Assembly: GCF_027594865.1 (NCBI RefSeq)
Contig: NZ_CP089391.1
Location: 124,001 to 188,000 of the forward strand
Source of the DNA: Bradyrhizobium xenonodulans
GTDB lineage: Bacteria; Pseudomonadota; Alphaproteobacteria; Rhizobiales; Xanthobacteraceae
Direction of reading: 5' to 3'
DNA: 64,000 nucleotides
Below the pieces are notes generated by a model. That model was not told where the DNA came from. It searched no databases and worked only from the letters and a program-made list of their open reading frames with translations. Each line of letters begins with the position of its first letter. The first letter of the stretch is position 1. The position numbers were made by a program, and so were the translations under genes. Below are positions 1 to 64,000 of this stretch, piece after piece.

Positions 1-44
1 GCCGGGAGAATCGCCTCGGGCGCGACCAGATCGGTAATCGGCAT
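1..44 (-). CDS. ptsN: PtsN, nitrogen-PTS EIIA protein, N-terminal 14 codons only
   Basis: Only the first codons lie in the window. On the minus strand an ATG opens the peptide MPITDLVAPEAILP, and the frame runs off the left edge. This matches the usual start of EIIA-Ntr proteins, which accept phosphate from NPr and tune potassium and nitrogen physiology. Its place directly after hpf and rpoN is the standard proteobacterial arrangement, and that context carries most of the call. The fragment is too short to judge anything else. Confidence 0.8.
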   Translation of the reverse strand, partial: MPITDLVAPEAILP

Positions 45-280
45 GGAAGGTTTCCGAGGTGAATTAAACCGTCAGGTTCCGAATTGGCCAGCTTGGAGAG
101 AACCACGCCGGGCCGGCGTCAAGAAGGTGAAGCAGGAGGGGGACTTAGCCCCGATCCTGATGTGGGGCGCTTCTACTCCAACGCAATCCCGGTGCCAACT
201 CCTGCGTGCGGCTTTGCCCCGGTCATTGTTGGGGGCTGCGGTTGGTACGGGGGACCCGGTTCCAGCCATGACAGCCCAAC

Positions 281-892
281 CTAACCGCCCGGCTTGGCGT
301 CCGCCTTGGTTCCAGGGGGGTCGATCCAGCCCACATTGCCGTCAGCCCGGCGGTAAATGATGTTCACCCGGCCGCTGGAGCCGTGCTGGAAGACGAGGCA
401 CGGCGCCCCGCTCAGGTCCAGCTCCATGACGGCCTCGCTGACCGACATCTGCTTCAGCGAGGTGGTGGCCTCGGCGATGATGACGGGGCTGTAGCCGGTG
501 ACCTCGTCCTCGTCCTCACCCTCGCCCGGCGCTTCCAGCACGTAAGCCGTCGCGTCGAGCGCGGCCAGCGCGGCGGAGGCGACATGGGCCTTGCGGGCCG
601 AGCGGTCCTTGAGCCGGCTCTTGTAGCGCTTGAGCCGCTTCTCGATCATGATCAGGGCCTGGTCGGCGCTGGCATAGGCATCGGGCGCATTCGAATCGGC
701 TTCGAGCGTGATTCCGGAATCGAGATGCAGCGCACAGTCGGTGCGGAAGCCGAAGCCGTCCTTGCTGAGCGTGATATGGCCGGAATAATTGCCGTCGAAA
801 TATTTGCGCAGGACCTCATCAGTCCGGTCGGAAACGCGGCCGCGCAGGGCCTCGCCGACGCTGACGCTCTTGCCCGAAATCCGAAGGGTCAT
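281..892 (-). CDS. hpf: Long-form ribosome hibernation promoting factor
   Basis: The 203-residue protein starts at MTLRISGKSVSVGEAL. A longer in-frame reading upstream runs through a palindrome and does not look like protein. The N-terminal S30AE domain (about residues 1-110) has the expected beta-alpha-beta pattern with a basic helix, KRLKRYKSRLKDR. An acidic linker (GEGEDEDE) leads to a C-terminal dimerisation domain from about residue 140 (MSVSEAVMELDLSGAPCLVF). Long HPFs bind the 30S decoding site and pair 70S ribosomes into 100S dimers in stationary phase. It lies between rpoN and ptsN, all on the minus strand. A perfect palindrome sits just upstream. Confidence 0.94.
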   Translation of the reverse strand: MTLRISGKSVSVGEALRGRVSDRTDEVLRKYFDGNYSGHITLSKDGFGFRTDCALHLDSGITLEADSNAPDAYASADQALIMIEKRLKRYKSRLKDRSARKAHVASAALAALDATAYVLEAPGEGEDEDEVTGYSPVIIAEATTSLKQMSVSEAVMELDLSGAPCLVFQHGSSGRVNIIYRRADGNVGWIDPPGTKADAKPGG

Positions 893-919
893 GTGATGCC
901 TCGCTTGGTTTGGTCCCGA

Positions 920-941
920 CTGCGATGACGCGTCATCGCAG
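920..941. promoter_or_regulatory. 22-bp perfect palindrome upstream of hpf
   Basis: The sequence CTGCGATGACG is followed at once by its exact reverse complement, with no loop. It lies 28 bp before the hpf start codon and about 120 bp after the rpoN stop. No T-run follows, so an intrinsic terminator is unlikely. It could be an operator or a cruciform-forming repeat. Confidence 0.6.
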
Positions 942-969
942 CCGAGGTTATTCCCTGCGCCTGATCTTC

Positions 970-996
970 CCGGAAAACCGCTATGCACTTTTCCGG
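970..996. repeat. Short inverted repeat CCGGAAAA / TTTTCCGG
   Basis: Eight-base arms (970-977 and 989-996) flank an 11-base loop in the rpoN-hpf spacer. Similar elements ending in TTTTCCGGATCATGCG are, from memory, scattered through Bradyrhizobium genomes, so this is probably a dispersed intergenic repeat rather than a gene-specific signal. Confidence 0.55.
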
Positions 997-1063
997 ATCA
1001 TGCGCGTGCTTGGATCGGTCGCGAACAGGGGGATGAGAGTAGCGCGATTTCGCGCCAGCGCAA

Positions 1064-2686
1064 TCAGGCCGGCTCGGTGTTGCGGGAGCGATCGGACATT
1101 GCGGCGGAAAGGACGTTACCAAGGGCGCTCTGCTTGTCGCGGCGGCGTTGCACCGAGGACGGAATGCGCATGGCTTCGCGGTACTTCGCAACCGTGCGGC
1201 GGGCAATATCAATGCCCGAAGCGCGCAAGCGTTCCACGATGGTGTCGTCCGACAGGATCGCGGCTGGCGCCTCCGAATCGATCAGCTGCTTGATGTGGTG
1301 GCGCACGGCTTCCGCCGAATGCGCCTCGCCGCCGTCGGCCGAGGCGATCGAGGCCGTGAAGAAATATTTCAACTCGAATGTGCCGCGATTTGTCGCCATG
1401 TATTTGTTGGCGGTGACGCGCGACACCGTGGATTCATGCATCTGGATGGCGTCGGCGACGGCCTTCAGATTCAGCGGCCGCAAATGCGCCACGCCGTGGG
1501 TGAAGAAGCCGTCCTGCTGGCGGACGATTTCCGTCGCAACTTTCAGGATGGTGCGGGCGCGCTGGTCGAGCGCGCGCACCAGCCAGGTCGCGTTCTGGAG
1601 CGCGTCGGTGAAATAGGATTTGTCGCCGTCCTTGCCGATCTTCTTCGACAGCTCGGAGTAGTAGGTCTGGTTGACCAGCACGCGCGGCAAGGTGTCGCTG
1701 TTGAGCTCGACATGCCAGCCGCCGTCGGGGCCCGGGCGAACGTAGACGTCGGGCACCATGGTCTGGAGCCGCGCCGAGCCGAACTTCATGCCGGGCTTGG
1801 GATTGAGGCGGCGGATCTCGCCGATCATGTCGGCGATGTCCTCGTCGTCGACGCCGCAGAGCTTGCGCAGGCTCGCAATGTCGCGCTTCGCCAGAAGATC
1901 GAGATGCTCGACGAGCGCCTGCATCGCGGGGTCGTAGCGGTCGAGCTCGCGGAGCTGGATCGCCAGGCATTCGCTCAAATTGCGTGCACAGACGCCGGGC
2001 GGATCGAATTTTTGCAGCACGGCAAGGACGTTCTCGACGTCGGCTTGCGATGCGCCCAGGCGCTCGGCAGCCTGGCCGAGGTCCGGCGGCAGATAGCCGG
2101 CCTCGTCGACGAGGTCGATCAAATACTGGCCGATCATCCGCTGCGCAGGACCCGTGAAGGCCACCGAGAGCTGCTCGGCGAGGTGGTCACGAAGCGTGGT
2201 TTCCGCGGCGACGAAGGCCTCGAGATTGTAGTCCTCGTCGCCGGAGGCGCCGCCGCCCCATTCGGTGTAGGTGGTCGGCGCGGCGTCCTGGGCGTTGCGC
2301 GCGGCGGCTTCGGCGGGCTCCTCGGAGAAGACGTTGTCGAGGCCCGTGTCCAGGGTCTGCTCGATCTCGGCACGAGTGCCGAGATCCTTGCTCATCCATT
2401 CTTCCTGGCCCGGCTCGAAGGCCTCGCCCGGACCGCCGCCCGGCTCGTCGCTGTGGCCGCCACCGAAATCGTCGCCATCGCTGAACTGGCCGGCCTCGGC
2501 CGGGGCTTCGCCACCGGGGGCTTCGTCATTGGCCCGCTCCAGCAGGGGGTTCCGCTCGAGTTCCTCTTCCACGAAGGTGGTGAGATCGAGATTGGACAAT
2601 TGCAGCAGCTTGATCGCCTGCATCAGCTGCGGCGTCATGACCAGCGACTGCGATTGCCGGAACTCTAATCTCTGCGTTAGCGCCAT
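1064..2686 (-). CDS. rpoN: RNA polymerase sigma-54 factor
   Basis: The 540-residue protein has all sigma-54 landmarks. Region I is glutamine and leucine rich (LEFRQSQSLVMTPQLMQAIK) and contacts AAA+ activators. An acidic region II covers about residues 50-150 and is followed by the core-binding domain. The C-terminal RpoN box reads ARRTVAKYRE at residues 495-504, the -24 promoter recognition motif. A 36-residue tail after the box is somewhat long. Sigma-54 directs nitrogen-fixation, nitrogen-assimilation and other activator-dependent genes in rhizobia. The gene follows lptB by about 90 bp and precedes hpf, the conserved order. Some rhizobia carry two rpoN copies; this context marks the chromosomal housekeeping one. 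Confidence 0.97.
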   Translation of the reverse strand: MALTQRLEFRQSQSLVMTPQLMQAIKLLQLSNLDLTTFVEEELERNPLLERANDEAPGGEAPAEAGQFSDGDDFGGGHSDEPGGGPGEAFEPGQEEWMSKDLGTRAEIEQTLDTGLDNVFSEEPAEAAARNAQDAAPTTYTEWGGGASGDEDYNLEAFVAAETTLRDHLAEQLSVAFTGPAQRMIGQYLIDLVDEAGYLPPDLGQAAERLGASQADVENVLAVLQKFDPPGVCARNLSECLAIQLRELDRYDPAMQALVEHLDLLAKRDIASLRKLCGVDDEDIADMIGEIRRLNPKPGMKFGSARLQTMVPDVYVRPGPDGGWHVELNSDTLPRVLVNQTYYSELSKKIGKDGDKSYFTDALQNATWLVRALDQRARTILKVATEIVRQQDGFFTHGVAHLRPLNLKAVADAIQMHESTVSRVTANKYMATNRGTFELKYFFTASIASADGGEAHSAEAVRHHIKQLIDSEAPAAILSDDTIVERLRASGIDIARRTVAKYREAMRIPSSVQRRRDKQSALGNVLSAAMSDRSRNTEPA

Positions 2687-2776
2687 GAAGCAAGAACCGA
2701 TCCCAAAAGTTGGTCCGATTTTTGCTTATCCTAGTCTCAGCCCGATGTACACGGCTTGACGAACTGGAAAAAAGGG

Positions 2777-3814
2777 CTAGAGGCGGAATTCCTCGCCAAG
2801 GTAAAGGCGGCGAACGTCCGGATCGGCAACGATCTCATCCGGGCTACCCTCGGTCAAGATTTCACCGGCATAGACGATGTAGGCGCGATCGGTGAGGCCG
2901 AGCGTCTCACGCACATTGTGGTCGGTGATCAAGACGCCGATGCCGCGGTTGGTGAGATGGCGGACGAGGTCCTGAATGTCGCCGACCGCGATCGGATCGA
3001 TGCCCGCGAAGGGCTCGTCGAGCAGCATGTAGTTCGGACGCGTCGCCAGCGCGCGCGCGATCTCGACGCGGCGACGCTCGCCGCCGGACAGCGCGATCGA
3101 CGGCGATTTCCGCAGGCGCGTGATGTTGAATTCGTCGAGCAGCGAGTCGAGCTGCTGCTCGCGCTTCTTGCGCGAAGGCTCGACCACTTCGAGCACGGCG
3201 CGGATGTTCTGCTCGACGGTGAGGCCGCGGAAAATCGAGGCTTCCTGCGGCAGATAGCCGATGCCGAGCCGCGCGCGCTGATACATCGGGAGCTTGGTGA
3301 CGTCGTGGCCGTCGAGCTCGATCGCCCCGCGATCGGGCTTGATGAGGCCGGTGATCATGTAGAACACGGTGGTCTTGCCGGCGCCGTTCGGACCGAGCAG
3401 GCCGACCGCCTCGCCGCGGCGCACATAGATGCTGACGCCGCGCACGACCTGGCGGCTGCCGAAACTCTTTTCCACGCTATGCACAGCCAGGAAACCCGGC
3501 CGCTTCAGGAGCTGGGGCCCCCCGGAGCCATTGGGCCGGCTGGCGGTCCTGACCGGGTGGACAGTCTGGGCCCGCGGCGGCGGCTCGGTTTGGTAGTCGG
3601 CCTGATAGTCGTCTTGATAGTTGCCTTGATAATCGCCTTGGAATTGGTCGGGCGCATGCATCGGCTGGTCACGAGAGATCGGCGGCGCGTCCCTGACAGG
3701 GCTGGGCACGAGACCGCCGACGCTGTCACCGAGCGCGGTAATGTCCCGACGCGCAAATCCTGGCCGGCCGCGTTTGGCGGGGCGCCGACGGAACATGCTG
3801 AATAGATCGACCAT
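2777..3814 (-). CDS. lptB: LPS export ABC transporter ATPase with long N-terminal extension
   Basis: LptB is the cytoplasmic ATPase that drives LPS extraction by LptFG. The 345-residue reading (ATG at [11 protein letters not shown]) is about 105 residues longer than the roughly 240 of enterobacterial LptB. The ABC domain starts near residue 108, with Walker [10 protein letters not shown] (141-149), signature LSGGE (242-246), Walker [11 protein letters not shown] (about 262-271) and H-loop His299. The extension is proline and glutamine rich and holds a four-unit repeat of the form x-x-Tyr-Gln (about 60-75). An alternative ATG 19 codons upstream exists, but the basic stretch it adds is not convincing. 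The gene lies between lptA and rpoN on the same strand. Confidence 0.93.
3591..3638 (-). repeat. 12-bp tandem repeat inside lptB
   Basis: Four 12-bp units of the type TGATAGTCGTCT follow one another with one to four differences each. In frame they encode repeated [16 protein letters not shown] in the disordered N-terminal extension of LptB. Unit length is a multiple of three, so slippage would change copy number without breaking the frame. Confidence 0.85.
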
Positions 3815-4073
3815 CCCCGCCTTCCAGCCTTTTCGCGGTTCTTGCGCGATTTTCGCGCGGTGCTCGCGCAATCTGCCGCGCCGGCCTCTCGATGCGCCGA
3901 CGCAGCATGAATGAAGGGATGTCTCATGCCCAGTGAAACACGCCCGAAAAGCGGCGGACCCCGCTTCGAAAGCCCTGCGCGCTAGATACAGTCTCGCCGG
4001 GCAAGCTTCAACCTCGGATCGGCCGCATCCGGCTCAAGCCATTGAAGTTATTCTTGGAAGTTACCTTTGGAAA

Positions 4074-4811
4074 TTATTTCGGCTTGCTCGCGCCGGGCAA
4101 TTGCAGGGGCGAACCCGCACCGGGCTTGCCTCCTTGGCCTCCTTGGCCGCCCGGCCCGCAATCATTGCCGCCGCCCTGCGGCAGCAGCGCCTGAACACGG
4201 CCACTGTCGGATTCGACGCGCGAGACACCTGTCGTCATGTCGACGGCCAGCCGGTCGCCGCGCAGCACGTTCTTGCACTGCGTCAGGACCACGCCGCCGA
4301 GCATGGTGATCTGATTGGTTTTGGTGTCGAAGACCGCGGTCTCGCCGGTCACCACCTGGTCCTTCTGGGTGACGACGACATTGCCGCGCGCCTCCAGCCG
4401 CTTGATCGAGGAGCTGCCGCCAGGGCCGGGCGTTGCCGACTGCATCGGCGCGCCCTTGGCCGCCTTCGCCGCAGGCTGCGGCGTGGCCGGCTTGTCACCG
4501 CCGCCCGACTCGTAAAACACCACCAGCGTCTTCGAGGTCATGGTGGTGTCGCCCTGAATGACCTTCACATTGCCGGAGAAGGTCGCTTCCTTCTTCTTGT
4601 CGCGCATCTCGAGCGAGGCAGCTTCGATCTGGATCGGCTGATCGCGGTTTTGCGAAAAGCCCTGCATCGCGTTGGGCACGCCCTGCATCGTGCTCTGCGC
4701 GACGGAGGCACCCGTTGCGATCAGCGCGACAGCCGCGGCAAGCGCGGCCGCACCGATGATGGCGCTAGGTTTGTCTTCAGCGCGCGGAAAAAGCCTGATC
4801 ATGAAAATCAC
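4074..4811 (-). CDS. lptA: LptA/OstA-family periplasmic LPS transport protein
   Basis: The protein has an N-terminal hydrophobic export segment (about residues 18-40, ending near SVAQS). An OstA beta-jellyroll follows, recognised by IQIEAASLEMRDKKKEATFSGNV and GNVVVTQKDQVVTGETAVFD. LptA bridges LptC and the outer-membrane translocon. At 245 residues it is longer than E. coli LptA because of an inserted Pro/Ala/Gly linker (about 107-135) and a Gly-Pro-rich tail. The GTG start overlaps the lptC stop by four bases (GTGA), implying translational coupling. An ATG three codons later is an equally possible start. The spacer of about 260 bp before lptB holds no gene I can support. Confidence 0.9.
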   Translation of the reverse strand: MIFMIRLFPRAEDKPSAIIGAAALAAAVALIATGASVAQSTMQGVPNAMQGFSQNRDQPIQIEAASLEMRDKKKEATFSGNVKVIQGDTTMTSKTLVVFYESGGGDKPATPQPAAKAAKGAPMQSATPGPGGSSSIKRLEARGNVVVTQKDQVVTGETAVFDTKTNQITMLGGVVLTQCKNVLRGDRLAVDMTTGVSRVESDSGRVQALLPQGGGNDCGPGGQGGQGGKPGAGSPLQLPGASKPK

Positions 4812-5527
4812 TTTGAATTGGCAGATTTGTTCTTGGACTTCGGCGGCGGCGGCGCGGGCTCGGCCGGCGCAGGCTGAACAGCGGGATCGTCCAGCTTGTC
4901 CAGATGCATCACCACATTGCCTTCGAAACGGATCACGTCGCCGCCTTCGGTGATGCGCAGCCGGTCGGCCGTCAGCGTGCCGTTGGTCAGCTTGACGTCG
5001 ACACGCTCATCCGAGGAGACCGTGCCCTTGTTCATGTCGACGAAGGCGGAGTTCAGCCGTGCCTCATAGCCGGTCGAGGTGCGCAGGAAGATGTCCTTGT
5101 GCAGGTCGAGCTGCTGCTGCTTGTTGTCGAAGCGGCCGGTGCGGGCATCGAGGAACATGGTGGATTGATCCTCCATCAGCACCTTCGCGCGCAGATCGGT
5201 GAGATCGACATGATCGGGGTCGGTGATGTCCTGTGTCGCAGTCTTGGCCCAGAGCTCGTAGGGCCGCTGGTCCGGTGTGAAGCCGGACATGTGCGGCGAT
5301 TCCATCGTGATCTTGGTGCCCGTCACCACGAGATTTCCGGAGTCGAGCTTCACGGGGATCTGGAAGGGATTGAGGAAGGTCGAGACGGCGACGATCGCGG
5401 CCATGGACGCAGCCACCGTCACCGGCACCGCGACGCGCAGAATCCGCACCAGGCGGCTATGGCGCGCCGCGCTGGCAAACTTCGCCGCAAGCGCGGCGTC
5501 GTAGGTGGGATTGTGGGCCGAATTCAC
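4808..5527 (-). CDS. lptC: LPS export system protein LptC
   Basis: The 239-residue protein starts with GTG. One membrane segment covers about residues 28-50 (ILRVAVPVTVAASMAAIVAV), and a periplasmic OstA-like domain follows (GTKITMESPHMSGF, RLRITEGGDVIRFEGNVVMHL). LptC anchors the inner-membrane complex and passes LPS to LptA. The tail is proline and lysine rich. It overlaps lptA by four bases and follows rnd in the same direction, as in other Alphaproteobacteria. Sequence conservation is low in this family, so the operon context carries much of the call. Confidence 0.9.
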   Translation of the reverse strand: MNSAHNPTYDAALAAKFASAARHSRLVRILRVAVPVTVAASMAAIVAVSTFLNPFQIPVKLDSGNLVVTGTKITMESPHMSGFTPDQRPYELWAKTATQDITDPDHVDLTDLRAKVLMEDQSTMFLDARTGRFDNKQQQLDLHKDIFLRTSTGYEARLNSAFVDMNKGTVSSDERVDVKLTNGTLTADRLRITEGGDVIRFEGNVVMHLDKLDDPAVQPAPAEPAPPPPKSKNKSANSK

Positions 5528-5701
5528 CGCTGCTCCAGGGTGTCGCTCGCCTTGTCCGGTCTAGAGGGCGGGCCATTGTACCCGGCGCCGCCAAGATATG
5601 CAGCCTTGGACGTAGGAGCCTTGGACATATCAGCCTTGGACAGGCCGCACGAAAGTGTCCGAAACGGGGCGACAGCCCGAGCCTAACCGCCGCAGACCGG
5701 T
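5528..5701. repeat. lptC-rnd spacer with three GCCTTGGAC repeats
   Basis: Within about 45 bp (roughly 5600-5642) the nonamer AGCCTTGGAC or a close variant occurs three times at 15-17 bp spacing. Nothing here looks coding. It lies upstream of lptC and downstream of rnd, so it may be a regulatory spacer or a decayed tandem repeat. Confidence 0.5.
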
Positions 5702-6316
5702 TCAGGAATGTGCGAAAATGTCCTCTTCGGCCCAGCCCTGGAGGTCGAGCAGGCAGCGGGTCGGCAGGAAGTCGAAACAGGCTTTTGCCAGCGCAGTGCG
5801 GCCTTCCCGGACCAGCATGGCATCGAGCCGCTCGCGCAAGGCGTGCAGATGCAGCACGTCGGAGGCGGCGTAGGCGAGCTGCGGCTCGGTCAGGCTGTCG
5901 GAACCCCAGTCGCTGGACTGCTGCTGCTTGGAGAGATCGACATTGAGCACCTCGCGCACGAGATCCTTGAGGCCATGGCGGTCGGTGTAGGTGCGGGTCA
6001 GGCGGGAGGCAATCTTGGTGCAATAGATCGGCCCGGTCATGACGCCGAAGGTCTGGTACAGCACCGCGACGTCGAACCGCGCGAAGTGGAAGATTTTTGT
6101 GATGGCTGGATTGGCCAGCAGGGCCTTCAGGTTCGGCGCATCGGTGTGGCCCTTGGGGATCTGCACCACGTCGGCGCTGCCGTCGCCGGGCGAAAGCTGC
6201 ACCACGCAGAGGCGGTCACGGTGCGGGTTCAGCCCCATGGTCTCGGTGTCGATCGCCACCGCTGTGGTGTAGCGCGTGAGGTCGGGCAGGTCGCCGCGGT
6301 GCAGGCGTACGGTCAT
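5702..6316 (-). CDS. rnd: Ribonuclease D family 3'-5' exonuclease, short form
   Basis: This 204-residue protein holds only the DEDDy exonuclease domain. The metal ligands are visible as Asp23 and Glu25 (AIDTETMGL), Asp82 (ARFDVAVL), and Tyr149/Asp153 (YAASDVLHL). The HRDC domains of full-length E. coli RNase D (about 375 residues) are absent, which is normal for the short alphaproteobacterial form. It likely trims tRNA or other small RNA 3' ends. It is the first gene of the minus-strand lptC-lptA-lptB-rpoN run, although a gap of about 175 bp separates it from lptC. Confidence 0.9.
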   Translation of the reverse strand: MTVRLHRGDLPDLTRYTTAVAIDTETMGLNPHRDRLCVVQLSPGDGSADVVQIPKGHTDAPNLKALLANPAITKIFHFARFDVAVLYQTFGVMTGPIYCTKIASRLTRTYTDRHGLKDLVREVLNVDLSKQQQSSDWGSDSLTEPQLAYAASDVLHLHALRERLDAMLVREGRTALAKACFDFLPTRCLLDLQGWAEEDIFAHS

Positions 6317-6434
6317 GGCGTTTCAAAACCTTGGGTCGAATCGGTCGGTCGGCATCATAAGCTAATCGGACGGGTTGCGATTTAGCCAGTGGGGGCGGTC
6401 CGCGCAAGCGCGGGTTGGCCCTAAAAAGGCCCGA

Positions 6435-7817
6435 TCAGATCGCCGCCAGCATGATGCAGATCATCGCCGCGACCGTGATGCGGCTGGGGCCGTCGCGGAA
6501 GGCGTAGATAATGGGATCGTCGGGCATTTCGCGGCGATGCGCCATCATCAGGGCGCGGCCGAACCAGTAGAGCAGCAGCGGGTTGAGCAGCCACAGCATC
6601 CAGGCCCGGCTGTATAGCGGCATCACCGCTGACGACGAGACATAGAGCGAGAACACGGTCACCGCGTTCATCGCGCTCGCCGCCGCCATCGCGCCGATGA
6701 TGTGCAGATCGGTGACGCGGTAGTCGCGGTTGGAGGGATCGGCGAGGCCCGCGCTCTCGCGCATGCTGAGCTCGCTGAAGCGCTTGATCAGCGCCAGCGA
6801 GGTGAACACGAACAGCGAGAAGATCAGCAGCCATTCCGATAGCACCACGCCGACGGCGACCGCGCCGGCGATGATGCGCAGGCTGTAGAGGCCGGCGAGC
6901 GTGACGACGTCGACCAGCATCTTGCGCTTGAGCACGAGCGAATAGGCGATGGTGGTGGCGAGATAGGCGCCGAGCACGCCGAGGAACAGCGGCGAGATGC
7001 AGAGCGAGGCCACGACCGCGAACAGCCACAGCGCGGGGATTGCGAGCAGTGCGGACGAGATCGGCAAATCGCCTGCCGCGAGCGCGCGGTGACGCTTGGT
7101 CGGGTGCTGCCGGTCGGCTGAGAGATCCAGCAGATCGTTCATCAGATAGGCGCCCGACGCGCAGGCCGAGAACGCCAGGAACGCCAGCAGCGCCGAGCTG
7201 AGCGTCGCAAGATTCATCTGATGCGCGGTGACGGCAGGCACGAACACCAGCGTGTTCTTGGCGTATTGATAGACCCGCAGCGCCTTCGCCCAGGTCTTCA
7301 AGCTAGAGGTCTTCAAACGAGACGTCTTCAGGCTCGCACTGTTGCTGCTGCGACTCTCGATGCGCTCGATGGAGCCACGATCGAACGGCAGCTTGTCGCC
7401 GCCAGCGAGATCGGCCGGCGTCACGACGCCATCAAAACCGAGATGCGCAGCGATGCCCGCGGCATGACCGGCAAAGCGACCGGCAACCAGATAGATCTTC
7501 TCGCCCCGTGCCCGCGCCGCCAGCGCCTGGTTCAGCACATCGGGCTCATAGGGCAGATGGGCGTAGTCGATCTTGGCCTGCGCCAGGATAGCCGTGAGCG
7601 CGGCCATGCCAGGACGTCCGCCCGCGCCGAAGCGGGCCAGCATGCGCCCGGGACTGGAGAACAGCGCTTCCATCAGCAGCTCGGACCGCAGCAGGGCGCC
7701 TTCGAGATCGACGACGAGCGTCCGCGCGGCCGCCACCGTGGCCGACGGGGTGGGCGCGCCAGAATCGTACTGCCGGGCAGGCTGCTCCATCCGAAAACGC
7801 TCTATTGACCGCAACAT
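6435..7817 (-). CDS. UbiA-type decaprenyl-phosphate phosphoribosyltransferase-like protein with decayed HAD domain
   Basis: The C-terminal two thirds (from about residue 178) is a polytopic UbiA transferase. Motif 1 reads NDLLDLSADRQHPTKRHRA (227-245) and motif 2 DVVTLAGLYSLRIIAGA (303-319, Asp303, Arg314). This pattern resembles mycobacterial Rv3806c (prenyl-phosphate + PRPP) and NoeC more than ubiquinone UbiA. The N-terminus resembles a HAD phosphatase, but motif I is DLEGA instead of DxDGT, motif II is VAGR, and the final acidic motif is missing. A linker of SLKTS-type repeats (about 162-175) replaces the missing part. DprE1-like, DprE2-like and uppP genes lie 4-8 kb away, which supports a prenyl-phosphate-pentose role. 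Substrate is inferred. Confidence 0.8.
   Translation of the reverse strand: MLRSIERFRMEQPARQYDSGAPTPSATVAAARTLVVDLEGALLRSELLMEALFSSPGRMLARFGAGGRPGMAALTAILAQAKIDYAHLPYEPDVLNQALAARARGEKIYLVAGRFAGHAAGIAAHLGFDGVVTPADLAGGDKLPFDRGSIERIESRSSNSASLKTSRLKTSSLKTWAKALRVYQYAKNTLVFVPAVTAHQMNLATLSSALLAFLAFSACASGAYLMNDLLDLSADRQHPTKRHRALAAGDLPISSALLAIPALWLFAVVASLCISPLFLGVLGAYLATTIAYSLVLKRKMLVDVVTLAGLYSLRIIAGAVAVGVVLSEWLLIFSLFVFTSLALIKRFSELSMRESAGLADPSNRDYRVTDLHIIGAMAAASAMNAVTVFSLYVSSSAVMPLYSRAWMLWLLNPLLLYWFGRALMMAHRREMPDDPIIYAFRDGPSRITVAAMICIMLAAI
7294..7338 (-). repeat. 15-bp tandem repeat in the linker of the UbiA-family gene
   Basis: Three consecutive 15-bp units all begin GTCTTCA (7294, 7309, 7324). They encode SLKTS, RLKTS and SLKTW in the linker between the HAD-like and membrane domains. 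The unit keeps the frame, consistent with expansion at the site where the HAD domain was shortened. Confidence 0.85.
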
Positions 7818-8066
7818 GACCGGCCCAAGGACGGGGGAGGCCGGGGAGCAGGGAAATGGACGGCCGCGAGCCTAGGGGGCATTCGCTAAGGGCGGCTTAA
7901 TTCGCCGGGACGAGGGGCCGGCTGCCGGGCCGCCAGCTGTTGCCCGGATCCCACAACCCAGCGGGAGCTTCGTGTTCCGCCAGAGCTTTCAGCGTGCGCC
8001 CCGTGAAAACCGCTCCGACCCACCCTATCTGCCAATTTCCCGCCCGCTCACCATGAATCAGGTGCC

Positions 8067-9338
8067 ATGACCGAACAGACGCTCGCCGCGCCTCTCGACG
8101 ACCAGCAGGAACGCCAGCGCGGCTTTTCGCGCTACCAGGCGCTCCTCATTGCGCTGCTCGCGTTCACGCAGTTCACGATCATTCTCGACTTCATCATCAT
8201 GTCGCCGCTCGGCGCCATCCTGATGCCCGCGCTCGACATCACGGCCACCCAATTCGGCATCGCGGTGTCGGCCTACGCGTTCAGCGCGGGACTGTCGGGG
8301 ATCCTCGCGGCCGGCTTTGCCGATCGCTTCGATCGCAAGCGCTTGCTGCTGTTCTTCTATGTCGGCTTCGCGCTCGGCACCCTGCTCTGCGCCGCCGCGC
8401 AGAATTACCATGTGCTGCTGCTCGGCAGGATCGTGACCGGCTTGTTCGGCGGCGTGATCGGCTCGGTCGTGCTGGCCATCATCACCGATCTGTTCCCGCT
8501 GCATCTGCGCGGCCGGGTGATGGGCTTCGTCCAGACCGCGTTCGCTGCCAGCCAGGTGCTCGGCATTCCCGCGGGGCTGTTTCTCGCCAATCACTGGAAC
8601 TGGCATGTCTGCTTCATTGCGATCGTCGGCCTGTCGATCGCCGCGATCGCAATCATCATCTTCGCGATGGAGCCGGTCGACGCGCATCTGAAGCTGAAGC
8701 AGGACAGAAACCCGTTCCACCATCTGATCGCGACGGTCTTCGAGCCGCGCTACACGTTGGCCTTCGCGGTCACGACCCTGCTGGCGACCGGCGGCTACAT
8801 GCTGATGCCGTTCTCCAGCGCCTTCACCGTGAACAATCTCGGCATCGACATTCTGCACCTGCCGACGATCTATCTCGTCTCGGGCCTGTTCAGCATCGTC
8901 ACGGGGCCGCTGGTCGGGAGAGCGAGCGATACGTTCGGCAAATACCCGACCTTCGTGTTCGGCAGCGTGGTGTCGGTGATCATGGTGCTGATCTACACCC
9001 ATCTCGGCCACGTCTCGCTGACCACCGCGATCCTGGTCAACGTGCTGATGTTCGTCGGCATCTTCTCGCGCATGATCCCGTCGCAGGCGCTGATGTCGGC
9101 AATCCCCGACCAGAGCCAGCGCGGCTCGTTCAGCGCGATCAGCGCCTCGCTTCAGCAGCTCTCCGGCGGTCTCGGCTCGATGCTCGCCGGCGCGATCATC
9201 GCGCAGGCGCCGGACGGAACGCTGCTCCATTTCGACCGGATCGGCTACGTCGTCGTCGCCTCTGCGATGGTCTCGCTGGTGGCGATGTATTTCGTGCAGA
9301 GGGCGGTGGCGGAGCGGGCGGGGAGAAGGATGGTGTGA
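8067..9338 (+). CDS. MFS transporter, DHA1-like
   Basis: The 423-residue protein has 12 predicted membrane segments. The MFS motif A after TM2 reads GFADRFDRKRLLL, and a second-half counterpart is GRASDTFGKYPTF. TM5 carries a GIPAGLFLA stretch like the antiporter motif C. DHA1 members are mostly proton-coupled drug, sugar or metabolite exporters, and nothing in the sequence fixes the substrate. The gene stands alone, divergent from the UbiA-family gene across about 250 bp. Export of a product of the neighbouring prenyl-sugar genes is conceivable but unsupported. Confidence 0.85.
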   Translation: MTEQTLAAPLDDQQERQRGFSRYQALLIALLAFTQFTIILDFIIMSPLGAILMPALDITATQFGIAVSAYAFSAGLSGILAAGFADRFDRKRLLLFFYVGFALGTLLCAAAQNYHVLLLGRIVTGLFGGVIGSVVLAIITDLFPLHLRGRVMGFVQTAFAASQVLGIPAGLFLANHWNWHVCFIAIVGLSIAAIAIIIFAMEPVDAHLKLKQDRNPFHHLIATVFEPRYTLAFAVTTLLATGGYMLMPFSSAFTVNNLGIDILHLPTIYLVSGLFSIVTGPLVGRASDTFGKYPTFVFGSVVSVIMVLIYTHLGHVSLTTAILVNVLMFVGIFSRMIPSQALMSAIPDQSQRGSFSAISASLQQLSGGLGSMLAGAIIAQAPDGTLLHFDRIGYVVVASAMVSLVAMYFVQRAVAERAGRRMV

Positions 9339-9616
9339 GGGGGTCGCCCGGCAACGGGCCGCGGCGATGCGGTGATCGCCGCCCTTATTGGGGTAGCGCG
9401 CCGCAGAACGACCGAGCCTACTGGGGTCTGCTTTGGCGGAAGGCCGACATCCGCCGCACCACGAGCAAGGTCTGTCGAGAGCCAACAGCAGAAGTCGGCG
9501 GTTTGCCTATTCAATCACTTCGTCGCCACTGGTCAGCATGTTGATTCAGATCAACGGCCATCCCAATGCTTCGACATCAATTGCCGGATGTCACCTCATC
9601 CCCGCAGGAGACGAGC

Positions 9617-9973
9617 ATGCGCGTGTTGGCAATGGCAGCTCTACTGAGCTTGACGCCGGTTTCGGCTTTCGCTGTCTCCGACTGCCGGGTCACCGGTCAT
9701 CCGTCCGCGTTTGGCGTCGACATGACGGCCTACGTCGCGGTCAGGTCGGGTGAAACGTGCAATTTTCCGATGCGGATTCCAGGAGCGATGCATAGCTCGG
9801 GCGTTTCCCGGAAGCCTGCGCACGGGACGCTCAGGCAGCTGAACGTAACGACGTTCAGGTACACCGCTGCATCCGGATACAAGGGCAACGATACGTTTGC
9901 CATCTATGGTGAAGGAAAAGGTCCGTACGGCTCAGGAAGATCAGTCATGACGGTGAATGCGACGATCGATTAG
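9617..9973 (+). CDS. Small secreted protein with Ig/cadherin-like fold
   Basis: The start is the ATG preceded by GCAGGAGA. This 118-residue protein has a signal peptide of about 19 residues (MRVLAMAALLSLTPVSAFA). The mature part contains KPAHGTLRQLNVTTFRYTAASGYKGNDTFAIYG, a pattern typical of tandem Ig-like bacterial cadherin/VCBS-type repeats. Two cysteines (SDCRV and ETCNF) may form a disulfide. A single such domain is usually structural or adhesive, but the function is unknown. A second small secreted protein follows about 95 bp downstream on the same strand. Confidence 0.75.
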   Translation: MRVLAMAALLSLTPVSAFAVSDCRVTGHPSAFGVDMTAYVAVRSGETCNFPMRIPGAMHSSGVSRKPAHGTLRQLNVTTFRYTAASGYKGNDTFAIYGEGKGPYGSGRSVMTVNATID

Positions 9974-10067
9974 GCGCGAACCCGAACTGCCGAGACCATG
10001 GGTAAGCCCCGATGACCGATTTGAGTCGATCGGCGGATTGCGCAAGCCGCGCGAATCGGAGGATGCG

Positions 10068-10298
10068 ATGCGTTCTGTTTCGGTCCTGTGCCTTGTGATC
10101 ACTCTGTGCGCATCCATTAGCGCCGCCGCGGCGTCTCACTCACATCGCCGACATGCCGTTGTTCGCACGAACCAAAGCGTCGTCGCAGGTACTGTTCCGG
10201 GTTTTGCCCACGCACCGCATAGGCCTCGGATCCCGACCGTTCAGCCAGCGCCACTGGATCGAGCGTATGACAATCGTTATCCGAACTGGGGAATGTAA
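10068..10298 (+). CDS. Small secreted protein, unknown function
   Basis: A good ribosome binding site (CGGAGGA) precedes the ATG. The 76-residue product has a clear signal peptide of about 22 residues (MRSVSVLCLVITLCASISAA). The mature peptide is about 54 residues, basic, and rich in His, Arg and Pro, ending DNRYPNWGM. I recognise no family. It may share a transcript with the secreted protein just upstream. Its short length lowers confidence, but the signal peptide and ribosome site argue for a real gene. Confidence 0.6.
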   Translation: MRSVSVLCLVITLCASISAAAASHSHRRHAVVRTNQSVVAGTVPGFAHAPHRPRIPTVQPAPLDRAYDNRYPNWGM

Positions 10299-10617
10299 GT
10301 CCGTTGGTGACAGCCGCAGCGAGTTGCCATCCTTCTCGTGAGCACACCGGCCATATTCCTGGCGACGGTCACTCGCATTCAGAGGAACCTCAAAGCGCTG
10401 CTGATTTTGGAGCGGGCCGGTTATGTCGTGGTCTTGGTCGCTGCAGCCCTGCTCGGGCCTATCTTCACGCACGAAAGGAGGAAAGCGAGACCCGTCCTGG
10501 CGCATCGGCCGAACAACCCTGAACAGCAATGTTACTCCCCATTGTTGCATAGTGGGGGCCAGCGCAACACACTGAAAGGGCATAACTTCTTGGAATTGCT
10601 TCACATCAAGAAGTTGA
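10299..10617. other. Spacer between small secreted gene and tRNA-Leu, no supported gene
   Basis: Readings exist on both strands, but one runs straight into the tRNA antisense and neither has recognisable domains. A plus-strand stretch starting with GTG at 10338 encodes about 45 residues with one hydrophobic segment (AGYVVVLVAAALLGPIF) and could be the remnant of a gene. I see no promoter or terminator that I can defend. Confidence 0.4.
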
Positions 10618-10704
<87 letters not shown>

Positions 10705-10854
10705 ATGCCGTTTGGGGCACGGAGGCGGTTACTACGGTTCGGTGACGCCGTTGTCAATTCATGCTTGAGCGCTGTTTCGGCTTGCCGATTGCGCATCGCA
10801 AACCGGCCCGATACAAGCCTCGTCAGGCGCACTCTCCTTTAGGAATCGACCCCC

Positions 10855-11820
10855 ATGGCATCGAATCTGGAAACTCTCGTCACGGTTTTCGGCGGATCGG
10901 GGTTTTTGGGCCGGAATGTCGTCCGCGCGCTGTGCCGGCGGGATTACCGGGTCCGGGTCGCGGTGCGGCGGCCGGAACTCGCCGGATACCTCCAGCCCTC
11001 CGGCAAGGTCGGGCAGGTCCACGTCGTGCAGGCCAATCTGCGCTACCCGGCCTCGGTCGAGGCGGCGCTGCGTGATTCGGATGTCGTGATCAACCTGGTC
11101 GGCATCCTCGCCGAGGGCGGCGCGCAGAGCTTTGACGCCGTCCAGGCCAAGGGCGCCGAGACGGTCGCCAGGGCGGCCGCGGCGGCAGGAGCCCGGCTGG
11201 TGCATGTCTCCGCGATCGGCGCCGATGCCGAATCGCCCTCGCGCTACGCCAAGGCCAAGGCGGCAGGCGAAGCCGCGGTACTGGCCGCGGTGCCCTCAGC
11301 CACGATCTTCCGCCCGTCCGTGATGTTCGGCCCCGAGGACCAGTTCACCAACCGTTTTGCCGCGCTGGCGCGGATGTCGCCGGTGCTGCCGCTGATCGGC
11401 GGCGAGACGAAGATGCAGCCGGTCTATGTCGGCGACGTCGCCACCGCGATCGCCGATGCGGTCGACGGCAAGGCCAAAGCCGGCGCCACCTATGAGCTCG
11501 GCGGGCCGGAAGTTCTGACCATGCGCGAGATCATCGAGGCCATCCTCGCCATCGCCGATCGCAAGCCGATGCTGGTGCCGCTGCCGTTCGGGCTCGCCCG
11601 CTTCAAGGCCAACTTCCTGCAATTCGCACCGGGCGCGTTCAAGCTCACGCCGGACCAGGTCACGCTGCTCGAGCGCGACAATGTCGTGTCGGATGCGGCG
11701 AAGGCCGCCGGCCTGACGCTGGAAGGCCTCGGCATTACGGCCGATTCGCTGGAAGCGATCGCCCCGCAATATCTCTGGCGTTTCCGCCCGCAGGGCCAGT
11801 TCCAGCGCAAGAACGCTTGA
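10855..11820 (+). CDS. NDUFA9-like atypical short-chain dehydrogenase (complex I-associated family)
   Basis: The 321-residue protein begins with a Rossmann motif GGSGFLGRNVV (about 13-23). It continues with the NmrA/NDUFA9-type pattern NLVGIL, HVSAIGAD and FRPSVMFGPEDQFTNRF. A YxxxK pattern is present in YAKAK. This group is often annotated as complex I NDUFA9 subunit family or NAD(P)-dependent epimerase. In mitochondria NDUFA9 is an NADPH-binding accessory subunit of complex I. Bacterial members are less defined. It ends next to a palindromic repeat and converges on the DprE2-like gene. Whether it acts with complex I or on a sugar/lipid substrate is not visible. Confidence 0.85.
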   Translation: MASNLETLVTVFGGSGFLGRNVVRALCRRDYRVRVAVRRPELAGYLQPSGKVGQVHVVQANLRYPASVEAALRDSDVVINLVGILAEGGAQSFDAVQAKGAETVARAAAAAGARLVHVSAIGADAESPSRYAKAKAAGEAAVLAAVPSATIFRPSVMFGPEDQFTNRFAALARMSPVLPLIGGETKMQPVYVGDVATAIADAVDGKAKAGATYELGGPEVLTMREIIEAILAIADRKPMLVPLPFGLARFKANFLQFAPGAFKLTPDQVTLLERDNVVSDAAKAAGLTLEGLGITADSLEAIAPQYLWRFRPQGQFQRKNA

Positions 11821-11830
11821 GGCTTGTTCA

Positions 11831-11957
11831 CCTCTCCCGCTTGCGGGAGAGGTCGCCGCGAAGCGGCGGGTGAGGGCTTTCTCCTCATCGGGAGTCTCTC
11901 TGTGGAGAGACCCTCTCCCCTGCCCTCTTCCGCAAGCGGGCGAGGGAGCACACCGTC
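11831..11957. repeat. Palindromic intergenic repeat, family A copy 1
   Basis: It opens with a perfect palindrome (CCTCTCCCGC, TT centre, GCGGGAGAGG). A second stem CGCCGC/GCGGCG follows, and the far end has CTCTTCCGCAAGCGGGCGAGGGAGCA. A copy with the same layout and ends lies at 20112-20238. It sits between two convergent genes. Confidence 0.85.
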
Positions 11958-11982
11958 AGCGCGGCAACAGCCATTTCCTTCG

Positions 11983-12723
11983 TCAAAACTTCAGCTTCTT
12001 GAACACCGCTTCCGGCAGCGTCTTGATGATGAGCATCACGAGACGCCATTTGCCGCTGACATAGACGACATCCGTCTTCTTCTCGACGGCGCTCAGGATC
12101 GCATCGCCGACGACAGGCGCTTCGACGGTGAGCGGACCGATCAGCTTCATGCCTTCCGTCATCTTGGTGCGGACGAAACCAGGTTTTACGGTGACGACGT
12201 GAACGCCGCCGCGACTGGCGCGGGCGCGCAGGCCCGACAGGAAGGCGGAGAAGCCGGCTTTGGCCGAGCCGTAGACATAGTTCGAGGCGCGGCCGCGATC
12301 GCCCGCAACCGACGACACACCGACGATCGTGCCGTTGCCGCGCACCAGAAATTTTTCGGCGAACAGGCCGAGGATCAGTGACGGGCCTTCGTAGTTGGAA
12401 CGCATGATCGTCGTGGCGTGCGCGAAATCGCTCTCGGCATTTTGCTGCACACCGAGCAGGCCGACGATCGAGACGACGACGTCAGGCAATGCCGAAAGAC
12501 CGCCGACAAAGCTCTCGAACGAAGCGGTGTCGAGCGCATCGAATTTGTGGAGGCCGACCTCGATATTGTAGCGCGCGCGCAGATCGGCGGCGTCAGGCTC
12601 CAGCGCGGCGATGTCGCGGCCTGCGAGGCCGACATCGTACCCCGCCTTGGCGAAGGCGCGCGCGGCGGCGCGGCCGATATCAGAGGAGCCACCGAGCACC
12701 AAAACGGTTTTGCGTGACGTCAC
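11983..12723 (-). CDS. dprE2: DprE2-like short-chain reductase (decaprenylphosphoryl-2-keto-pentose reductase family)
   Basis: The 246-residue classical SDR has cofactor motif GGSSDIG (11-17), catalytic Ser137/Ser138 (VSSVAG) and YGSAK (Tyr151, Lys155). In mycobacteria DprE2 reduces the 2-keto intermediate made by DprE1, completing epimerisation of decaprenylphosphoryl-ribose to -arabinose. Three bases separate it from the DprE1-like stop, and it starts with GTG, so the pair is surely cotranscribed. SDR sequence alone would not fix the substrate, and the neighbour does. A lipid-interacting C-terminus is suggested by LVMLIIKTLPEAVFKKLKF. Confidence 0.8.
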   Translation of the reverse strand: MTSRKTVLVLGGSSDIGRAAARAFAKAGYDVGLAGRDIAALEPDAADLRARYNIEVGLHKFDALDTASFESFVGGLSALPDVVVSIVGLLGVQQNAESDFAHATTIMRSNYEGPSLILGLFAEKFLVRGNGTIVGVSSVAGDRGRASNYVYGSAKAGFSAFLSGLRARASRGGVHVVTVKPGFVRTKMTEGMKLIGPLTVEAPVVGDAILSAVEKKTDVVYVSGKWRLVMLIIKTLPEAVFKKLKF

Positions 12724-12726
12724 GGC

Positions 12727-14058
12727 CTAGACCTCATCGAACAGGCGTTGTGAAAGCTTCGAGCGGATGTTGCAGGCAGGATCGAGCGATTTGCGGATCG
12801 CGTTGAAGCGCGACAGAGCGGGATAGCCGGCCTCGAACGTCGCGCGCGACTGGCGCGCATCCTTGGCGAGATAAAGCCGGCCGCCGGCGGCGACGACGAG
12901 ACGATCGATCTCGTCGAGGAAATTCAGGATGTCGCCCTTCAGCGGGAAATCCAGCGCCAGCGTGTAACCGGGCAGCGGGAACGACAAAATGCCGTCACCC
13001 TGGCCGAGCTTCTTGAGCACCGCGAGGAAGGAGGCATCGCCGCGCCTGGAGACGCGGTCGAGGATCTCGCCGAGCACGGCGCGCGCGCCCTGCTCCGGAA
13101 TCACGCATTGATGCTGGAGGAAGCCGCGTCGTCCATAGATGCGATTCCAGTCCGCGATGCTGTCGAGCGGAAAGAAATAGGGATAGAGCGAGACCACGTG
13201 GCTGCCGCCGGCGCGCCGCGCGCCCATGCGGTAATAGAGCTCGTTGAAGGCGCGGATGCTGTATCGGTTCAGCGTCATCGACGGCAGGTCGATGGGCACG
13301 CTGAGGCCGGGATTTTTGCCGGCGGGAAATGCAACGGCATCGCGCGCAAGCTCGTCCTTGCCGGCGTGCTCACCGAGATAGATCAGCGAGCGGCCGAGAT
13401 CACGGCCGCGCGCGGCGCAATCGATCCACGCCACCGAATAGGTCACGGCATCGCCCGCATCGAGCGCGCGCATGGCAGCGTCGAGATCGGATGCGGAGAT
13501 CACGCGCTCGCGGATCCACCCCGTTTCGACCGGCCGCAACCGCATCGTCGCTTCCAGGATCACGCCGGTGAGACCCATGCCGCCGACGGTCGCGAAGAAG
13601 GCATCGGAATTTTGTTCGCGCGAGACCTCGAGGATCTCGCCCTGCCCGGTGCGCAGCAGGATGCTGTCGACATAGCGGCCGAAGCCGCCCTCGCAATGAT
13701 GGTTCTTGCCGTGAACGTCCGCGGCGATGGCGCCGCCGACCGAAACGAAGCGCGTGCCGGGCACGACGAAAGGCAGGAAACCGCGCGGGCCAAACGTGTC
13801 GATCAGGTCCGACAGCAGCACGCCGGCTTCGAGACGGACGCGTCCGGTCGCGGGGTCGAATGACCTGACCCGGTCGAACCCGGTCATCCCAATGGTCCTG
13901 ACGGCGCCGATCGCGGCATCGCCATAGGCGCGGCCGTTGCCCCGCGCCACCGAGCCGGCCATCCCGGCGACAGCTTCGCCGACGGCCTCGAACGACCGTG
14001 GCCGCAGCACATCGCTATCGACGACCGGGAAACGCCCCCAGCCGCTGACGAGGGTCAT
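12727..14058 (-). CDS. dprE1: DprE1-like FAD oxidase (decaprenylphosphoryl-ribose 2'-oxidase family)
   Basis: The 443-residue protein belongs to the vanillyl-alcohol-oxidase fold. The FAD-binding half includes VPGTRFVSVGGAIAADVHGKNHH, with HGKNHH at 116-121, the hallmark also seen in mycobacterial DprE1. The C-terminal half carries FPLPGYTLALDFP and LYLAKD (Lys399, matching the catalytic Lys418 of M. tuberculosis by my alignment from memory). The cysteine attacked by benzothiazinones (Cys387 there) appears to be Ala368 here. It would oxidise the 2'-OH of a prenylphosphoryl pentose. It is immediately followed by the DprE2-like gene and preceded by uppP on the same strand. Confidence 0.85.
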   Translation of the reverse strand: MTLVSGWGRFPVVDSDVLRPRSFEAVGEAVAGMAGSVARGNGRAYGDAAIGAVRTIGMTGFDRVRSFDPATGRVRLEAGVLLSDLIDTFGPRGFLPFVVPGTRFVSVGGAIAADVHGKNHHCEGGFGRYVDSILLRTGQGEILEVSREQNSDAFFATVGGMGLTGVILEATMRLRPVETGWIRERVISASDLDAAMRALDAGDAVTYSVAWIDCAARGRDLGRSLIYLGEHAGKDELARDAVAFPAGKNPGLSVPIDLPSMTLNRYSIRAFNELYYRMGARRAGGSHVVSLYPYFFPLDSIADWNRIYGRRGFLQHQCVIPEQGARAVLGEILDRVSRRGDASFLAVLKKLGQGDGILSFPLPGYTLALDFPLKGDILNFLDEIDRLVVAAGGRLYLAKDARQSRATFEAGYPALSRFNAIRKSLDPACNIRSKLSQRLFDEV

Positions 14059-14158
14059 GGTTCAGCTCCTGTGCGGGGCGCCGCCGCCCTGCTCTGGAAA
14101 CTGCCTACCGATCAAAAGCTTATATTACGTTGAAGCGTATCAGCGAGTTTTTGAGAGG

Positions 14159-14965
14159 TTAACGCCCCAGCGCCAGCGCGATCAGGCCGAGCGTGCCGAC
14201 GATGACGCGCCACCAGGCGAACACCGCAAACCCATGGCGGGTGACGTACCCCAGGAACGTCTTCACCACGATGATCGCGGTGATGAACGACACCACGAAG
14301 CCGATCGCGACGATGCCCATGTGGTCCATCGTCATCTCGGAGCGGTTCTTGTAGAAGTCGTAGGCGAACGCGCCGATCATGGTGGGGATGGCGAGGAAGA
14401 ACGAGAACTCCGCCGCCGCGCGCTTGTCGGCGCCCAGGAACATCGCAGCGACGATGCTGGCGCCGGAGCGCGACACGCCCGGGATCATGGCGACGCACTG
14501 CGCAATGCCGATATAGAGATACATCAGCAGCGGAAATTTGGTGGCGTCATGCTCGCGCGCCTTGAGGTCGAGCCGATCGACCCACAACAGAATGGCGCCG
14601 CCGACGATCAGCGAGAAGCACACCACCCACGGATTGAACAGCATGCTCTTGATGTATTTGCCGGCGACGAGGCCGACGATCACGGCAGGCAGGAACGCCA
14701 CCAGCACGCCGATCACGAAGCGGCGCGCATAGGCGTCGCCCGTGAACATGCCGATCGCCACGTCCCACAATTTCTTGAAATACAACACGACGATCGCGAG
14801 GATCGCGCCGAGCTGGATCAGAACCGTAAACGAATCCCAGAACGCGCCTTCGCCGAGATGGAAGAAGCGCTCCGCGAGCAGAAGGTGGCCGGTCGAGGAC
14901 ACGGGAAGGAACTCGGTCACACCCTCGATGATACCGAGGATCACTGCCCGTATTGCATCTGACAT
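14159..14965 (-). CDS. uppP: Undecaprenyl-diphosphate phosphatase (BacA family)
   Basis: The 268-residue polytopic protein shows both catalytic signatures, EGVTEFLPVSSTGH (about 14-27) and IPGVSRSGAS (about 172-181). UppP recycles C55-PP to the C55-P carrier used for peptidoglycan, O-antigen and other envelope glycans. Confusion with the unrelated peptide transporter also called BacA in rhizobia should be avoided. It lies 100 bp upstream of the DprE1-like gene on the same strand. A supply of polyprenyl phosphate fits the inferred prenyl-sugar pathway. Confidence 0.96.
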   Translation of the reverse strand: MSDAIRAVILGIIEGVTEFLPVSSTGHLLLAERFFHLGEGAFWDSFTVLIQLGAILAIVVLYFKKLWDVAIGMFTGDAYARRFVIGVLVAFLPAVIVGLVAGKYIKSMLFNPWVVCFSLIVGGAILLWVDRLDLKAREHDATKFPLLMYLYIGIAQCVAMIPGVSRSGASIVAAMFLGADKRAAAEFSFFLAIPTMIGAFAYDFYKNRSEMTMDHMGIVAIGFVVSFITAIIVVKTFLGYVTRHGFAVFAWWRVIVGTLGLIALALGR

Positions 14966-15134
14966 ATTTACGGTCCATTTCGGCTGGAAAAGCGGGGCTC
15001 TTCTCGCCTATTCCCCCTAATGCCGCAATCGCAAAATGCGCCCTCACGCCCTTGCCTCGCGGTTTTGAAGGACTAGTGTGGCGCCGCACAAACATTGATG
15101 GATTCTTAAGCACCATCAAATAGTCAAAGGCTTC

Positions 15135-15827
15135 ATGTTTACGCTGTTTCATCATCCGTTCTGCCCGCATTCGCGCTTCATCCGTCTGATCGCGGGCGAA
15201 TACGGGCTCGATCTGAAGCTGGTCGAGGAGCGCAGCTGGGAGCGGCGCGAGGCGTTTCTGCTGCTCAATGCGGCCGGCACCACGCCTGTCATGGTGGACG
15301 ACGAACAGCCGCCGATCCCGGGCGCGGCCATCATCGCCGAATATGTCGACGAGGCCTATGGCGCCGAAATGGGACCCAAGCGCCTGATGCCGGAGACGGT
15401 CGCCGAGCGCGTCGAGGTGCGCCGGCTGATGGCCTGGTTCAACGAAAAGTTCTTCGAGGAGGTCTCGCACCCTCTCGTTACCGAGCGCATCTACAAGCGT
15501 TTCATGAGCGAGGAGAGCGGCGGCGGCGCGCCCTCGGCCGACGTGATGCGCGCGGCCAAGGCCAACGTGCGCTATCATCTGGCCTATATCGGCTGGCTGG
15601 CGCAGACACGTAACTTCCTCGCCGGCGACCGGCTCACTTACGCGGATCTCGCCGCCGCGGCGCATCTCTCGGCGATCGACTATCTGGGCGACGTGCCATG
15701 GAGCGAGGACGACGCGGCAAAGGCGTGGTACGCACGGGTGAAATCCCGCCCGTCGTTCCGCCCGCTGCTGAGCGAATGGCTGGCGGGCGTGCCGGCGTCG
15801 CGGACCTACGTGGACCTGGATTTCTGA
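15135..15827 (+). CDS. Glutathione S-transferase family protein
   Basis: The 230-residue protein has the thioredoxin-like N-domain (about 1-77) with a CPHS active-site-like motif (Cys10 in HPFCPHSR) and the cis-proline region TTPVMVDDE. An all-helical C-domain follows, with [18 protein letters not shown], the capping box and hydrophobic staple. Such proteins conjugate or reduce using glutathione, and gshB lies 38 kb away. Its TGA overlaps the most likely start of queG, suggesting translational coupling. Substrate is unknown. Confidence 0.88.
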
Positions 15828-16951
15828 ACTCCGATCCGACTGAACTGAAGACGGCGCTCGCGCGCGAAGCGCGTGCGCTCGGCTTCGACTGCATCGGCAT
15901 CACCGAACCCGGCACAATTGAAAACGCCGGAAAGCATTTCCTCGAATTCATCGCCTCGGGCGGCCATGGCGACATGGACTGGCTTGCGGCGCAGCCCGAG
16001 CGCCGCGTCGATCCGCGCGGGCTGTGGGCCGACGTGCGCTCGGTGATCATGCTCGGCGTCAATTATGGCCCCGACCAGGATCCGCTCGCGATCCTCAAGC
16101 AGCACTCGCACGCGGCGATCTCGGTCTATGCGCAGGGTGACGACTATCACGATCTGATCAAGAAACGGCTGAAGGCACTGGCGCGCTGGCTGGTCGCGAC
16201 CGCGTCGTCCGAGGTCAAAGTGTTCGTCGACACCGCGGCCGTGATGGAGAAGCCCTTAGCGCAAACCGCGGGTCTCGGCTGGCAGGGCAAGCACACCAAT
16301 CTGGTCTCGCGTGAATTCGGCTCATGGCTGTTTCTCGGCGCGATCTACACCACGCTCGAGCTGCCGCGCGACGACGCCGAGATCGATCATTGCGGCTCGT
16401 GCCGGGCCTGCCTCGACATCTGCCCGACGTCGGCATTCCCCGCACCCTACAAGCTCGATGCGCGGCGCTGCATCTCGTATCTGACCATCGAGAACAAAGG
16501 CCCGATCCCGCACGAATTTCGCAAGAGCATCGGCAACCGCATCTATGGCTGCGACGATTGCCTCGCGGCGTGTCCCTGGAACAAGTTCGCGCAGGAGGGC
16601 CGCGAGGCCAAGCTTGCCGCGCGTGATGAATTGCGCGCGCCGACGCTTGCCGAACTTGCGCGGCTCGACGACGCCGCGTTCCGTGCGCTGTTCACGAAGT
16701 CGCCGGTGAAGCGCATCGGCCGCGACCGCTTTTTGCGCAATGTGCTGATTGCGATTGGTAACTCGGGCGATGCCGCACTGGCGGAAGAGGCGCGGCGATT
16801 GCTCAACGATACGAGCGCGCTGGTACGTGGCGCTGCGGTGTGGGCGCTGGGGCAGTTGGCGGAGCGAGAAGAGTTTGCGACGACGCGATCTGCCGCGATG
16901 GACGACGAACGCGACGAAAGCGTGCGCGAGGAGTGGCGAACCGCTTCCTGA
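15824..16951 (+). CDS. queG: Epoxyqueuosine reductase
   Basis: QueG reduces epoxyqueuosine to queuosine in tRNA using cobalamin and two [4Fe-4S] clusters. Visible are the active-site stretch [23 protein letters not shown], the cluster motif [19 protein letters not shown] and the second set [16 protein letters not shown]-like C-terminus contains [17 protein letters not shown]. The start is the question: homology begins at about [16 protein letters not shown], where the codon is CTG overlapping the GST stop as CTGA. The nearest ATG is 48 bp upstream inside the GST gene and adds a Gly/Arg-rich stretch that is not QueG-like. I chose CTG, giving 375 residues. Confidence 0.9.
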
Positions 16952-16962
16952 CCCTCCGCCGT

Positions 16963-16991
16963 CATTCCCCGCCTTCGCGGGTGATGACAGC
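16963..16991. repeat. Short hairpin GTCATTCCCCGCCTTCGCGGG
   Basis: A CCCGC/GCGGG stem-loop with flanking GTCAT and ATGAC lies between queG and the thioesterase-like gene. It resembles the right end of the larger repeat at 18348-18450 and is probably a fragment of that family. Confidence 0.5.
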
Positions 16992-17044
16992 GGTTTTTGC
17001 GGCGACCCTTGATTTCCCCACCCATTCCCGCAATCTCGCGCGCT

Positions 17045-17842
17045 ATGACAAACATGCCTTTCTTCACCCGCGAGGGCGATACATTCCATCCGACGGAAGT
17101 GGCGAACGGCCCGTGGGATCCGAAATCGCTGCACGGCCGCGTCATCGTCGGCCTGCTGGGCTTCGCCATCGAGGAGCGTCATTCCGGCCCCGAATTCGTT
17201 CCGGCACGGTTCACCGTCGACATGTTTCGGTTGCCGACCATCGACAAGCCGATCGAGGTGACGACGCGGCTCGTGCGCGACGGACTACGCATCCGCGTGG
17301 TGGAAGCGGAATTCCTCTCGGGTGGCGTCAGCATGGCGCGCGCTTCTTGCCAATTGCTGCGGCGGACGCAGAATCCGGACGGCAATGTCTGGTCGCCACC
17401 GAACTGGGACGTGCCGAAACCGGCCGACATCCCGCAGCCGACCGATCCCAGGCTCGGCATGAACGGCAAATGGACGACGCGCCCCATTGTCGGCCATATG
17501 GGCTCGCTCGGGCCGAGAAAACTCTGGATGAGCGAGGTGCGCGAGCTGGTCGCGGGCGTGCCGATGACGCCGTTCGTGCATGTCGCCACCGGCGCCGATT
17601 TCGCGAGCCCGTTTGCGAACGCCGGCGACAAGGGGCTCGGCTACATCAACAGCGACGTCACGATCTATCTGCACCGTCTGCCGGTGACGAACTGGATCGG
17701 TTTCGACGTGGTGAACCACCAGGCCACCGATGGCGTCGCGATCGGCGAATGCTGGCTCTATGACGAGCAGGGACCGATCGGTACCGCCACGGTCGCCGCG
17801 CTGGCGCAGCGCAAGCCGATGGCGACCCCCTCGAAACGGTAA
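17045..17842 (+). CDS. Acyl-CoA thioesterase-like (double hotdog) protein
   Basis: The 265-residue protein resembles the thioesterase family with two hotdog domains. The N-half contains FVPARFTVDMFRLPTIDKP and a pattern typical of acyl-CoA binding (GVSMARASCQLL). The C-half contains YINSDVTIYLHRLPVTNWIG and ends with ATVAALAQRKP, as TesB-like proteins often do. Catalytic residues cannot be assigned with confidence. The true start is either this ATG or the ATG three codons later. It lies in a loose plus-strand run after queG and is convergent with an NTF2-like gene. Confidence 0.75.
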   Translation: MTNMPFFTREGDTFHPTEVANGPWDPKSLHGRVIVGLLGFAIEERHSGPEFVPARFTVDMFRLPTIDKPIEVTTRLVRDGLRIRVVEAEFLSGGVSMARASCQLLRRTQNPDGNVWSPPNWDVPKPADIPQPTDPRLGMNGKWTTRPIVGHMGSLGPRKLWMSEVRELVAGVPMTPFVHVATGADFASPFANAGDKGLGYINSDVTIYLHRLPVTNWIGFDVVNHQATDGVAIGECWLYDEQGPIGTATVAALAQRKPMATPSKR

Positions 17843-17854
17843 AGGCCTCTGCCG

Positions 17855-18322
17855 TCAGGCCAGATGCCGCTGCATCTCCGGCCGTGCCTTCAGCTCCGCG
17901 CCCTGCTTGCCGACGATCTTCGCAATCCGCTCGGGCGCAAACTTCAAATCGACGAATGCCGGCGCGGTGTTGGCAACCTCGTGATAGCTCGCGATCCTGC
18001 CGCTCTTCAGCGTCATGATCGCAACACCTTCGAACATCGCCCGCGCGCCGTTCGCTTCCGGCAAGGTCGAGCGATAGCTGAACGTGTAGCGCGCATAGAG
18101 CGTGGTGCCGTCGGTGACGGGATCGTGCATGTCCCAGCGGAAATCGGTCGCCGTGCGGTAGAACCAGTCGTCGATCATCGCGGCGATCTTTGTCCGGCCT
18201 GCAAAGGCGCCGTAGAAGACATCGTGATAGACGCCGTCCTCGGTGAAGAGATCGGCAAAGGCACGGCCGTTGCGCTGTTCGACAGCGTCGCAGAAGGCGC
18301 GCAGCATGGCGGTGGTGGGCAT
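17855..18322 (-). CDS. NTF2-like / SnoaL-type protein
   Basis: The 155-residue protein starts at MPTTAMLRAFCDAVEQRNG. It shows the NTF2-like pattern of an N-terminal helix pair with FADLFTEDGVYHDVFYGAFAG, then a curved sheet with YTFSYRSTLPEANGARAMFEGVAIM and IASYHEVANT. Such cone-shaped folds serve as isomerases, hydrolases or non-enzymatic binders, so function is open. A longer in-frame reading runs into the intergenic repeat and was rejected. It has a convergent neighbour on the right side of the window coordinates and the alpha/beta hydrolase gene upstream. Confidence 0.75.
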   Translation of the reverse strand: MPTTAMLRAFCDAVEQRNGRAFADLFTEDGVYHDVFYGAFAGRTKIAAMIDDWFYRTATDFRWDMHDPVTDGTTLYARYTFSYRSTLPEANGARAMFEGVAIMTLKSGRIASYHEVANTAPAFVDLKFAPERIAKIVGKQGAELKARPEMQRHLA

Positions 18323-18347
18323 CGGCGTTTCTCCCTCCCCATTCTCC

Positions 18348-18450
18348 GTCATGCCCCGGCGTGACCGGGGCATCCAGTACTCCGAGGCTTCTCGGTTCAA
18401 TCACGACGGCCGCGGCGTACTGGATTGCCCGCCTTCGCGGGCAATGACAG
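18348..18450. repeat. Palindromic intergenic repeat, family B
   Basis: The element begins GTCATGCCCCGGCGTGACCG and ends in CGGGCAATGACAG. Inner arms CATCCAGTAC and GTACTGGAT form an imperfect inverted repeat. It lies between two minus-strand genes. Confidence 0.7.
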
Positions 18451-18464
18451 CGAGTACGACAATT

Positions 18465-19253
18465 TCACCCGATCTCTGCCACCGCGGCAAGAATGCGGGC
18501 GATGTCCTGCGGACGCGACAGGCGGTGGTCGCCGTCCTGGATCATGGTCAGCACGACGTCGTCGGCCGGCAGGCGATGCGTCAGCGCGAACGCGTGTTGC
18601 CACGGCACGTCAGGATCCTGCGCGCCTTGCAGGATGCGCACGGGGCAGCCGAGATCGATGGCGCTGCCGAGCACGAGATGATTGCGGCCTTCCTCGATCA
18701 GGTTCCGCGTGATCGGATAGGGCGAGCCGTCGCCATATTCCGACGGCCGCAGCCAGAAGCCCTTGGTCTCGATCTCTTTCTTCACCTCGGCCGAAAAATT
18801 CTTCCACATCAGTTCTTCGGTGAAGTCGGGCGCCGGCGCGATCAGCACCAGACCTGCCAACGACGCTTGACCGGCGCGCTTCCTGATTTCGCGCGCGAGA
18901 AGCAGCGCCATCCAGCCCCCCATGGACGAGCCGATCAGGACTTGCGGGCCGTCGCAGAACCGCTCGAACACCGCCACGCTATCCTCGAGCCAGCTTCCGA
19001 TGGTTCCATCGGCGAAATCGCCGCTGGATTCGCCGTGACCGGAATAGTCGAACCGGACCACGGCGCGGCCATGGTCCCTGGCCCAGCCGTCCAGCGCCAC
19101 GGCCTTGCCGCCCTGCATGTCCGACTTGAAGCCGCCGAGCCAGACCAGCCCGGGGCCGCGCCCGGGGCGGTGGCGCACCGCGATCCTGCGTGCGGACGGG
19201 CCTTCGCCCACATCGATAAAGTCGGGCACGGCATCGGGAATTGCGTCGGTCAT
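18465..19253 (-). CDS. Alpha/beta hydrolase (ABHD10-like)
   Basis: The 262-residue protein has a canonical fold. The oxyanion region is [11 protein letters not shown], the mid-strand [13 protein letters not shown], the nucleophile elbow GSSMGG (Ser110), the acid likely Asp in GAQDPDVPW, and the histidine in QDGDHRLSR. This pattern matches the ABHD10/short esterase group that hydrolyses acyl or thioester bonds, in mammals protein S-depalmitoylation and acyl-glucuronide cleavage. The bacterial substrate is unknown. It is divergent from infC, and about 250 bp between them holds the infC leader. Confidence 0.82.
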
Positions 19254-19327
19254 GGAACGTTTGCTCTGGCTGTGCGGTTTGAACTGTCTAGGCCCCGAGT
19301 GCAGCAGGCTTAACCCCTGCCGGCATT

Positions 19328-19454
19328 GTCCCTTTGGGACGCTTGCGGAACATACGCAAGGTGTCTATGTCCCTCAGCGTGCCGTTGGGCGTGACCAGAA
19401 TGCCTCGCATTTGAGGCAATTCGCCCATCGCATGAGCGAATTGCTTGCCGGCAA
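19328..19454 (+). promoter_or_regulatory. Structured leader of infC with consecutive hairpins
   Basis: Within 130 bases there are five inverted repeats: GTCCC/GGGAC (19328-19340), CTTGCG/CGCAAG (19342-19360), TGCCTC/GAGGCA (19401-19418), AATTCGC/GCGAATT (19418-19442) and TTGCC/GGCAA (19445-19454). The two middle ones share one base. The series ends 52 bases before the AUU start. A regulatory 5' UTR is likely, and the mechanism is not shown. Confidence 0.5.
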
Positions 19455-19506
19455 ACGTATCTTCCTGCAAAATAGCCGTCTCTTTCACAACCTTGGAGAA
19501 CCACCC

Positions 19507-20046
19507 ATTCGCCGTCCCAATAAAGCCCCGCCCGTTGCCAGCAAAGACGGGCCGCGCATCAATGATGATATTCGCAATGCGCAGATCCAGCTGATCGATC
19601 AGACCGGTGACAACAAAGGCACCGTCGAAACCGTCATGGCCATCCGCATGGCTCAGGAAGCCGGCATGGATCTGGTCGAGATCTCGCCGAACGTCAGCCC
19701 TCCCGTCTGCAAGATCATGGACTACGGGAAGTACAAATATTCGGCACAGAAGAAAGCCGCCGAAGCCCGCAAGCGGCAGAAGATCGTCGAGATCAAGGAG
19801 ATCAAGCTCCGCCCGATGATCGACGATCATGATTACGACGTGAAGATGCGCGCGATGCAGCGGTTCTTCGAAGAGGGCGACAAGGTCAAGATCACGCTGC
19901 GCTATCGCGGCCGCGAAATGGCGCACCAGGAGATCGGCACCAAGCTTCTCGACAAGATCAAGACCGACGTCGCCGAGCTTGCCAAGGTCGAGCAGGACGC
20001 ACGGTTCGAAGGTCGCCAGGTCGTCATGGTGCTGGCGCCGCGCTGA
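19507..20046 (+). CDS. infC: Translation initiation factor IF-3 with AUU start codon
   Basis: IF3 binds the 30S subunit, blocks premature 50S joining and checks the start codon. The 179-residue product begins at an ATT codon ([20 protein letters not shown]), with GGAGA six to ten bases before it. No ATG or GTG near this position gives an IF3-like N-terminus. An AUU start is the known basis of infC autocontrol in enterobacteria: high IF3 rejects the non-standard codon. N- and C-domains are recognisable from [33 protein letters not shown] and [19 protein letters not shown] strong terminator follows, so infC is separate from rpmI-rplT. Confidence 0.95.
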
Positions 20047-20073
20047 CGCCGGCTTTTCAGGACTGAAAGTTCA

Positions 20074-20111
20074 ACGGCTCGTCGGGATCTCCGGCGGGCC
20101 GTTTTGTTTTT
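20074..20111 (+). terminator. Rho-independent terminator of infC
   Basis: A 12-bp stem with two G-T pairs (20074-20085 with 20091-20102) and loop GATCT is followed by TTTTGTTTTT. It begins 28 bases after the infC stop. Confidence 0.93.
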
Positions 20112-20238
20112 CCCTCTCCCGCTTGCGGGAGAGGGTGGCGCGAAGCGCCGGGTGAGGGCTTTCTCCTCTTGGGGGCGTCGTCGTGGAGACACCCTTTCCC
20201 CGGCCCTCCCCCGCAGGCGGAGGAGGGAGCACACCGTC
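20112..20238. repeat. Palindromic intergenic repeat, family A copy 2
   Basis: It opens with the perfect palindrome CCCTCTCCCGC / GCGGGAGAGGG around TT. GGGTGAGGGCTTTCTCCT follows, and it closes with GAGGGAGCACACCGTC, matching the element at 11831-11957 over its whole layout. It starts one base after the infC terminator T-run. Confidence 0.85.
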
Positions 20239-20245
20239 TTCCTGG

Positions 20246-20662
20246 CTAGGTCCTTGTCGCCTGCCAAGTGCCGCTGCACGGGTCGCCGGAGATGATGCCT
20301 CGCCACGAGCCGGCGCCGGCCACGCCGGCAAGCCGGCCACCGCCGGCGGCATGGGACGCGCCGACCGAGACCTGCACCGCGACGGCGCCGCCGCGATTGA
20401 CGGTGCCGGAGACCCGGCCGCCGCCGGCGGACGACACCCGGCGGCCGTTGACCGTGAAGGGGACGCTGTAGCCCGAACTGCAATTGCCACGGGTGGTGGC
20501 GAAAGTGACGTTCCAGATACCGTCATAGCTGCCGACACGGGCCTCGGCGGCCTGTGGCAGCGCGGCCGTGGCGAGCACGGCCAGGGGCGTCAACAAGAGC
20601 GCCAGATGGCGCGGACGGGCAAAATCAGTCAGAGAGGAAAGCGATCGGGAAAAATGGGCCAT
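20246..20662 (-). CDS. Secreted protein of unknown function
   Basis: The 138-residue protein starts at MAHFSRSLSS and carries an export signal ending near LPQAAEA (about residue 42). The mature part has YDGIWNVTFATTRGNCSSGY and ends GDPCSGTWQATRT, with two cysteines that could pair. The middle is very rich in Gly, Ala and Val. The pattern of a small beta-barrel opening with DGxW is shared by many rhizobial secreted proteins, but I know no function. It lies antisense between infC and rpmI, splitting the usual infC-rpmI-rplT operon. Confidence 0.72.
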   Translation of the reverse strand: MAHFSRSLSSLTDFARPRHLALLLTPLAVLATAALPQAAEARVGSYDGIWNVTFATTRGNCSSGYSVPFTVNGRRVSSAGGGRVSGTVNRGGAVAVQVSVGASHAAGGGRLAGVAGAGSWRGIISGDPCSGTWQATRT

Positions 20663-20892
20663 TTTGGTCCTGCTCCAGACGACACGACTTGGACATATGG
20701 GTGTCAATTCCCGATAGTCGCCGAGCCGGTTCCGGCGGTTCATCGTTGCCAATTCGCCCGTCCTCTGTCATAAGCCCAGCCTTCATCGCCCGGCTGATTA
20801 AGGGCTGCCGTGGCGGTGTCTCGTGCGGGTTTTGCGCTTGTTCGTAAAAACCTGAGCACAATCAACGCTCTAACGAGCATTTTAGACGGCCA

Positions 20893-20910
20893 GCCGCCTT
20901 CGCGGGCGGC
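20893..20910 (+). promoter_or_regulatory. Leader hairpin before rpmI
   Basis: GCCGCC pairs with GGCGGC around TTCGCG, and a weaker outer GGCC/GGCC pair flanks it. The hairpin ends 28 bases before the rpmI ATG, just ahead of the ribosome site AGGAGAG. L20 leaders control this operon in other bacteria, but I cannot show that structure here. Confidence 0.4.
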
Positions 20911-20937
20911 ATTCTGTTGTGGCCATAGGAGAGCAAA

Positions 20938-21138
20938 ATGCCCAAGCTGAAGACCAAATCGGGCGCTAAAAAGCGCTTCAAGGTGACTGCCACCGGCAAA
21001 GTGATGTTCGCTCATCGCAGCAAGCGTCACGGCATGATCAAGCGGACGAAGAAGCAGATCCGTCAACTGCGCGGCACCGCGGTGCTGTTCAAGACCGACG
21101 GCGACAACGTCAAGAAGTACTTCTTGCCGAACGCCTGA
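20938..21138 (+). CDS. rpmI: 50S ribosomal protein L35
   Basis: The 66-residue basic protein begins [20 protein letters not shown] and contains [20 protein letters not shown], the L35 signature, at the normal length. It binds 23S rRNA in the large subunit. AGGAGAG precedes the ATG at good spacing. rplT follows after 80 bp on the same strand, and the two are normally cotranscribed. Confidence 0.98.
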
Positions 21139-21218
21139 TCGCGTCCACGATCATTGCCATCTCCGCCGCACCTGGTGCGGCGATCCGAAAACCAAGTCAT
21201 CTCTGAAGGATATTTGTC

Positions 21219-21578
21219 ATGTCTCGCGTCAAACGCGGTGTGACCGCCCACGCCAAGCACAAGAAAGTCTACAAGGCCGCCAAGGGCTTCTATGGCCGCC
21301 GCAAGAACACCATCCGCGCCGCCAAGCCGGCCGTCGAGAAGGCCCAGCAGTACGCCTTCCGCGACCGCAAGCGTAAGAAGCGGACGTTCCGCGCGCTCTG
21401 GATCCAGCGCATCAACGCTGCCGTCCGTCCGTTCGGCCTGACCTACAGCCGATTTATCGACGGCATGGCCAAGTCCGGGATCACCGTGGACCGCAAGGTG
21501 CTGTCGGATCTCGCCATCAGCGAGCCCGCGGCGTTCCAGGCGATCGCCGAGAAGGCCAAGGCCGCTCTGGCTGCCTGA
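21219..21578 (+). CDS. rplT: 50S ribosomal protein L20
   Basis: The 119-residue protein starts [20 protein letters not shown]. It carries the L20 signature in the [19 protein letters not shown] and [20 protein letters not shown] regions. L20 is needed early in 50S assembly. The ribosome site GAAGGA precedes it. A GGCCGGC/GCCGGCC stem lies 17 bases after the stop, overlapping the end of the convergent gene, and may end transcription in both directions although no T-run follows. Confidence 0.98.
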
Positions 21579-21589
21579 GCAGTGCCGCG

Positions 21590-21997
21590 CTAACGGCCGG
21601 CGCCGCCGGCCTGCAGCACGCGTCGCGAGTAACGCTGGGCGACCTCCGCCCGGCAGAAGGCTGTTGCCGAAATATACATGGTGCCGGACCTGTTCCGGTA
21701 TTTCCGGTCGCAGATCCCCAACTCGCGCTGATAGCTGAGCTTTTGCGACGGCTTCGCCTGGCCGATAAAATCGGCCTCGCACTTCTTCTCGGCGACCTCC
21801 CCGAACTGCACGTCGCCGCTGGCGCCGTAGGCACAGGCCTCGAACAGCTTCATGGCACGGTCGCAGCTCGGCGCCGCGTTCAGGGCGGCGATGATGTCGC
21901 CCATCGAATTGGATGTGGCCGGGCATTCCTCGGCCGCATGAGCCACGCTTCCCAAGAGCACCATGGCAAGGCCGGCCAGCCAGGATCGCAAACGCAT
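21590..21997 (-). CDS. Secreted cysteine-rich protein, LprI-like
   Basis: The 135-residue product has a signal peptide of about 22 residues (MRLRSWLAGLAMVLLGSVAHA) and six cysteines (25, 45, 55, 73, 96, 115), enough for three disulfides. CDRAMKLFEACAYGASGDVQ and CEADFIGQ recall the LprI/DUF1311 group, which includes lysozyme inhibitors, but similarity is weak. GAAGGA lies at good spacing before the ATG. It is convergent with rplT and divergent from pheS. Confidence 0.7.
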   Translation of the reverse strand: MRLRSWLAGLAMVLLGSVAHAAEECPATSNSMGDIIAALNAAPSCDRAMKLFEACAYGASGDVQFGEVAEKKCEADFIGQAKPSQKLSYQRELGICDRKYRNRSGTMYISATAFCRAEVAQRYSRRVLQAGGAGR

Positions 21998-22071
21998 CGT
22001 CCCTTCCTTCGACTGGTTGGTGCCAGCCATGCCTTTACGGTTCAAATGCCTCGCATTTACGACGGCCATTC

Positions 22072-22117
22072 GGCTTGACGTTAAGCCCCGGCTGCGGCCA
22101 CAACCCGGCAGCCTTTT
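22072..22117 (+). terminator. Candidate attenuator hairpins upstream of pheS
   Basis: GGCTT/AAGCC (22072-22087) is followed by GGCTGC/GCAGCC (22090-22113) with a 12-base loop and TTTT. The second structure ends 21 bases before the pheS start and has terminator form. An upstream reading of 33 codons starting at 22029 contains only two Phe codons, so a classical Phe leader peptide is not supported. Confidence 0.4.
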
Positions 22118-22138
22118 GCAAGTTTGAGGGATCCGACC

Positions 22139-23221
22139 GTGTCCGACCTCGCCAGCCTCGTCCAATCCATCCTCGCAGAGATCGCCGCCGCCGGCGACGA
22201 AGCGGCCCTCGAAGCCGTCCGCGTTGCCTCGCTCGGCAAGAAGGGCTCGATCTCGGCCTTGCTTGCGACGCTCGGCAAGATGTCGCCGGACGAGCGCAAG
22301 ACGCAAGGCGCCGCGATCAACCAGGCCAAGGACGAGGTCACCCAGGCGCTCGCCGCACGGCGCGACGTGCTGAAGTCGGCGGCGCTCGACGCGCGGCTGG
22401 CATCGGAAACCATCGACGTGACGCTGCCGCTGCGCGAGGCTCCTGCCGAGGCCGGCCGCATCCATCCCTTGAGCCAGGTCTGGGACGAGCTGACCACGAT
22501 CTTCGCCGACATGGGATTCTCGGTCGCCGAAGGTCCCGATATCGAGACCGACGACTACAACTTCACCAAGCTGAATTTCCCGGAAGGCCATCCGGCGCGC
22601 GAGATGCACGACACGTTCTTCTTCCATCCGAAGGAGGACGGCTCGCGCATGCTGCTGCGGACCCATACCTCGCCGGTGCAGGTGCGCACCATGCTGAGCC
22701 AGAAGCCGCCGATCCGCGTGATCTGCCCCGGCCGAACCTACCGCATCGATTCGGACGCGACCCACACGCCGCAATTCCATCAGGTCGAAGGCCTCGTCAT
22801 CGACAAGCATTCGCATCTCGGCCACCTCAAATGGATCCTGCACGAGTTCTGCAAGGCGTTCTTCGAGGTCGACCACATCAACATGCGCTTCCGCCCGTCG
22901 TTCTTCCCGTTCACCGAGCCGTCGCTGGAAGTCGACATCCAGTGCCGCCGCGGCAAGGACGAGATTCGCTTCGGCGAAGGCGAGGACTGGCTCGAGATTT
23001 TGGGCTGCGGCATGGTGCATCCGAACGTGCTGCGCGCCTGCGGCATCGACCCCGACGAGTACCAGGGCTTTGCCTGGGGCATGGGCATCGATCGCATCGC
23101 CATGCTGAAATACGGCATCGCCGATCTGCGCCAGTTGTTCGACAGCGACGTGCGCTGGCTGTCCCATTACGGCTTCAAGCCGCTCGAAGTGCCGACGCTT
23201 GCGGGAGGACTGAGCTCGTGA
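22139..23221 (+). CDS. pheS: Phenylalanyl-tRNA synthetase alpha subunit
   Basis: The 360-residue subunit starts with GTG ([15 protein letters not shown]), with GAGGGA upstream. A TTG five codons earlier gives no extra homology. The N-terminal coiled coil (about 1-90) is followed by the class II catalytic core: motif 2 region [15 protein letters not shown] and [23 protein letters not shown], and motif 3 [14 protein letters not shown]. It forms the alpha2beta2 enzyme with pheT, charging tRNA-Phe. Its TGA overlaps the GTG of an ASCH-domain gene lying between pheS and pheT. Confidence 0.97.
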
Positions 23222-23613
23222 ATCTGAGCGCCGTCCCAGAGCAATATCGCGGCCTGCGGTCGTTCGCCTTCGGCGACGGACCGGCTCTGGCCGACGAGTT
23301 GCTCGATCTCGTGATCCGGGGCGTCAAGACCGCGACATGCAGCACCGAGGACGAGCCCAACACCTCGACGCCGGGCGAACGCTGGATCGTGCTCGACGGA
23401 CGCGGAGAGCCACGCTGCATCATCGAGACCACCGAGGTGAGCTATCGCCGCTTCGGCGACGTCGATGCGGCCTTTGCCTTCGACGAAGGCGAAGGTGATC
23501 GCAGTCTCGACTACTGGCGCAGCGCACACCGCAACTATTTCGGTCGGCAAGGCAAGTTTCGCGAAGACATGATGCTCATGTGCGAACGCTTTCGCCTGAT
23601 CGAGGCTTTCTAG
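23218..23613 (+). CDS. ASCH-domain protein coupled between pheS and pheT
   Basis: The 131-residue protein starts with a GTG sharing four bases with the pheS stop (GTGA). The ASCH fold is recognised from [18 protein letters not shown], the GxKTxT loop, and [28 protein letters not shown] proteins are PUA-like RNA or nucleoside binders; E. coli YqfB, a family member, hydrolyses N4-acetylcytidine. Ten bases separate it from pheT, so all three genes should be one transcript. A role in tRNA or nucleoside handling is inferred from context. Confidence 0.8.
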
Positions 23614-23623
23614 GAACGGCACC

Positions 23624-26032
23624 ATGAAATTCACGCTCTCCTGGCTGAAGGATCATCTCGACACCGACGAGCCGCTCGACAGGCTCGCCGAGAAGCTCAC
23701 CATGATCGGGCTCGAGGTCGAGAACATCGAGGACAAGGCGAAGGCGCTGAAGCCGTTCACCATCGCCAAGGTGATCTCGGCCGAGCAGCATCCGAACGCC
23801 GATCGCCTGCGCGTCTGCATGGTCGACACCGGCGACGGCGGCGCACCCGTGCAGGTGGTGTGCGGTGCGCCGAATGCGCGCGCCGGACTCGTCAGCGTGT
23901 TCTCGCCGCCCGGCACCTACATTCCCGGCAAGGACATCACGCTGGGCGTCGGCACCATTCGCGGCGTCGAGAGCCGCGGCATGCTGTGCTCGGCGGCCGA
24001 GCTTCAGTTCTCCAACGACCATGACGGCATCATGGAATTGCCGGCGGACGCGCCGATCGGTGCGGGTTACGCCGAATGGGCCGCGCTCGGCGATCCCGTG
24101 GTCGAGATCAATCTGACACCGAACCGGCAGGACTGCACCGGCGTGCACGGCATCGCGCGCGATCTCGCTGCCGCCGACATGGGCAAGTTCAAGGACCCCA
24201 CCATCAAGCCGATCAAGGGCGAATTCCCCTGTCCCGTGAAGGTGACGGTCGAGGACGCCGCGCTGTGCCCGGGCTTCGCGCTCCGCCTCGTGCGCGGCGT
24301 CAAGAACGGGCCGTCGCCGGAATGGCTGCAGAAGCGGCTGACCGCGATCGGGCTGCGCCCGATCAACGCGCTGGTCGACATCACCAACTTCATGACCTAC
24401 GACCGCGCACGCCCGCTGCACGTGTTCGACGCGAAGAAGGTCAAGGGCAATCTCGTCGTCCGCCGCGCGCGCGACGGCGAGACGCTGCTCGCGCTCGACG
24501 GCCGCACCTACAATCTCGACGCCTACGTCTGCGTGATCGCGGACGAGCACGGCGTCGAATCGCTCGCCGGCATCATGGGCGGCGAAGCCTCGGGCTGCGA
24601 CGAGAGCACCACCGACGTGCTGATCGAATCGGCACTGTGGAACGAGATCAACATCGCCCAGACCGGCCGCAAGCTCGGCATCAATTCGGATGCGCGCTAT
24701 CGCTTCGAGCGCGGCGTCGATCCGGCCTTCATGGTGCCCGGGCTCGAGCTCGCGACCAAGCTGGTGATGGAGATGTGCGGCGGCGCGCCGTCCGAGACCG
24801 TCGTGGTCGGCAAGGCCTTTGGCGACGACCGCGTGATCGATTTCCCGATCACTGAGGTCAAGCGTCTGTCCGGCATCGAGGTACCGCAAGCGGAGATGAA
24901 GCGCATCCTGAGCCACCTCGGCTTCATGATGGCGGGCCCCGGCCCGGTCGTGAAGGTCGCGGTACCGTCCTGGCGCACCGACGTGCACGGCAAGGCCGAC
25001 ATCGTCGAGGAGATCGTGCGCATCTTCGGCGTCGACAAGGTGCCGATGACGCCGTTCGAGCGCGGCGAGGACGCACGCAAGTCCGTGCTGACGCCGCTCC
25101 AGCTCCGTACCCGCCGCGCCAGGCGTGCGCTCGCGGGCCGCGGCATCATCGAAGCGGTGACGTGGTCATTCATCACCAAGTCAGCGGCCGAGTTGTTCGG
25201 CGGCGGCCAGCGTGAGCTCGAAGTGGCCAATCCGATCGCGTCGGATCTCTCCGACATGCGCCCGACCCTGCTGGCGGGCCTGATCGCAGCGGCGCAGGCC
25301 AATGCCGATCGCGGCTTTGGCGACGTCGCACTGTTCGAGGTCGGCCAGATCTTCAAGGGTGATCGTCCGCAGGATCAGTTCATGGCGGCCAGCGGCGTGC
25401 GCCGCGGCTTTGCTTCCTCCGAAGGTCTCGGCCGGCATTGGACGGGCTCGACGCAGGCCGACGTCTTCGACGCCAAGGCGGATGCGCTGGCCGTGCTGGC
25501 TGCTGCCGGCGCGCCGATGCAGGCGCTGCAGATCGTCGCGGGCGGCCCGAAATGGCTGCATCCCGGACGGTCCGGCACGATCCAGATCGGGCCCCAGAAC
25601 GTGCTCGGCCATTTCGGCGAAATGCATCCCCGCGCGCTCGAGGCGCTCGGCGCCGACGGTCCGTTGATGGTGTTCGAGGTGATCCTCGACCGCATCCCCG
25701 AGGCGAAAAAGAAGCCGACCCGCGCCAAGCCCGTGATCGAGCTGTCGGCATTCCAGCCCGTGTCGCGCGACTTCGCCTTCATCGTCGACCGCGCCGTGAA
25801 GGCCGGCGACATCGTCCGCGCCGCGCAGAGCGTCGACAAGAAGCTGATCACCGGCGTGAACGTCTTCGACGTCTACGAAGGCAAGGGCATCGATGACGGC
25901 AAGAAGTCGATCGCGATCGCGGTGACGATCCAGCCGCGCGAGAAGACGCTGACCGATCAGGAGATCGAGGCCGTCGCCGCGAAGATCGTGGCGGAGGTGA
26001 CGAAGAAGACCGGCGGCACGTTGCGGGGATGA
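23624..26032 (+). CDS. pheT: Phenylalanyl-tRNA synthetase beta subunit
   Basis: The 802-residue subunit has the full domain series. It begins with an N-terminal [20 protein letters not shown] segment and continues with the EMAP-like tRNA-binding domain (about 40-150: [25 protein letters not shown]). Next come the B3/B4 editing region (about 210-390), the B5 domain and the catalytic-like core. It ends with a ferredoxin-fold anticodon-binding domain (about 709-802, [21 protein letters not shown]). Length is normal. Its stop overlaps the next ATG as ATGA. Confidence 0.97.
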
Positions 26033-26799
26033 CCCTGGCTGACTTTCTCCCGAAGGACGTCAGCCTCACCATTGCGATGGCGCTCTGCGCCGTCGCTTTC
26101 GTTTCGGGTACCGCGCGCGGCTTCTCCGGCTTCGGCTCGGCCCTGATCTTCATGCCGCTGGCGAGCAGCATCGCGGCGCCACGTCTCGTTGCCGCCTTGC
26201 TTCTCGTCATCGATTTTGTCGCGGCCGCGCCGCTGCTGCCCGAGGCCTGGCGCAAGGCCGACCGCAAGGCCACCGCCGTGATCGTGCTGGGCGCGCTGGT
26301 CGGCGTTCCCCTCGGCACCTATTACCTCAGCGTGCTCGAGCCCGTCACGACGCGCTGGATCATCTCCGGCTTCGTCGCAGCGCTGTTGCTCCTGCTGCTA
26401 TCGGGCTGGCGCTATCGCGGCAAGGGCCACGCCTGGCTCTCGGTCGGCATCGGCGGCCTCTCCGGCTTCTGTAGCGGCCTTGCGCAGACCGGCGGCCCGC
26501 CGATCGTCGGCTATTGGCTCGGCCGCCCCATCGCGCCGGTCGTCGCGCGCGCCAATATCCTGCTGTTCTTCGGCGCGTCGGATTTCTTCTCGATGGTCAG
26601 CTACGCGACGACGGGCCTGATCAGCCGCGAATCGCTGGTGCTCTCGCTGATCGTCGGCCCGGTCTATGCGATCGGCGTCGCCTTCGGCGCCTCGCTGTTC
26701 GGCCGCGCCAGCGAAAAGGTGTTTCGCGCGATTTGCTACGGGTTGATCGCGATAGCGGTGATCGCGGGGCTGCCGGTGCTGGACGGTGTGTTGCGGTAG
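26029..26799 (+). CDS. TauE/SafE-type sulfite exporter family permease
   Basis: The 256-residue protein has about eight membrane segments in two halves. The half-repeat motif appears as [18 protein letters not shown] and again as [22 protein letters not shown], typical of TauE/SafE proteins that export small organosulfur or carboxylate anions. The ATG overlaps the pheT stop by four bases, so it is translationally coupled to an aminoacyl-tRNA synthetase operon with no obvious functional link. Substrate unknown. Confidence 0.88.
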
Positions 26800-26807
26800 C
26801 AATCTCC

Positions 26808-26975
26808 GCTGTCGTCCCCGCCTAGTGCGCAATTGCGCACGTGGCGCGGGGACCCATAACCACAGGGAGAAGCTTTAGCGCTAGCTGGCAACTCCGAATC
26901 TTCGCCAAATTGCTCCCTGTGGGTATGGGTCCCGGATCTGCGCTCCGCTTCGCTGCGCTTGTCCGGGACGACAGC
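26808..26975. repeat. Palindromic intergenic repeat, family C
   Basis: The ends are GCTGTCGTCCC and GGGACGACAGC. Inside are the perfect 16-bp palindrome GTGCGCAATTGCGCAC (26825-26840), arms CCACAGGGAG/CTCCCTGTGG and a CGGGGACCCATA / TATGGGTCCCGG pair. It separates two convergent genes. I see no coding potential. Confidence 0.85.
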
Positions 26976-26998
26976 GAGTGTGTTGCTACCTGGCTGCC

Positions 26999-28387
26999 CT
27001 ACTGCCTCGGCGCGCGACGCTTCTTGGTCGATTGCGTCGGCACATCCGCCGGCTCGTCCTTGAGCGCGCCGATCTTGCGCAGCGCGGCATCCGCCGCGCG
27101 CTCGCCGCTTTCCCAGGCGCCGTCGACGGTGCCCCACAGCGTCTCGTGCGTGGCTTCGCCGGCCAGGAACATGTTGCCGATCGGCTCCGCCAAAACCCTG
27201 CGCGAGAGCTGACCGCCGGGTGAGGACGCCGACATCGCCCCCATCACGAAGGGCGAGGCGTTCCAGCGCGTGGCGCTGGCTTTCTGCACGACGGCCGCCG
27301 CCTCGCTGCCGAACAGCTTCGTGATCCACTCCTTCGCGAACGCGATCATCGCCTTCTCGCCCTGCTCGGAGAGATCGCGGCCGAATGAGCCGCCGACATC
27401 GATCGAGCACAACGAGGAGCCGCCGATATTGGCAAACATGAGCGCCGTGCGGGTCGAACTGCTCTGCTCGATGAGAATGTCGTCGCGCGAGAGCCCGAGC
27501 GGATTGCCCGGCAGTTGCAGCACGATGTGATCATAGCTGCCGAGCGTGAGCTTCGACACGGCATCGAGCGTGCGCTTGGGCATATCGGGCCCGAACTTGA
27601 TCGCGCCTGACGTCAGCACATTGGTCGACACCGTGACGATGGCGGCGCGCGCGGCGATCTTCCCGCTCGGGGTTTCCACGCTGACGTCGCGATTGCTCCA
27701 GACGATGCGGCTCGCCGATGTCGCCAGCGCGACCGGCACCTGCTCGCCGAGCCTTGTGATCAGCGTACCCAAGCCCTGGCGACAGGCGATCGCGGCGTTG
27801 CGGTCCTGCGCGCGCGCCTTGTCGATCGCCGACAACTCTTTCAGGTCCTTGCCGGCAAAGCTCGCGCCGAGCATGAATTCGGCCGCACCGGCCCAGTCGC
27901 CGAGATCCTTCGGCAGCACCGAGCCGCAGGCCGTATCCAGCTTGCCGCGCGCAGCCTCGTCGATGGCGCGGTTGGCACGCACCAAGGCGGCGAGAAACTC
28001 TTCGGTCTCGCCGGCGCGGGCATTGCGGCGGCCGATGCGCATCTTCTGGCCGGCCGGCGCCGGCAGCACGTCGAGCCCGGCACTGCGCGCCAGCCGGATC
28101 ATCGGATTGGTCTCGGGATTGTGCATCCAGCGCGCGCCGCGATCGAACGGCGTGTCGAAGGTCGTCGTGTCGGTGATACAGCGGCCGCCGACCTGCGAGG
28201 CCGCTTCCACCACCACGACCTTGCGGCCCGTCGCCATGATGCGCCGCGCTGCAGCGATACCGGCTGCCCCCGCGCCGATCACGACGATGTCAGCCTCACG
28301 CGGCAGGGGTGCGGCAGTCGCGCGCAGGACCGGCATCGCGGCAAACCCCGCCGACGCCGATAGGAAGCCGCGGCGCGTGATTGTCAT
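26999..28387 (-). CDS. Tat-exported flavin amine oxidase
   Basis: The 462-residue protein starts MTITRRGFLSASAGF, a twin-arginine signal, with cleavage likely near ATAAP. The FAD motif VVIGAGAAGIAAARRI follows, with GAGAAG at 38-43. WMHNPETNPM and the C-terminal FLAGEATHETLWGTVDGAWESGERAAD place it in the monoamine oxidase/polyamine oxidase superfamily. It would oxidise an amine in the periplasm with FAD loaded before export. A longer in-frame reading upstream would bury the Tat motif and is unlikely. The C-terminus is basic (KKRRAPRQ). Confidence 0.88.
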   Translation of the reverse strand: MTITRRGFLSASAGFAAMPVLRATAAPLPREADIVVIGAGAAGIAAARRIMATGRKVVVVEAASQVGGRCITDTTTFDTPFDRGARWMHNPETNPMIRLARSAGLDVLPAPAGQKMRIGRRNARAGETEEFLAALVRANRAIDEAARGKLDTACGSVLPKDLGDWAGAAEFMLGASFAGKDLKELSAIDKARAQDRNAAIACRQGLGTLITRLGEQVPVALATSASRIVWSNRDVSVETPSGKIAARAAIVTVSTNVLTSGAIKFGPDMPKRTLDAVSKLTLGSYDHIVLQLPGNPLGLSRDDILIEQSSSTRTALMFANIGGSSLCSIDVGGSFGRDLSEQGEKAMIAFAKEWITKLFGSEAAAVVQKASATRWNASPFVMGAMSASSPGGQLSRRVLAEPIGNMFLAGEATHETLWGTVDGAWESGERAADAALRKIGALKDEPADVPTQSTKKRRAPRQ

Positions 28388-28579
28388 GTCATGGTTTCCG
28401 AGGACTTGCGGCGAACGGGAACAGCTAGCGAACCTTGCCGCATCTGATGTTGCGCAGCAACCATCATGGTGAATCAATCGTGCTTGATCTCACAGAGTGA
28501 TGAACCGAATTGCAAGACGTTTCGACCATGATAGAGAAGGGAAAAAGACGGCCGGAAAAGGCCGTGGGGGGAGTTTGAG

Positions 28580-29560
28580 ATGGGGACGGTCCTGGACTCA
28601 GTCGGCAAGCTGATTGCCGCGTACCTCTCGAAGGAGGTGCCGGGCTACGAGCCGTTCACGCCGAGCGACCCCGAGCATCTGCGCGGCGTCATCGAGCCGG
28701 GCGACGTGCTGCTGGTCGAGGGCAACAACCGCATCTCCGGCATCATCAAATATCTGACGCAGTCGACCTGGTCCCATGCCGCGCTCTATGTCGGGCCGAT
28801 CGAGGGGGCGGAAGAGCCCGACGGCGAGCCGCACGTGCTGATCGAGGCCAATATCGGCGAAGGCGTCACCTCGGCGCCGCTGTCGAAATATTTCCCGTAT
28901 CATACCCGCGTTTGCCGTCCGGTCGGACTGTCCTATGAGGACCGCACCACGGTCTGCCGCTATGCCATCAACCGCATTGGCTTCGGCTACGACACCAAGA
29001 ACATCGTCGACCTGATGCGCTTCCTGTTTCCACTGCCGATACCGCAGCGCTGGCGGCGGCGCATGATCGCGATCGGCTCGGGTGACCCCACCAAGATCAT
29101 CTGCTCGGCGCTGATCGCGCAGGCGTTCGATGCCGTGCGCTATCCGATCCTGCCGAAGATCACCAAGGCCGGCAGCCGCGCCGCCCGCCGGGAGATCCTG
29201 CACATCCGCGATTCCTCGCTCTACATGCCCCGCGACTTCGATATCTCGCCCTATTTCGAAGTCGTCAAACCCACCATCGTGCACGGTTTCGACTACACCG
29301 CCCTGCACTGGGCCGACAAGCAGAAGCCGCTCGAGGAGGTAGCGGGCACATTCAGTGTGTTTCCAGAAACGCTCCGTGCGCCGCCGCTCGTTCCTGAGGC
29401 GATTGACGAAGAGGCGCCGGCTGAAGTTGCGGCTGAGAAAGTGATGCGCGAGGCGGCCGCCGAGATGGACGCCGCCTATTCCGAGCATTTCGTGCTGCTG
29501 AACGAGCTTGCGACGTACCGCGCGCGGCGCCGCGCAGACGCGCGCGAGGTCGCGGCGTAG
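28580..29560 (+). CDS. YiiX/YebB-like permuted NlpC/P60 cysteine hydrolase
   Basis: The 326-residue protein has the circularly permuted papain-fold order. The His comes first (His66 in STWSHAALYVG) after PGDVLLVEGNN, then Glu89 in VLIEANIGEGV, and the nucleophile Cys175 in IICSALIAQAF. Such enzymes cleave amide or thioester bonds in peptidoglycan or lipids. No signal peptide is seen, so it may be cytoplasmic. A C-terminal acidic helical tail (about 255-326) is extra to the domain. It is convergent with csoR across about 45 bp containing a GTAGGT/ACCTAC hairpin. Confidence 0.8.
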   Translation: MGTVLDSVGKLIAAYLSKEVPGYEPFTPSDPEHLRGVIEPGDVLLVEGNNRISGIIKYLTQSTWSHAALYVGPIEGAEEPDGEPHVLIEANIGEGVTSAPLSKYFPYHTRVCRPVGLSYEDRTTVCRYAINRIGFGYDTKNIVDLMRFLFPLPIPQRWRRRMIAIGSGDPTKIICSALIAQAFDAVRYPILPKITKAGSRAARREILHIRDSSLYMPRDFDISPYFEVVKPTIVHGFDYTALHWADKQKPLEEVAGTFSVFPETLRAPPLVPEAIDEEAPAEVAAEKVMREAAAEMDAAYSEHFVLLNELATYRARRRADAREVAA

Positions 29561-29606
29561 GCACCGCTGTCGTCCCTGCGAGGGGCGCAGCGACGTAGGT
29601 AGAAAC

Positions 29607-29882
29607 CTACCGTTCCGCCCGTCCGATCACGGCCATCAGCTCCGCGATCTTCTCGCGCTGATCAACCTTGTCGCCGCTCGCGATGGCGTGCTCGACGCAG
29701 TGGGCGACGTGGTCCTTCAAGACCTCCTCCTCGACCCGGCGCAGCGCGGCGCGCACCGCCGAGATCTGCGTCACGATGTCGATGCAGTAGCGGTCCTCCT
29801 CGACCATTTTCGAGAGGCCGCGAACCTGCCCCTCGATCCGGCCGAGACGTTTTCCGACGGATGCCTTGATGTCCTTGCGCAT
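29607..29882 (-). CDS. csoR: CsoR-type copper-sensing repressor
   Basis: The 91-residue all-helical regulator has the Cu(I) ligand set of CsoR: Cys33 (RYCIDI), His58 and Cys62 (DHVAHC). The motif [11 protein letters not shown] is typical of the CsoR/RcnR/FrmR family. Its first residue is a Met followed by basic residues, not the N-terminal His of RcnR nickel sensors. It is divergent from the Cu+-ATPase gene, with a dyad operator between them, so copper should release it and induce both genes. Confidence 0.92.
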
Positions 29883-29891
29883 GGGGTCTAT

Positions 29892-29908
29892 ATACCCCTA
29901 CCGGGTAT
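29892..29908. promoter_or_regulatory. Probable CsoR operator
   Basis: ATACCC and GGGTAT form a 6-bp dyad with a 5-base spacer (CTACC) ten bases before the csoR start and about 37 before the copA start. A/T-rich ends with a G/C core match known CsoR-type operators. Confidence 0.8.
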
Positions 29909-29944
29909 GGGTTGCAAGAGCAGGCACAAGACCGGAGCATGGGC

Positions 29945-32401
29945 ATGAACGACGCGGACCACGAGCATCATCACGACGGGGAAGCGCATTCGGGATGCGG
30001 CTGTTCCACGAAGGCTGCGGCGGCGAAGCCGGCGGCCTCCTCCTGTTGCGGCGGACACGGCGATCAAGCCCCCCATGCGCATCATCACGGCCATGACCAT
30101 GGCGCCGCCGCGACAAAGGTCCTCGATCCCGTCTGCGGCATGACGGTCGATCCCGCGACCTCGAAGCACAGCCTCACGCATCACGGCGAGACCTTCCATT
30201 TCTGTTCGGCCGGCTGCCGCGGCAAATTCGCCGCCGATCCGGCAAAGTATCTCGCCAAGGACAAGGCCTCCGCGCCGGAGATGCCTGAGGGCACGATCTA
30301 CACCTGCCCGATGCATCCGGAGATCCGCCAGGTCGGACCCGGCACCTGCCCGATCTGCGGCATGGCGCTGGAGCCGGAGGTCGCGAGCCTGGAGACCGGT
30401 CCCAACCCTGAGCTCGCCGACATGACGCGACGGTTCTGGATCGGCGGCGCGCTGGCGCTGCCGGCCGTGGTGCTGGAGATGGGTGGCCATCTCGCCGGTC
30501 CGCACAACTGGATCGACCAGACGCTCTCGAACTGGATCCAGCTCGTCTTCGCGACGCCCGTGGTGGTGTGGGCCGGCTGGCCGTTCTTCGTCCGCGGCTG
30601 GCAGTCGCTGCTGACGCGCAACCTCAACATGTTCACACTGATCGCGATGGGCACGGGCGTTGCCTATGTCTACAGCCTGATTGGCACCATCGCGCCGCAG
30701 ATTTTCCCCGCGACGTTCCGCGGCCATGAAGGCGCGGTTGCCGTCTATTTCGAGGCGGCTGCGGTCATCACCGTGCTGGTGCTGCTCGGCCAGGTGCTGG
30801 AGCTGCGGGCGCGCGATGCGACCTCCGGCGCGATCAAGGCGCTGCTCCAGCTGGCCCCGAAGACCGCGCGCCGGGTCGATGCCGATGGCAGCGAGCATGA
30901 GGTCGAGATCGACGCGCTTCATGCCGGCGATCGCCTGCGGGTGCGCCCCGGCGAGAAGGTGCCGGTCGACGGAACCATTCTCAAGGGCCGCTCGTCGCTC
31001 GACGAATCGCTCGTGACGGGCGAATCCATGCCGGTCACCAAGGAGACCGGCGCCAAGGTCATTGCCGGCACGCTCAACCAGTCCGGCGGCTTCGTCATGC
31101 GCGCCGACAAGGTCGGGCGCGAGACGCTGCTGTCGCAGATCGTGCAGATGGTCGCCGACGCGCAACGCTCGCGCGCGCCGATCCAGCGGCTGGCCGATCA
31201 GGTCGCAGGCTGGTTCGTGCCCACGGTAATAGTCGTCGCCATCGCCGCCTTCGCCGCCTGGGCCTGGTTCGGGCCGGAGCCGCGGCTTGCCTTTGGTCTC
31301 GTCGCCGCCGTCAGCGTGCTCATCATCGCCTGCCCCTGTGCGCTCGGTCTTGCGACCCCGATGTCGATCATGGTCGGCGTCGGCCGCGGCGCGCAAGGCG
31401 GCGTGCTGATCAAGAACGCCGAGGCGCTGGAGCGGATGGAGAAGATCGACACGCTGGTGGTCGACAAGACGGGCACGCTGACCGAGGGCAAGCCGAAGGT
31501 GGTCGCGATCGTTCCCGCCGCCGGCTTTGCGGAAGACGAGCTGCTCCGTATCGCAGCCAGCGTCGAGCGCGCCAGCGAGCATCCGCTCGCGGATGCCATC
31601 GTGCGCGCGGCGAAGGAGAAGCAGCTCAGTCTCAGCCAGGTCGAGCAATTCGATTCGCCGACCGGCAAGGGGGCGACCGGCAAGGTCGATGGCAAGACCA
31701 TCGTGCTCGGCAATGCCCGATATCTGACGTCGATCGGCGTCGACACCAAACCGCTCGACGCCGAGGCCGAGCACCTGCGTGGCGACGGCGCCACCGTGAT
31801 CAACATGGCCGTCGACGGCACGCTCGCCGGCCTGCTTGCGATTGCCGATCCGGTCAAGGCCTCGACCCCGGAGGCGCTGAAAGCGCTTGCCGCCGAAGGC
31901 ATCAAGGTGATCATGCTGACAGGCGACAACCGCACCACGGCGGAGGCGGTGGCGCGACGGCTCGGCATTGCCGAGGTCGAGGCCGAGGTGCTGCCGGACC
32001 AGAAGAGCGCGGTGGTGACAAAGCTGCAAAAGGCCGGCCGCAGCGTCGCGATGGCCGGCGACGGCGTCAACGACGCACCGGCGCTGGCGGCCGCCGAAGT
32101 CGGCATCGCCATGGGCACCGGCACCGATGTGGCGATGGAGAGCGCCGGCGTCACCCTGCTGAAGGGCGATCTCACCGGCATCGTGCGGGCGCGAAGGCTG
32201 TCGCAAGCGACGATGAGCAACATCCGGCAAAACCTGTTCTTTGCGTTCATCTACAACGCCGCCGGCATTCCCATCGCGGCCGGCATCCTCTATCCGGCGT
32301 TCGGCGTGCTGCTCTCGCCGATCATCGCAGCGGCAGCGATGGCGCTATCCTCGGTCAGCGTGGTCGGAAATGCGCTGCGGCTACGCGCGACGCGTTTATG
32401 A
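29945..32401 (+). CDS. copA: Cu+-exporting P1B-type ATPase
   Basis: The 818-residue pump has a His/Cys-rich N-tail ([31 protein letters not shown]) and a YHS-type domain ([25 protein letters not shown]). A metal-binding CPMHPE...CPICGM domain follows, then eight membrane segments. Core motifs are CPC in [27 protein letters not shown] and [12 protein letters not shown]7 carries YN ([14 protein letters not shown]) and TM8 [15 protein letters not shown], the Cu+ selectivity set. Classical CxxC HMA domains are absent. The start chosen is the ATG with GGAG seven bases upstream; two earlier starts exist. It is divergent from csoR and followed by nikR. Confidence 0.94.
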
Positions 32402-32453
32402 GCGTCGCAGAATCCGTGTAGAACGGTATCGAGCCGCGCGAGGGAGCATTCTG

Positions 32454-32900
32454 ATGCAGCGAATCACGATCACGATCGAGGACGATCTCTTGGCGGAGAT
32501 CGATGCTGCGGCAGAGGCGCGCGGCTATCAGAACCGCTCCGAGATCATCCGCGATCTCGCCCGCGCCGGGCTCCAGCAATCGACCGAGGACACCGCGCAG
32601 ACCGGCCCCTGCGTCGCCGGCCTCGTCTATGTCTACGACCACGCCGCCCGCGATCTCTCAAAACGTCTGGTGCAGGAATTCCACGGTCATCACGACCTTG
32701 CGCTGGCGACCCTGCACGTCCATCTCGACGACGACAATTGCATGGAGATGACGGCGCTGCGCGGCGACGCCGGCGAGGTCCGGCATTTCGCCGACCACAT
32801 CATCGCCGAACGCGGCGTGCGTTATGGGCGCGTGGTGATGATCCCGACAGGAGAGGGCAAGCCGGCGAAAGCAAGGAAGCACGGGCATAGGCACGATTAG
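32454..32900 (+). CDS. nikR: NikR nickel-responsive regulator
   Basis: The 148-residue protein has a ribbon-helix-helix domain (1-45, MQRITITIEDDLLAEIDAAA) and a C-terminal ACT-like nickel domain. High-affinity ligands are visible as His77, His88, His90 and Cys96 in the HHDLALATLHVHLDDDNCMEM region, matching E. coli His76/87/89 and Cys95. It would repress nickel uptake when nickel is plentiful. No nickel transporter or nickel enzyme gene lies in the window; it follows copA by 52 bp with its own AGGGAG ribosome site. The tail HGHRHD may add metal binding. Confidence 0.93.
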   Translation: MQRITITIEDDLLAEIDAAAEARGYQNRSEIIRDLARAGLQQSTEDTAQTGPCVAGLVYVYDHAARDLSKRLVQEFHGHHDLALATLHVHLDDDNCMEMTALRGDAGEVRHFADHIIAERGVRYGRVVMIPTGEGKPAKARKHGHRHD

Positions 32901-33007
32901 CCAGTTGCACCCCGGCCGCGCCTTGGGGCCCGGTAGAGCCGGCATCCCTTGCCGAAGGCGTCCGGGGTGTCTACCTCTCGCGAGTGGTTTTCCTGAGAGG
33001 TCCTGCC

Positions 33008-33748
33008 ATGCTGGATGCCGCCGTGAAGGCGCTGTCGCAAATGATGTCGCCGTCGATGCGCTCGATCCTGTGGCGATCGATCGGGCTCGCATTGGTGTTG
33101 ATCACCGTGCTGGCGATCGGCTTGCAGCGGCTGCTGAGCTGGTTTGCGACCTATGGCGAGGCCTGGCTGGAGGGCCTGCTCGGGCCGGGCTGGCATTCCT
33201 CGCTCGAAGTGCTGTCTTGGATCGTCTCGATCGCGGCCGGCCTTGGCGTCGTGTTCGGCGGCGTGTTCCTGATGCCTGCGATCACCTCGCTGGTGGCGAG
33301 CCTGTTCGTCGACGACGTCGCCGACATCGTCGAGCGCGAGCACTATCCCGCCGAGCGGCCGGGCGTCGCGCTGCCGTTCAGCCAGGCGATCTACGAGGGC
33401 GTCAAGACCGCGCTGCTGACGATCCTGGTCTATCTGATCGCGTTGCCGCTGGTGCTGTTCGCCGGCGCCGGATTCCTCATCTTCTTCCTGGCTGCTGCCT
33501 GGCTGCTCGGGCGCGAATATTTCGAGCTCGCGGCGATGCGCTTCCGCCCGCCGGAAGAGGCCAAGGCGATGCGGCGCGACAATGCCGCGACCATCTTCAC
33601 CGCCGGTCTCTTTATCGCGGCCTTCGTCTCGATCCCGATCGTGAATCTGGCGACGCCGATCTTCGGCATGGCCTTCATGGTCCACATGCACAAGCGGCTA
33701 TCGGGACCGCGGCCGGAGCTGATCGAGCCGGCGCGGCAGATGCGGTAA
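33008..33748 (+). CDS. EI24/CysZ-like membrane protein
   Basis: The 246-residue protein has about four to five hydrophobic segments. It shows the EI24 pattern: an N-terminal LDAAVKALSQMMSPSMRSILWRS region, VFLMPAITSLVASLFVDDVADIVER, and REYFELAAMRFRPPEEAKAMRRDN. E. coli CysZ of this family is a sulfate permease. Alphaproteobacterial members are usually annotated only as EI24 or sulfate transporter family. No cys genes are near. AGAGG precedes the ATG. Confidence 0.83.
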   Translation: MLDAAVKALSQMMSPSMRSILWRSIGLALVLITVLAIGLQRLLSWFATYGEAWLEGLLGPGWHSSLEVLSWIVSIAAGLGVVFGGVFLMPAITSLVASLFVDDVADIVEREHYPAERPGVALPFSQAIYEGVKTALLTILVYLIALPLVLFAGAGFLIFFLAAAWLLGREYFELAAMRFRPPEEAKAMRRDNAATIFTAGLFIAAFVSIPIVNLATPIFGMAFMVHMHKRLSGPRPELIEPARQMR

Positions 33749-33753
33749 CGCGC

Positions 33754-34533
33754 TCAGACCGTCTTCTCCGGCCACCGGCAGAGATCGTTGATCAGGCAAA
33801 CCTCGCAGCGCGGCTTGCGCGCGAGGCAGGTATAGCGGCCGTGCAGGATCAGCCAATGATGCGCATGCAGCATGAACTCGGCCGGGATCACCTTCTCCAG
33901 GCCAAGCTCGACTTCGAGCGGCGTCTTGCCGGGCGCGAGCCCGGTACGGTTGCCGACGCGGAAGACGTGCGTGTCGACCGCCATGGTGTGCTCGCCGAAG
34001 GCCATGTTGAGCACGACATTGGCGGTTTTCCGCCCGGCTCCCGGCAGTGACTCGATTCCCGCGCGCGTGCGCGGCACCTCGCCGCCGAACTCACTGAGCA
34101 CCTTTGCCGACAGCGCGATTACGTTCCTGGCCTTGGTGCGATAGAGGCCGATGGTCTTGATGTACTCGCGAAGACGCTCTTCGCCGAGGTCGAGCATCTT
34201 CTGCGGCGTGTCGGCGGTCTCGAACAAGGCGCGCGTCGCCTTGTTGACCCCGGCGTCGGTGGCCTGCGCCGACAGCACCACGGCGACCAGCAGCGTGAAG
34301 GGATTGACGTGCTCGAGCTCGCCTTTCGGCTCGGGATTGGCCTTGCGGAAACGGTCGAAGACCTCGCGGACCTCGGCCGGCGTCCAGGGTTTTGTGGCCT
34401 TCAGCGGTTTCCTGGCGGAAGCCGATTTTTTGACGGGCTTCTTGACGGGCTTGGGCTTCGCAACAGTCGCCTTTGCCTTTTTCCTCGACGCCGGCGCTTT
34501 GCGCGGGGCCGGCTTGCGGGTGATTTTCGCCAT
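33754..34533 (-). CDS. nth: Endonuclease III
   Basis: Nth removes oxidised pyrimidines and nicks the abasic site. The 259-residue protein has an N-terminal Lys/Pro/Ala-rich tail of about 45 residues absent from E. coli Nth. The helix-hairpin-helix LPGAGRKTANVVLNMAFG follows, with catalytic Lys in GRKTA and Asp in AVDTHVFR. The [4Fe-4S] motif is C-x6-C-x2-C-x5-C (CLARKPRCEVCLINDLC). The start codon lies only 22 bp from that of the divergent DUF2244 gene. Confidence 0.95.
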   Translation of the reverse strand: MAKITRKPAPRKAPASRKKAKATVAKPKPVKKPVKKSASARKPLKATKPWTPAEVREVFDRFRKANPEPKGELEHVNPFTLLVAVVLSAQATDAGVNKATRALFETADTPQKMLDLGEERLREYIKTIGLYRTKARNVIALSAKVLSEFGGEVPRTRAGIESLPGAGRKTANVVLNMAFGEHTMAVDTHVFRVGNRTGLAPGKTPLEVELGLEKVIPAEFMLHAHHWLILHGRYTCLARKPRCEVCLINDLCRWPEKTV

Positions 34534-34555
34534 GATCGGGATATAATGAGGGACG

Positions 34556-35074
34556 ATGAGCACAGGCAACGAAATTGAGCGCGAGCGCGAAGCGCAGATC
34601 TTCTCCGCGCTGCTGACGCCGCATCGCTCGCTGAACCGCACCGGCTTCCTCGCCGTAATGCTGTTCCTGAGCGTCGTCAGCTTCGTCACCGGTCTCGTCT
34701 TCCTGATGAAGGGCGCCTGGCCGGTGCTCGGCTTTTTCGGCCTCGACGTTCTCGTGGTCTGGTGGGCCTTCAAGGCCAATTTCCGCACCGCGCGGGCGCG
34801 CGAGGAGATCACGGTCACAGCATCCGAATTGCGGGTGCGCCGCGTCAGCCATCACGGCCAGGTCGCCGAATGGACGTTCAATCCGCTCTGGGTCCGCCTC
34901 GACATGGAAGTCGACGAGGACTTTGGCATCGAGCATCTCTATCTGATCTCGCGGGGCCACCAGATCCAGCTCGCCCGCTTCCTGGGACCCGACGAGAAAG
35001 CCAGCTTTTACAAAGGCTTGGTCGAGGCGCTGAACGCCGCCCGGCGCGGCCCGACCTACAACCCGATCAACTGA
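34556..35074 (+). CDS. DUF2244 membrane protein
   Basis: The 172-residue protein has two membrane segments (about 30-50 and 56-72) and a soluble C-terminal half. It matches DUF2244 by FSALLTPHRSLNRTGF, VVWWAFKANFRTARAREEI and EWTFNPLWVRLDME. Family members often lie next to cytochrome oxidase or nth genes. No biochemical function is established to my knowledge. GAGG precedes the ATG. The tiny gap to nth contains TATAAT (34542-34547). Confidence 0.88.
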   Translation: MSTGNEIEREREAQIFSALLTPHRSLNRTGFLAVMLFLSVVSFVTGLVFLMKGAWPVLGFFGLDVLVVWWAFKANFRTARAREEITVTASELRVRRVSHHGQVAEWTFNPLWVRLDMEVDEDFGIEHLYLISRGHQIQLARFLGPDEKASFYKGLVEALNAARRGPTYNPIN

Positions 35075-35129
35075 TCCCACGTCGGAAATCGGGTGGTTTC
35101 GCGCGCCGCGTCCTCCTACATTCCCGGTC

Positions 35130-36026
35130 ATGATGACACTCGCCATACATGACCAGCGCCTGGCCAAGCCGGGCCCCCAGGACGCCGCGCTGCGGGACTA
35201 TGATTCCGTGCGCCGGGCGATCGCCTTCATCTCGGAGAACTGGCGCACGCAGCCGGCCATCGAGGCGATGGCCGACGCGGCCGGCGTCACGCCGGATGAG
35301 TTGCACCATCTGTTCCGCCGCTGGGCCTCGATCACGCCGAAGGCCTTTATGCAGGCGCTCACCCTCGACCACGCCAAGGGTCTGCTGCGGGATTCCGCGA
35401 GCATCCTCGACGCGGCGCTCGACTCCGGCCTGTCGGGTCCGGGCCGGCTGCACGATCTCTTCGTCACCCACGAAGCGATGTCGCCGGGCGAATGGAAGAA
35501 CGGCGGCGCCGGCCTCACCTTGCGCTACGGCTTCCATCCCTCGCCGTTCGGCACGGCCATCGTGATCGCGACCGACCGCGGCCTGTCGGGCCTCGCCTTC
35601 GCCGACCCCGGCGAAGAAAAGGCAGCGCTCGCCGACATGACCCGGCGCTGGCGGAACGCGACCTATGTCGAGGACCACGACGGCACCGCCCCGCTCGCGG
35701 CGCGCATCTTCGATACAAAGCTGTGGCGGCCGGATCAGCCGCTGCGCGTCGTGATGATCGGCACCGATTTCGAGGTACGGGTGTGGGAGACGCTGCTGAA
35801 GATCCCGATGGGCCGCGCGGTGTCCTATTCGGACATCGCCTGCAACATCAACAGCCCGAAGGCCTCGCGCGCCGTCGGCGCTGCGGTCGGCAAGAACCCG
35901 GTCTCGTTCGTCGTGCCCTGCCACCGCGCACTCGGCAAGAGCGGCACGCTCACCGGCTATCACTGGGGCATCACGCGCAAACAGGCAATGCTGGGCTGGG
36001 AGGCCGGGCAGTTGGGGATGCAGTGA
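35130..36026 (+). CDS. AraC-HTH / O6-methylguanine-DNA methyltransferase fusion (Ada-like, no N-Ada domain)
   Basis: The 298-residue protein has an AraC-type HTH (about 25-115, LHHLFRRWASITPKAFMQ) followed by a methyltransferase domain with active-site PCHR (Cys264) and SGTLTGYHWG. E. coli Ada also has an N-terminal zinc/phosphotriester domain whose methylation switches on transcription, and that domain is absent here. So this likely repairs O6-methylguanine or O4-methylthymine, while its regulatory trigger, if any, differs from Ada. It is followed by a palindromic repeat. Confidence 0.88.
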   Translation: MMTLAIHDQRLAKPGPQDAALRDYDSVRRAIAFISENWRTQPAIEAMADAAGVTPDELHHLFRRWASITPKAFMQALTLDHAKGLLRDSASILDAALDSGLSGPGRLHDLFVTHEAMSPGEWKNGGAGLTLRYGFHPSPFGTAIVIATDRGLSGLAFADPGEEKAALADMTRRWRNATYVEDHDGTAPLAARIFDTKLWRPDQPLRVVMIGTDFEVRVWETLLKIPMGRAVSYSDIACNINSPKASRAVGAAVGKNPVSFVVPCHRALGKSGTLTGYHWGITRKQAMLGWEAGQLGMQ

Positions 36027-36048
36027 TCGTCGCCCCAGCGAAGCTCCC

Positions 36049-36138
36049 GTAGGGTGGGCAAAGGCGCAGAGCGCCGTGCCCACCACGCTTCCGCAATCAC
36101 CGACAGATGGTGGGCACGCTTCGCTTTGCCCACCCTAC
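36049..36138. repeat. Palindromic intergenic repeat, family D copy 1
   Basis: Outer arms GTAGGGTGGGCAAAG and CTTTGCCCACCCTAC enclose inner arms GTGCCCACCA and TGGTGGGCAC. A second copy with identical outer arms is at 50232-50322. It lies between convergent genes and may fold into a long hairpin. Confidence 0.9.
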
Positions 36139-36148
36139 GGCACCGGTG

Positions 36149-36772
36149 CTATCCTGCCAGATCCAGCTTCGACTCCACGGTCGAATCCGCATTGAGCCGG
36201 TAGATGATCGGCACACCGGTGGCGAGCTCGCGCTTCAAGATGCCTTCCGGCGACAGCTTTTCCAGCACCATGATCAGCGCGCGCAGCGAATTGCCGTGGG
36301 CGGCGACCAGCGTGCGCTTGCCGTTGAGCACACCGGGCAGAATTTCCTGAACGTAGTACGGCAGTGCCCGCGCCAGCGTGTCCTTGAGGCTTTCGCCGCC
36401 GGGCGGCGGCACGTCGTAGGAGCGGCGCCAGATCAGCACCTGGTCCTCGCCCCATTTCTTGCGCGCGTCGTCCTTGTTGAGGCCGGAGAGATCGCCGTAA
36501 TCGCGCTCGTTCAGCGCGAGGTCCTTCATCGTCGGCAGGCCTTTCTGATCGAGCTCGCCGAGGATGAGATCGAGCGTGTGCTGCGCGCGCGTCAGCACCG
36601 AGGTGTAGGCGACGTCGAACACGAGTCCTTTCGCCTTCAGCTTGCGGCCGGCTTCCGTGGCTTCCTTCACGCCGAGCTCGGTCAGATCGGGGTCCTTCCA
36701 GCCGGTGAACAGGTTCTTCAGATTCCATTCGCTCTGGCCGTGGCGCACGAGCACGAGAAGACGTTCGCTCAT
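36149..36772 (-). CDS. gpmA: 2,3-bisphosphoglycerate-dependent phosphoglycerate mutase
   Basis: The 207-residue enzyme interconverts 3- and 2-phosphoglycerate. RHGQSEWN (10-17, phospho-acceptor His11), [13 protein letters not shown] and the second histidine [10 protein letters not shown] are all present. It is shorter than the 250-residue E. coli enzyme, as usual in Alphaproteobacteria. It follows dapB by 22 bp on the same strand. Confidence 0.95.
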
Positions 36773-36794
36773 TGACTACTTTCCGTTTGGTTCT

Positions 36795-37610
36795 TCAGAT
36801 GTCAGCGAGGCCGAGCACGTCGGCCATGGAGTAATGCCCCGGCTTCTTGCCATGCGCCCACAGCGCCGCCTTCAACGCGCCGTGCGCGAACAGCAAGCGG
36901 TCTTCGGCGTGATGCGACAGCGTCAGGCGCTCGAACGGGCCGAGGAAGCTGACGCTGTGGTCGCCGGCGGCGGTGCCGCCGCGCAAAGAGGCGAAGCCGA
37001 TGTCGCCGGGCTTGCGCGCCCCAGTGATGCCGTCGCGGCCACGGTCCGCATGCTCTTCGAGCGGGACGCCACGGCCGCTTGCTGCCGCCTGGCCCAGCAT
37101 CAGCGCGGTGCCGGAGGGCGCGTCGATCTTCATGCGATGATGGGTCTCGACGATCTCGATATCGAAGTTTTCATCGAGCGCCTTGGCGACGCGCTTGACC
37201 ACGGCGGCGAGCAGGTTGACGCCGAGGCTCATATTGCCGGATTGCACCACGACGGCGCGGTTGGTAACGCTCTTGATCACGGCATTGTCGGAAGCAGACA
37301 GCCCGGTCGTGCCGACGACATGAACGAGGCCGCGCTCGGCCGCGATCGCGACGTTGGCGATGGTCGCCGCCGGCACGGTGAAATCGAGAATGCCGTCGGC
37401 GTCCTTCGACATTGCCCAGAGATCGCCCGAGAGCTTGATGCCGTTGGCCGGCAGGCCCGCGAGCACGCCGGCGTCCTTGCCGAGCAGCTCCGAGCCCGGC
37501 GCCTCCAGCGCGCCGACCAGCACCGCGCCTTTGCTCTCGGCAATCGCCCGCGTCAATGCCCGGCCCATCCGGCCGCCGGCTCCCGCAACAATCAAGCGCA
37601 TGTCGGACAT
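36795..37610 (-). CDS. dapB: 4-hydroxy-tetrahydrodipicolinate reductase
   Basis: DapB makes tetrahydrodipicolinate for lysine and diaminopimelate. The 271-residue protein has the NAD(P)-binding [10 protein letters not shown] near the N-terminus, the catalytic region [16 protein letters not shown] with its conserved His and Lys, and the dimer motif near [16 protein letters not shown] second ATG three codons in is possible. It is in a minus-strand run with gpmA, but a 170-bp repeat separates it from the upstream DUF1330 gene. Confidence 0.96.
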
Positions 37611-37690
37611 GGTGTGATCCTCTCACGGCCGTTGTAGCGGGGGGATGCAGTTCCGGCAACCGAAGGGGATCGGGGCAGTCGCAGTCTCTC

Positions 37691-37853
37691 TTACCCTCCC
37701 CTGGAGGGGGAGGGTCGGCTCACATGGAGCGCAGCGAAATGTGAGACGGGGTGGGGTGACGGTCTCTCCGCAACGCGCAGTGCCCGAGTGGAGAGATCAC
37801 CCCACCCCGCTCGCGCTGCGCGCGATCGACCCTCCCCCTCAAGGGGAGGGTAA
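37691..37853. repeat. Palindromic intergenic repeat, family E
   Basis: Ends TTACCCTCCCC and GGGGAGGGTAA flank inner pairs TGGGGTGA/TCACCCCA and CGGTCTCTCC/GGAGAGATC. The stem-like CCCTCCCCTGGAGGGGGAGGG lies at the left end. It stands between dapB and the DUF1330 gene, both on the minus strand. Confidence 0.85.
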
Positions 37854-37866
37854 GAAAAGACACGCC

Positions 37867-38178
37867 TCAGCCGTCCTGCGGCTGCGGGCCGTCATAGCCC
37901 TCGATGATGATGAGGTCTGCGATAGAGTGCGGCTGGCGCACCTTGATATTGGCCTGGTATTCCGGCGAGTTGTAGCAGGCGATCGCGGTCTCGTAGTCCG
38001 GGAATTCGATCACGACGTTGCGGGTGCGGCTGGCGCCTTCGACGGTGGTGAACTTGCCGGCGCGGACGACGAAGCGGCCGCCCCATTTCTTGAAGATCGG
38101 ACCGTTGGCGACGGCATAGGGCTTGTAGCCCTCGTCATTGCTCACATCGACGCGTCCGATCCAGTAGCCTTTTGCCAT
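37867..38178 (-). CDS. DUF1330 dimeric alpha-beta barrel protein
   Basis: The 103-residue protein opens MAKGYWIGRVDVSNDEGYKPYA and contains RNVVIEFPDYETAIACYNSPEYQ, the DUF1330 signature of the dimeric ferredoxin-like barrel superfamily. A strong GGGAGAA ribosome site fixes the start. Function of the family is unknown. It lies 22 bp after pyrF on the same strand and is probably cotranscribed with it. Confidence 0.9.
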   Translation of the reverse strand: MAKGYWIGRVDVSNDEGYKPYAVANGPIFKKWGGRFVVRAGKFTTVEGASRTRNVVIEFPDYETAIACYNSPEYQANIKVRQPHSIADLIIIEGYDGPQPQDG

Positions 38179-38200
38179 TGTTCTTCTCCCTTGTTGTTGG

Positions 38201-38911
38201 TTAACCGAGCGCCTGCGCGATCTCGGCCTGGATGGCATCTGCGACTGCCTTCGGGTCAGTGGCTTCCACCACCGGCCGACCGACGACGAGATAGTCGGCG
38301 CCCGCGACAATTGCGCGACCGGGCGTCATGATGCGCTTCTGGTCGCCGGTTGCCGAACCGGCCGGGCGAATACCGGGCGTGACGAGGCTCATCTGGTGGC
38401 CGACGATCTTGCGCAAGGCGCCAACCTCCTCGGGCGAGGACACCAGCCCGTCGACGCCGAGCACCTGCGCCTGCTGCGCGCGCGCTTCGACCAGCTCGGA
38501 GACGCTGAGCCGATAGCCGGCCGCATGCAGATCGTCGTCGTTGTAGGAGGTCAGCACCGTGACCGCGAGAATCTTCAGGCTCGCGCTGCCGCGGCCTTCG
38601 ACGGCGCCCTTCATGGTCTGCGGATAGGCGTGCACGGTGACGAAGGTCGCACCCAGCTTCGCGACACTCTCGGTGCCCCGCGCGACCGTGTTGCCGATGT
38701 CGTGCATCTTGAGATCGGCGAACACCTTCTTGCCCTTGTCGGCGAGCTTGCCGATCAATGGCAGGCCGCCGGCATAAGCGAGCTGATAGCCGATCTTGTA
38801 GAAGGTGACGCTGTCGCCGAGCCTTGCGATCATCGCCTCCGCGGCATCGACACTGGGCAGATCGAGCGCAACGATCAGGCGGTCTTTCGGGGCGATCTCG
38901 GCTGGAATCAT
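38201..38911 (-). CDS. pyrF: Orotidine 5'-phosphate decarboxylase
   Basis: The last step of UMP synthesis. The 236-residue TIM barrel shows [12 protein letters not shown], the catalytic Asp-Lys-x-x-Asp array [13 protein letters not shown], and the phosphate-binding TPGIRPAGS. The upstream FMN reductase gene ends six bases before its start, and a DUF1330 gene follows, forming a short operon. Confidence 0.96.
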
Positions 38912-38917
38912 GTCACC

Positions 38918-39496
38918 TCACATCATGCGTTGGGAAATGTCGATCAGCTGCGCGACCAGCTCCTTCGACGCGGCGATATCGCCCTCGTTCTTCAGCCGGT
39001 CCATATCGTCATAGGCCTCTCCGGCGAAGGCGAGCGTGAGCTGGCTGGCAATCACATTGGCGTGGCAGGAAGTCAGGATCAGCCGCAACGCCTGGAGCGC
39101 GCGGGCGGCTCCGAGCCGGCTCTGCGAGGCGCCGGCCAGCGCGAACGGGCGGTTGCGGAACACGTCGCCGCGCGCCTCGTGTAAATCGTGCACGCGGCTG
39201 ACCCAGTCGATCGCGTTCTTCAGCAGCGGCGGCACCGAGGCGTTGTATTCGGGCGAGACGAACAGCACGCCATGATGCGCGCCGATCATGCGCTTGAGAT
39301 TGATGGCGTGCTTGGGCACACCGGATTTCGCCTGGAGATCGCCGTCATAGATCGGCAGCGGAAAATCGGCGAGCGAGATGCGGGTGACGTCCACGCCGGC
39401 CTGCGCGAACTCATAGGCGAGGAGCGCCGCCAGCTTCGCATTGTGCGAGCCGGTGCGCAGCGAGCCGGGAATGACCAGGATTTTGGGTGCGGGCAT
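38918..39496 (-). CDS. NADPH-dependent FMN reductase (NAD(P)H:quinone reductase type)
   Basis: The 192-residue flavodoxin-like protein starts MPAPKILVIPGSLRTGSHNAKLA, with the FMN phosphate loop GSLRTGSHN. It contains SPEYNASVPPLLKNAIDWVSR, the family signature around the isoalloxazine. Members reduce FMN, quinones, chromate or azo dyes, and the real substrate is open. It leads the pyrF operon with a 6-base gap. Confidence 0.9.
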   Translation of the reverse strand: MPAPKILVIPGSLRTGSHNAKLAALLAYEFAQAGVDVTRISLADFPLPIYDGDLQAKSGVPKHAINLKRMIGAHHGVLFVSPEYNASVPPLLKNAIDWVSRVHDLHEARGDVFRNRPFALAGASQSRLGAARALQALRLILTSCHANVIASQLTLAFAGEAYDDMDRLKNEGDIAASKELVAQLIDISQRMM

Positions 39497-39553
39497 CCAA
39501 TCCCATGCGTTCGGCGAAACGAGCCCGCCGCGCAAAGAATGATGCCGGCGGAA

Positions 39554-40153
39554 TTAGTCCTTGCGATACACCCAGACGCGGGCCGGCGGAAGGTTCATCC
39601 AGATCCGTTCCGAGGCCTCTGTGGACACGCCGGGCAGCGATTTCGGGATCGGCGGCACCACCGCATAGGTGAATTGGACGAAGGGTGCGCCGGGCGCGAG
39701 CGCCGTGAAGGCGTCGCGGATCAGCCGCAGCCGCGTCAGCATCGGTTTTGTCACGAGCGGCAGGCCCGAGACGACCGCGGAAGCCGGCGCGCTCAGGACA
39801 TTCCAGAGCGTGTCGCGCAGGCGATAGGCATCGCCCTGCACCACCTTGGCCTGCGGATAGCGGTCGCGCAGCAGGGCGCAGAAGCCGGGATTGTATTCGA
39901 CGAGGACAAGGCGCTTCTGGTCGACGCCGCGCTCGACCAGGGCCGAGGTGATGGCGCCGGTGCCGGGCCCGAGCTCGACCACCGGTGCGTCCGAGTTGGT
40001 ATCGACATAGTGCGCCATGGTCCGGGCCAGAAGCTTGCCCGACGGCATCACTGCGCCCATATGCAGCGGCTTTTCGATCCACGACCTGAGAAAACGCACC
40101 TCGTCATCAAGACGAGGCTTCTTCAACGCACGCGCGGACGATGGCAATGGCAT
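39554..40153 (-). CDS. pmtA: Phospholipid N-methyltransferase PmtA
   Basis: The 199-residue SAM-dependent enzyme has FLRSWIEKPLHMGAVMPSGKLLA, motif I VVELGPGTGAITSAL, and LVLVEYNPGFCALL, as in rhizobial PmtA. It methylates phosphatidylethanolamine towards phosphatidylcholine, a lipid needed for effective symbiosis in Bradyrhizobium. It lies about 90 bp downstream of dnaJ on the same strand, an arrangement I recall from Bradyrhizobium. The C-terminal MNLPPARVWVYRKD also fits the family. Confidence 0.87.
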   Translation of the reverse strand: MPLPSSARALKKPRLDDEVRFLRSWIEKPLHMGAVMPSGKLLARTMAHYVDTNSDAPVVELGPGTGAITSALVERGVDQKRLVLVEYNPGFCALLRDRYPQAKVVQGDAYRLRDTLWNVLSAPASAVVSGLPLVTKPMLTRLRLIRDAFTALAPGAPFVQFTYAVVPPIPKSLPGVSTEASERIWMNLPPARVWVYRKD

Positions 40154-40241
40154 GTCAGGACCGGACGGGACCGCAGGAACGCGGCGTGTCAGAAAATGGT
40201 CATAAACAGGTATAGGCCGGAAGCGGTACGGTCAAGACGAG

Positions 40242-41375
40242 TCAGCTCGCCCGATTACTGAACAGATCCTTGACCTTGGCGAAGAAGCCCACGGATTCCG
40301 GCTGGGTATTGCCCGAAGAGAGCTTTTCGAACTCGGCCAGCAATTCCTGCTGCCTCTTGGTGAGATTCTGCGGGGTCTCGACCGCAACCTGGACGTACAG
40401 GTCGCCCATCTGGCGCGAGCGCAGCACCGGCATGCCTTTTGATGCAATGCGAAATCGGCGGCTCGACTGGGTTCCGGCCGGCACCTTCACCTTGGTCTTT
40501 CCGCCCTCAATGGTCGGCACCTCGAATTCACCGCCGAGGGCCGCCGTCACCATCGAGATCGGCACCCGGCAATGCAGATCGGCGCCATCGCGCTGGAAGA
40601 GCTGATGCTGGGCCAGCGACAGGAAGATGTAGAGGTCGCCGGGGGGGCCGCCACGGACCCCGGCCTCGCCCTCGCCGGCAAGCCTGATCCTCGTACCGTC
40701 CTCGACGCCCGGAGGAATGTTGACCGACAGCGTCCGCTCGCGGGTGACCCGGCCCTGGCCCGAGCAGGAGGGGCAGGCATCCTCGATCATCTGGCCGCGG
40801 CCCTGGCAGCCCGGGCAGGTCCGCTCCAGCGTGAAGAAGCCCTGCGACTGCCGCACGCGACCGGCGCCGCCGCAGGTCGAGCAGGTCTTCGGCTTGGTGC
40901 CAGCCTTGGCACCGATGCCCGAGCAGGCCTCGCAGGTGACGGAGACAGGAATCTCGATCTGCGCGGTCTTGCCGCCGAAGGCGTCCTCGAGCGTGATTTC
41001 CATGTTGTAGCGCAGGTCGGCGCCGCGCTCGCGGCCGCCGCGACCGCGCTGCCCGGCCATGCCGAACAGGTCTTCGAAAATGTCGGAGAAGGAAGAGGCG
41101 AAACCCGCGCCGAAACCGGCACCGCCGCCGGGGCCGCCCTGCTCGAAAGCCGCATGGCCAAATCGGTCATAGGCCGCGCGCTTGTCCTTGTCCTTGAGGA
41201 CTTCGTAGGCCTCGTTGATTTCCTTGAACTTGACTTCGCTGGTGTCGTCCCCGGGATTGCGATCGGGGTGAAACTTCATCGCCAGCTTGCGGAACGACGA
41301 TTTCAGCTTGCCCTCGTCGGCATCGCGTTCGACTTCGAGAGTCTCGTAATAGCAGCGCTTGGTGGACGTGGACAT
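40242..41375 (-). CDS. dnaJ: Chaperone DnaJ
   Basis: The 377-residue type I J-protein has the J domain with HPD (KFHPDRNPG), a Gly/Phe region (about 78-100) and four zinc-binding repeats ([32 protein letters not shown]). The C-terminal substrate domains follow. It stimulates DnaK ATPase and delivers clients. The 260-bp gap from dnaK contains a CGGCCTCC/GGAGGCCG hairpin (41561-41587). Confidence 0.98.
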
Positions 41376-41560
41376 GATGAGCTCGGTCTATCCAATCGCG
41401 ATTCAAGTCGGAGCGAAACGAAGCCGCCACGCGACGACAGAGGCCGCCTTGATATAGGCACCCTTGCGCCTCGCGGCAGAGGGCAGCGTCGCGGCGTTCA
41501 GCATAACCATGGGAAATTGATCGATCGTAACGGGCGTCTTGCCCGCCCGCCCCGACACGA

Positions 41561-41587
41561 CGGCCTCCCCCGCGAAGGAGGAGGCCG
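41561..41587 (-). terminator. Hairpin between dnaK and dnaJ
   Basis: CGGCCTCC pairs with GGAGGCCG around an 11-base loop about 50 bases after the dnaK stop. No T-run follows on the minus strand, so it may act as an RNA-stabilising or processing stem rather than a full terminator. Confidence 0.4.
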
Positions 41588-41635
41588 GTAGCGCGTGTGG
41601 GGTCCAAGCCGTCCGCATCATCACCCTCTTGGGGA

Positions 41636-43537
<1,902 letters not shown>

Positions 43538-43930
43538 GGTCCTGATATCCTTGTTTTTGCGGCAGGTTGGTTGGGCCCAAGAGGCACCCGATCCAAACCC
43601 CCTAAGATCAAACATCCGCGATATTGCGATGATTGGGGGTCATATAGGAGGGGGGGAGGGGCCTGCAAGGACCGAACGCAAGTTTCGGCCGTGAAAACAT
43701 TGGGTTTTGGAAGATCATATCCGGGCTTCACCGCCCTTGCGGGTGATGAATTGTTAACAGGTTCGGAGATCGGCCGGCCCCCGCCACCGCGATTGGCCCT
43801 GCCCTGTTACCGGCGGGCCAAACCCGCTAAAAGGCGCCGGCCGCAGCGCGCCATCGAGGCTGCCTCGCGCGACAAAGCGGCCCAATGGCCGACCATCGAA
43901 CGGCCTCAATGTGAACCAATCAGAGTGCCC
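43538..43930. other. Spacer between divergent dnaK and secreted-protein gene
   Basis: The dnaK half holds the RpoH-like promoter and a run of G (on the plus strand AGGGGGGGAGGGG). The other half is GC-rich with stems such as GGCGGGCC, and is likely the 5' region of the gene at 43931. No credible open reading frame starts in it. Confidence 0.6.
43642..43669 (-). promoter_or_regulatory. RpoH-like heat-shock promoter of dnaK
   Basis: On the minus strand CTTG (43669-43666) is followed after 18 bases by CTATAT (43647-43642), matching the CTTG / C-T-A-T-rich form used by alphaproteobacterial sigma-32. It lies 105 bases before the dnaK start. Confidence 0.55.
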
Positions 43931-44869
43931 ATGAAGCTGATCCGCCCCCTCGCCGCGCTCGCCCTCCTCGCCGCAACAGCGTTTCCGGCCCTCGCCGCCG
44001 ACGCCGTTTTCCCGCCCGGCCTGCGGCTCGGCATGGCGCCGCTGGTCGGGCTCACCACGGCCAAAACCTTTCCGGGTTTCGAGAGCGAGGACGGCAGCGT
44101 CAAGGTGCTGATCACCGAACTGCCGCCGGCCGCCTATGGCGAGGTCGTGGGCGCCTTCAATGCCAATCCCGCGGGCACCGCCGGCATCAAGCAGGACAAG
44201 ATCGAGACCCCCGCGGGTCTTGCCTATTTCACCACCGAAAGCGGCAAGGCCGGCGATACCCCGGTGAAGCGCTATTCGATGATCGTGCCGGGCGCCGGCT
44301 TCTCCGGCTATGTCGCGGTGCAGATCCCGGAGAATGCGACCAAGATCTACACCGATGAAGCCGTGCGGCAGATGTTTGCCAGCGTCACCACCCGCAAGCA
44401 GGTCTCGGCCGAAGAGCAGATCGCGCTGATGCCGTTCAAGATCACCGATCTCGCCGACTTCAAGGACATCCGCACGCTGGCGCCGGGCTCGAGCATCATC
44501 CTGGCCGACGGCAACGAGAGCTCAGGCTATGAATCGAAGCCGTTCATGATCCTCGGCCTGATCGGCGCCACCCCGCAAGCCGCCGCCGACCGCGCCCGCT
44601 TCGCCCAGGAGGCCGCGCTCCAGATCCCCGGCGTGCGCGAATCTCGCGTCACCATGTCGGAGCCGATCCGCATCAACGGCCAGCAGGGCTTCGAGACCCG
44701 GATCGACGGCGTCAGCGGCAAGGAAAAAACCCCGGTGACGGTGGTGCAATGGATCCGCTTCTCCAGCGGCGCCTCGCTGCGCATCATCGCCAGCGCCCCG
44801 CGCGACCAGTGGCCCGCCGCCTTCACCCGCTTCCGCGCCGTGCGCGACGGAATTCAGCCGAAGGGCTGA
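43931..44869 (+). CDS. Exported protein of unknown function
   Basis: The 312-residue protein has a signal peptide of about 23 residues (MKLIRPLAALALLAATAFPA). The mature part is soluble, mixed alpha/beta, with LRLGMAPLVGLTTAKTFPGFES near its start and two similar-looking halves: FITELP/ASVTTRKQ and FKITDLADF/RFRAVRDG. I recognise no catalytic motif and no named family. It is followed by an exported nicotinamidase gene on the same strand. Confidence 0.75.
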   Translation: MKLIRPLAALALLAATAFPALAADAVFPPGLRLGMAPLVGLTTAKTFPGFESEDGSVKVLITELPPAAYGEVVGAFNANPAGTAGIKQDKIETPAGLAYFTTESGKAGDTPVKRYSMIVPGAGFSGYVAVQIPENATKIYTDEAVRQMFASVTTRKQVSAEEQIALMPFKITDLADFKDIRTLAPGSSIILADGNESSGYESKPFMILGLIGATPQAAADRARFAQEAALQIPGVRESRVTMSEPIRINGQQGFETRIDGVSGKEKTPVTVVQWIRFSSGASLRIIASAPRDQWPAAFTRFRAVRDGIQPKG

Positions 44870-44972
44870 GCCCGAGCGCTGGACAGAGCCGGCTGCATTT
44901 TCGGGCTTCTGTTCGCGCACAAGCAGAATTAGGCTTCGTCTCCGTTGGGTTCATCCTGGAGGGAGGCGAACG

Positions 44973-45695
44973 ATGCTGGATCGGCGACAAATCTTGACCG
45001 CGCTTGGGACGAGCGCTCTCGTAGCCCTCGGGCCAACCGCACTTCTGGCGGCAGCACCGATCAAGCCGGACGATGCATCCGCGCTGCTCGTGATCGACGT
45101 GCAGAACTGCTTCCTGCCGGGCGGCAGCCTCGCGGTGAAGGAAGGCGAGCAGGTCGTGCCCGTGATCAACAAGATCTCGAAAGCGTTTGCGAACGTGGTG
45201 ATGACGCAGGACTGGCACACGCAAGGCCATATCTCGTTCGCCTCCGTGCACGCCGGCAAGAAGCCGTTCGAGACGGTCGATCTTCCCTACGGCAAGCAGG
45301 TGCTGTGGCCCGACCATTGCGTGCAGGGCACCGATGGCGCCGCGCTGTCGAAGGACCTTGCGATCCCGCATGCCGAGCTCATCATCCGCAAGGGCTTTCA
45401 CAAGGACGTCGACAGCTACTCGGCCTTCCTCGAGGCCGACGGCAAGACCTCGACGGGCCTTGCCGGCTACCTCAAGGGCCGCAAGATCAAGCGCGTCTTC
45501 GTCGTGGGATTGGCGACGGATTTCTGCGTCGCCTGGACCGCACTCGACGCGCGCAAGGCGGGCTTCGACGTCTATGTCGTGGAGGACGCCTGCCGCGGCA
45601 TCGACACGCAGGGTTCACTCGCGAAAGCCTGGGCCGATATGGCCAAGGCCGGCGTGAAGCGGATTCAGTCCGCGGATATCGCGGTGAGCGCGTAA
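44973..45695 (+). CDS. pncA: Nicotinamidase/pyrazinamidase with export signal
   Basis: PncA deamidates nicotinamide. The 240-residue protein has catalytic Asp42 (VIDVQNCF), Lys140 (IIRKGFH) and Cys185 (ATDFCVAWTA), with metal ligands Asp80, His82 and His86. The first 28 residues are MLDRRQILTALGTSALVALG... ending LLAAAP, a twin-arginine-like signal absent from cytosolic PncA. A good GGAGGGAG site supports this start. The enzyme is therefore probably periplasmic, processing external nicotinamide or a related amide. Confidence 0.9.
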   Translation: MLDRRQILTALGTSALVALGPTALLAAAPIKPDDASALLVIDVQNCFLPGGSLAVKEGEQVVPVINKISKAFANVVMTQDWHTQGHISFASVHAGKKPFETVDLPYGKQVLWPDHCVQGTDGAALSKDLAIPHAELIIRKGFHKDVDSYSAFLEADGKTSTGLAGYLKGRKIKRVFVVGLATDFCVAWTALDARKAGFDVYVVEDACRGIDTQGSLAKAWADMAKAGVKRIQSADIAVSA

Positions 45696-45761
45696 GGCAA
45701 CTGCCAAACCCTCATGGTGAGGAGACGCGCGCGAGCGCGCTCCTCACAGGATGAGGGCCGC

Positions 45762-46367
45762 TCAGTTCGACTCGTTGCTGTTGGCGGCGGCAGCCGGTTT
45801 CGCGCCGCCCTTGGCGACACCGACCAGAGCCGGGCGGAGCACGCGCTCGCCGATGGTGTAGCCGGCCTGCATGACCTGCACGACGGTGCCCGCGGGCACC
45901 GACGCATCCGGCACCTCATACATCGCCTGCTGGAAGTTCGGGTCGAACTTCTGGCCCTGCGGATCGAATTTCTTCACGCCGTGCTTTTCCAGCGCGTTGA
46001 GCAGCGAACGCTCGGTGAGCTCGACGCCCTCGATCAGCGAGGTCAGGCCGGGATCGGCCGCGGCCCGCGCCTCGGCCGGAACGGCATCGAGCGCGCGCTG
46101 GAGATTGTCGGCGATGTCGAGCACGTCGCGGGCAAAGCCGGTGATGCCGTAGAGCTTGGAGTCGGCGACTTCCTTGCTGGTGCGCTTGCGCAGGTTCTCC
46201 ATCTCGGCCAGCGTCCGCAGCATGCGGTCGCGCGCCTCGGCGACTTCCTTCTGCAACGTTTCGACCGAGCCCGGCTCCGGATCGTCGGGCATGATGTAGG
46301 GTTTCGACACCACGGGCTCGCCGGTCGGCGCGGTCGTGTCTTCGGGCTGCCGGTCTTGATCGGTCAT
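45762..46367 (-). CDS. grpE: Nucleotide exchange factor GrpE
   Basis: The 201-residue protein has the long N-terminal coiled coil (about 25-80, [27 protein letters not shown]) and the C-terminal beta domain ending [10 protein letters not shown]. The region [23 protein letters not shown] is diagnostic. GrpE releases ADP from DnaK. It lies about 96 bp after hrcA on the same strand. Confidence 0.97.
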
Positions 46368-46463
46368 CGACTCTCTTCTCGAACTCGTCTCAAGGGATTG
46401 TTGGCCCGGATATCGTGCCTAAGCTTACGAAAATCAAGCGCCCGTGATCGGAGGAAACGCCGG

Positions 46464-47552
46464 TCAGCCCCCCAAAAGGCGGCTGACGATGCGGGCGGCG
46501 TAGTCCACGGTCGGGATCACGCGGGCATAATTCAGCCGTGTCGGCCCGATCACACCCAAAACACCGACGATATGGCCGGCGGCATCCCGATACGGCGAGA
46601 TGATGGTGGAGGAGCCTGACAAGGAAAACAGCTTGTTCTCCGAACCGATGAAAATGCGCACGCCTTCCGCGGTTTCGGCCCTGCCGAGCAGGTCGATCAC
46701 GCCGCGCTTGGTCTCGAGGTCGTCGAACAGAAGGCGCACGCGCTCCAGATCCTCCAGCGCATGCAGATCCTCGAGCAGATTGGCGTGGCCGCGGACGATG
46801 AGCTGGCGGTCCTCGTTCTCGCCGCCGGACCAGCTCGCAATCCCGGCCGAGATCACCTTTTGCGTCAGTTGGTCGAGCTCGGCACGAGCCTCCCCGAGCG
46901 CGGTCTCGAGCTCGAGCCGCGCCTCGGCCAGTGTGCGGCCGCGGATGCGCGCATTGAGGAAATTGCCGGCCTCGGTGATCGCCGAGGAGGGAACTCCCGG
47001 CGGCAGCGACAGCACGCGGTTTTCGACCTGGCCATCCTCGCCAACCAGGATCACCAGCGCCTTCTCCGGTTCCAGCCGGACGAATTCGATGTGCTTCAGC
47101 CGCGCATTGGATTTCGGCGTCAGCACCACGGCCGCGGCGCGCGTGAGGCCGGACAGCCGCGTCAGCGCCTGGTCCAGCGCCGCCTCGACCGATTGCGCGT
47201 GCCCGACGGTGGCAAGCTGGCTCTGGATCGACTGCCGCTCGGGCTCGGTGAGATCGCCAACCTGCATCAAGGCATCGACGAAGAAGCGCAGGCCGAGTTC
47301 CGTCGGCAGCCGGCCGGCGGAGGTGTGCGGGGCGTAGATCAGCCCCAGCTGTTCCAGATCGGCCATCACATTGCGGACGGAGGCCGGCGACAGCGGCATG
47401 GCGATCAGCCGCGAGATATTGCGCGAGCCCACCGGCTCGCCGGTCGCGAGATAGCTTTCGACAATTTGACGAAAGATGTCGCGAGAACGCTCGTTGAGCT
47501 GGGCGAGGCCTGCGCGCGGCGCGATCAGATGGATCGGATCGTGATGGGCCAC
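46464..47552 (-). CDS. hrcA: Heat-inducible transcription repressor HrcA
   Basis: The 362-residue repressor starts with GTG and has the N-terminal winged helix ([43 protein letters not shown]). The GAF-like and dimer domains end in [19 protein letters not shown]. HrcA binds CIRCE elements (TTAGCACTC-N9-GAGTGCTAA), mostly at groESL. No CIRCE sequence occurs in the upstream regions here, so the window genes are probably under RpoH or housekeeping control. Confidence 0.97.
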
Positions 47553-47579
47553 AGACGATAACTCCTCTCAGATGCTCAT

Positions 47580-47608
47580 AATTTGTCCATCCCCGAGGCT
47601 TCTGACAA
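47580..47608 (-). promoter_or_regulatory. Candidate promoter of hrcA-grpE
   Basis: On the minus strand TTGTCA is followed after 17 bases by CAAATT, 28 bases before the hrcA GTG. The -35 is good and the -10 is weak. Confidence 0.4.
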
Positions 47609-47720
47609 GCGTGGCGTTTGCGGGGTGGAAAACCGGGGGTGAAAAAGCCTTGTCCTCCCCACTCACCCCCCCTACAAGCACCGCGAACAGCCCTTTTCCG
47701 AGAGTTTTGGAGGATTCCCC

Positions 47721-48434
47721 ATGCGGCCAAGCCGCCGTGCGCCCGACGAATTGCGCCCCGTGACGCTGGAGCGCGGCGTGGTCAAATATGCGGAAGGCTC
47801 CTGCCTGGTGAAATTCGGCGACACTCATGTGCTGGTGACAGCCACGCTGGAGGACCGCCTGCCGCCGTGGCTGAAGGGCCAGGGCCGCGGCTGGGTCACC
47901 GCCGAATATGGCATGCTGCCGCGCGCGACCTCCGAACGCACCCGCCGCGAAGCCTCTGCGGGCAAGCAGAGCGGCCGCACCGTCGAGATCCAGCGCCTGA
48001 TCGGCCGCTCGCTTCGCACCATCGTCGACCTCGAAGCCCTCGGCGAGCGCCAGATCACGGTCGATTGCGACGTGCTCCAGGCCGACGGCGGCACGCGCAC
48101 GGCCTCGATCACCGGCGCCTGGGTCGCGCTCGCCGATTGCATCGGCTGGATGAAGGCGCGCAACATGGTCAAGGCCAACGTGATGCGCGACAACGTCGCC
48201 GCAATCTCCTGCGGCATCTACAACGGTACCCCCGTGCTCGACCTCGACTATGCCGAGGATTCGGAAGCCCAGACCGACGCCAATTTCGTCATGACCGGCG
48301 ATGGCCGCATCATCGAGGTGCAGGGCACCGCGGAACGCGAGCCGTTCACGCAGGACGAGTTCCTTGCGCTGATGGCGCTGGCACAGAAGGGCATCGCGCG
48401 TCTGGTGGACTTGCAGAAACTGGCTGTCGCGTAG
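47721..48434 (+). CDS. rph: Ribonuclease PH
   Basis: RNase PH trims tRNA 3' ends by phosphorolysis. The 237-residue protein shows [20 protein letters not shown], the basic [35 protein letters not shown] core and the phosphate-site region. TTGGAGGA precedes the ATG. It heads a run with rdgB and hemW and is divergent from hrcA. Confidence 0.97.
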
Positions 48435-48445
48435 TCAATAGGCCC

Positions 48446-49081
48446 ATGCACCGCCGAATCACCGGAAAGCTCGTCATCGCGACCCACAATCCCGGCAAGC
48501 TCGCCGAGATAAAGGAGCTGCTCGCGCCTTACGGCGTCGAGGCGGTGTCGGCCGGTGAGCTCGGCCTCGCCGAGCCGGAAGAGACCGGCAACGATTTTCG
48601 TAGCAACGCCGCGATCAAGGCGATCGCGGCCGCGCAGGCGACCAAGCTGCCCGCGTTCGCCGATGATTCCGGCATCGTGGTCGATGCGCTCGACGGCGCG
48701 CCCGGGATCTACAGTGCGCGCTGGGCCGGACCGAAGAAGGATTTTGCTGCGGCGATGGCGCAGATCGAGCGCCTGTTGCAGGAGCGCGGCGCGACCACGC
48801 CCGACAAGCGCAAAGCACATTTCGTCTCGGCGCTCTGCGTCGCCTGGCCCGACGATCATCTCGAAGAGGTCGAGGCACGCGTCGACGGCACACTGGTCTG
48901 GCCGCCGCGCGGGAATGCCGGCTTCGGCTACGATCCGATGTTTTTGCCTGACGGACACGGCCGCACCTTCGGCGAGATGGAAAGCATCGAGAAGCACGGG
49001 CTGCCGCCGCTCGGCCTCGGCCTGTCGCACCGCGCCCGCGCCTTCGTGAAACTGGCGGAGATCTGCCTTGAGCCGCGCTAA
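48446..49081 (+). CDS. rdgB: dITP/XTP pyrophosphatase
   Basis: The 211-residue Ham1-family enzyme removes non-canonical purine nucleotides. Motifs are [52 protein letters not shown] and the C-terminal LSHRARA. It starts 11 bp after rph and overlaps the hemW start by 14 bp. Confidence 0.97.
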
Positions 49082-50222
49082 GGAAGCCTTCGGCGTCTAC
49101 GTGCACTGGCCGTTCTGCCTGTCGAAGTGCCCCTATTGCGACTTCAACAGCCATGTCCGCCACGCCGCGATCGACGAGACACGCTTTGCCTCCGCCTTCG
49201 CGCGCGAGATTGCAACCACCGCCGAGCGTTCGCCCGGCCGCGAGGTGACCTCGATCTTCCTCGGCGGCGGCACGCCGTCCTTGATGCAGCCCGCAACGGT
49301 CGGCGCCGTGCTCGATGCGATCGGCAAGCACTGGACGGTCGCCAATGACGTCGAGGTCACGCTCGAAGCAAATCCGACCAGCGTCGAAGCCACGCGCTTC
49401 GCCGGCTATCGCGCAGCCGGCGTCAACCGTGTCTCCCTCGGCGTGCAGGCGCTCGACGATGCCTCGCTGAAGGCGCTCGGCCGCATGCATAGCGCGCGCG
49501 AGGCACTCGATGCCGTCGCGATCGCACGCCGTTCGTTCGACCGCTATTCGTTCGACCTGATCTACGCCCGCCCCGACCAGACGCCGGCGATGTGGGCCGA
49601 CGAGCTTCGCCTCGCGATCGATGAGGCGGCCGAGCATCTGTCGCTTTATCAATTGACGATCGAGGAAGGCACGCCGTTCTTCGGCCTGCATCAGGCCGGC
49701 AAATTGAAGACGCCGGACGAAGCCGTCGCGCGCGCGCTCTACGACGTCACGCAGGAGACCTGTGACAAGCTCGGCCTGCCCGCCTACGAGATTTCCAACC
49801 ACGCGCGGCGCGGCGCCGAGTGCCGGCACAATCTGGTCTACTGGCGCGGCGAGGAATATGCCGGCATCGGCCCCGGCGCCCATGGCCGCCTCGACATCGA
49901 CGGCGTGCGCCATGCCACTGCCACAGAGAAGCGCCCCGAAGCCTGGCTGATGCGCGTCGAGACCAACGGCCACGGTGTCGTCACCGACGATCTCCTCAAC
50001 AGCGAAGAACGTGCCGACGAATTTTTGCTGATGGGATTGCGTTTGGCTGAGGGTATCGACCCCGAGCGTTACAAGGCGCTGTCGGGCCGCTCGCTCGATC
50101 CCAAGCGCATCACGCTGCTGCGCGAAGAAGGCGCGATCACGGTCGATGCCACGGGCCGTCTGCGCGTGACCAGCAGCGGATTCCCGGTGCTCGATGCGGT
50201 GGTTGCGGATCTCGCGGCGTAG
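49068..50222 (+). CDS. hemW: Radical SAM heme chaperone HemW
   Basis: The 384-residue protein starts with TTG within the end of rdgB. The radical SAM cluster is CLSKCPYC (Cys17, Cys21, Cys24), followed by [11 protein letters not shown] and [14 protein letters not shown] HemN-like C-terminus contains [13 protein letters not shown]. It resembles coproporphyrinogen dehydrogenase HemN, but the following residue pattern (YCDF) and neighbourhood with rdgB are typical of HemW, which inserts heme into respiratory enzymes. Confidence 0.94.
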
Positions 50223-50231
50223 CGAGATCTC

Positions 50232-50322
50232 GTAGGGTGGGCAAAGGCGCACTTGCGCCGTGCCCACCAATTCCATGTGATAGCTGAGAGATCGTGGGCA
50301 CGCTTCGCTTTGCCCACCCTAC
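50232..50322. repeat. Palindromic intergenic repeat, family D copy 2
   Basis: It has the same outer arms GTAGGGTGGGCAAAG / CTTTGCCCACCCTAC as the element at 36049-36138, with inner GTGCCCAC/GTGGGCAC. It lies between the convergent hemW and LpoA-like genes. Confidence 0.9.
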
Positions 50323-50339
50323 GGCAGCGTCGTCCTGAG

Positions 50340-51593
50340 CTACGCCCCAAAACTCTTCGGCGAGCCCGCCACCGCGACGCCGCCGCCGGTCGACACCTTC
50401 ATCACTGCGAGGCCCCGCTCATTCGTGCCGTCCGCGCGGAAGCGGAACAGTCCGTCGATGCCGGCGAAGCCGGACGGATTGGTGAGCACGTCGGGCGCGA
50501 AGCGCGTGGTGCCCTGCGTGCGCGCGAGCGCGGCGACGAGGGCGACGGCGTCATAGGCGAGTGTGGCGGTGCGGATCGGCTCGGCGCCATACTTCGTGCG
50601 ATAGCGGCCGGAGAAGGCGCGGAAACCGGCCGGATCGGGCGCGGCGTAGAGACCGCCTTGCAAGTTCTGGCTGGCATAGACGCGCGGGCTGTCCCACAGG
50701 CCGGTGCCGAGCAGCTGGATGTTGCGCAAATTAGCACCTGCGGCCGTCATTGCATCGGCCACCGTCACCACCGCGTCGCCGTCATCGGCGATGAACAGCG
50801 CATCCGCGCTGCCGAGCTGCTGTGCCACGGTGCGCGCCGGTGTGGCGCGATCGGCACCGTATTTCTCGAACGCGACGATGCGCCCGCCGCGGCGCGGCAC
50901 CGCCGCCTTCACCGCGGCCTCGACCACATTGCCATAGGCATTGTCGGGCACGAGCACGGCGACGGAGCGCTTTCCGATGCTGGCGGAATATTCGACGATG
51001 CGGTTGACGTCGGACTCCGGCAGGAAGCTGAGCAGATACACGCCGCGACCGGCGATGCTGGAATCGGTCGAGAACGCGATCACCGAGATGCCGCGTGCGC
51101 GCGCGACCTGCGCAACAGCCGGCACGGACTGCGCGAACAGCGGCCCCAGGATGATCTCGGCGCCTTCGTCGACCGCCTGCTGGGCGCCCTGTTGCGCACC
51201 CTGCGGGCTGCCGTTGTCGTCCTTGATCAGGAGCTGGACGTTGGGATTCTGGAACTCGGCCAGCGCCATCTCGGCGGCGTTGCGCATCGACTGCGCGGCA
51301 AGCCCGGCATTGCCCGCGGCCGAAAGCGGCAGGATCACCGCGACCTTGACCCCGCCCGTGCCGGCGGTCGTCGCCTGCTGCGGCGGCCCGGCCGGCTGGG
51401 CCGGCGGCGGGGAGGAGCTGCTGAACGGGTTGGAGAACTGGCTGAGGCTCTGCTGCACGCCGGCGCAGGCCGACAGCAGCGGCGCGCCGAGCAACAGGCC
51501 GAGCGCACTCCGCCGGGTCGCCCCTGATATCGAGGGCCCCTGAACGGGAGACTCCTCCGAAGAGGACGATCTGGGATCACGCGGGCCCGGCAT
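50340..51593 (-). CDS. LpoA-like penicillin-binding protein activator lipoprotein
   Basis: The 417-residue protein has a lipoprotein signal with lipobox LSAC (Cys43), preceded by RR. A Ser/Pro-rich linker leads to a periplasmic-binding-protein-like type I fold (KVAVILPLSAAGNAGLAAQSM, IILGPLFAQSVPAVAQVARARG, DNAYGNVVEAAVK). This is the C-terminal half of E. coli LpoA (YraM), and the TPR-like N-half is missing. It is divergent from rsmI and yraN, the same neighbours as lpoA in E. coli. Activation of a class A PBP is inferred; an ABC-type ligand-binding role is the alternative. Confidence 0.82.
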   Translation of the reverse strand: MPGPRDPRSSSSEESPVQGPSISGATRRSALGLLLGAPLLSACAGVQQSLSQFSNPFSSSSPPPAQPAGPPQQATTAGTGGVKVAVILPLSAAGNAGLAAQSMRNAAEMALAEFQNPNVQLLIKDDNGSPQGAQQGAQQAVDEGAEIILGPLFAQSVPAVAQVARARGISVIAFSTDSSIAGRGVYLLSFLPESDVNRIVEYSASIGKRSVAVLVPDNAYGNVVEAAVKAAVPRRGGRIVAFEKYGADRATPARTVAQQLGSADALFIADDGDAVVTVADAMTAAGANLRNIQLLGTGLWDSPRVYASQNLQGGLYAAPDPAGFRAFSGRYRTKYGAEPIRTATLAYDAVALVAALARTQGTTRFAPDVLTNPSGFAGIDGLFRFRADGTNERGLAVMKVSTGGGVAVAGSPKSFGA

Positions 51594-51933
51594 GGCAGCT
51601 TCTCTTCTGACTTGCCGTTGCCGGCCGGTCACAACATTCTTTCCACGACACAAGCCGCGGATTCAGGCATATTGTCGGCAAATAGTTAACCAAAACAAAA
51701 GGATAATAACCGCTTAACGCGACCGCACCTCGAGTCCTGGCCGGCTGTCCACCGTCCGTCACCCAGCATCAAGGCGGCGTTTCCGCCGCGAATATGGCGC
51801 TGATGCTTCATTCTCCAGGGAATGTGATGCCGGATGGATCACATTCCAGTCCTTCCTCACCCCTCACCTCGGCACGATCTTTTTCGGAGGACCGGTTCCC
51901 AGCCCCCGGGATCATGCCTAAGTTCGATTCATT
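51594..51933. other. Divergent intergenic region LpoA-like / rsmI
   Basis: No gene is supported. The AT-rich core around 51670-51715 (AATAGTTAACCAAAACAAAAGG) is the likely promoter zone. A strong 10-bp inverted repeat is present at 51820-51848, listed separately. Confidence 0.55.
51820..51848. promoter_or_regulatory. Inverted repeat GGAATGTGAT / ATCACATTCC upstream of rsmI
   Basis: Perfect 10-base arms flank a 9-base loop, 85 bases before the rsmI start. TGTGA and TCACA within it resemble CRP/FNR half-sites, but the spacing of 11 is wrong for those regulators. Confidence 0.55.
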
Positions 51934-52884
51934 ATGCGCGCAAAGCCGGCCCCGATAAATACGCCTGAAGGCCCAGACGCCGCCCCGCGCGGTTTCTCCA
52001 TCGATGCCCATCGGCTTGCCGTGCCGAAGGCGTCGCCGGGCCTCCATCTGGTCGCGACCCCGATCGGCAATCTCGGTGACATCACGCTGCGGGCGCTTCA
52101 GACGCTCGCCGGCGTCGACGTCATCGCCTGCGAGGACACCCGCATCACGCGGCGCCTGACCGAGCGCTACGCCATCACGGCGCAGCTCAAGCAGTACCAC
52201 GAGCACAATGCCGAAGCCGCGCGTCCCAGAATCCTGGAGGCGCTGGCAGCGGGCGGCTCGGTCGCGCTGGTGTCGGACGCCGGCACGCCGCTGATCTCCG
52301 ATCCCGGCTTCAAGCTGGTGCGCGAGGTCTGCGCGGCCGGCCACGCGGTCCATGCGTTGCCCGGCCCGTCCTCGGTGCTGGTGGCGCTGTCGGTCGCCGC
52401 GCTGCCGACCGACCGCTTCTTCTTTGAGGGCTTTTTGCCGGCGAAATCAGTCGCGCGAAAATCGCGCCTCACGGAGCTGGCGCGCATCGATGCGACGCTG
52501 GTGATGTTCGAATCCGGCAATCGCGTGCAGGACACGCTCGCCGAGCTCGCCGAGATCATGGGCACGCGCGAGGCCGCGATCTGCCGCGAGCTGACCAAGC
52601 TGCACGAGGAGATTTCGCGCGCGACGCTGAATGAGCTGGCGCGCGATGCCGACACGCTGGAGACCCGCGGCGAATTCGTGCTGGTGATCGCTCCGCCAGC
52701 GGCCGATGCCGAAATGCTGACATCGGATGCGCTGGACGAGCTCCTGCGCGAGCAACTTGCCGCGCACAGCGTCAAGGATGCCGTCGCGCATGCGGTCGCG
52801 CTCTCGGGCCGGCCGCGCCGCGAGGTCTATGCCCGCGCGCTCGAACTCGCCAAGAATTTACGGGGCGGCGATGGCCAAGAGTGA
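51934..52884 (+). CDS. rsmI: 16S rRNA (cytidine-1402) 2'-O-methyltransferase
   Basis: The 316-residue SAM enzyme has the tetrapyrrole-methylase fold: [41 protein letters not shown] and ALPGPSSVL. An N-terminal extension of about 30 residues precedes the domain. It methylates C1402 in the ribosomal P-site. It overlaps yraN by 14 bp. Confidence 0.96.
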
Positions 52885-53269
52885 GGGCGTGGAACCGAAA
52901 GTCGCATCGCCCAAGCGCGTCGCCGCGTTCCGCACCGGCATCTCCGCCGAGAGCCGCGCCGCCGCCTATCTCATGGCCAAGGGCTACCGCATCCTCGCCA
53001 AGCGCTTCCGCACGCCGCATGGCGAGATCGACATCGTGGCGCGCCGCCGCAACCTCATTGCCTTCGTCGAGGTCAAGGCGCGCGCGACGCTGGATGACGC
53101 CGCTTTCGCCGTCACCCCGCGCCAGCAGCAACGCATCATCGACGCCGCACAAGGCTGGCTCGTAGCGCATCCCGAGCATGCCGAATTCGAATTGCGATTC
53201 GACGCCATGCTGATTGCGCCGCGCTCGCTTCCGCGCCATGTGTTGGCGGCATTCGACGCCTCGACCTGA
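52871..53269 (+). CDS. YraN family (UPF0102) endonuclease-like protein
   Basis: The 132-residue protein has the restriction-endonuclease-like core [29 protein letters not shown], with the Asp, Glu-x-Lys nuclease triad. The family is small, widespread and lacks a firm function. The ATG lies in the end of rsmI, so they are coupled, matching the rsmI-yraN pairing of E. coli. Confidence 0.9.
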
Positions 53270-53279
53270 AAGGCAGACC

Positions 53280-54224
53280 ATGAAACTCAACGTCGCCGTC
53301 CAGATGGACCCCATCGCCCGCATCAACATCAAGGGCGATTCGACCTTTGCGCTGCTCCTGGAGGCACAGAAGCGTGGCCACGGCTTGTCCTATTACACAC
53401 CGGACAAGCTCTCGATGGTCGGCGAGGAGATTGTCGCCCCCGTCCAGCTCCTGACCGTTCGCGACGAGCCAGGCAATCACTTTACGCTCGGCGAGCCCAG
53501 GCGCGAGGCGCTGAACGGCTTTGACGTCGTGCTGCTGCGCCAGGATCCGCCGTTCGACCTCGCCTACATCACCTCGACGCACCTTTTGGAGCGCATCCAT
53601 CCCAAAACGCTGGTCGTCAACGATCCGGCCTCGGTGCGCAATGCGCCGGAAAAGCTGTTCGTGATGAACTTTCCGCAATTGATGCCGCCGACCCTGATCT
53701 CGCGCGACCTCGACGAGATCAACGCCTTCCGCGACAAGCACGGCGCTGTCGTGATGAAGCCGCTGCACGGCCATGGCGGCGCAGCGGTGTTCCGCGTGAT
53801 GCCGCAGGACATGAATTTCGGCTCGCTGTTCGACATGTTCTCGGTGACGTTCAGGGAGCCCTGGGTAATCCAGCAGTTCATCCCCGAGGTGAAGCACGGC
53901 GACAAGCGCATCATCCTCGTCAACGGCGAGTTCGCCGGCGCGGTGAACCGTGTGCCGGCCGCCGACGACCTCCGCTCCAACATGGTGCGCGGCGGCGCGG
54001 CGCAGGAGACCGAGCTCACCCCGCGCGAGCGCGAAATCTGCGCCACCGTCGGCCCGGCGCTGCGCGAACGCGGCCTGCTGTTCGTCGGCATCGACGTCAT
54101 CAACGGCAACCTCACCGAGATCAACGTGACCTCGCCAACGGGCATCCGCGCCATCGCGAAGCTGGGCGGCCCGGACGTGGCGGCGAAGGTCTGGGACGTA
54201 ATCGAGCAGAAGCGGGCGAAGTAA
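53280..54224 (+). CDS. gshB: Glutathione synthetase
   Basis: The 314-residue ATP-grasp enzyme joins glycine to gamma-glutamylcysteine. [53 protein letters not shown] and the end [14 protein letters not shown] are all GshB signatures. It starts 10 bp after yraN. Glutathione matches the GST gene in this window. Confidence 0.97.
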
Positions 54225-54702
54225 GGGCCGGCCGTAGCCCGAGGCGCCAACCCATCACCGTCACCCCCGCGCAACGGCGAAGCCGTTGTCGCTGGAGGTG
54301 GCCGCTCCTTCAGCGGCCCTCGAAGGGCGACGGCCCGGCTGCATCCCGGCCGCAGATCCTTCGAGGCTCCCGGCGCGACGCTTTGCATCGCGCCACTCGC
54401 ACCTCGGGATGACGGATCACCAGTGTCCGCGCGGCGCGCCGTGATGGCGAGCCACACACCTCACTAACCACCCATTCACCATGACGCCGCGCGCGTCATG
54501 CGAACGTATGAGCCGTCACTCGTGTTTCTACGGGGCCACTGGCCGACCGGCTAACGCGACGTTCACCATCTGCGGAAAGACCGCACCGCGGCCGGCGATC
54601 GCATTCGGCCTCGCAACACCCCTTATACTTTTACTCCCTACTCATCGACATTGGGGAACCCGCCACGTGCGGTTCGAGTGCCCCACGTAAGAGTAAAAGC
54701 GT
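54225..54702. other. Repeat-rich spacer between gshB and cpaB
   Basis: The first 200 bases are a palindromic repeat with stems such as CAACGGCGAAGCCGTTG and GCCGCTCCTTCAGCGGC, and a CCGTC/GACGG outer pair (about 54262-54422). A 21-base near-perfect palindrome follows at 54480. A 69-codon reading from 54481 is low in coding character and rejected. The region before cpaB contains TATACT (54624-54629), a possible -10, without a good -35. Confidence 0.6.
54480..54500. promoter_or_regulatory. Palindrome CATGACGC / GCGTCATG upstream of cpaB
   Basis: Eight-base arms flank the 5-base centre CGCGC, about 200 bases upstream of cpaB. It shares the core ATGACGC/GCGTCAT with the palindrome in front of hpf. 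Confidence 0.5.
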
Positions 54703-55515
54703 ATGAACACCGCACGCATTGTCGTTCTCGTCATCGCGCTGGGCGCCGGCGGCGTCGCTGCGTATCTGGCGAGCGGCTTCGACAACAAGCCCGCGCCCGT
54801 TCTTCCCGTCGCCGAAAAGCTGCCGACGGTCGAGGTGCTGGTCGCGAAGAACGACATCCAGCTCGGCCAGGCCGTCAAGCCCGAGGATCTGCAATGGCAG
54901 ACCTGGCCGGCGGCGACCGCAAGCAACGCCTTCATCCGCCGCGACAACAGGCCCGAGGCGCAGACCCAGATCGCAGGCTCGATCGCGCGCGTGCCGCTGA
55001 TGCAGGGCGAGCCGATCCGCGAGCAGAAGCTGGTCAAGGCCGAAGGCTCCGGCTTCATGGCCGCGATCCTGCCCTCCGGCATGCGGGCCGTTTCCACCGA
55101 GATTTCCGCCGAGACCGGCGCCGGCGGCTTCATCCTGCCGAACGACCGCGTCGACATCGTGCTGACGCGCCGCCTGAAGAATCCCGACGCCAACGGCCCG
55201 ACCGGCGGCAACGACCTGATCCTGTCCGAGGTCATCCTGACCAATATCCGCGTGCTCGCGATCGACCAGGCGCCGAAGGAAAAGGACGGCCAGAACGCCG
55301 TCGTCGGCAAGACCGTCACGCTCGAGCTCAAGCCCGACCAGGTCGCCACGCTCTCGGCCGCGCGCCAGGGCGGCACGCTGACGCTCGCGCTCCGGAGCAT
55401 CGTCGATGCCAACGCGGTCGATCTCAAGCTCGACGACCAGACAGCCAAGCGTTCCGGCGGCGTGAACGTGATCCGCTACGGCGTGCAGGCACAGCAACTG
55501 ACGTCACAGAAGTGA
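54703..55515 (+). CDS. cpaB: Flp pilus assembly protein CpaB
   Basis: The 270-residue periplasmic protein has an N-terminal membrane anchor (about 4-24) and a SAF domain (VEVLVAKNDIQLGQAVKPEDLQWQTWP). RcpC/CpaB features follow: GMRAVSTEISAETGAGGFILPNDRVDIVLT. It stabilises the secretin of the Tad pilus. It heads the cpaBCDE run. Confidence 0.95.
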   Translation: MNTARIVVLVIALGAGGVAAYLASGFDNKPAPVLPVAEKLPTVEVLVAKNDIQLGQAVKPEDLQWQTWPAATASNAFIRRDNRPEAQTQIAGSIARVPLMQGEPIREQKLVKAEGSGFMAAILPSGMRAVSTEISAETGAGGFILPNDRVDIVLTRRLKNPDANGPTGGNDLILSEVILTNIRVLAIDQAPKEKDGQNAVVGKTVTLELKPDQVATLSAARQGGTLTLALRSIVDANAVDLKLDDQTAKRSGGVNVIRYGVQAQQLTSQK

Positions 55516-55528
55516 TGATGGGGATACC

Positions 55529-57043
55529 ATGAACTTTGGGGATGATCGCACGGGCATGCGCATTCGGGGGAAGCGCGCATACTCGTTCTGGGCAGGGGTA
55601 TTGATGCTTGGGCTGGTTGCAGCCCCCGATCTCGTTAGCGCCGCGGATGCGCCGGTCGGCGACCAGGCGCCGATGCAGGCATCGGATCTCGACATATCGC
55701 CGGTTTCGACCATCGCGCCGGCCCGCACCCGCTCGCTGTCGCTCGGCGTCGGCAAGTCCGTCGTCATCGACCTGCCGCGCGAGGTCAAGGATGTGCTGGT
55801 GGCCGATCCCAAGGTCGCCAACGCCGTGATCCGTTCGGCGCAGCGCGCCTATATCATTGGCGGTCAGGTCGGCCAGACCAATATCGTTTTCTTCACTGCC
55901 GACGGCCAGCAGGTCGCCTCCTACGACATCGCGGTGAAGCGCGACCTCAACGGCATGCGTACGGCGCTGCGCCAGTCGCTGCCGGGCGTGCAGATCGAAG
56001 GCATCGGCGACAGCGTGATGCTGACCGGCTCGGTGTCGAGCCCGGTCGAGGCCCAGCAGGCCGGCGACGTCGCCGCGAAACTCGTCGGCGGCTCGGACAA
56101 GGTCGTCAACAACATCGTCGTGCGCGGCCGCGATCAGGTGATGCTCAAGGTCGTCGTCGGCGAAGTCAGGCGCGACATCGTCAAGCAGCTGGGCGTCGAC
56201 CTCAGCGCCAGCCTCAATGCCGGCACCGCGGTGGTGAATTTCAACAACTCCAATCCGTTCTCGGTCAGCGGCGGCCCGATCGTCGGCAGCAACGGGCTCG
56301 GCGTGGCCGGTCTCGCCAAGGGCGTCGCCACCGTCAGCGCGACGATGCGCGCGATGGAAAGCGCCGGCGTGATGCGCACTTTGGCCGAGCCGAGCCTGAC
56401 CGCGATCTCCGGCGAATCCGCCACCTTCATCGCCGGCGGCGAATTCCCGATCCCCGCAGGCTATTCCTGTGACCCGGTCACTCACGTCTGTACCACCCAG
56501 GTCACCTACAAGAAGTTCGGCATCTCCCTGAACTTCACCCCGGTCGTGCTCAGCGAAGGCCGCATCAGCCTGCGCGTGATGACCGAAGTCTCGGAGCTGT
56601 CGAATACGAACGCGATCACGCTGACGCAGGCGGTGTCCTCGACCTCGAGCAACTCGATCACCATTCCCTCGGTCCAGACCCGCCGCGCCGAGACCACGCT
56701 GGAAATTCCCTCCGGCGGCTCGATGGCGATGGCCGGCCTGATCCAGCAGAAAACCAAGCAGGCGATCAACGGCCTGCCCGGCGTCGACCAGGTGCCGATC
56801 ATCGGCGCGCTGTTCCGCAGCCAGGACTTCGTCAACAACGAGACCGAGCTGATGGTGATCGTGACGCCCTATGTGGTGCGCGCGGTTGCCCAGAAGGAAT
56901 TGTCGCGGCCCGACGACGGCTTCGCGCCGGCCTCGGACGCGCAGTCGGCGCTGCTCGGCCGCATGAATCGCCTCTACGGCATCGCGCGCCGTGTCGACCC
57001 GATCGACGGGACGCGCGGCGATTTCGGCTTCATCATCGACTGA
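55529..57043 (+). CDS. cpaC: Tad pilus outer-membrane secretin CpaC
   Basis: The 504-residue protein has a signal segment (about 17-40) and an N-terminal pilus-assembly/BON-like domain (LGVGKSVVIDLPREVKDVLVADPKVA). The secretin core includes LAEPSLTAISGESATFIAGGEFPIP and PGVDQVPIIGALFRS. It forms the pore for Flp pili, and follows cpaB by 13 bp. Confidence 0.96.
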   Translation: MNFGDDRTGMRIRGKRAYSFWAGVLMLGLVAAPDLVSAADAPVGDQAPMQASDLDISPVSTIAPARTRSLSLGVGKSVVIDLPREVKDVLVADPKVANAVIRSAQRAYIIGGQVGQTNIVFFTADGQQVASYDIAVKRDLNGMRTALRQSLPGVQIEGIGDSVMLTGSVSSPVEAQQAGDVAAKLVGGSDKVVNNIVVRGRDQVMLKVVVGEVRRDIVKQLGVDLSASLNAGTAVVNFNNSNPFSVSGGPIVGSNGLGVAGLAKGVATVSATMRAMESAGVMRTLAEPSLTAISGESATFIAGGEFPIPAGYSCDPVTHVCTTQVTYKKFGISLNFTPVVLSEGRISLRVMTEVSELSNTNAITLTQAVSSTSSNSITIPSVQTRRAETTLEIPSGGSMAMAGLIQQKTKQAINGLPGVDQVPIIGALFRSQDFVNNETELMVIVTPYVVRAVAQKELSRPDDGFAPASDAQSALLGRMNRLYGIARRVDPIDGTRGDFGFIID

Positions 57044-57095
57044 AACGAACGGTTTGGGGACCGTGCAAGAAACGGGGCAAGAGGGGGACAAAGCG

Positions 57096-57830
57096 ATGAC
57101 GAAGACGATCGCCGATCGACGTCGCAACCTGCGGATCGCGCTGGCACTGACGGGTCTTTCCGTCCTGCTCGGCGCTTGCAACACGACCGGTGAGATCGTC
57201 ACCCAGACGGTGCCGACCGACTATCGCCAGCGTCACCCGATCGCGGTGCAGGAAGCCAAGAAGTCGATCGTGATCTTCGTCGGCAAGGCCCGAGGCGGCC
57301 TCTCGGCCGCCCAGCACGCGGACGTCGCGGGCATCGCCCGGGACTGGGTCGGTGAAGGCACCGGCTCCGTCGTCGTCGACGTGCCGGTCGACACCGCGAA
57401 CTCGCGCGCCGCGGCGGCGACCTACCACGAAATCCGCTCCGTGCTCGCCTCCGGCGGCGTACCGTCGCGCGCCATCGTCCAGCATCCCTATCGCCCCGAG
57501 GATCCCGGACTGCTGCCGACCATCCGCCTGAGCTATTCCAAGATCGCCGCGGTCGCCGGTCCCTGCGGGCTGTGGCCTGAAGACGTCGGTCCGAACATCC
57601 TCGACCCCGGCTACAACGAGAACCGGCCGTACTTCAATCTGGGCTGCGCCAGCCAGCGCAATCTCGCGGCCATGATCGACAACCCCGCCGACCTCGAGCA
57701 GCCGCGGGCCGAGACACCCGCCTACACCGCCCGGCGCGACATCGCCTTCGAACGCTACCGCAAGGGCTCGACGACCGCGACCACCTATCCCGAGGCCGAC
57801 AAGGCCAAACTCAGCGACACCGGCAGATGA
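57096..57830 (+). CDS. cpaD: Tad pilus lipoprotein CpaD
   Basis: The 244-residue protein has a lipobox LLGAC (about residue 28) after an export segment. The CpaD domain is recognised by DYRQRHPIAVQEAKKSIVIFVG, YHEIRSVLASGGVP and NLGCASQRNLAAMIDNPADLEQPR. It probably assists the secretin. GAGGGGGA precedes the ATG; a GTG 33 bases upstream is an alternative. It overlaps cpaE by four bases (ATGA). Confidence 0.93.
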   Translation: MTKTIADRRRNLRIALALTGLSVLLGACNTTGEIVTQTVPTDYRQRHPIAVQEAKKSIVIFVGKARGGLSAAQHADVAGIARDWVGEGTGSVVVDVPVDTANSRAAAATYHEIRSVLASGGVPSRAIVQHPYRPEDPGLLPTIRLSYSKIAAVAGPCGLWPEDVGPNILDPGYNENRPYFNLGCASQRNLAAMIDNPADLEQPRAETPAYTARRDIAFERYRKGSTTATTYPEADKAKLSDTGR

Positions 57831-59116
57831 CAGCCATCCACGACGAAGAAGCGGACGATCCGCGACACCCCGAGGAACACATTGCGCCGGTTCCCCGGAT
57901 CTCGGTGCAGGCCTTTTGCGAGACCGAACAGACGCTCAAAGCGGTGACCGCGGCCGGCGAGGATCGCCGTCTCGCCAAGGCGCATCTCACCGCCAAGGAC
58001 GGCGGCCTTGCCGCGGCCATCGAAGTCTATGAGACGATGCCGACGCCGAACGTCATCGTGATCGAATCCGACGGCACGCGCGACATTCTCGAGGGCCTCG
58101 ACGACCTCGCCGGCGTCTGCGATCCCGGCACCCGCGTGGTCGTGATCGGCAATCCCAACGACACTGCGCCCTATCGCGAGCTAGTGCGCCGCGGCGTCAA
58201 CGACTACGTGGTCGGACCGGTCGAAACGCTCGACGTGGTCCGCTCGATCTGCAGCCTGTTCTCGGCCTCCGAGGCCATCATCACCGGCCGCGTCATCGCG
58301 GTGGTCGGCGCCAAGGGCGGCGTCGGTGCGTCCACCGTCGCACACAATGTCGCCTGGACCATCGCGCGCGACCTCGCGCTCGATTCCGTCGTGATCGATC
58401 TCGACCTCGCCTTCGGCACCGCGGGCCTCGACTACAACCAGGACCCGGTGCAGGGCATCGCCAACGCGGTGCTGTCGCAGGACCGCCCCGACACGGCGCT
58501 AATGGAGCGCCTGCTGTCCAAATGCACCGAGCGCCTCAGCCTGCTTGCTGCGCCTGCCACCCTTGACCGCGTCTACGATTTCGGCGCCGAAGCTTTCGAC
58601 GCGATCTTCGACACGCTGCGCATGACCACGCCCTGCATCGTGCTCGACGTTCCCCATCAATGGTCGGGCTGGACGCGCCGCGCGCTGGTCAACGCCGACG
58701 ACATCGTGATCGTGGCCGAGCCGGATCTTGCGAACCTGCGCAACACCAAGAACATGCTCAGCGTGCTGAAGGCGGCGCGGCCCAACGACCGGCCGCCGCT
58801 CTATTGCATCAACCAGGTCGGCATGCACAAGCGGGCGGAGATCGACGTCAAGTCGTTCGCCAAGACGATGGAAAGCCAGCCGATCGCGGCGATCCCGTTC
58901 GACTCGAAGCTGTTCTCGACTGCGGCCAACAACGGCCAGATGATTGCGGAGGTCTCCAAGAGCCACCGCACCACGCTGCTGTTCCAGGACATGGCGAACC
59001 GCCTCGCCGGGCGTGGCGAAGTGAAGAAGCCGAGCCGATCATTGTTCGGACCGCTGCTGAAGAAGCTCAAGGGCAGAACGGGTCGCGGCTCAGCCCCGCA
59101 TCGCAAGGCGTCCTAA
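57827..59116 (+). CDS. cpaE: Tad pilus ATPase-like localisation protein CpaE
   Basis: The 429-residue protein has a receiver-like N-domain (about 40-150, without clear phospho-acceptor set) and a ParA/MinD ATPase domain with deviant Walker A AKGGVGASTVAHN, VIDLDLAFGTAGLDYN and AEPDLANLRNTKN. In Caulobacter CpaE localises the pilus machine. The usual next gene, cpaF, is absent; a convergent TPR gene follows. Confidence 0.94.
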   Translation: MTAIHDEEADDPRHPEEHIAPVPRISVQAFCETEQTLKAVTAAGEDRRLAKAHLTAKDGGLAAAIEVYETMPTPNVIVIESDGTRDILEGLDDLAGVCDPGTRVVVIGNPNDTAPYRELVRRGVNDYVVGPVETLDVVRSICSLFSASEAIITGRVIAVVGAKGGVGASTVAHNVAWTIARDLALDSVVIDLDLAFGTAGLDYNQDPVQGIANAVLSQDRPDTALMERLLSKCTERLSLLAAPATLDRVYDFGAEAFDAIFDTLRMTTPCIVLDVPHQWSGWTRRALVNADDIVIVAEPDLANLRNTKNMLSVLKAARPNDRPPLYCINQVGMHKRAEIDVKSFAKTMESQPIAAIPFDSKLFSTAANNGQMIAEVSKSHRTTLLFQDMANRLAGRGEVKKPSRSLFGPLLKKLKGRTGRGSAPHRKAS

Positions 59117-59126
59117 CAAACAAGAA

Positions 59127-59153
59127 GCGAGGGCGGACTACTTGTCCGCCCGC
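59127..59153. terminator. Bidirectional hairpin between cpaE and tadD-like gene
   Basis: GGGCGGAC (59131-59138) and GTCCGCCC (59144-59151) pair around TACTT, overlapping the stop of the minus-strand gene. The stem is strong but no T-run follows on either strand. Confidence 0.5.
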
Positions 59154-59911
59154 TGCTGCTTCTTCGCCAGCAACTGCCGCAGCGCCGTGACCTTGGCCGC
59201 GGCCTGGTCCGGCGGCAAATCTGCCTTCACAAGGATTTCAGCCTCGGCTTCGCGGCCCTGCAATCCCAACACGAGCGCGAGATTGGCGCGGATCCGCGCG
59301 TCGTTCTGATTACGCTGATGGGCGCGCCCGAGGACCTGTTCGGCCCGCTGCAGATTGTTCTGCAGCATGTAGGACAGGCCGAGATTGGACAGAACCTGCG
59401 GCTCTTCGGGCACGATCTTCAGCGCGCTCGCATAATATTGCTGGGCTTCCTCGTTGCGGCCGAGCTGGTCGAGCGCCGCGCCTTGCGCCGACAGGATGCG
59501 CCAGTCCGGATCCTCGGGCGAATGCGCGCGGCCGAACACGTCGAAAGCCTGCTGGAAATTGCCGCTGTCGGCGAGCGCCCGGCCGTAGCCGGCGAGCAGC
59601 GCCTTGTTGTTGGGATGGTTGAGCACGGCCTGCTCCATCACCGCGACGGCCTGGGCGCGCTGGCCGGTCCCGCGCAGTGCCTTGCCGTATTCGAGAGCGA
59701 CCTCGGGATCACCGGGCTTGGCGCGATAGCGCTCGCGAAGCGCGTCCATGTCGGGCTTCGGGTCGGCCTTGCCAGCCGTTTCCGACTTGCCGCCGAGCGC
59801 GCCGGTGACGTCCTCCAGGCTCGTGGTCTGGCAGCCGCCGAGGGCTAGCATCAGAAGCGCGGAGAACAGATATCTCGCCGGGGAAGAGGCAACGGACGAA
59901 CGCTTGGACAT
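59138..59911 (-). CDS. tadD: TadD-like TPR lipoprotein
   Basis: The 257-residue protein has a lipobox LGGC (Cys27) and about five TPR repeats between residues 60 and 225 (EVALEYGKALRGTGQRAQAV, ALLAGYGRALADSGNFQQAF, QVLSNLGLSYMLQNNLQRAE). TadD is the pilotin-like TPR lipoprotein of Tad systems. It points towards cpaE. Generic TPR lipoproteins are hard to name by sequence, so the symbol rests on context. Confidence 0.82.
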   Translation of the reverse strand: MSKRSSVASSPARYLFSALLMLALGGCQTTSLEDVTGALGGKSETAGKADPKPDMDALRERYRAKPGDPEVALEYGKALRGTGQRAQAVAVMEQAVLNHPNNKALLAGYGRALADSGNFQQAFDVFGRAHSPEDPDWRILSAQGAALDQLGRNEEAQQYYASALKIVPEEPQVLSNLGLSYMLQNNLQRAEQVLGRAHQRNQNDARIRANLALVLGLQGREAEAEILVKADLPPDQAAAKVTALRQLLAKKQQRADK

Positions 59912-59990
59912 ACTCTGATCACTCGGCGACTGATCAGAGATGCTTACCGATTAACGCTAAAGTCCCGTTAAGGAGCCGCGCCGGTCCGGT

Positions 59991-60236
59991 TCAATCGGTG
60001 AACTCGGCACCGAATTCGCAGCCGATGCGCCAACGCAGGCGGCACTGGCGGGAATAGTCGGGCGCGAAGATGATGGTAAATTGCGGCGGCACCTCCAGAA
60101 ACTCCGCCACCACCTTCACGCCGCCATCCGAGATATCCGTGATGGTGCAGTCCCGCGGCAGCGAGCCCGCGCCAAGGTGAATCTTGGCGAGCCGGCTGCA
60201 CACCCGACGTTCGCTTCTCCGGCGATTTGCAAGCAT
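59991..60236 (-). CDS. PilZ domain protein
   Basis: The 81-residue protein is a single PilZ domain: RRRSERR (5-11) supplies the RxxxR c-di-GMP motif and DISDGGVKV (34-42) the D/NxSxxG motif. It likely binds cyclic di-GMP and could modulate pili, motility or polysaccharide. It lies beside the Tad genes but in its own unit. Confidence 0.9.
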   Translation of the reverse strand: MLANRRRSERRVCSRLAKIHLGAGSLPRDCTITDISDGGVKVVAEFLEVPPQFTIIFAPDYSRQCRLRWRIGCEFGAEFTD

Positions 60237-60462
60237 TTGAATTGTTCACCCGTTAGATCACGGCCCATCCCGCACCCTAGCAGTAGCGAACATTCGTTGG
60301 GATGTGCTGAGCGGAGCCGTTCGCATTCGAGGCGTAGTGTCTCCGTGCTGTTTACGACCTCTTAGGGCTTTACGGGCCTTCAGGTTCGTTCTCGTATTGT
60401 TCTTGCAGGGAAGATCGAGCTCTGCTACCCTCGATTGTGCAAGAGGGCAGGCTGGTTCGAGC

Positions 60463-62001
60463 ATGGTTCAGCGGGTTTCTACCGTCGCCTTTGAGGGGAT
60501 CGAGGCCCGCGCGGTCGACGTGCAGGTGCAGGTCGCACCGGGCCTGCCGGCCTTTGCCATCGTCGGCCTGCCGGACAAGGCGGTGTCGGAGGCCCGCGAG
60601 CGGGTCCGCTCGGCGCTGATTGCCTCAGGGCTGGCGCTGCCGGCGCGGCGGATCATCGTCAATCTCGCGCCCGCCGACCTCCCGAAGGAAGGCAGCCATT
60701 ACGATCTGCCGATCGCACTTGGGCTGATGGCCGCAATCGGTGCGATCCCGCCGGATGCGCTGACAGGCTTTACCGTGCTTGGCGAGCTCGGCCTCGACGG
60801 CTCGATCGCGCCTGTCGCCGGCGTTCTTCCCGCCGCGATCGGCGCCAATGTGCGCGAGGAAGGTCTGATCTGCCCGGCCTCCTGCGGCTCGGAAGCGGCA
60901 TGGGCGAGCCCTGACATCCAGATCATCGCTGCACAGTCGCTGATCCAGATTGCCAATCATTTCAAGGGCACGCAGGTGCTGTCGCGGCCCTCGCCGCGCG
61001 TGCACGAGGCCGCTGCCTCCACGCTCGATCTGCGCGACATCAAGGGCCAGGAGAGCGCCAAGCGCGCGCTGGAGATCGCGGCTGCCGGCGGGCATCATCT
61101 CCTGATGATCGGTGCACCCGGCGCCGGCAAGTCGATGCTGGCGGCACGCCTGCCCTCGATCCTGCCGCCGCTGTCGCCGGGTGAATTGCTCGAAGTCTCC
61201 ATGATTGCCTCCGTCGCCGGCGAGATCGAAGGCGGAGCGCTGACCGCGCGGCGTCCGTTCCGTTCGCCGCATCACTCAGCCAGCATGGCCGCGCTCACCG
61301 GCGGCGGCATGCGGGCAAAGCCCGGCGAGATCTCGCTCGCGCATCAGGGCGTGCTGTTTCTCGACGAGCTGCCGGAGTTCGATCCGCGCGTGCTGGATTC
61401 GCTACGGCAACCGCTGGAGAACGGCGAGGTCGCGGTGTCCCGTGCCAATCACCGCGTCACTTATCCGGCGCGCTTCATGCTCGTCGCGGCGATGAATCCC
61501 TGCCGCTGCGGCAACGCGTTCGAGCCCGGTTATGCCTGCAAGCGCGGCCGTATCGATCGCTGCACCGGCGACTACCAGGCGCGCATCTCCGGCCCGCTGA
61601 TGGATCGCATCGATCTACGCATCGAAGTGCCGGCGGTGACCGCGGCCGACCTGATCCTGCCGCCGCCGGCCGAAGGCTCTGCGGAGGTCGCCGCGCGCGT
61701 GGCGGCGGCACGCGACATCCAGCTCGCGCGCTATGCGGATGCGGGACTGCCCAACGTCCGCACCAATGCCGAAGCCCCCGCCTCGGTGCTGGAGAACATC
61801 GCCAAGCCGGATGCGCAGGGGCAGAAACTGCTGCGCGACGCCGCGGAGACCATGCGGCTGTCGGCGCGCGGCTATCACCGCGTGCTGCGGGTGGCGCGCA
61901 CACTCGCCGACCTGGATAACGCCGACAAGATCGGCCGTCTGCATCTTGCCGAAGCGCTGTCCTATCGCGCACTCGCGGAGGATGTGCGCCAACTGGCCTG
62001 A
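60463..62001 (+). CDS. YifB/ComM family AAA ATPase
   Basis: The 512-residue protein has the Lon-like N-domain (VAPGLPAFAIVGLPDKAVSEARERVRSAL), a Mg-chelatase-type AAA domain with Walker A GAPGAGKSM and Walker B VLFLDELPEF, and a four-cysteine CRCGN...CKRGRIDRC segment. The C-terminal helical domain contains RGYHRVLRVARTLADLD. In transforming bacteria ComM is a branch-migration helicase that aids integration of foreign DNA. GAGG is weakly present upstream. It stands alone, divergent from the PilZ gene. Confidence 0.93.
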   Translation: MVQRVSTVAFEGIEARAVDVQVQVAPGLPAFAIVGLPDKAVSEARERVRSALIASGLALPARRIIVNLAPADLPKEGSHYDLPIALGLMAAIGAIPPDALTGFTVLGELGLDGSIAPVAGVLPAAIGANVREEGLICPASCGSEAAWASPDIQIIAAQSLIQIANHFKGTQVLSRPSPRVHEAAASTLDLRDIKGQESAKRALEIAAAGGHHLLMIGAPGAGKSMLAARLPSILPPLSPGELLEVSMIASVAGEIEGGALTARRPFRSPHHSASMAALTGGGMRAKPGEISLAHQGVLFLDELPEFDPRVLDSLRQPLENGEVAVSRANHRVTYPARFMLVAAMNPCRCGNAFEPGYACKRGRIDRCTGDYQARISGPLMDRIDLRIEVPAVTAADLILPPPAEGSAEVAARVAAARDIQLARYADAGLPNVRTNAEAPASVLENIAKPDAQGQKLLRDAAETMRLSARGYHRVLRVARTLADLDNADKIGRLHLAEALSYRALAEDVRQLA

Positions 62002-62122
62002 TCATTGCGCGCATCAACCCGGCGGTAACGAGTTTCCTTTACGCTCTGCAAACCATAAGGCCCATGAGTCCCGACATGAGTTCGTGGGGACAGTTCCCAA
62101 GTGGCCCGGCGAGTAGAGTGTC

Positions 62123-62596
62123 ATGTTGCGTTTCAAGATCCTGGCCTCGGTTGTTCCCCTGCTGGCCGCCGCGGTGTTCGCCCGCAGCGAGGTCGGAGCG
62201 GTCTCGCATCCCTGCATCGCGCTGGGCGACACCTCGGTCGAGCTGACCTCCCTGTTCTGGACGGCCGGCGTCCATGTCGCCTTCACCGACGATCTGTCGC
62301 GGGCCACGGTGCGGGTTCAGATCACCGACGATCCGGACGCCGCGGACTTCGCGGTCGTCGACGACGGCCTCGGCTCTGAACCCGACTCCTGCCAGGCAAA
62401 TCCGGCGACACGTCTCATCACCATTGCCGCGCAACCGGTCGACGGCGGACCGGTCATTTACCTCTCCACCGACGGTCCGGCCGATTACCGCATCTATGTG
62501 CGCTCGAAGACGTTCTCCCAGCGCGAGGCGGCAGCCCTGATCGTCGGCGCCCATGGCGGCCAACGCCCGCTCCGGCTCCAGGCCGCCTCGCTTTGA
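62123..62596 (+). CDS. Small secreted protein next to sensor kinase
   Basis: The 157-residue protein has an export signal (MLRFKILASVVPLLAAAVFA). The mature part includes HPCIALGDTSVELTSLFWTAGVHVAFTDD and YRIYVRSKTFSQREAAALIVGAHG, with two cysteines. I recognise no family. The gene ends about 120 bp before the kinase gene on the same strand, so it may be an accessory or sensory partner. Confidence 0.7.
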   Translation: MLRFKILASVVPLLAAAVFARSEVGAVSHPCIALGDTSVELTSLFWTAGVHVAFTDDLSRATVRVQITDDPDAADFAVVDDGLGSEPDSCQANPATRLITIAAQPVDGGPVIYLSTDGPADYRIYVRSKTFSQREAAALIVGAHGGQRPLRLQAASL

Positions 62597-62718
62597 GGCA
62601 TTAAGAACTCGCTAACCCTGTTTGGAGGCCGAACCAAAGCCTCAAGCTGTTCGCAAGGTCGGCGAGACATCGTCGCAGCCGGCGGCGGGGTTTCGGACAA
62701 GAGTCGGGGTCGGTGACG

Positions 62719-64000
62719 ATGGGTCGGACGTTCCGGATCAAGGTGCGCATGCGCCGCTTCAGGCGGCAGCATCCCCGCATCGCCTTCGCGATCCGCTCCT
62801 TCATGATCTTCTCGGCCACATTCGGCGGCGCCTACGGGTTCGTCTCCGGCAGCCGGTCCGAAAATTCCGGTTACGATCCCAACACCTTTGCGATCGGCGC
62901 GAGCTTCCTGTTCGCCCTCGCCTGCCTCGGCCTCGCCACGCTCAGCATGCGGCTGCGCTTCGTCAACAAGCGCCTGCGCGCGCTGGCCGCTCACAACGAG
63001 GCGCTGATCGACCGCAACTGGGAACTGAAGGAAGCGGAAGAGCGCGCCCGCAGCCTGTTCGAGCAGCAGGGCGATCTGATCGTACTGCGTGACCATCAGG
63101 GCCGCATCACCTTTGCCAACGAGGCCTATTGCGCGCTCGCAGCACAAAAGCGTACTGCGCTGGTCGGCACGCGGTTCGACTTCGACGTGCTGGAGCAGGG
63201 CGACAGCGCCCGCGAAAGCAACGGCACGCGCATTCACGACCAGAGGATCACAACTCCGCTCGGCGCGCGCTGGATCGCCTGGCGCGAGGGTTATGTCCGA
63301 CTCGATGCCGGCCAGCCCGCGGAGCTGCAGAGCGTCGGACGGGACGTCACCGACCGCACCGAGACCGAACGCGCGCTGTCGGACGCGCGCGACCAGGCCG
63401 ACGCCGCCAACCGCGCCAAGTCGCGCTTCCTGGCGATGGCCTCGCACGAGATCCGCACGCCGCTCAACGGCATCATCGGCATGGGCGGCCTGTTGCTCGA
63501 CACCACGCTGACACCGGAACAGACGACCTATGCGCGGGCGGTGAAGACCTCCGGCGAAGCACTGATGGCGCTGATCGAGGAGCTGCTCGACTATTCCAAG
63601 ATCGAGGCCGGCAAGCTCGATCTCGAGCAGCGTCCTTTCCCGCTCTCCACCCTGGTCGAAGAGATCACCGAGCTGCTCGCACCGCGCGCGCAGGCGAAGA
63701 CGCTCGAGATCGCAGCCTATGTCGACGAGCGCCTGCCGCTCGAGGTCGTCGGCGATGTCGCCCGGTTGCGCCAGGTGCTGCTCAACCTCGCCGGCAACGC
63801 CATCAAGTTCACCGCGACCGGCGGCGTCGCGCTGATCGTCGAACCCGGTATCTGGCCGAACGAGATCAGCTTCCTGGTGCGCGACACCGGCATCGGCATC
63901 GCGCCCGAAGCGCAGACGCGTATCTTCCGTGAGTTCGAGCAGGCCGACGAGCGGATCGCACGCACCTATGGCGGCACCGGGCTCGGCCTTCCCATCAGCG
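62719..64000 (+). CDS. Sensor histidine kinase (PAS-HisKA-HATPase), 3' end outside window
   Basis: The visible 427 residues start [19 protein letters not shown]. They contain two membrane segments (about 23-45 and 58-77), a coiled stretch, a PAS domain (about 110-220, [30 protein letters not shown]) and the H-box [14 protein letters not shown]. The ATPase domain has N-box [13 protein letters not shown]1 [11 protein letters not shown] and G2 [10 protein letters not shown], at which the window ends. The architecture is typical of hybrid kinases with downstream receiver domains, but those would be outside. The signal is unknown. Confidence 0.92.

Follow-up and report, generated by a model that had tools for sequence, protein, structure and literature searches.

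Most discussion of D-arabinofuranose concerns the mycobacterial cell wall. The locus described here has genes of the mycobacterial arabinose-donor type in a Bradyrhizobium genome of 8.28 Mb. The genes lie in a stretch of 64,000 nucleotides of Bradyrhizobium xenonodulans (NZ_CP089391.1, positions 124,001 to 188,000), which we refer to as the window. An initial annotation of the window noted four genes at 6435..14965, encoding UbiA, DprE1, DprE2 and UppP, and read them as a prenyl-phosphate-pentose gene set. The four genes are real, and the interpretation is partly supported. UbiA, DprE1 and DprE2 are co-inherited and probably make polyprenyl-phosphate-D-arabinofuranose, and two membrane proteins encoded far from the locus are predicted to transfer the sugar to an envelope glycan. 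Two elements are new here: the remnant of a HAD phosphatase at the UbiA N-terminus, and the two co-inherited, distant membrane proteins.

Genes of the locus

The four genes are all on the minus strand, and the features of the locus are as follows.

6435..7790, minus strand: UbiA-family polyprenyl-phosphate phosphoribosyltransferase-like protein, 451 amino acids (profile and structure-database matches); the ORF extends to 7817
6768..6785, minus strand: second UbiA motif, KRFSEL (KRYAEL in 8j8j; alignment with 8j8j)
7092..7139, minus strand: PRPP-binding motif of UbiA, NDLLDLSADRQHPTKR (alignment with 8j8j)
7371..7724, minus strand: HAD phosphatase remnant at the UbiA N-terminus, residues 23-140 (DLEGA replaces DLDGT, motifs II-IV lost; dN/dS)
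8067..9338, plus strand: MFS transporter, a neighbor outside the set
11983..12723, minus strand: DprE2-like SDR reductase (profile and PDB matches)
12727..14058, minus strand: DprE1-like FAD oxidase; 3 bases separate it from dprE2, which lies downstream (profile and PDB matches)
14159..14965, minus strand: UppP/BacA, a neighbor outside the set

For UbiA, DprE1 and DprE2, family and PDB matches support the first proposal, a gene set of the Rv3806c/DprE1/DprE2 type for polyprenyl-phosphate-pentose. UbiA translation more likely starts at 7790 than at 7817, because homologues begin at 7790. In profile searches, UbiA scores 436.5 bits against NCBIfam PRK08238, and its best PDB match is 8j8j (6e-27). 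The score against the decaprenyl-phosphate phosphoribosyltransferase (Rv3806c-type) model is 147.3 bits, under the cut-off of 207, versus 21.6 bits for heme o synthase; hence, the protein does not group with quinone or heme prenyltransferases, an outcome that the initial annotation had named as speaking against its reading. Alignment with 8j8j and homologues shows that both the ND..D..ADR.HPTKR and the KR..EL motifs are kept. The window UbiA is likely phosphoribosyltransferase-like, with a predicted PRPP-dependent transfer to polyprenyl phosphate.

DprE1 is a full-length match to NF053785 (423.5 bits, under the curated cut-off of 500; next family, 63.1 bits) and retains HGKNHH and AKD. Its match to the DprE1 structure 4aut (7.6e-86) versus xylitol oxidase (6.4e-8) likewise runs counter to a clustering with alditol oxidases, the other outcome named as adverse. 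DprE2 scores 196.8 bits against NF053786, under the cut-off of 250, and its top family is an unspecific SDR model (NF005489, 325 bits); its closest solved relative is a DprE2 (21gq_C, 2.1e-33; next, 4.6e-19).

An accessory set among core genes

Synteny was counted over the 50 of 80 loci that show both insertion sites, and the other 30 were dropped. UbiA, DprE1 and DprE2 are all present at 14 of these loci and all absent from 36, i.e., the three-gene set is accessory. Its neighbors are core genes, among them rnd and genes that read from their sequences as hpf, rpoN and lpt genes. A general envelope role had been deduced from this company, but the accessory distribution of the set argues against it. 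The earlier inclusion of uppP does not hold either, since UppP adjoins an NDUFA9-like gene at 36 syntenic sites that are without the three genes; these sites were chosen by the presence of both genes and so show independence, not a rate. The MFS gene occurs at 10 of the 14 set-containing sites and at 18 of the 36 set-free ones. Both genes were rejected as members because they are found at sites without the set. The gene finder detected no core gene in L120, L126, L142 and L150 and no set gene in L244, and missed UbiA in L127, where the search places it.

Across 98 Bradyrhizobium genomes, 42 carry a DprE1 of the window type, 11 carry another type, and 45 have none. Among the 199 genomes of the order that were searched, the UbiA family (E≤1e-30) is present in all 33 DprE1-positive (E≤1e-35) genomes and in 57 overall (Fisher p = 1.5e-22 for the association, uncorrected for kinship).

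Distant membrane proteins inherited with the set

No GT87 or PMT_2 match of the genome falls inside the window; for the two families searched, the earlier statement that the window lacks an arabinosyltransferase is borne out. A genome-wide search for these two families, in the direction of the GT-C search suggested at the time, yields a GT87 candidate elsewhere, with a predicted transfer activity. AftC belongs to GT87 as well. Co-inheritance singles out two genes, which share a contig with the set but are ~0.8 and ~4.9 Mb away from it.

G000:C1:959240-960496: GT87 glycosyltransferase, candidate transferase
G000:C1:5051510-5052811: unannotated 433-amino-acid membrane protein, candidate transferase

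The 433-amino-acid protein occurs in 38 of the 98 Bradyrhizobium genomes, all with window-type DprE1 (38/42, versus 0/11 with the other type and 0/45 without DprE1). A GT87 relative (≥49% identity) is found in 28/42, 9/11 and 1/45 genomes of the same three classes. Thus, 14 of the 42 set-positive genomes are without the GT87 relative and 4 are without the 433-amino-acid protein. These counts include as present a 433-amino-acid gene split in two pieces (G507 and G488) and a GT87 gene with one internal stop (G526). In the supergroup of the window, delimited by PheT and comprising 55 genomes, at least one transfer protein is present in 42/42 set-positive versus 0/13 set-negative genomes (p = 7e-13, uncorrected for kinship). 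The dpr genes change at least eight times on the best PheT tree, and the presence of either transfer protein follows the set in 7/7 independent pairs on that tree (sign test, p = 0.016); GT87 alone gives p = 0.06. As a control, the other GT87 gene of the genome (G000:C1:2508221) is carried by 41/42 set-positive and 11/13 set-negative supergroup genomes (p = 0.14), and was rejected as a partner.

The two proteins could be co-inherited for a reason other than use of the donor, e.g., through shared mobile islands. Correlation alone does not demonstrate use, and the 433-amino-acid protein is without a family assignment. We nevertheless consider this explanation unlikely, given the distances that separate both genes from the set in the window's genome and the arrangement of their relatives elsewhere. 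Of the 10 readable loci of the other DprE1 type (type 2), 9 have a GT87 relative either directly next to UbiA-DprE1-DprE2 or separated from them by a single gene. A relative of the 433-amino-acid protein adjoins UbiA and a DUF6798 protein in L186, L188 and L190; in the last of these, from B. guangdongense, the row consists of UbiA, the DUF6798 protein and an 834-amino-acid ORF that fuses relatives of both transfer proteins. The DUF6798 protein is probably absent from the window's genome, as none of 96 matches falls on a contig of the same length as the window's.

The 433-amino-acid protein has no Pfam match, and its 44 homologues gave a single chance match (E = 0.055). Profile comparison of the family with GT87_047, NoeP, AftB-like and DUF6798 proteins gave no match; the highest-scoring comparison, to a Paracoccus GT87, reached a probability of 15%. 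The model of one homologue (P0124) was too poor to use (mean pLDDT 61.9), with no Foldseek match at E≤0.001.

Which pentose and which acceptor

We favor arabinose as the sugar and an envelope glycan as the acceptor. The mycobacterial decaprenylphosphoryl-arabinose pathway (Rv3806c, Rv3807c, DprE1, DprE2, Rv3789) has homologues of the window's DprE1, DprE2 and UbiA membrane domain, with key motifs kept, and a membrane transferase would be expected as the next step in both. The donor could instead be another pentofuranose, i.e., ribose or a derivative, moved by the same two membrane proteins. Consistent with this, 24 of the 199 genomes hold the UbiA family without DprE1, and Citrobacter systems use ribose or xylose (PMC11127046). 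This alternative is quite unlikely, however, since UbiA is accompanied by DprE1 and DprE2 at 14/14 loci in view, both enzymes are under purifying selection, and the mycobacterial DprE1/DprE2 pair yields arabinose (PMC11127046).

A second alternative is that arabinose is made for Nod factors, as by noeCHOP of Azorhizobium. The three donor enzymes are the same in kind as those of the noeCNHOP operon; a plasmid of strain IRBG74 has a row of UbiA, GtrA, FAD oxidase, SDR and hypothetical genes near nodA and nodB; and deletion of noeP abolishes arabinosylated Nod factors (PMC5080398). The kinship with noeCHOP that the initial annotation proposed is upheld by a quick DprE1 tree, in which the IRBG74 oxidase joins window DprE1 in a supported 31-row group. 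Within that tree, however, the closest grouping of window DprE1 is with other Bradyrhizobium, and L119 is the partner of the IRBG74 oxidase (96*). In addition, the Bradyrhizobium locus is split and located among core genes, GtrA (NoeN) and NoeP were not found beside it, and NoeP has no BLAST match within the fetched stretches of the genome. A role in Nod factor arabinosylation is therefore very unlikely, and an envelope glycan remains our preferred acceptor.

A HAD remnant under selection

The HAD remnant was not mentioned in the initial annotation. The motif I pattern is found at 0/27 type-1 loci (26 named loci and the window) versus 23/37 other loci, and the motif IV pattern at 1/27 versus 21/37; the motif III pattern was too strict (6/37) and was left out. 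From the HAD alignment, some rows among L087-L109 that were wrong-strand ORFs were also left out. At type-2 loci, five sequences read by eye keep the motif I aspartates and have lost other HAD residues, and the HAD domain of L245, also type 2, looks nearly intact by eye. A predicted structure of the UbiA (P0001) was set aside (mean pLDDT 45.1). Although its motifs are lost, the remnant is under purifying selection, with a median dN/dS of 0.20 versus 0.65 in the linker. Median values across DprE2, DprE1 and the UbiA domain are 0.136-0.172; those of rnd and UppP were taken only from strains with UbiA.

It is most improbable that the pathway is decaying, with the HAD part dead and the remainder being lost: the absence of motif I from type-1 loci, the repeated changes on the PheT tree and two internal stops in the G507 DprE1 (counted as positive) fit decay, but the dN/dS values of the enzymes and the remnant do not, and IRBG74, whose UbiA also has no HAD-sized domain (101 amino acids before UbiA), arabinosylates its Nod factors (PMC5080398).

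UbiA-type enzymes both with and without HAD-derived domains are described in PMC11127046. Citrobacter ORF15-ORF14-ORF12 is a three-component pentofuranose system; such systems share with Bradyrhizobium a UbiA-type PPPRS whose N-terminal domain derives from HAD, a lipid-linked pentose and a membrane transferase (the last two predicted here). Unlike in Citrobacter, the HAD motifs are lost, DprE1/DprE2 replace the ORF13 epimerase, no flippase was seen beside the set in a GtrA/SMR search, and the candidate transferases are unlinked. The HAD phosphatase motifs that mark a bifunctional HAD-PPPRS of the ORF15 type are not found in the window UbiA. In Pseudomonas aeruginosa, where type IV pilins are arabinosylated, a UbiA-type PPPRS relies on a separate phosphatase; likened by that description, the Bradyrhizobium system would do the same, but the P. 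aeruginosa enzyme is wholly without a HAD-derived domain. The HAD domain is also missing from the IRBG74 UbiA, which gene order suggests is NoeC.

Proposed pathway

The analysis shows what the genes encode, which motifs they keep, that they are co-inherited and that two of them are fused in a relative; each reaction below is inferred. First, UbiA would transfer ribose-5-phosphate from PRPP to undecaprenyl phosphate. Second, a phosphatase would strip the 5′-phosphate from polyprenyl-P-ribose-5-P. We propose a separate enzyme because the HAD domain that performs this step in relatives is eroded here; if the remnant is dead, the pathway is without its 5′-phosphatase. Third, DprE1 would oxidize C2, and DprE2 would then reduce it to the arabino form. 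Fourth, a flippase would turn polyprenyl-P-arabinofuranose over. Finally, the GT87 and 433-amino-acid proteins would work in the periplasm, passing the sugar from the lipid.

Unlike the mycobacterial pathway, the Bradyrhizobium set is accessory, its UbiA bears a HAD remnant, and no phosphatase or GtrA-type gene was found among its scanned neighbors. A search for GtrA and SMR relatives found none beside the set in the window, L115-L118 or L246-L251; elsewhere, 22 of 32 listed neighborhoods have one. The genome-wide GtrA search suggested earlier found no separate GtrA, and its sole match sits in a GtrB-GtrA-like fusion. A GtrB-GtrA/ArnT-like cluster (L048) was rejected as part of the pathway because its sequences look like a hexose system.

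Implications

We know of no arabinose-containing glycan of the window's strain. A broader, tentative reading, to which we give somewhat less than even weight, is that an undescribed D-arabinofuranose envelope glycan is made by a scattered, strictly co-inherited set of pseudo-phosphatase-fused UbiA, DprE1/DprE2 and two distant transferases, that the 433-amino-acid protein founds a new membrane glycosyltransferase family, and that B. guangdongense keeps a natural two-domain arabinosyltransferase. The initial description of the system as poorly described holds for Bradyrhizobium, as a limited literature search found no paper pairing Bradyrhizobium and DprE1, but not for the pathway class, which has been described in Gram-negatives (PMC11127046).

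Erosion of the HAD domain under continued selection prompts the questions of which enzyme removes the 5′-phosphate and why the remnant is kept. In Bradyrhizobium, an important group of soil bacteria and legume symbionts, the predicted donor pathway is a variable trait. With two specific transferase candidates from the co-inheritance test, the acceptor question becomes testable by deletion and glycan analysis.

Probable donor-pathway enzymes encoded in the window

The window, bases 124001–188000 of a single 8,276,659-base contig, carries three enzyme genes that the initial annotation assigned to a mycobacterial-style prenyl-phosphate-pentose set. Each is a real gene with a family match:

6435–7790, minus strand, UbiA
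11983–12723, minus strand, DprE2
12727–14058, minus strand, DprE1

The closest named homologues of the UbiA protein, among the best 120 of 731, are Bradyrhizobium proteins. Its score is 147.3 bits against the decaprenyl-phosphate phosphoribosyltransferase model vs. 21.6 bits for heme o synthase, and its only strong PDB matches, 8j8j and 8j8k, are both decaprenyl-phosphate phosphoribosyltransferase sequences. The alignment shows that both NDxxDxxADRxHPTKR and KRxxEL are retained, motifs with residues that were probed individually in Citrobacter ORF15 (PMC11127046). DprE1 aligns over its full length to solved DprE1 and weakly to xylitol oxidase, while the nearest solved relative of DprE2 is DprE2 itself. 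Curated cut-offs are missed by all three proteins (UbiA, 147.3 vs. 207 bits; DprE1, 423.5 vs. 500 bits; DprE2, 196.8 vs. 250 bits); the DprE1 cut-off is passed by no match among 241 genomes of the class. The reading of the set as a donor pathway, all of whose reactions we infer, is well supported.

The window DprE1 (12727–14058) has Ala (PGYTLALDFPLK) in place of a Cys of Mycobacterium smegmatis DprE1 (PGWNVCVDFPIK). Because that Cys is the benzothiazinone target, the window enzyme is likely to be naturally insensitive to benzothiazinones.

The set as an accessory block

We sampled 80 named loci around rnd (the best 80 of 584). Fifty show both insertion sites, i.e., UbiA beside rnd, and DprE2-DprE1 between an NDUFA9-like gene and uppP; the other 30 were set aside. 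All three set genes are present in 14/50 loci and all are absent in 36/50, with no mixed cases: the set is an accessory block. The earlier inclusion of uppP does not hold, as UppP sits at the 36 sites without the set; the sites were chosen by sight of NDUFA9 and UppP, so UppP is present in 50/50 by choice. An MFS gene was also rejected as a member, being found at 10 of the 14 sites with the set and 18 of the 36 without. At the order level, DprE1 occurs in 33 of 199 genomes, all 33 of which have the UbiA family. No description of the trait in Bradyrhizobium was found in the open-access library searched.

A HAD remnant on UbiA

The UbiA of relatives carries an N-terminal HAD phosphatase, which in Citrobacter was shown to act on the transferred ribose-5-phosphate (PMC11127046). 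In the window protein, this part reads DLEGA vs. DLDGT in relatives and has lost motifs II to IV. Pattern searches found HAD motif I in 0/26 named and 0/6 unnamed loci with DprE1 of the window's type (type 1), 0/1 for the window, 0/10 loci with the other Bradyrhizobium type (type 2), and 23/37 other loci; most of the remaining 14 have no HAD-sized stretch ahead of UbiA. The motif is also present in G379, a Bradyrhizobium genome without DprE1, whose locus L120 encodes HAD-UbiA at full length and may represent a system for ribose alone. Type-2 sequences examined by reading keep the motif I aspartates and have lost other HAD residues, and the HAD domain of one type-2 locus (L245) is nearly intact; therefore, HAD losses differ between lineages. 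Across 27 type-1 sequences, median dN/dS is 0.20 for the remnant, 0.17 for the UbiA domain, and 0.65 for the linker, and we infer that the remnant is a domain retained for a non-catalytic role. A separate phosphatase can evidently serve, because the UbiA of strain IRBG74 also has no HAD-sized domain, yet the strain is reported to arabinosylate its Nod factors (PMC5080398).

Related loci elsewhere

Core genes were seen in 32 of 36 other loci (L119–L154). UbiA and DprE1 lie in one stretch in 29 of the 32, and 22 have a GtrA- or SMR/EamA-like gene beside UbiA/DprE1. Named examples come from Rhizobium leguminosarum, from Paracoccus, and from the IRBG74 plasmid, where the order is UbiA-GtrA-oxidase-SDR-hypotheticals; another is Rhodococcus ruber, whose locus has a named galactan 5-O-arabinofuranosyltransferase. 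No such flippase gene was found near the set in loci of the window's type, and the sole GtrA match in the window genome is part of a GtrB-GtrA-like fusion. In a quick tree, the window DprE1 groups among Bradyrhizobium sequences, and the larger alphaproteobacterial group around them includes the IRBG74 oxidase. The tree has one actinobacterial row, which lies at a great distance; to the extent that a single row can show, there is no sign of a recent acquisition from actinobacteria.

Nine loci (L132, L134, L140, L141, L143, L144, L145, L146, and L152) have UbiA, DprE1, and a class III aminotransferase (PF00202 in L143), with no DprE2 in the stretch. Eight of the nine also have an SMR/EamA-like gene together with a GalE-like epimerase, and DprE1 from 8/9 forms one supported clade. 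This organization suggests a lipid-linked 2-amino-2-deoxy-pentofuranose, a system not found in the literature searched. A third operon form (L130, L131, L133, L135, L136, L138, and L139) joins DprE1-DprE2 to an NAD-epimerase-like gene, mostly with a flavoprotein-like gene (judged from sequence starts) and often a second GtrA type.

Candidate transferases

Two candidate transfer proteins are encoded far from the set in the window genome (G000):

G000:C1:959240–960496, GT87 protein (PF09594)
G000:C1:5051510–5052811, 433-aa membrane protein

Pfam gave no match for the 433-aa protein and no credible match for 44 homologues; its fold was not recognised, with a weak structure model and 0 PDB matches. 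Some homologues are named "DUF2029 domain-containing", the older name of GT87.

Among 98 Bradyrhizobium genomes, 42 carry type-1 DprE1 (≥79% identity), the form found in the window, and 11 carry the other type (57–62%). The 433-aa protein is found in 38/98, all among those 42; its gene is in two pieces in G507 and G488. GT87 relatives (≥49% identity) occur in 28/42 genomes with the window's type, 9/11 with the other type, and 1/45 without DprE1; the copy in G526 has one internal stop. In several genomes, the 433-aa gene forms a neighbouring copy pair (e.g., G525:C1:3282615–3285211). Besides its split 433-aa gene, G507 (C37:19444–20577; C13:343009–344222) has two stops inside DprE1, as if set and transferase were decaying together.

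PheT identity splits the sample into a supergroup of 55 genomes (≥91%) and 43 others (≤88%). Within the supergroup, genomes with vs. without the set have the 433-aa protein in 38/42 vs. 0/13 cases, GT87 in 28/42 vs. 0/13, and either protein in 42/42 vs. 0/13; a control GT87 does not follow the set (41/42 vs. 11/13). A PheT tree (60 rows, quick method, stars on 27/57 inner branches) requires a minimum of 8 changes of the set. Across 7 independent pairs on starred branches, presence of either protein is concordant with the set in 7/7 (p 0.016); same-direction pairs average 6.8 of 7 for the 433-aa protein (median p 0.016) and 4.8 for GT87 alone (median p 0.06).

Physical links are seen in relatives. 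At type-2 loci, 9/10 readable stretches have a GT87 relative either adjacent to UbiA-DprE1-DprE2 or at a distance of one gene, an eleventh stretch being unreadable. Between UbiA and rnd, 3/80 loci (L186, L188, and L190) have a 433-aa relative, 1/80 (L190) a GT87 relative, and 5/80 a DUF6798 protein, two homologues of which carry the UniRef name RgtA/B/C/D-like glycosyltransferases. In L190 (Bradyrhizobium guangdongense), the DUF6798 start overlaps the UbiA stop, and an 834-aa ORF follows; its residues 1–384 share 59.7% identity with the GT87 protein and residues 422–830 share 58.8% with the 433-aa protein. Arabinose transfer now has two candidate transferases, the GT87 protein and the 433-aa protein.
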